A DNA stretch of 20,095 bases, taken from an uncultured Bacilli bacterium (lineage in GTDB: Bacteria; Bacillota_I; Bacilli_A; RF39; UBA660). Every line of letters begins with the position of its first letter. Positions within the stretch are counted from its first letter, which is position 1. The stretch lies in contig CAQBKK010000018.1 in NCBI GenBank assembly GCA_948760655.1, positions 1 through 20,095 of the forward strand. The letters are read 5' to 3'. The position numbers and the translations under genes were made by a program. Below the pieces are notes generated by a model. The model made no database searches and was not told the DNA's origin. It saw only the letters and a program-made list of their open reading frames with translations. Shown one piece after another: positions 1-20,095 of this stretch.

Positions 1-53
1 TTATATATGTCCTTCTAATATTCCTTTACAAAATTATTTGAGTGGTGATAAAC

Positions 54-947
54 ATGAGTAATTTACATAAAAAAATCCGTTTTTCTTTAGTAAAAAAGTT
101 TTATGTTTGTTTTTTTGTTCTTATTTTATATGGAATTTATAAAAATGGAATCTTTCCAGTTCACCAAGGGTTTTATTCTATGGAACATATTTTTTGGTTA
201 GTTTCTTATCCTTTTGTTGGATATTTTACAGGACTTTTTTTTGATTTGCTTTTTAAAAATAAAAGTATGTATAACAATCGTTTTTTTGGAGTGCTTTTTA
301 GTTTATTTCTTCCTATATCAACAACTTTATTAGAATTTTTTATTGCTTGTGTTCTTTTGTTTTTTTGTAATTCTTTCTTTTTTCAAAGAAAGGGAGCAGA
401 ATTTCATTTTGTTGTATTTGGGAGAATTTTGTTATTTTTTTACTTATTGTATGCTCAGCATTATTTTTATTCTAATCTTTTAGAAGAGAGTCAGTTATTT
501 GTTTATTCTTTTTTGGATGGAATTCTTGGGCATTCTGTCAGTGGGATTTTTACCTCAAATGCTTTTCTTTTGCTTCTTTCTTTTTTGTTTTTTTGTTTTG
601 ATTATTATTATAAAAAAGAGATTCCTCTTTATAGTTATGGTTTTTATTTGTTAACTCTTACTTTTTATGCCATTTCTATTGGAGATACAAGCTTTATTCT
701 TACTCATGCCTGTTTTTCTATGCTTTTGTTTTCTTTTATTTTTTTGGCTCCGATTTCCATTTTTTCTCCTTATTCGAAAAAAAGGGTATTTTTATATAGC
801 TTTTTGATTGGTGTACTTACTTTGCCGTTTTCTTTGTATTTTGGCTTTTATGAAGGGAGTTTTTTTGCTATTTTCTTTGCAAATTTATGTATGTTGTTTT
901 TGAATCTTATTCAAACCAGTATAATAAAACACCAACTGAAAAAGTAA
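54..947 (+). CDS. Divergent RnfD/NqrB-family integral membrane protein
   Basis: A 297-residue, very hydrophobic protein rich in Phe and Leu, with about eight or nine predicted membrane helices and a short basic N-terminus (MSNLHKK). I recognise the RnfD pattern by eye. The segment around residues 68-130 follows RnfD's 'NSALLTGLLL...NPFNPAMIGY' region in layout. The C-terminal third (residues ~210-285: ILTHACFSMLLF, then SPYSKKRVFLYSFLIG, then YFGFYEGSFFAIFFANL) matches RnfD's 'HLLSGA...TDPVT...KGRLIFG...GGYPEGVAFA.LL.N'. RnfD is the membrane subunit of Rnf ion-pumping complexes and carries covalent FMN. The SxATPL-type flavin-attachment motif and NPFNPAM are not visible here, so electron transfer is doubtful. 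I chose the ATG at 54 because GGTGAT lies just upstream; the in-frame GTG codons at 42 and 45 are part of or before that ribosome-binding site. No other Rnf gene is in the window. Confidence 0.6.
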   Translation: MSNLHKKIRFSLVKKFYVCFFVLILYGIYKNGIFPVHQGFYSMEHIFWLVSYPFVGYFTGLFFDLLFKNKSMYNNRFFGVLFSLFLPISTTLLEFFIACVLLFFCNSFFFQRKGAEFHFVVFGRILLFFYLLYAQHYFYSNLLEESQLFVYSFLDGILGHSVSGIFTSNAFLLLLSFLFFCFDYYYKKEIPLYSYGFYLLTLTFYAISIGDTSFILTHACFSMLLFSFIFLAPISIFSPYSKKRVFLYSFLIGVLTLPFSLYFGFYEGSFFAIFFANLCMLFLNLIQTSIIKHQLKK

Positions 948-1074
948 TTTTTTTAATAAAATGGCAATTTTTAAAGAAATTTGTCACTTTTTTGTCATTT
1001 TTGCAATTTTTTTCTAAATAAAAAAAGGAAATTGGTGTTGCGGGTGTAATATATATTAGTAGGAGGCCTTATGT

Positions 1075-2835
1075 ATGACCTTTATTTCGCAGAATGAGAT
1101 TAATGAGATAAGAAGCAATGCTTCCATTGTTGATATTATCTCTTCTTATATTCCTTTGACACAAAAGGGAAAGAACTATTTTGGAGTGTGTCCTTTTCAT
1201 GAAGATCATTCTCCTAGTATGAGTGTTTCTAGTGAAAAACAAATTTATAAATGTTTTTCTTGTGGAGCTACTGGGAATGTGTTTACTTTTGTGGAGAATT
1301 TTTTAAATGTAAATTTTGCAGAGGCTGTAGAAATTGTTGCTAAGAATGTAGGAATTTCTCTTCAAATGCATCCTTCTGCTCAAAAAGAAGCCAAGTATCA
1401 AAAAGAGTATGATTTGATGGAATTTGCTTTACGTTTTTTTCAAAACAATTTGCATACGCAGGAAGGGGAAAAAGCTGTTTCGTATTTGCAGGAAAGGGGA
1501 CTTCTAGAAGAAACAATAAAAGATTTTGAAATAGGTCTTTCTTTTGATAAAAATATGCTTTATACTCTTTTTTCTAAGCAAGGCTATGAGGAGCAATTAT
1601 TAGTTGATTTAGGTCTTGTTCACAGGCGTGATGGACAAGCTTACGATGTTTTTCAGAATCGTATTATGTTTCCTATTCATGATTTACAAGGGCATGTTGT
1701 TGGTTTTACAGCAAGGTGCTATCTTACGGATACCACTCCAAAGTATTTGAATACAAGAGAAACTTATCTTTTTAAGAAGGGAAATATTTTATTTAATTAT
1801 CATCGTGTAAAAGAAAGTGTAAGACAAAATAAATATGTTATTGTTGTTGAGGGAAATATGGATGCCATTCGTCTTTCTTCTTCAGGGATAAAAAATGTAG
1901 TTGCCTTGATGGGAACAAGTCTTACGAAAGAGCAAATAGATGCCTTAAAAAAATTAAGGACAAAAATTATATTGATGCTTGATAATGATAATGCTGGAGA
2001 GAATGCTACTTTTGCTATTGGAAATATTTTAGAAGAACAACAGATTTCTTTTCAAGTTGTACGACTGAGTGGAGCGAAGGATCCTGATGAATATGTTCTT
2101 TTGAATGGTAGCGATGCCATTTTGGAAAATGTAAAAAATGCTATTTCTTTTGTTGATTTTAAATTAAATTATTTGAAAAAAAATAAAAATTTAAGTGAAG
2201 CTACTGATTTAGCAGATTATATTAAAGCTGTTATTGAAAGTTTAAAAAGTAATCCAGATACTATTTTAAAAGAAGTGACTTTACAAAAGCTCGCAAATGA
2301 TTATAATATCTCTTATGATGTTTTAAGAAGTCAGTTAGGTGTAGAGGAAGAAGATTACAAAAAGAAATTGATAGCAGAAGCAGAAAGAAAAAAAGAGGTA
2401 AATGTTCCGCGAAAAAGTAGTTATGATCGAATGTGTGAAGAGATTTTATTTTATATGATGCAATCTCCTACTTATATTAAAATTTATCAAACGAAATTAG
2501 GACTTTTCCCTACTAAAGAACATAGGCAAGTGGCGAATGAAATTATCTATTATTATGAAACAAATAAAACAATTAATTTGGCAGATTTTATCACTTATGT
2601 TGCTACTATAAGTTTAAAGGATGCTATTATGGACATTATAAATAGTACAGTGGAAATGTCTTTTTCGGAAAGTGCAATGTTGGAATTAATTTTGAAAGTA
2701 AAGAAAAAAATAAAAAAACAAGAAATTGAAAAATTAAAAATTGAGTTGAGTCAAGAATTCGATGAAAATAGAAAAACAAAATTAGCAGAGAAAATATTAG
2801 AGTTAAAAGGAAGTGTTACAAATGAAAATAATTAA
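1075..2835 (+). CDS. dnaG: DNA primase DnaG
   Basis: A 586-residue bacterial primase, normal length, which makes the RNA primers for DNA replication at the fork with DnaB helicase. The N-terminal CHC2 zinc-binding domain has Cys39, His42, Cys60 and Cys63 (CPFH ... CFSC). The catalytic core follows, with a TOPRIM domain at roughly residues 253-335: the metal-binding acids are Glu259 in VVEGNMD and Asp303/Asp305 in MLDNDNAG. The usual DGD is DND here; both acidic residues are kept. The C-terminal ~140 residues are helical and charged, as expected for the helicase-binding domain. The start at 1075 has AGGAGG eight bases upstream. An out-of-frame ATG at 1071 would encode only eight codons. The 3' end overlaps the rpoD start by 14 bases, so the two genes are probably translationally linked. 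Confidence 0.97.
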
Positions 2836-3919
2836 AACATTTGAAGAAAGAAAAGAAGAATTATTAAAATTAGGGAAAGAAAAAGGAGTTATTACTTTTG
2901 AACAGCTTGCTGAAAGTTTAAAGGGGCTTGATGTCGACAATGACTCTTTGGATGAGTTATATAATTTATTTGTAGAAAACAATATTGAAATTGTAACGGA
3001 TGAAGATGACGGTTCTTCTGAGGGTGCTAAAACTTTAGAAAAAGAAGAACCTCTTATTTTAGATGATGCTGAGATTACAAAAGATATTAATATTAATGAT
3101 CCTGTACGTATGTATTTAAAGGAAATTGGAAAAATAAGTTTGCTTTCTCCAGAGCAAGAACTAGATTTATCTAAAAAAGCTGCTACAGGAGATGAGATGG
3201 CTAAAAATATATTGGCAGAGTCTAATTTACGTTTGGTTGTTAGTATTGCAAAACGTTATGTAGGACGTGGACTATTATTTCTTGACTTAATTCAAGAGGG
3301 AAATATTGGATTAATGAAAGCCGTGGATAAATTTGATTATGATAAGGGATTTAAATTTTCTACGTATGCTACATGGTGGATTCGACAAGCCATTACACGT
3401 GCTTTAGCAGACCAAGCGAGAACGATACGTGTTCCTGTTCATATGGTAGAAACTATTAATAAAATGGCACGTATTCAAAGGCAACTTACTCTTGAATTAA
3501 ATCGTGAACCAAGTGAAGAAGAGGTTGCGAAAAAGATGGGAATTTCTGTTGAGAAGGTTCGAGAAGTGATTAAAATTAGTCAAGATCCAGTTTCTTTAGA
3601 AACACCAATTGGAGAAGAGGAAGATTCTCATTTGGGAGATTTTGTTAAAGATGTAAATGCTATGACTCCTGAAGAGTATGCCACCAATGAAATTTTAAAA
3701 GAAGAAATTAAGGCTGTATTGGAAACGTTACAAGAACGTGAACAAGAAGTTTTGGAACTTCGTTTTGGTCTTGTTGATGGAACGAGTCATACCTTAGAAG
3801 AAGTTGGTAAAAAATTTAATGTTACTCGTGAGCGTATTCGTCAGATTGAGGCAAAAGCTTTACGAAAACTTCGTCATCCTTCTCGTGCTAAAAAATTAAA
3901 GGATTTCTTGTCTGATTAA
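2822..3919 (+). CDS. rpoD: Primary RNA polymerase sigma factor (sigma-70/SigA)
   Basis: A 365-residue housekeeping sigma factor that directs RNA polymerase to -35/-10 promoters. An acidic N-terminal region 1.1 (residues ~1-85) is followed by region 1.2 ([20 protein letters not shown], from residue 93). Region 2 runs from [10 protein letters not shown] through the -10-recognition stretch [20 protein letters not shown] (181-200). Region 3 contains [12 protein letters not shown]. Region 4.2 has the -35-binding helix-turn-helix, [20 protein letters not shown] (324-343), and a typical C-terminal KLRHPSR. I chose the ATG at 2822, which has AGGAAG eight bases upstream; a GTG three codons earlier is inside that spacing. 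The gene begins within dnaG and its stop codon overlaps the trmK start (TAATG), so dnaG-rpoD-trmK forms one tight unit, as in many Bacillota. Confidence 0.97.
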
Positions 3920-4560
3920 TGCTTAGTTTACGACTTAAAACATTGGCTAGTTTTGTTGATAAAATGGATAGAGTAGTCGATGTAGGGTGTGATCATGCTT
4001 ATTTATCTATTTATCTTATAGAGAATCGTTTGTGTCAAAGCGTAGTTGCTACTGATATTCACGAAAATGCACTTTTGCAAGCAAAGAAAAATATTCGAAA
4101 AGTTCAAATGGAAGCCAAAATAAAAACGATATTATCAGATGGATTAGAAAAAGTTTCTTTTACTTTATATGATACTATATTGATAGCAGGGATGGGGACT
4201 TCTACTATACTTCATATTTTAAAAAATATTGATTCTAAACATGTAAAAAAAATTATTTTGCAGTCGAATAATGATTTGTATCGACTTCGTTCTTCTATGG
4301 AGAAAAAGAGGTATTATTTAGAAGAAGAAAAAGTTGTTTTTGAAAAAGGACATTACTATGTAGTTGGTTTATATCTTTTTAAAAAGAAAAAGCTTTCTTA
4401 CAGAGAAAAGCTTTTTGGAAAATATAATGCAGATAATAAAGAATATTATCAATTTTTAATGCAAAAGATGCGATTTGTGTATCAGAGCTTACCATTTAAA
4501 AATATAAAAGAAAAGATAATATTTTGGTTGAAAATGAATTTATTAAAAAAGTATTTATAA
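3919..4560 (+). CDS. trmK: tRNA (adenine(22)-N1)-methyltransferase TrmK
   Basis: A 213-residue SAM-dependent methyltransferase of the TrmK family, which methylates N1 of A22 in some tRNAs. The SAM-binding motif I is VVDVGCDHAYLSIYL (residues 19-33), followed by ATDIHENALLQAKKN (acidic ribose-binding region), LSDGLEKV, and the TrmK signature DTILIAGMGTSTIL; family members more often have GMGG at that point. The protein is a little shorter than the usual ~230-240 residues, with a reduced basic C-terminal part. The start codon shares its A with the rpoD TAA stop, so translation is probably coupled to rpoD. The position directly after rpoD is the classic place for this gene in Bacillota. Its last six bases overlap the 3' end of the convergent YqfQ-like gene. 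Confidence 0.9.
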   Translation: MLSLRLKTLASFVDKMDRVVDVGCDHAYLSIYLIENRLCQSVVATDIHENALLQAKKNIRKVQMEAKIKTILSDGLEKVSFTLYDTILIAGMGTSTILHILKNIDSKHVKKIILQSNNDLYRLRSSMEKKRYYLEEEKVVFEKGHYYVVGLYLFKKKKLSYREKLFGKYNADNKEYYQFLMQKMRFVYQSLPFKNIKEKIIFWLKMNLLKKYL

Positions 4561-4830
4561 AAAGAAAGTGGGAGCTGTTGTTCCTTCTTTTTTTGTTTGA
4601 CTATTATTTGTAATACGATTTTTATTTACAGAAATAGGAGTAGGATTTTCATTTTTTGTGTTTTTCCCAAATTCTTTTACAACACCCAAAAGGCTACGAG
4701 CATTGGAAATCATAGGTTTTGCTTTTTGGTATAGAGGAATTACTTGGTTTGCAATTTGTAAAGTCTTTGACAACCCACTTATAATTTTAGCAAGATTTAA
4801 TCCTCCTCCAAGACTTGTTCCACTATACAT
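4555..4830 (-). CDS. Small YqfQ/VrrA-like protein
   Basis: A 91-residue protein starting MYSGTSLGGGLNLAKIISGL, with a glycine patch, a helical middle and a polar Asn/Thr/Lys-rich tail. The central stretch (KTLQIANQVIPLYQKAKPMI then SNARSLLGVVKEF) follows the 'nvq...k..P.iqqygp.v.n....l...' pattern of YqfQ (VrrA) proteins. In Bacillus those are also encoded near the sigA-dnaG region, which supports the call. YqfQ function is not known to me. The start at 4830 is preceded by AAGGTGAT; the earlier in-frame GTG is part of that ribosome-binding site. There is no clear signal peptide. The gene is convergent with trmK and overlaps it by six bases, and is divergent from the gspF operon. Confidence 0.6.
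   Translation of the reverse strand: MYSGTSLGGGLNLAKIISGLSKTLQIANQVIPLYQKAKPMISNARSLLGVVKEFGKNTKNENPTPISVNKNRITNNSQTKKEGTTAPTFFL
4559..4594. terminator. Possible hairpin terminator between trmK and the YqfQ-like gene
   Basis: AAAAAGAA (4559-4566) can pair with TTCTTTTT (4585-4592), extended inside by GGGA/TTCC with one wobble pair after a three-base bulge, loop GCTGTTG. A T-run continues to 4594 on the plus strand, so it could end trmK transcripts. It lies inside the coding end of the convergent gene. The stem is A+T-rich and bulged, hence moderate confidence. Confidence 0.4.
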
Positions 4831-4906
4831 AATTATCACCTTACTTTATTATATGTTTCTTTTCCAAGAGGTTGCTCAATTTTTATAGTCAAATCTGTTT
4901 TTTTTA

Positions 4907-4915
4907 TGATATAAT
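4907..4915 (+). promoter_or_regulatory. Extended -10 promoter of the gspF-prepilin peptidase operon
   Basis: TGATATAAT is a full TGn-TATAAT extended -10 element, 31 bases before the gspF start. No good -35 hexamer lies 16-18 bases upstream, which fits an extended -10 promoter. It is the only strong -10 in this gap. Confidence 0.6.
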
Positions 4916-4946
4916 TTTAGAAAGAGTAAAGTAAAGGGAGGCATTT

Positions 4947-6521
4947 ATGATGCAGGAGAATACTGAAAAACATGTTTATTTTTTCTTTGTGCCTTTTGTT
5001 GTTTTGATTAATATTATAATTTTAGCTTTTCGTGGGCTTAAATTTATCTTTTTTGATTTATTTTTGATTTTATTTAATTTAGCAAGTGGTAGAGTAGATC
5101 ATGTTTATAAAAATACAAAAGGGTTATTTGAAAAAGAAGAAGTAAAACAAGAAGTGAAAAAAGAAAGTAAACCTTCAAGGTTTCAAGAAAAATATAATAA
5201 TTTATGGTTTGTAAAAAGACAAAATGCAAAATTAGAACAAATGCGTGCGTCTCTTTTAGTGAATTTACAAAATGAAGGGAGTGTTCGTAGCAGTACGCCA
5301 CGTGTTTTTCAGTACAAAGCTCGAAATAAGGATGGTAAATTGGAAACAGGTACTATTAATGGATATTCTAAATTGGATGTAAATACTTTTTTGTTACAAG
5401 AAGGGTACACGGTTTATAGTATAGAGACAAATAAAATGATTAACTTTTTATATGGAGATACAAGTGTGTTCGCTGTTCGTATGTCCAATAAGGATTTATT
5501 ATTTTGGTTAACACAGCTTTCCACTTATATTAAAAGTGGTATACCTTTAACTGATGCAGTAAAAATTTTAAACAACCAAATGCAAAAGAAAAAAGGGTAT
5601 CGAAAAGCTTTTCAATCTATTATTTATGAACTTACAATGGGAGAATCATTTTCTAAAGCTCTTGAAAAACAAGGATCTATGTTTCCCGCATTGTTAATTA
5701 ATATGATACGTGCAGCAGAGGCAACAGGAGAGTTAGAAGCTACCTTAACTGATATGTCTAATTATTATGAAGAGTTAGAAAAGACTAGAAAACAAATGAT
5801 CAGTGCCATTACTTATCCAACTGTTATTATGGTTTTTGCTATTGGCGTTATTACTTTTATCCTTTTATTTGTTATTCCAGAGTTTGTTAAAATTTATCGA
5901 GATACAGATGCACAAATTACAGGTCTTACTTTAGCAATTATTAATTTGAGTGATTTTTTAAAAGCCAATATTTTAATTATTGTTTTAATTATTGTTCTTA
6001 TTTGTGTAGTTATTTATATATGTTATCGAAATATTAAAGCTTTTCGTAAAAACTTGCAACTTCTTCTTATGAAGTCTCCTCTTATTGGGAAAATTATTAT
6101 TTATAATGAACTAACTATATTTACGAAGACTTTTGCGTCATTACTTGCAAATAATGTTTTTATCACCGATAGTATGACAATTTTAAGTCGGATTACTAAT
6201 AATGAAATTTATAAGGAAATAATGAATGCAACCATTGATAATATTGTGAAAGGAGATAAAATTTCTACGTCCTTTAAAGATCAGTGGGCCATTCCTGATG
6301 TTGCTTATTATATGATTGTAACGGGAGAATCTACTGGACAATTAGCGGACATGATGAAAAAAGTTAGTGACTATTATGCAGAGATGCATCGCAATTTAGT
6401 GAATAATTTGAAATCTTTCATTGAGCCAGTTTTAATTGTCTTTTTAGCTTTGATTGTTGGTATAATCATATTAGCCGTTATTATTCCAATGTTTGGGCTT
6501 ATGAGTGCTTTAGAAACCTAG
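4947..6521 (+). CDS. Type II secretion/type IV pilus platform protein (GspF/PilC/ComGB family)
   Basis: A 524-residue inner-membrane platform protein around which pilin-like subunits are assembled. It has a short N-terminal T2SS-F segment (RVFQYKARNKDGKLETGTI, residues ~119-137) and then two copies of the T2SS-F domain. Copy one (~183-310) contains LTQLSTYIKSGIPLTDA, AAEATGELEATL and a membrane helix; copy two (~390-518) contains TKTFASLLANNVFITDS, VTGESTGQLADMM and the final helix pair ending IIPMFGLM. Unusually, about 115 extra residues precede the family core: two hydrophobic segments (~10-28 and 33-46), then a charged Lys/Glu-rich linker. GGGAGG precedes tandem ATG codons at 4947 and 4950, and either could be used. 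The prepilin peptidase gene follows after 14 bases, while the partner ATPase is on the opposite strand. Confidence 0.92.
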   Translation: MMQENTEKHVYFFFVPFVVLINIIILAFRGLKFIFFDLFLILFNLASGRVDHVYKNTKGLFEKEEVKQEVKKESKPSRFQEKYNNLWFVKRQNAKLEQMRASLLVNLQNEGSVRSSTPRVFQYKARNKDGKLETGTINGYSKLDVNTFLLQEGYTVYSIETNKMINFLYGDTSVFAVRMSNKDLLFWLTQLSTYIKSGIPLTDAVKILNNQMQKKKGYRKAFQSIIYELTMGESFSKALEKQGSMFPALLINMIRAAEATGELEATLTDMSNYYEELEKTRKQMISAITYPTVIMVFAIGVITFILLFVIPEFVKIYRDTDAQITGLTLAIINLSDFLKANILIIVLIIVLICVVIYICYRNIKAFRKNLQLLLMKSPLIGKIIIYNELTIFTKTFASLLANNVFITDSMTILSRITNNEIYKEIMNATIDNIVKGDKISTSFKDQWAIPDVAYYMIVTGESTGQLADMMKKVSDYYAEMHRNLVNNLKSFIEPVLIVFLALIVGIIILAVIIPMFGLMSALET

Positions 6522-6535
6522 AGGAGGTTTTACTT

Positions 6536-7288
6536 ATGTATTTAATGGTTCTTATCTTTATTTTGGGGTGTATTTTGGGGTCTTTTTTCTATGTTGTTGG
6601 TACAAGACTTCCTAATGGGGAGTCTTTAATTCAACCTAGAAGTCATTGTACCTTTTGTCAGCACAATTTATCTGTATTGGATTTAGTTCCATTGTTTTCT
6701 TATCTTTTTTTAGGTGGAAAATGTCGATATTGCCGCCAGAAACTCTCTATAGAATATTTTATTTATGAACTTTTTACAGGTATTTTATTTTTAATTAGTT
6801 ATTTAAAGTTTTCTGTTTCTTATGAATTTTTTGTTATGCTTCTCATATCTTCTTTGCTTGTTCTAATTTTTATTACTGATTTTAAGTATATGATTATTTT
6901 AGATTCGCCACTTGTTGTAAGTTCCTTATGTTTTCTTGGAATTTATTGGGTTTCTTTTGGTTTTATAAGTACTACTTTACGTATTTTAGAGGCCATTTGC
7001 TTTTTTTTAACAATGTTTGGAATTGGAAAATTAGGAAATGCTTTGTTTAAAAAAGAATCTTTAGGAGGAGGGGACATTAAGTTCTCTTTTGTCATGGGGC
7101 TTCTTTTAGGGTATAAATATGCACTAGTAGCTCTTGTTTTTTCAACTTTTTTAGCTCTTCCTTATGCAATAGGTTCTATGGTTTTAAAAAAAGATAATGA
7201 AGTTCCTTTTGGCCCTTTTTTAGTTAGTAGTGTAGCTCTTGTTTTCTTTTTTAGCGAAAAATTTCAATATCTATTTTATTTTATTTAA
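6536..7288 (+). CDS. Prepilin peptidase (A24 family, ComC/PilD type)
   Basis: A 250-residue polytopic membrane aspartic protease that cleaves the leader of type IV prepilins and usually N-methylates the new N-terminus. The N-terminal methyltransferase-type domain has the four-cysteine motif CTFC (Cys38, Cys41) and CRYC (Cys63, Cys66). The likely catalytic aspartates are Asp115 (ITDFKYMIILD) and Asp180 (GGGDIK). About eight hydrophobic segments are visible and the length is normal for the family. GAGGAGG lies eight bases before the start and overlaps the gspF stop region, so both genes are in one operon. Two hairpins follow the stop. Its presence implies pilin-like substrates, but none is encoded in this window. 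Confidence 0.94.
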   Translation: MYLMVLIFILGCILGSFFYVVGTRLPNGESLIQPRSHCTFCQHNLSVLDLVPLFSYLFLGGKCRYCRQKLSIEYFIYELFTGILFLISYLKFSVSYEFFVMLLISSLLVLIFITDFKYMIILDSPLVVSSLCFLGIYWVSFGFISTTLRILEAICFFLTMFGIGKLGNALFKKESLGGGDIKFSFVMGLLLGYKYALVALVFSTFLALPYAIGSMVLKKDNEVPFGPFLVSSVALVFFFSEKFQYLFYFI

Positions 7289-7317
7289 AAAAGTTTTGCT
7301 TAGTTTAGAACTTTTTA
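7288..7317 (+). terminator. Hairpin after the prepilin peptidase gene
   Basis: AAAAAGTT (7288-7295) pairs with AACTTTTT (7309-7316) around a 13-base loop, directly at the stop codon, so the 3' arm is itself a T-run. The stem is A+T-rich, so it may be weak alone; a stronger hairpin follows at 7352. Confidence 0.45.
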
Positions 7318-7351
7318 TCTTTGTATTAAAAATTTAATTTTTCTTTTGAAA

Positions 7352-7385
7352 AAAAAGTTAATCCCATTTATTGGATTAACTTTTT
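7352..7385. terminator. Bidirectional terminator between convergent pilus genes
   Basis: A perfect 13-bp stem, AAAAAGTTAATCC (7352-7364) with GGATTAACTTTTT (7373-7385), around an eight-base loop. A-runs and T-runs at both ends let it work in both directions, ending the gspF/prepilin peptidase operon on plus and gspE on minus. Confidence 0.85.
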
Positions 7386-7428
7386 AACTTTTATATATTT
7401 AGTATTTGTTTAATGAATCTTTTTAACG

Positions 7429-8700
7429 TTATAACAAATCTATATTTGAATAGTTATTTGAAGGTGTTTTTCCAATTAATGCATTTTTTATTGCAGTATC
7501 TTCAGAACCTAAATCATCTTCAATATCGATTACTCTTAAAATTTCTTCAAAGCTTGTTTGACCTTCCATTACTTTCATAAGACCATCTTCTAAAAGGGTA
7601 GTGGTACTATCTTTTTCATAGACTAATTTTCGTAAGTCTTCTTTACGAATATTGTTAGTGATGGCGTCTCTAATTTTTTGGTCAATTACTAAAACTTCAT
7701 GTAAGGCGATTCTTCCTTTATATCCGTGATAGCATTCATTACAACCAACAGGGGTATAAATATCTGTAATATCTAAATGTAATACTTGTTTAAAAACGTT
7801 TTTTTCATAAGGGGTTGCTTGTCTAGAAGTTCTACATTTTGGACATAACTTTTTTACCAATCTTTGACTAATTACTCCTGTTAGTGCTGAACCTAAAAGG
7901 TAACGTTCTACTTCCATATCTAAGAGTCTTTCAATTGTATTTAAGGAATTATTTGTGTGTATAGTTGATAGTACTAAATGCCCTGTAATGGAAGCTCTAA
8001 CTGCAATACGAGCAGTTTCATCATCACGAATTTCTCCAATCATGATGACATCGGGATCCTGACGAAGAATACTTCTTAAAGCGTTTGCAAAGTTTAGTCC
8101 AATTTCACTCATAGTTTGTACTTGATTAATGCCTGAAAGTTTCATTTCAACAGGATCTTCTACAGTGATAATATTTCTTTCTGTGGTATTTAGTATTTGA
8201 AGCATAGAGTATACTGTAGTTGATTTTCCTGTTCCTGTTGCTCCTGTAATCAGAATGATTCCATTTGGCTCTTCAATTAATTTTTTTACTTTTAATAAGT
8301 TTTTATTTAAAAATCCTAAAGTTTCTAATCCATTCGAACTCATTGTGTAGTCAAGTATACGAATAACGACTTTTTCTCCATAAACAATTGGTAATGTTGA
8401 GACACGTAAGTCTAGGCTATCGTTGTTAATTAGATTTTTGATTGCTCCATCTTGAGGAAGACGAGATTCAGTAATGTTCATTCCAGAAATAATTTTTATA
8501 CGTGTTATTAAAGGGTTTTTGATAGTTTCTGGAACAGTTGCATAATCTATAAGTTCTCCATCTACACGTATACGTACTTTTAAAACAGTTGGAGTAGGGT
8601 CAAAGTGAATGTCACTAGCATTTTTATTTGCGGCATCAGTAATCATTTCATTTACTATATCTACAACGGGAAGTTTTTCATAATCAAATTCTTTAAACAT
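7429..8700 (-). CDS. Assembly ATPase (GspE/PilB/ComGA family)
   Basis: A 423-residue hexameric secretion ATPase that powers pilus or pseudopilus assembly at the membrane. The N-terminal domain includes ASDIHFDP and the R-VDGEL motif. Walker A is GATGTGKST (153-161), the Asp box is VEDPVE (180-185), Walker B is DVIMIGEIRD (217-226) and the His box is GHLVLSTIHTNNS (240-252). A four-cysteine zinc motif is intact: Cys286, Cys289, Cys320 and Cys323. A ~35-residue acidic tail follows the core. It lacks the long N1 domain of Gram-negative GspE and resembles ComGA. The frame is open further upstream, but a promoter at 8732-8760 and the 33-residue gene show that the real start is at 8700 (GGTGA five bases before) or 8712. 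It faces the gspF operon, an unusual split arrangement. Confidence 0.93.
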   Translation of the reverse strand: MFKEFDYEKLPVVDIVNEMITDAANKNASDIHFDPTPTVLKVRIRVDGELIDYATVPETIKNPLITRIKIISGMNITESRLPQDGAIKNLINNDSLDLRVSTLPIVYGEKVVIRILDYTMSSNGLETLGFLNKNLLKVKKLIEEPNGIILITGATGTGKSTTVYSMLQILNTTERNIITVEDPVEMKLSGINQVQTMSEIGLNFANALRSILRQDPDVIMIGEIRDDETARIAVRASITGHLVLSTIHTNNSLNTIERLLDMEVERYLLGSALTGVISQRLVKKLCPKCRTSRQATPYEKNVFKQVLHLDITDIYTPVGCNECYHGYKGRIALHEVLVIDQKIRDAITNNIRKEDLRKLVYEKDSTTTLLEDGLMKVMEGQTSFEEILRVIDIEDDLGSEDTAIKNALIGKTPSNNYSNIDLL

Positions 8701-8731
8701 AAAATTCACCATATCCTCTTTATTCTTATTA

Positions 8732-8760
8732 ATTATATAATAGATATAAATTTCTTTCAA
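8732..8760 (-). promoter_or_regulatory. Promoter of gspE
   Basis: On the minus strand, TTGAAA (8755-8760) and TATAAT (8732-8737) are separated by exactly 17 bases. Transcription would start near 8725, just before the 8712/8700 start codons. This rules out the longer reading frame that begins at 8859. Confidence 0.8.
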
Positions 8761-8761
8761 G

Positions 8762-8788
8762 AAAAAAAACCTAACGTTTTGTAGGTTT
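8762..8788 (-). terminator. Terminator of the 33-residue miniprotein gene
   Basis: On the minus strand, AAACCTA (8788-8782) pairs with TAGGTTT (8773-8767), an eight-base loop lies between, and a run of eight T residues follows. The hairpin starts inside the stop codon of the miniprotein gene and ends two bases before the gspE -35 box. Confidence 0.75.
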
Positions 8789-8888
8789 AACGGGCTTGTA
8801 AAACGTAGCTTATTAGTGTTGCAAATACGCTTCCTACCATTAAAAGTAGCATTACCCATACAAGTATTTTTCTAGTTCTTTTTTTCAT
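8787..8888 (-). CDS. 33-residue single-pass membrane miniprotein
   Basis: The product begins MKKRTRKILVWVMLLLMVGS and ends ATLISYVLQAR: a basic N-terminus followed by one membrane helix and a short C-terminus. AGAGGTGA lies six bases before the ATG, and a hairpin terminator follows the stop, so it looks like a complete one-gene unit. The plan (positive head, 'VMLLLMVGS' helix core, about 30-40 residues) resembles the DUF4044 and Prli42 families of Bacillota membrane miniproteins; I cannot tell which without a search. It is not a pilin, because there is no Gly/Ala-x4-Glu processing site. It sits just upstream of gspE but has its own terminator, so it is probably not co-transcribed with it. Confidence 0.7.
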   Translation of the reverse strand: MKKRTRKILVWVMLLLMVGSVFATLISYVLQAR

Positions 8889-8965
8889 TTTGTTCACCTC
8901 TTAATATGTTTTAAATTTATCATATTTTTTTTTATTAGTAAATAGACTTTAGTATGGGTGATTAA

Positions 8966-9535
8966 ATGAAAACAATTTGGACAAGCTTACAAAAACATAA
9001 ATCCTTGTTAGTATTTTTTAGTATTCTTTTTCTTTTTGGGATTATTACGGGGATTGTTTTTTATTTTAAACAAGATATTTCTTTAAGAAGAGAACTTGAA
9101 GAATGTTTAAAAGACTTATTTTCAACGAATGTATTTTCCATGAGAAATATATTCTATCATTTATTTATCTTCTTATGTGTTTGTGTTTTACTTTTTTGCT
9201 TTTTGGGGATTCCTTTGTTTGTTTTTGCTCTTTTTTTTGAAGGATTATCTATTGGTTTTGTTATTCCTATTTTCATTTTACTTTTTAAGGTTCGGGCTAT
9301 GGGATATTTTTTAGTCTATTTTATTTTAGTGAAATTTTTTTATCTTTGTCTTTTGTTTTTCTTTTTTATTAAGATGATTTCTTTTACTAAGACTTATCTT
9401 GTTTGTCTAAAAAATAAAAATTATTTGTTTTTGGATAATTTGAAATATATTGTTATTTTTGGGGTTATGTTTTTGGCTAATGACTTGTTTGTATTTTTTG
9501 TAGGAAATAAAATTCTTATCTTTCTTTTGAGTTAA
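8966..9535 (+). CDS. SpoIIM-like integral membrane protein
   Basis: A 189-residue protein with about five membrane helices. The pattern follows stage II sporulation protein M. Helix one (SLLVFFSILFLFGIITGIVF, residues 14-33) resembles 'LFLMGVIFGAI', and a charged linker (RRELEECLKDLF) follows. The signature core GIPLFVFALFFEGLSIGFVI resembles 'GLPIVLILLFLKGIVVGFTV'. Helices ending in the basic KMISFTKTYLVCLKNKN follow. In spore formers SpoIIM acts with SpoIID and SpoIIP in engulfment, but SpoIIM-like proteins also occur in non-sporulating bacteria, and nothing else in this window indicates sporulation. The start is supported by GGGTGAT, four bases upstream. The function here is unknown. The neighbours are unrelated (divergent miniprotein upstream, mnmA downstream with its own promoter). 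Confidence 0.65.
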   Translation: MKTIWTSLQKHKSLLVFFSILFLFGIITGIVFYFKQDISLRRELEECLKDLFSTNVFSMRNIFYHLFIFLCVCVLLFCFLGIPLFVFALFFEGLSIGFVIPIFILLFKVRAMGYFLVYFILVKFFYLCLLFFFFIKMISFTKTYLVCLKNKNYLFLDNLKYIVIFGVMFLANDLFVFFVGNKILIFLLS

Positions 9536-9568
9536 ATTCTCTTTTTTCTTTTTTTTAAGGATAAAAGT

Positions 9569-9577
9569 TGCTATAAT
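9569..9577 (+). promoter_or_regulatory. Extended -10 promoter of mnmA
   Basis: TGCTATAAT is a full extended -10 (TGn-TATAAT), with only T-rich sequence where a -35 would be. Transcription would start near 9584, giving a leader of about 16 bases that carries AGGTGAT. That supports the ATG at 9600 over the in-frame TTG at 9582. Confidence 0.7.
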
Positions 9578-9599
9578 AGATTTGAATTTAGGTGATAGT

Positions 9600-10703
9600 A
9601 TGGCAAAGGTAGTCGTAGGGATGAGTGGTGGAGTTGATTCTGCTGTGAGTGCTTATTTACTTTTAAAAGAAGGATATGAAGTAGAGGGTTTATTTATGCG
9701 AAATTGGGATAGTATGATTAATAACGATATAGAAGGAAATCCTCATCTTGGAAATTCTATTTGTCCTCAGGAACAAGATTATAATGATGCATTAGAAACT
9801 TGTAGGATATTAGGTATTCCTTTGCATCGAATTGATTTTATTAAAGAATATTGGGAGTATGTGTTTACTTATTTTTTGGAAGAATTGAAAAAAGGGCGTA
9901 CTCCTAATCCAGATTTATTGTGTAATAAGTATATTAAGTTTGATTTATTTAAAAAAGAAGCTTTACGTTTAGGAGCAGATTATATAGCTACTGGACATTA
10001 TGCGAATACTAAGGATAGAAAATTATATCGAGGGAAAGATAGAAATAAAGATCAAAGTTATTTTTTGGCTATGGTTAATAAAGAACAGTTGGAGAATGTA
10101 TTGTTTCCATTGGGAAATTTAGAGAAAAGTGAAGTACGAGATTATGCTTTGAAAGCGGGTTTAAATGTAGCCAGAAAGAAAGATTCTACAGGAATTTGCT
10201 TTATTGGAGAGCGAAATTTTCAAGCGTTTATTCAAAATTATTTAACTCCTAATCAAGGGCCTATTTTAAATGTTCAGACTTTAGAGAGAATAGGAACTCA
10301 TAATGGACTTATGAATTATACAATAGGGCAGAGAAGAAATGTAGGCATTAGTGGGGATGAGGTACGTCACTATGTATGTGGCAAAGATGTAGAAAAAAAT
10401 ATTTTGTATGTTGCTTTTGGAGATAGTGATTATTTGTATAGTGATGCTTGTTTGCTTGAAAATGTTAATTTTATTAGCGATGAAAGGCCAGAAAAATGTA
10501 CAGCTAAGGTTCGTTATCGCGGAGACGATTACCCAGTTTCTTTAGATTATTTGGAAGATAATTTTATACGTGTACGTTATCCAGAAGGAATAAAATCTGT
10601 AACCCCTGGGCAAGCGTGTGTTCTTTATTTAGGAGAAGAATGTTTGGGCTGCGGAATCATTAGTGAAATCTATAAGAATGGTAAAAAGTTATTTTACTTA
10701 TAA
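9600..10703 (+). CDS. mnmA: tRNA-specific 2-thiouridylase MnmA
   Basis: A 367-residue enzyme that thiolates U34 in the wobble position of tRNA-Lys, -Glu and -Gln, using ATP and a persulfide sulfur. The PP-loop ATP-binding motif is GMSGGVDSAVSAYLL (residues 7-21). The two catalytic cysteines are present: Cys108 in NPDLLCNKYIKF and Cys200 in DSTGICFIGER. Other family marks are GLFMRNWDS, ATGHYA, KDQSYFLA and NYTIGQRRNVGI, and the C-terminal beta-barrel region includes VRYRGD and PGQACVLY. The length is typical. The start at 9600 has AGGTGAT three bases upstream and an extended -10 promoter about 20 bases away. A weak A+T-rich hairpin (10685-10707) overlaps the stop, but no T-run follows it. Confidence 0.97.
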   Translation: MAKVVVGMSGGVDSAVSAYLLLKEGYEVEGLFMRNWDSMINNDIEGNPHLGNSICPQEQDYNDALETCRILGIPLHRIDFIKEYWEYVFTYFLEELKKGRTPNPDLLCNKYIKFDLFKKEALRLGADYIATGHYANTKDRKLYRGKDRNKDQSYFLAMVNKEQLENVLFPLGNLEKSEVRDYALKAGLNVARKKDSTGICFIGERNFQAFIQNYLTPNQGPILNVQTLERIGTHNGLMNYTIGQRRNVGISGDEVRHYVCGKDVEKNILYVAFGDSDYLYSDACLLENVNFISDERPEKCTAKVRYRGDDYPVSLDYLEDNFIRVRYPEGIKSVTPGQACVLYLGEECLGCGIISEIYKNGKKLFYL

Positions 10704-10717
10704 CTTTACGTTAATTT

Positions 10718-10736
10718 ACACTTGACAAATAAGTGT
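10718..10736. promoter_or_regulatory. Inverted repeat overlapping the regulator's -35 box
   Basis: ACACTT (10718-10723) and AAGTGT (10731-10736) form an inverted repeat around GACAAAT, flanked by matching TT/AA bases. It covers the TTGACA box of the promoter for the downstream XRE-type gene, a typical operator position. Autoregulation is inference. Confidence 0.5.
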
Positions 10737-10749
10737 TAAATGGTATAAT
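10722..10749 (+). promoter_or_regulatory. Strong promoter of the XRE-type regulator gene
   Basis: Consensus TTGACA (10722-10727) and TATAAT (10744-10749) are 16 bases apart, and TGG directly before the -10 gives an extended element. It is the best promoter in the window. The gene start is 26 bases downstream, with AAGGAGGG between. Confidence 0.88.
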
Positions 10750-10775
10750 TTAAATGTAAAATCAAGGAGGGTAAC

Positions 10776-11549
10776 ATGCATAGATTAAATGAACTACTAC
10801 AAGAGTTAGGAATTTCAAAGGTTAGGCTTGCTAAATATTTAGGAGTATCTAGACAAATGGTTTATAATTATTTAGAACTAGATGATATAAATAAGTGGCC
10901 AAAAGAAAAGAAAATTCTTTTGTTTAAATTACTGGATATTGAAGATGGTGATGATGGAACTATTAATTCGATTAAGGTTACTACAGATTATTTAATGGCT
11001 GTAGAATCACGCTTGAATCAAGGTGTTAAATCTTCAAGTGATATGGATAATTATTTTGATTTGAAGGGTCTTAATAAGGATGAACAGACGTTGCTTGCTG
11101 ATTTAACTTATTTATTAAAGGAAAAATTATTAGATGATGATAAATCGGAAAATTTTTATGCAATTCAATATTTATATCATTTAATGCAATCTATAGATAA
11201 TGTACCAGAAATTAAATACATTTTTGGATATATGTCAAAAACTACAGGATTTACTAATCCAGAAGATTATAAGTTTGATGAAGACAAGCAATTTATTTTT
11301 GAAGGAATTTTGTATTCTGCTTTGACTTTATATAATAATGGTGGAGCGAGTAGAAGTAAACTTGCAGAGAGTCATAAACGTTTTGTTAAAGAAATTGAAC
11401 AAAAAAATGAAGAAAAATTAAGTCGAACACAACAACTTAATACAATTAAGGTACAGGCGTTAAAAGAACTTGGATATACTGAAATCAATGAAGCAAATGC
11501 ACAAGAAGTAATTGAAAAAATTGCTGAGATAGAATCTAGAAAGGTTTAA
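10776..11549 (+). CDS. XRE-type helix-turn-helix protein with a large helical C-terminal domain
   Basis: A 257-residue protein. Residues ~1-50 form a helix-turn-helix of the Cro/C1 type: LNELLQELGISKVRLAKYLG then VSRQMVYNYLELDDINKWP. After an acidic linker (DIEDGDDGT) come about 190 residues that look mostly alpha-helical and charged (DLKGLNKDEQTLLADLTYLL, SHKRFVKEIEQKNEEKLSR, EVIEKIAEIESRK). I do not recognise this C-terminal domain. A DNA-binding regulator is the likely role. GGAGG lies five bases upstream of the ATG, and a consensus promoter overlapped by an inverted repeat suggests that the gene is well expressed and self-controlled. It stands alone after mnmA and ends at a hairpin, so it gives no clue to its target genes. 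Confidence 0.8.
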   Translation: MHRLNELLQELGISKVRLAKYLGVSRQMVYNYLELDDINKWPKEKKILLFKLLDIEDGDDGTINSIKVTTDYLMAVESRLNQGVKSSSDMDNYFDLKGLNKDEQTLLADLTYLLKEKLLDDDKSENFYAIQYLYHLMQSIDNVPEIKYIFGYMSKTTGFTNPEDYKFDEDKQFIFEGILYSALTLYNNGGASRSKLAESHKRFVKEIEQKNEEKLSRTQQLNTIKVQALKELGYTEINEANAQEVIEKIAEIESRKV

Positions 11550-11574
11550 AATTTTTCCTTTCTTTTCTTTTTTT
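11538..11574 (+). terminator. Terminator of the XRE-type regulator gene
   Basis: AGAAAGG (11538-11544) pairs with CCTTTCT (11557-11563) around a 12-base A+T loop, followed by a T-rich tail to 11574. The stop codon lies in the loop, so the hairpin starts inside the gene's last codons. Confidence 0.55.
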
Positions 11575-12290
11575 GTGGAAATGCTTCCCTTCTTTATATG
11601 CATAGAATAGAGTAGTCTCATATCTTTTTGAAGTTTTTTTATTCTTTTAATTCTGCTATTTCTGTCTGTTTTTTATAGTATTTTTTAGAATATTGAAAAT
11701 TATAAATTTGTATTACGCTCAAGTTGTCTATTTTTTGTTTGATTTTTGATTTGAAAAAGTAAATTTCATTTAGATTTATAACTCCCCTCTTTTCTTTTAA
11801 AAATGGGATAGGGATGGGAAGTAAGAAGCTACTATAAATTATATATCTAAATTAATGCGATAATTTATATTTTATTTATATCATTTATAACGAGAGAGAT
11901 TTTATTTGTAAGGAAGATTTAAATTAAAAAGAATTGTGTGTAATAAATAGTTTGAATGACAAAAAGAGTTTTAAAAATGATAAAAAAATAAAAGATATAA
12001 TCTGTAAAATTACTTTAAAATAAGCTTTATAAAAATCAAAATTAATATTTCAGATAATGTATATTATGTTAACTTCAATATTTTGATACATACGTTATAT
12101 ACTTGGTTATTGTGTTGTAATATCTCTTAAATACTCTCTCAAATACATTATGAAATGATAATTTATTAATGGTAAAGATATTTTATAAATGACTATGAGG
12201 TTTGTAGTTATATTGAACTTGAAATAGTCTTAACAAGTATGTGCGTTGTATATATTCTATATTACTAATATAATATGATTTATAAAAATA
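11575..12290. other. Gene-poor A+T-rich gap of about 715 bases
   Basis: No start-to-stop frame with a ribosome-binding site is visible on either strand, and I see no tRNA, rRNA or repeat array. The only coding-like signal is a start-less minus-strand frame at 11639-11851, listed separately. A small G-rich patch (11803-11819, three GGG runs) stands out against the A+T-rich surroundings but has no clear partner. This may be eroded accessory DNA beside the helicase gene. Confidence 0.5.
11639..11851 (-). pseudogene. Possible remnant of a protein gene (start-less 70-codon frame)
   Basis: On the minus strand, 70 codons stay open between an upstream TAA and a TAA at 11639. No ATG or GTG is available, and the only TTG is late in the frame. 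The translation reads like protein: SSFLLPIPIPFLKEKRGVIN then NEIYFFKSKIKQKIDNL and a Lys/Tyr/Glu-rich helical end, KKQTEIAELKE. The 'PIPxPxLKEK' turn followed by a long charged helix is reminiscent of the end of a type I restriction specificity subunit (HsdS), but this resemblance is weak. It could be a chance open frame in A+T-rich DNA. Confidence 0.2.
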
Positions 12291-12311
12291 AAAAGGGTTG
12301 CTACGTCCCTT
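12285..12311 (-). terminator. Terminator of the helicase gene
   Basis: On the minus strand, AAGGG (12311-12307) pairs with CCCTT (12297-12293) around a nine-base loop that contains the TAG stop, then a T-rich run (TTTTATTTTT) follows. The stem is short but G+C-rich for this genome. Confidence 0.5.
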
Positions 12312-14658
12312 CTTTAATATATAATTCTTCTACAAATGTAGAACGTTTTGTTTCATCAATTGGTATAAGTAAATATACATCTTTTTTTGTTCTAGTAAGT
12401 GCTACATAAAATATTCTTCTATCTTCAGCATACGGGTATTTTTCATTATAACCTTGGGGCTTAAATAAATTATTTAACCACATTTCTTCTTTAATTGTAC
12501 AAGGAAAATCTTCATTTGTTACATTTAATAAAATGACTTGATCTGCTCCTAGTCCTTTTGCACTATGAATAGACATCGCGTCGATAATCATATCTTGATG
12601 GTCTGTAAATACTACTCTCGTATCTACTCCTTCTATAAAATAATCTTTTTCGAACATTTTGGAAATATGTTTGTTTTTTCGCGCAATAATTAATACGTGA
12701 TCATGTGGATTTTCATTATAAATTTTGTTTAAAATATTTCTTACAATATCATATTCATTTTTATCATAATGATAAAATTTTAAAGGATTTTTTCTTCTTA
12801 CCGACGAAAGTAAATTTTTTTTGATTTGAAGTGGATTTTTCATAATAAAATTTCCTGCCCTATCAATTAAATCTTGACTATTCCGATAAGTATTATTTAT
12901 AAATAATTGTTTAGCTCCCGGGAATAAGCGATTGTATTTTAAGAATAAATCTATTCTAGAACCCGCAAAGGAAAAAATCGTTTGCCAGTCATCTCCTACT
13001 GAGGTTACTTTTGCATTTGATAACATAGATATATTTTTTGTAAATTCGTATCGATCAATAGAAATATCTTGGTATTCATCAATGATTAAATATTCATAGT
13101 CTAAAAGATTATTAGAGTCTGGAATCTCTGTAATATATTTATTAGCATAGTAAATCATATCGGAAAAATCGATTTTGTTTTTAGGGATAAGTTCATTGGT
13201 ATAATATTTATACGCTTTTATGAAAAGGTTTGCTTCTAGTGCCATTTCTTCTTTTACTTGACTATCAAATGGAGATTCTTCTATATATTTTTTTATTATT
13301 TCTATATAATTGTCTCTTTTTAAATGACTTTTGATGTCTGCAATTAAGTTTAAAATGAAATCAACAAAGCTGTAAAATTCAGCAATTGTGTTATTATTTA
13401 GTATTTGGTTATATATTTCATAATTCGTTAATTTATGGAATGGCACATTGTGTTCGATTAGTTTATTTTTTAAATCTTTTAAATAATGAATAGATTTTCC
13501 CCACTCTTCTCTTTTATAGTCTAATTCAATATAGTTATTGTTATTTAGCTTATGAAATTCACGTTTCTTCCTACGTATATCTTCATATTTTTTTATATTT
13601 TTTTCACTAATGGAACCATTTTCATAAAGAGTAGATAGTCCAAAATATTCAATATATAGTGGTATTCCATTGACTTCGATGGTGAAATCTGGTAAATAAG
13701 CTCTTTCTTCTGCGATTTTTTCAGGATATGGTTCTTCATATTTATAGGGAATACCGTGTATAAATAAAAAGTTTGCAATGTTTGCTTCCGCTTTTGAGCG
13801 CATGATTTCATTTTTAATACTACGAGGTTTTTCTCCTTTTAGAGCCGCGTTTATACGATAAGCAATGATATTTTCTAAATTTTCGGCGTTTTGTTGTTGT
13901 TTTCTGTTTTTATAATCATTAAAATAAGCGTCAAAGCTTGAAAACTTTTGATAGTTTTCTATAAATCCTTTAGAAAACATTTTATTGCCTTGATAATTAT
14001 ATTTTTCGAATGTTTCAACATATTTTGTTAGTAAGTCTTTCTCTTTCCAAACTATATCTTTTAAAAAATTAGTAATAATTTCTTTTTGAACATTTTCAGA
14101 AACAGGTTCTAAAGGATTTTTGAATATTTTTCGGATAATTTTCATTCCTAGAGAGTGAAATGTCATAATATCTACAGGAAGGTTAAATTCATATTTTATA
14201 CGATCTTCTAGTTCTTCAATAGCTTTGTTTGTATAGGATACAACAGCTATTTTAGAAGGATGGATTCCTTTTTTTTCAATAAGATATTTTACTTTTGCTG
14301 CCATTGTTGTAGTTTTTCCACTACCCGCTCCTGCTATGATTAAAGAATAATCTTCTTCATTAATTATAGCTTTTCTTTGCTCTTCATCTAAAATTATACT
14401 AGAATCGATGTTTTTAAATATGTTATCAAAGTATTCTTTTTCTAATAAGAGTTTTTTATTAATAAAAAAGTCGTTATGAGTTTCAATTTTTAAATATCCA
14501 TTATTGGCAATTTCTTGAATAATAGGATTTTTGGGATTTTCTTTAAAAAGATGTGCAATTTTTTCTAAAAATGAATTGTATTCTTTCCATGTAATATATT
14601 CATCTTTGTTTAGCATTTCGTTAAATTTTTTGGCTATGTTTTCAATTTCTATAATCAT
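12301..14658 (-). CDS. UvrD/Rep-type DNA helicase with an internal nuclease-like domain
   Basis: A 785-residue superfamily 1A helicase. Walker A is AGAGSGKTT (residues 109-117), motif Ia is VVSYTNKAIEEL, motif Ic is MTFHSLG, Walker B is IIDEYQD (525-531), motif III is VGDDWQTIFSFAGS (554-567), motif IV is NNTYRNS, motif V is SIHSAKGLGADQVILL and motif VI is IFYVALTRTK. All are present. Between motifs Ic and II, residues ~285-400 carry a PD-(D/E)XK-like pattern: Glu291 in SKAEANIANFL, Asp324 in YLPDFTI and Glu337 in LYIEYFG. This suggests a nuclease fused into the helicase, as in some helicase-IV-like proteins; the usual ExK lysine is absent. AGAGG lies eight bases before the start, with a good promoter behind it. 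It may act in DNA repair or in defence against foreign DNA; the sequence does not decide. Confidence 0.9.
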   Translation of the reverse strand: MIIEIENIAKKFNEMLNKDEYITWKEYNSFLEKIAHLFKENPKNPIIQEIANNGYLKIETHNDFFINKKLLLEKEYFDNIFKNIDSSIILDEEQRKAIINEEDYSLIIAGAGSGKTTTMAAKVKYLIEKKGIHPSKIAVVSYTNKAIEELEDRIKYEFNLPVDIMTFHSLGMKIIRKIFKNPLEPVSENVQKEIITNFLKDIVWKEKDLLTKYVETFEKYNYQGNKMFSKGFIENYQKFSSFDAYFNDYKNRKQQQNAENLENIIAYRINAALKGEKPRSIKNEIMRSKAEANIANFLFIHGIPYKYEEPYPEKIAEERAYLPDFTIEVNGIPLYIEYFGLSTLYENGSISEKNIKKYEDIRRKKREFHKLNNNNYIELDYKREEWGKSIHYLKDLKNKLIEHNVPFHKLTNYEIYNQILNNNTIAEFYSFVDFILNLIADIKSHLKRDNYIEIIKKYIEESPFDSQVKEEMALEANLFIKAYKYYTNELIPKNKIDFSDMIYYANKYITEIPDSNNLLDYEYLIIDEYQDISIDRYEFTKNISMLSNAKVTSVGDDWQTIFSFAGSRIDLFLKYNRLFPGAKQLFINNTYRNSQDLIDRAGNFIMKNPLQIKKNLLSSVRRKNPLKFYHYDKNEYDIVRNILNKIYNENPHDHVLIIARKNKHISKMFEKDYFIEGVDTRVVFTDHQDMIIDAMSIHSAKGLGADQVILLNVTNEDFPCTIKEEMWLNNLFKPQGYNEKYPYAEDRRIFYVALTRTKKDVYLLIPIDETKRSTFVEELYIKEGT

Positions 14659-14682
14659 AACTTATACCTCTACTCTATAAAA

Positions 14683-14711
14683 AGTATAACATGATTGGTA
14701 ATTATTGTAAA
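14683..14711 (-). promoter_or_regulatory. Promoter of the helicase gene
   Basis: On the minus strand, TTTACA (14706-14711) and TATACT (14683-14688) are 17 bases apart, with a TGT extension before the -10. The -35 box lies in the last codons and stop of the upstream hydrolase gene, so the helicase can be expressed on its own. Confidence 0.75.
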
Positions 14712-15331
14712 TTTTCAAAGAATGTATCGAATAATCGTTTAGAATATAAATCATTTGGTAAACTTTCTGGATGCCATTGTATACCTAGAAAGAATTTCTT
14801 GTTTTGGGCTTCTATCCCTTCTATTGTTAAGTCTGGTGCTATAGCAGTAATACTTAAATCTGTTGTTGTAATGTGTTCGTTATGTCTACTGTTTACAGGG
14901 ATTTTATTTGATTTTAGTATTTCTTTTAGTTTACTTTCCGTTTTTATTTTTACTTCATGAACATAATCATTTTTACTTTGATGGTCATGGTTTTTTAGAA
15001 TTTCAATATCTCCATTGAATGCAAGAGCCATTTCTTGCATACCTAGACAAATTCCTAGTGTAGGCATATCTATTTCATATAAGTATTTTATTATTTCTAA
15101 ATCAATTTCCTGTTCTTTTGCACCTCCTGGTAGAATAATTCCGTTGCAAATGTTTATTACTGCTTTTACTCTCTTTAATTCAGCAAATTCATTGTTATTA
15201 AAATCAATGGGTATGGCAAGAATTTCTACATTGTATTTTCTTAAATAGGAAAGTAAATCGCTTCTAAAAGCATATAGTTCATTTCCACTTTTACTTTGAT
15301 AATCTCTTAAAATAATCCCAATTTTTTTCAT
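14702..15331 (-). CDS. Class I glutamine amidotransferase-like hydrolase (peptidase C26, PuuD-like)
   Basis: A 209-residue member of the gamma-glutamyl hydrolase/PuuD family. The nucleophile elbow is GICLGMQ with Cys95, and the other catalytic residues are His187 and Glu189 in GIQWHPES. The oxyanion region is GIILPGG (64-70) and an HNEHI motif (150-154) follows the family's 'RHHQ'-type position. These enzymes hydrolyse gamma-glutamyl amide bonds; PuuD acts on gamma-glutamyl-GABA, but the substrate here is unknown. The protein is shorter than PuuD (~250 residues), with a reduced insertion after the N-terminal GIILRDY. GGGAGG is four bases before the ATG, and the ZIP transporter gene ends only ten bases upstream, so the two are probably co-transcribed. 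Confidence 0.85.
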   Translation of the reverse strand: MKKIGIILRDYQSKSGNELYAFRSDLLSYLRKYNVEILAIPIDFNNNEFAELKRVKAVINICNGIILPGGAKEQEIDLEIIKYLYEIDMPTLGICLGMQEMALAFNGDIEILKNHDHQSKNDYVHEVKIKTESKLKEILKSNKIPVNSRHNEHITTTDLSITAIAPDLTIEGIEAQNKKFFLGIQWHPESLPNDLYSKRLFDTFFENLQ

Positions 15332-15341
15332 ATTTCCTCCC

Positions 15342-16094
15342 TTAAAAACAAAAATGATTTATAAGTACTAAAATAGTTCCTATAGTTATACCCACATAAA
15401 ATAATTTTTTTTCTTTGTATTTAATGACTTCAGGATACATCTCATCAATAGATAAAGTAATCATTATTCCTGCCACTAATAAAAGTATAATACTTAGAAA
15501 ACTTTCTGTTACAAAATCTTTAAAAATTAGGAAAGCAAGTATTGCTCCAAGTGGTTCAGCTAGACCCGATAAAAATGCTTTTTTAATGGCTTTTTTCTTG
15601 TTGTGTGTGGAATAATAAATAGGAACTGCTATTGATATTCCTTCAGGGATATTGTGAAGCATGATAGCAATACCAAGTTTGATACCTAAATCCATATTTT
15701 GGTAGGCACTTAAAAATGTCGCAATTCCTTCAGGAAAGTTATGAAGCATTAAAGCAAGCATATTTAAGATACCAAGTTTATATAAATTTGTTGTATTATT
15801 TTTTTGTTTATTTATTAAAACTATAAAAAGTTTGATTAAAAGTATTCCTATTAAAAATGTTGTTAGTGTAGTTATTAATCCTTTTTCTAAACTTTCACTT
15901 GTAAGCGTTAGAAAAGATTCTGGAATTAAATCTGTGATGCTTATCCCTATCATGATAGCTATCGAAAAACTTAGGCAAAAGGCGATAAATTTATTTACAT
16001 TTTTTTCTTTTATTTTTAAAAATATTACTAAAGCTCCAAGAGTTGTAGATAATCCAGCAATTGTCGATATAAGTAAAGGCATTAAAATTTGCAT
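15342..16094 (-). CDS. ZIP-family divalent metal transporter (ZupT-like)
   Basis: A 250-residue membrane protein with about eight helices that imports zinc or related divalent metals. The ZIP signatures are clear: HNFPEGIA in TM4 (His118, Pro121, Glu122) and HNIPEGISIAVP in TM5 (His147, Pro150, Glu151), which form the bimetal site, and GLAEPLGA in the next helix (Glu180). An N-terminal TTLGALVIF and ITDLIPES are also typical of ZupT. I chose the ATG at 16094, which has AGGTGA four bases before; the in-frame GTG at 16103 is inside that site. A perfect inverted repeat covers the ribosome-binding site and start codon (see 16091-16119). It is probably the first gene of a two-gene unit with the PuuD-like hydrolase. 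Confidence 0.92.
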   Translation of the reverse strand: MQILMPLLISTIAGLSTTLGALVIFLKIKEKNVNKFIAFCLSFSIAIMIGISITDLIPESFLTLTSESLEKGLITTLTTFLIGILLIKLFIVLINKQKNNTTNLYKLGILNMLALMLHNFPEGIATFLSAYQNMDLGIKLGIAIMLHNIPEGISIAVPIYYSTHNKKKAIKKAFLSGLAEPLGAILAFLIFKDFVTESFLSIILLLVAGIMITLSIDEMYPEVIKYKEKKLFYVGITIGTILVLINHFCF

Positions 16095-16119
16095 AGTATT
16101 CACCTATTTTATACTATGC
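16091..16119 (-). promoter_or_regulatory. 9-bp inverted repeat around the ZIP gene start
   Basis: GCATAGTAT (16091-16099) and ATACTATGC (16111-16119) are perfect inverted repeats 11 bases apart. In the mRNA the loop holds AGGUGA and the 3' arm contains the AUG start codon. It could be an RNA hairpin limiting translation, or a regulator operator; TATAAA at its centre could also be part of a -10 element. Confidence 0.65.
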
Positions 16120-16169
16120 GGTATGTTTTCTTTTTATTTATTTAAAATTTTATTAAAGACTTAAAATAG

Positions 16170-16190
16170 AAAAAGTCTCACTTGGAGACT
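16170..16190 (-). terminator. Terminator or attenuator-position hairpin between ZIP and lysozyme-like genes
   Basis: On the minus strand, AGTCTC (16190-16185) pairs with GAGACT (16179-16174) around a five-base loop, followed by a run of T residues. It lies just downstream of the lysozyme-like gene stop and ends that transcript before the ZIP gene. Confidence 0.75.
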
Positions 16191-16197
16191 AATATTG

Positions 16198-17394
16198 TTA
16201 TTTTTCTTCTGCTTTAATAAGAATTAATTTTTGATGCTTATTTTCTTCTACATTTTCACCAAAATATTTTTCATAATTCTTTTCTATTTTGTAGTAAGCG
16301 TCGCGAAAATTACTTTTCCATTGTTCTCTTGTTTTTTGATCTTCTGATTCATATTTTAGTGACATATTTTCTAAATTATTAATGTCATAAGAAGAATAGT
16401 AATTTGCTAATCTTCCTATGCAATCAATAATTCCGCCTTCAAATGTAGGATAAACTAGGAATTCCCCATTTAATTTCATTCCCCAGGCATTATTTCTGTT
16501 TCTAGAAGAATAACTTCCTTTTTCTCCTGCTTCTATAAAAGGAAGTGTTAGTGCTATTATTTTCTTCTCATATCCAAATAAATCACTTATTTTTCCTACA
16601 TAGTTTGTGAATTTATAACCATTGTTTAATACTAATGTTTCAAGGTTATCATGTGGTATAGTTATTATTTCATTTGATAATTTTAAATTTTCTACTGGGC
16701 TAGTAAAAACACTAAAATCTATTTTTGATTTTTCTCTTTCTATTTGGATTTCGTAGACAAAAATCATACAAGCCGCTTCAGGGTTTGTTAAGTCATATTT
16801 CTCGTTTTTTATTACTTTTGTAAAGCTCTCTTCGTAGTTATTTGTTGCTTCTTTTGCTAAAGCAATTACTTTTTCACTATCTAAATTAAAATAACTACTG
16901 TATTCTTCTAAATAAGCATTCATTTCTAGTATTTTTTTCATTTTGGCTAATTGTTCTTCTATTTCTTTTGAATGTAATGTATCGTTACCATTTTGGGTCA
17001 AATTTTGTGAAATTTTTTGGTATACTTCTTGCATTTTGTAATTAGTATCAATTGCTGTTTCAAGTGCCTCAATATTTAATTCTAATTCAGTAGGAGAGTG
17101 TTTTTCAGCAGTTAATAAGGATGAAGTCATTAAACTTAATAAAAGGATATAGAAGCTTTTTTTATAAGAAATACTTTTGGATTTTAAAAATTCGTCTGCT
17201 TTTTTTTCAAATTGTTTTTCGTAAATACTATCTATTATGAAAGTTTCACTTTTTAGAGTAGATTTATGATCTACTCTAGTTATAGTATCCATACTATAAC
17301 TAGTTAAAGGATGTTTATATTGTTTAGATTTATTTTCTATATTTTTCATTTGTTTTAAAAGTAGTTTTTGCTTTAAAGTATAGTTTTTATTCAT
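16198..17394 (-). CDS. Membrane-anchored protein with a lysozyme-like (glucosaminidase-type) C-terminal domain
   Basis: A 398-residue protein with a basic cytoplasmic-looking N-terminus (~78 residues), one membrane helix (~79-96: KSFYILLLSLMTSSLLTAE), a long helical region (~100-280) and a C-terminal domain. The last part reads ALTLPFIEAGEKGSYSSRNR, then NNAWGMKLNGEFLVYPTFEG. That matches the 'hE.g......NNaWGi......YpsFe.gi' plan of lysozyme-like peptidoglycan hydrolases (GH73/glucosaminidase type), with Glu288 the likely catalytic acid. The role would be cell-wall cleavage outside the membrane; the family call is mine by pattern. I chose the ATG at 17394, which follows GGGGGA; an upstream in-frame ATG at 17442 has no ribosome-binding site and lies in the promoter. 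A hairpin terminator follows the stop. Confidence 0.6.
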   Translation of the reverse strand: MNKNYTLKQKLLLKQMKNIENKSKQYKHPLTSYSMDTITRVDHKSTLKSETFIIDSIYEKQFEKKADEFLKSKSISYKKSFYILLLSLMTSSLLTAEKHSPTELELNIEALETAIDTNYKMQEVYQKISQNLTQNGNDTLHSKEIEEQLAKMKKILEMNAYLEEYSSYFNLDSEKVIALAKEATNNYEESFTKVIKNEKYDLTNPEAACMIFVYEIQIEREKSKIDFSVFTSPVENLKLSNEIITIPHDNLETLVLNNGYKFTNYVGKISDLFGYEKKIIALTLPFIEAGEKGSYSSRNRNNAWGMKLNGEFLVYPTFEGGIIDCIGRLANYYSSYDINNLENMSLKYESEDQKTREQWKSNFRDAYYKIEKNYEKYFGENVEENKHQKLILIKAEEK

Positions 17395-17432
17395 AATAAA
17401 AATCCCCCTTCTTTTTTGCGCAATCTTTTCAT

Positions 17433-17462
17433 ACATTACCACATTTATTATAATGATGTCAA
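17433..17462 (-). promoter_or_regulatory. Promoter of the lysozyme-like gene
   Basis: On the minus strand, consensus TTGACA (17457-17462) is followed after 18 bases by TAATGT (17433-17438) with a TGG extension. A TATAAT (17447-17452) lies between and could be an alternative -10 without a good -35. Either start lies upstream of the 17394 ATG. Confidence 0.5.
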
Positions 17463-17570
17463 TATAAAATTTTTACAAAAATATCCCCAATAATTTCCAA
17501 AAATATTCTTTTTTCTTTTGTATTAATTTATTTAATGAGGTACATAATACTAATGGGAGGTAAAAAGATT

Positions 17571-17708
17571 ATGGAAAAAAATAATAATAGTAATGCTCGT
17601 AATAGTAGAAATTCTAATAGTAATTCTAGAAATAATAGAAAAAATAATCAAAAACAAGAAAATTCTAGAAATAATAGAAAATCTAGTAGAAACGAACAAA
17701 GTCGTTAA
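17571..17708 (+). CDS. 45-residue Asn/Ser/Arg-rich microprotein
   Basis: The product is almost entirely Asn, Ser, Arg, Lys, Glu and Gln: it begins MEKNNNSNARNSRNSNSNSR and contains two copies of NSRNNRK, followed by NN and SS. No hydrophobic core, membrane helix or cysteine is present, so it should be disordered and strongly basic. GGGAGG lies ten bases before the ATG, and a strong terminator follows. This supports a real transcript, with or without translation. I do not recognise the family; a nucleic-acid-binding or spore-type small protein would fit the composition, but that is a guess. Its 3' end and stop codon lie in the first of three consecutive hairpins. It is divergent from the lysozyme-like gene and convergent with xerD. 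Confidence 0.55.
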   Translation: MEKNNNSNARNSRNSNSNSRNNRKNNQKQENSRNNRKSSRNEQSR

Positions 17709-17723
17709 TTATACATTTAACGA
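17702..17723 (+). repeat. Hairpin 1 over the microprotein stop codon
   Basis: TCGTTAA (17702-17708) and TTAACGA (17717-17723) form a perfect 7-bp inverted repeat with loop TTATACAT. The TAA stop of the microprotein is inside the 5' arm. Confidence 0.6.
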
Positions 17724-17739
17724 ATACTTAAATTCTCCT

Positions 17740-17761
17740 ATCTATACGATATAGTATAGAT
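17740..17761 (+). repeat. Hairpin 2 downstream of the microprotein
   Basis: ATCTATAC (17740-17747) and GTATAGAT (17754-17761) form a perfect 8-bp inverted repeat with loop GATATA. No T-run follows, so it is not itself a terminator; it lies eight bases before the terminator stem. Confidence 0.65.
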
Positions 17762-17768
17762 GTCTTAT

Positions 17769-17794
17769 GTCCAGTGTTTTCACTGGACTTTTTT
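17769..17794 (+). terminator. Strong rho-independent terminator
   Basis: GTCCAGTG (17769-17776) and CACTGGAC (17781-17788) form a perfect 8-bp G+C-containing stem with a TTTT loop, followed by six T residues. It ends the microprotein transcript ahead of the convergent xerD gene. Confidence 0.9.
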
Positions 17795-17825
17795 GTTTTG
17801 GAAATAAAAAAGGAAATTTCTTTTT

Positions 17826-18710
17826 TTATTCTTCTTTTTTAGCTCTTGGATGATTTTCATAATCACTTTTTAATTTTTCACTTACTAGATGGGTATAAAT
17901 TTCTGTAGTTGAAATATCACTATGTCCTAGTAGTTCTTGAATAATTCTTAAATCTGCACCATTTGTAAGTAAGTGGGTTGCATAAGAGTGTCTAAGTGTA
18001 TGAGGACTTATTTCTTTTTCTATTCCTTGTTCTCTTGCAATTCTTTTTAAATTCTTAAAGAAACCTTGCCTTGATATGGGATTGCCAAAGTTATTGATAA
18101 ATAAATATTCGCTATCTTTTTGCTTTAAGAGACTGTTGCGATATTCTTCTATATAAATTCTTAGGTACTTTTCAGCCATTGTACTTATTGGACTTAAACG
18201 ATCTTTGCTTCCCTTTCCTGTAACACGAATCATATCTTCTTCTAAGTTAATGCTACTTAATTTTAAATTAATTAGTTCGCTTACACGTGTGCCAGTTGCA
18301 TATAAAAGCTCTAACATAGCTTTGTTTCTATAATCTAGTGGCGTATTTAATTGTATATCTAGGAGTTTATTGATTTCTTCTTCGGTTAGATAATTTGGTA
18401 GTTTTTGGCTTATTTTAGGAGATTTGATGGTCTCGCAGGGGTTGTAGTCAATTAAGTCTTCTCCGACTAAAAATTGGTAAAAGTTTTTTACTACTGTTAA
18501 GTAATGTGCCCTACTTTTTTCGGCCATATTGTCATTAAATTTTAGGTATTTTTCGATATCTTCTCTTTTTAGGTCTTTGATACTTTTAGGAGTGATAAAT
18601 TCTTCAAAACGATTTAAGTTATCTTGATAAGAAGCAAGCGTATTTTTGGATAGCTTTCGTTCAAAACGGAGAGAGTCTAAGTATTTTTCATAGTATTCTT
18701 GGTTAGTCAT
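17826..18710 (-). CDS. xerD: Site-specific tyrosine recombinase XerD
   Basis: A 294-residue tyrosine recombinase, the normal XerC/D length, which resolves chromosome dimers at the dif site. The N-terminal SAM-like domain (residues 1-~85) includes FERKLSKNTLASYQDNLNRF. All catalytic residues are present: Arg142 (ATGTRVSELI), Lys166 (TGKGSKDR), His237 and Arg240 (SPHTLRHSYATHLL), His263 (LLGHSDISTT) and the nucleophile Tyr272 (TEIYTHL). This pattern fits XerD better than an integrative-element integrase, since nothing around it looks like an att site or cargo. The start at 18710 has GTGAATGT just upstream and a weaker GAGG further off. An IS110 element lies directly upstream, so its promoter may be short or altered by the insertion. 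Confidence 0.9.
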   Translation of the reverse strand: MTNQEYYEKYLDSLRFERKLSKNTLASYQDNLNRFEEFITPKSIKDLKREDIEKYLKFNDNMAEKSRAHYLTVVKNFYQFLVGEDLIDYNPCETIKSPKISQKLPNYLTEEEINKLLDIQLNTPLDYRNKAMLELLYATGTRVSELINLKLSSINLEEDMIRVTGKGSKDRLSPISTMAEKYLRIYIEEYRNSLLKQKDSEYLFINNFGNPISRQGFFKNLKRIAREQGIEKEISPHTLRHSYATHLLTNGADLRIIQELLGHSDISTTEIYTHLVSEKLKSDYENHPRAKKEE

Positions 18711-18792
18711 ACATTCACTATCCTCGTATAATCAATCTTATAGAAATTATTAATCTATTAGTTTGATTCTTTCTATTTATATTTTTTGAGTT

Positions 18793-18798
18793 TATAAT
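18793..18798 (+). promoter_or_regulatory. -10 box for the IS110 leader RNA
   Basis: A consensus TATAAT with no acceptable -35 at 16-18 bases upstream. Transcription would begin at about 18805, exactly where the first paired stem of the leader begins. In IS110 elements a complete promoter is formed when the ends join in the circle, so a -10 alone at the left end would fit. Confidence 0.55.
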
Positions 18799-18804
18799 AA
18801 CTCT

Positions 18805-18985
18805 TGCCTGTGGATTTGTTTCTACGCTCCTACAGCTTTGACTGTTTAGAAAGGCTCTTACCACAGACTTTTTATTTTAATTGTTGATTAGTTAGTTAAC
18901 GCATTGACGTTTTATAGGTTCAGCGAGGTTACAAGATAGAAAGCTTTTGTGGCAAACATACAGGCATTAAAAACTAACCAAGGAG
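18805..18985 (+). ncRNA. Candidate IS110 bridge RNA
   Basis: The ~180-base leader has nested pairing by eye. CTGTGG (18808-18813) pairs with CCACAG (18861-18866), inside it TTTCTA (18819-18824) with TAGAAA (18847-18852), and inside that ACAG (18832-18835) with CTGT (18842-18845). The unpaired strands between form internal loops. A second domain is closed by GTTAGTT (18891-18897) with AACTAAC (18972-18978), with an AACG/CGTT hairpin inside and the recombinase ribosome-binding site just after. Two stem-loops with internal loops ahead of the recombinase match the known target-binding and donor-binding loops of IS110 bridge RNAs. The fold is not computed. Confidence 0.65.
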
Positions 18986-18995
18986 GTGCATGTAT

Positions 18996-20095
18996 ATGAT
19001 ATATGTTGGAATAGATATATCAAAATACAAACACGATTGTTTCATCTGTAAAGATACAGGTGAAGTTATTGTAGAAAATTTATCTTTTGATAACAACAAA
19101 AAAGGATTTCAACAGTTCTTAGACTTACTGAAACCCTATGACAATTCTAATGTCCATATTGGTCTCGAAGCCACTGGACATTATGGTTTGAATTTGAAAT
19201 TATTCCTAGAAAAGAATAATTATAGTTTTATGGAATTTAATCCTCTTTTAGTAAAAGAATTTTATAAATCTTTATCTTTAAGAAAGACTAAAACTGATAA
19301 AGTTGATGCAACTGTAATTGCAAGGAAACTTATGTCAGTTCCATATAAACCAAATTCAAGCTTATTCTATCATAAATATTCCATTAAGTCACTTACAAGA
19401 TTAAGAGAAACTTTAGTGAAACAAAGAAGTAAATACAAAGTTCAATTAACAAATATATTGGATATGATTTTTCCTGAATTTAAACCATTTTTTAGTAATT
19501 CTTTTGGTATTACTTCTCTTTATATTTAGAGAAATATAAAACTCCTGAAAAGATTGCTAACATAAGAGATTTTGACTCTTTAAGTAAAATATCTCGTGGT
19601 AAATTTACTTATGCCAAATTTGTTAAATTAAAAGACTTAGCTAAAAATACAATTGGAGAATCCAATGATATTTTTGAACTTGAATTATCTTCTATTCTTA
19701 ATCTTTATAAAAGCATTGATGAACAAATTAACCTTATAGATAAACAAATTTCTACAATTATCAAAGAACTTAATCCACCAACTCTTTCTATTCCTGGAAT
19801 TGGTGTAATTACTTGTGCTTCAATCCTAAGTGAATTTGGAGACATTTCTAAATTTTCTAATCCAAGTAAAATGCTATCTTTTGCTGGTTTAGAGCCTGGG
19901 ATCATAGAATCGGGTACTATGTCTTCCAAAGGTAAAATGGTGAAGCGTGGTTCTGGATATTTAAGATATTCATTAATGAATGTAGCTCTTACTGTCATTA
20001 GATTATGACTATTACCATAAGAAAATATCTGAAGGTAAATGTCATAGAGTTGCTTTATCTCATGTTTGTAAGAAACTTATTAGAGTTATTTTCAT
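18996..20095 (+). pseudogene. IS110-family DEDD recombinase (transposase), broken by two frame disruptions
   Basis: The N-terminal DEDD (RuvC-like) domain is intact: Asp7 in GIDISK, Glu58 in LEATGHYG, Asp101 and Asp104 in KTDKVDA. The frame then stops at a TAG (19527-19529). Homologous sequence continues one frame over (LEKYKTPEKIANIRDF ...). This fits loss of one T from a T-run near 19526. The second stretch carries the Transposase_20 domain, LSIPGIGVITCASILSEFG and MLSFAGLEPG, then SSKGKMVKRGSGYLRYSLMN, where the family's catalytic serine lies. It stops at a TGA (20006-20008), while the C-terminus (YDYYHKKISEGKCHRVALSH) continues in the original frame, so a second small deletion is likely after VIR. 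The window ends before the true stop. AGGAGG is nine bases before the ATG at 18996; the ATG at 18990 is too close. The recombinase is probably inactive unless the first shift is a sequencing error or is recoded. Confidence 0.85.

Follow-up and report, generated by a model that had tools for sequence, protein, structure and literature searches.

What does the non-coding stretch between an xerD-like gene and a broken IS110-type recombinase gene encode? The locus lies in a 20,095-nucleotide stretch of DNA from an uncultured Bacilli bacterium (hereafter the window), and the initial annotation had read the leader of the recombinase gene as a bridge RNA having a guide specificity of its own. Comparison among copies shows that positions 18722–18989 (+ strand) are very probably the left end (LE) of an IS110-group insertion sequence encoding such an RNA, and this reading of the leader is borne out by the target guides when set against their flanks, by the right donor guide when set against the LE, and by covarying stems in the relatives. 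The ends, the core, the guides, the guide–site fit across copies, the conserved stems and the class of target are all read from the sequences; transcription of the RNA, its binding by the recombinase and recombination itself would be expected by analogy with IS621 (PMC11208160).

The gene upstream of the insertion encodes an xerD-like tyrosine recombinase (17826–18710, − strand; Pfam Phage_integrase, 2.9e-53), and the element sits within the ribosome-binding site of this gene. The left target flank occupies 18711–18724 (+), its last three nucleotides being the core triple CCT (18722–18724), from which copies are alike while their flanks differ. In the two closest uninterrupted xerD orthologues (L140 and L120), AAGGATAG is found before the start codon, at the point where homology to the window ends; the leaders differ in four more distant uninterrupted orthologues (L141–L144). 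A search for an empty site in the strain of the window yielded orthologues only. Downstream of the LE, the IS110 DEDD transposase gene is split into at least two frames. The N-terminal DEDD part (18990–19529, +; PF01548, 5.8e-36) stops early, and the C-terminal domain (19529–20005, +; PF02371, 6e-20) lies in another frame; the gene continues past the end of the window, which stops at 20095, short of the right end (RE) of the element. The recombinase of this copy had been called broken, rightly so, since the PF01548 and PF02371 pieces lie in different frames; both domains are found in the intact 388-aa recombinase of relative L010. The DEDD PF01548 and PF02371 domains, together with a long non-coding LE that lies upstream of tnp and contains a two-loop RNA, place the element in the IS110 group. 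The IS1111 group, with its bridge RNA in the right end and its long subterminal repeats, was rejected, as the RNA is found upstream and not downstream of tnp.

Relatives were gathered in one genome scan with an intact N-terminal recombinase piece, which gave 414 related loci, and the best 80 of these were used. The 80 range from 99% to ∼50% identical, derive mostly from uncultured Bacilli with some cultured Clostridia, and have a frame open for at least 384 codons in 64 cases, several others being cut by contig ends. Together with L109 and the window they form a pool of 82 loci; nine viral contigs with relatives were also found. Lacrimispora xylanisolvens (L041) and Anaerosacchariphilus polymeriproducens (L039) are among the cultured carriers. 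Copies in unrelated surroundings are alike from 18722 onward (CCTCGTATAATC), so the left flank, formerly placed before ∼18800, ends much earlier, close copies with unrelated left flanks already being alike at 18722. In motif-free alignments, CCT[CT][GA]TATAAT is present in 20 of 20 leaders and the right flanks end in TTGAC...ATAGTTAG plus the triple in 23 of 23. Ends outside these alignments were placed by motif, and ends without those motifs were therefore missed. Over 54 left ends the core triple is TCA in 25, CCT in 20 and TCT in five, with four others once each, and the left and right ends agree in this triple in 33 of 35 loci.

Joining of the ends reveals a promoter. The −10 box of the RE–LE junction lies at 18727–18732 (+), as judged from the joined ends of relatives, and 42 of 43 relatives combine a TTGA-type −35, exactly 17 bases and TATAAT. 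As the end-finding motifs contained the boxes and allowed spacings of 17–20, only the constant 17 is a test here; the same −35 and −10 boxes are present in the 20 left and 23 right ends that were aligned without motifs. This reconstitution is seen in the relatives, the RE of the window copy being outside the view. In an excised circle, the right and left ends would join to complete the promoter TTGACT-17-TATAAT, which would transcribe the bridge RNA. A second, conserved TATAAT at 18793–18798 (+) stands just before the bridge RNA and is perhaps an internal −10. The exact hexamer is found within 22 nt before TGTGG in 62 of 76 loci, compared with ∼0.04 expected per locus from base composition. 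A −35 with at least four of six matches accompanies it in 20 of the 76, and in the window the −35 is weak (TTTCTA, only 3/6). The position of this box had been correctly noted, whereas its distance to the first stem is nine bases rather than about seven. Between the two promoter elements, an inverted repeat with variable arms was observed by eye in the leader alignment (window 18730–18768), which could be a 5′ stem-loop or a terminator.

The RNA itself is recognized by conservation and not by stability. Folding the leader by itself had been proposed as a check, and 18799–18985 folded alone gives −41.5 kcal/mol as compared with −37.1 for shuffled sequences (z −1.10; 30 of 200 shuffles equally stable), which is no better than shuffled and, taken alone, therefore no evidence. 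An Rfam search of the window returned no family at gathering score; the single match (E 0.45), far under the gathering score of that family, was rejected as an identity for the leader. Of the two domains previously proposed, the first, closed at 18808/18866, is confirmed, with CTGTGG/CCACAG paired and invariant in 30 of 30 aligned sequences and changed on both sides in the more distant L047 and L068 (CTGCGG/CCGCAG). This is the target-binding loop (18808–18866, +), with a basal stem at 18808–18813/18861–18866 and an apical stem at 18832–18835/18842–18845. The second closure, at 18891/18978, is a 7-bp match in the window that is not conserved (73.6% of cells paired; covariation no better than in shuffles, 184 of 500 being as high), and the left donor guide is partly covered by its 5′ arm. 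The donor-binding loop (18868–18943, +) is better closed by 18868–18878/18933–18943, with an apical hairpin at 18898–18901/18908–18911.

Across 30 sequences, 89% of the cells in these four helices are paired, and both-sided changes occur in 10 of 25 pairs, in three of the four helices, a number reached by five of 500 shuffles. The covariation score (0.196) exceeds all 500 shuffles. The nearest control, the structure slid by +1, has 34 both-sided cells as compared with 29 and a score of 0.166, and in the donor basal stem only 77.6% of cells are paired. A covariance model, the other check that had been suggested, was built from the 30 sequences (R1) and matches the window at 18806–18983 (+) with 164.9 bits, a score obtained by construction because the window is among the training sequences. 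Of 51 genome loci held out from training, which include some near copies of the training set, R1 found the RNA in 50 (E≤6e-9), the single miss (L070) being cut by a contig end. R1 also matches eight of nine viral loci at E 4e-6 or better and, in one order, 26 of 288 genomes. Only two of nine more distant IS110 loci (L110–L118) were matched, the other seven giving nothing at E 1. Two unusual arrangements were observed among the matches. In L085 (2464–4000) the bridge RNA match lies ∼1.4 kb upstream of the transposase gene, whose start is immediately preceded by a right-end motif, and this is probably one element nested in another. L119 (681–858) has the bridge RNA region followed by a fused transposase remnant and is a deletion derivative.

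The target loop would read the insertion site, its left arm resembling the left top strand and its right arm being complementary to the right top strand. The left target guide, TCTACGCTCCT (18821–18831, +), was assigned from register and fit over 53 loci, and the right target guide, TTTAGAAAGG (18845–18854, +), has a single main register and predicts the right flank CCTTTCTAAA. The register scan of the right guide gave one peak (z 8.7; next best 3.0). That of the left guide was highest at −1 (z 5.3), flanked by lesser values at −2 (3.2) and 0 (2.5), the register shifting by 0–2 bases among loci. Guide tests covered 53 loci on the left and 42 on the right, the others lacking an end, sufficient flank or a readable loop. 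Left guides score 6.06 on their own flanks as compared with 4.42 when permuted (z 8.7, n = 53) and right guides 7.56 as compared with 4.40 (z 11.2, n = 42), with 0 of 5000 permutations reaching either value. Permuting only inside a core type leaves z at 7.0 on the left and 8.1 on the right; within the CCT clade the values are 5.9 (n = 20) and 5.0 (n = 16).

Copies were also paired greedily with their nearest relatives having a different guide. The own site was better for the left guide in 18 of 26 pairs (sign p 0.038, Wilcoxon p 0.003) and for the right guide in 15 of 21, with two worse and four ties (sign p 0.001, Wilcoxon 0.0004). Where the pairs are at least 75% identical, the left guide fits its own site better in 13 of 17 (p 0.025) and the right guide in eight of 14, with two worse and four ties (p 0.055). 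Examples are L051, with 11 of 11 right-hand bases matched, and L013, scoring 11.0 on the left. The idea that wobble pairing was selected to broaden the left guide was rejected, as wobbles are rarer at own sites (74) than the permuted mean (88.8).

First-loop guides thus match their own flanks in the relatives but not on the left of the window copy, where the guide scores 4.5 on its own flank, ranking fifth among 53 flanks and tied with three others. This guide is identical to that of the intact relative L011, which fits the L011 site at 7.5, and swapping the window site with that of L010 makes the fit not worse. There is an even chance that the element in the window is by now a dead fossil with an RNA of no further consequence, the poor left fit reflecting decay or gene conversion from another copy, and the broken recombinase agrees with this. 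Against it, the window has kept the conserved positions of the RNA and the two donor guides intact. The fossil reading is compatible with the bridge-RNA explanation. By its sequence, the window copy is an insertion upstream of an xerD-like gene, with its recombinase broken and its RNA region intact-looking.

The relatives usually sit in the ribosome-binding site that precedes the start codon of a gene on the opposite strand. CAT occurs within 14 nt in 46 of 54 left flanks, as compared with 26% of controls, and 42 of 54 have the start of an opposite-strand gene within 25 nt, as compared with 20% (controls were 1560 positions taken from these left flanks). The right flanks mostly continue as an antisense Shine-Dalgarno sequence. 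The guides of this lineage read a translation start in reverse, as antisense start codon, spacer and antisense Shine-Dalgarno sequence, and for this reason copies land in ribosome-binding sites and face away from the gene.

In the donor loop, both arms would read the joined ends of the element. The left donor guide TAGTTAG (18889–18895, +) is identical in sequence to the right end of relatives, a match that is partly by construction because right ends were located by TAGTTAG; the identity is also seen in the motif-free alignment. The right donor guide GCGAGG (18923–18928, +) pairs with LE CCTCGT through one G-T wobble. Over 56 loci, with L028 and L054 lacking a readable left end and scored zero, the right donor guide fits the left end with z 8.0, and the guide changes along with the end. 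Among 54 readable loci the LE/guide pairs include CCTCGT/GCGAGG in 13, CCTTGT/GCAAGG in five, TCACGT/ACGTGA in 20 and TCATGT/ACATGA in two, and the score is 4 or lower in 10. A C[GA]TGA guide segment is found in 25 of 25 copies with a TCA core, but also in seven of 26 with another core. A tree calculated from 51 recombinase pieces requires a minimum of nine changes of core type, with a single origin of CCT. The donor covariation follows clades, and of five independent pairs 1.7 agree, none disagrees and 3.3 show no difference, too few for significance. The match of second-loop guides to the element ends is carried by the right guide, with phylogenetically independent support for it being weak.

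It is very unlikely that the leader is instead an untranslated regulatory leader of the transposase gene, such as an attenuator or mRNA structure, with an incidental likeness to flanks and ends. The region does adjoin the ribosome-binding site of that gene, which the match at 18891/18978 could hide or expose, but this match varies among copies, the guide–site fit exceeds both permutation and near relatives, and the right donor guide matches left ends. Still less probable is conserved protein–DNA recognition of Shine-Dalgarno sites with the RNA merely a structural cofactor, where guides would resemble sites because sites are alike: a CAT-spacer-CCT/TCA motif is indeed common to the sites and therefore also raises permuted scores (mean 4.4), but own sites beat both others of the same core type and those of near relatives, as in L051 and L013.

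The bridge-RNA reading agrees closely with IS621, for which an LE-encoded bridge RNA and a promoter completed across RE–LE are described (PMC11208160). In both, the RNA is encoded in the LE before a DEDD/serine recombinase, a target loop is followed by a donor loop, the left guide of each loop pairs with the bottom strand and the right guide with the top strand, and the circle-junction promoter spans RE–LE (PMC11208160). The systems differ in target (the Shine-Dalgarno/start-codon region here, REP in IS621), in core (a triple CCT, TCA or TCT as compared with CT) and in the LE, which is ∼268 nt here and 191 nt in IS621 and here contains an additional TATAAT ahead of the target loop (PMC11208160). 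The seekRNA of IS1111/IS110 elements, as presented in PMC11187229, is likewise a non-coding RNA of the element that sets its target, lying upstream of tnp in the IS110 type, with the elements and targets being other ones.

Taken together, these comparisons offer a way in which an RNA could account for insertion at ribosome-binding sites. By reading start sites, an element could gain access to many genes yet spare coding sequence. The set provides dozens of natural guide–site pairs with clear registers, cores and ends from uncultured gut Bacillota and some cultured Clostridia. A literature search, which reached mostly less than full texts, yielded no paper tying such insertion sites to a bridge RNA. 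Two extensions are put forward tentatively, at a little under even odds: that bridge-RNA guides in Bacillota evolved to read translation starts generally, and that the RNA gene holds a hidden second end, given that the left donor guide has to reproduce the right end of the element. If the first is true, the long-known site preference of IS900 would also be explained.

In older papers on IS900, the insertion motif is reportedly described as an antisense start codon, a spacer and an antisense Shine-Dalgarno sequence. Our own reading of CATGNNNNNNTCTCCTT, the insertion motif given for this IS110-family element of Mycobacterium avium subsp. paratuberculosis, would be the same (PMC8141618). In this reading the target logic is shared, the comparison covering the insertion site; phylum and sequence differ, and the passages on IS900 in the available part of PMC8141618 contain no guide RNA.

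A 182-bp mini-element without transposase was observed in L161 (1409–1590), consisting of just an LE and target loop. Its end coincides exactly with the left donor guide TAGTTAG, beyond which come TCA and a Shine-Dalgarno flank, and by inspection the left guide of this mini-element fits the site it occupies if two wobbles are allowed. From its sequence, it looks as though the DNA of the guide itself had functioned as a right end to give a guide-only mini-element. Eleven listed orthologues of the neighbouring gene have a start-site signal in the leader and no insert in the stretch compared. A search for further such mini-elements in 385 genomes gave 45 places within one mismatch, the only exact one being that of L161 itself; in 30 of the 45 that were examined, a target loop stood in front of none except intact copies, with one chance TGTGGAT-type word in L180. 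L168, which breaks off in the donor loop, was rejected as a second case, as it lacks the end-plus-core pattern, and L161 thus stands as a single case.

A separate hairpin of ∼130–160 nt with fixed ends, TTTATGCCGAGAAAA and AATTGGAATAAA, was found 3′ of the transposase stop in some elements (L010:5173–5326, with relatives in L016, L022, L024, L042 and L058 and further ones in L157, L158, L239, L259, L291 and L293–L319). Its stems vary freely, and stretches containing it fold with z −8.3, −7.5 and −7.8; an Rfam search with the family gave no match. In 21 of 39 copies, a set that includes some loci fetched twice, the hairpin starts 0–11 nt downstream of an open frame that spans 80 codons or more. 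Ten such proteins comprise four rve (IS3-like), two IS110, one IstB (IS21) and three that belong to no transposase family. Of 241 genomes, 29 contain the pattern, at 41 places in all, whereas the reversed control had none among the matches listed, and a viral scan for the 15-mer TTTATGCCGAGAAAA gave 77 stretches, three of them with the partner block. This family is distinct from the bridge RNA and is possibly a new structured RNA or a hitchhiking hairpin.

Finally, a circular record of 1563 bp (L202, NZ_OY725734.1), filed as a Monoglobus pectinilyticus plasmid, has an IS110 transposase as its sole annotated gene. Bridge-RNA motifs precede the transposase, and the ends are joined with five extra bases, giving a spacer of 22 rather than 17; the record is possibly a captured circle.
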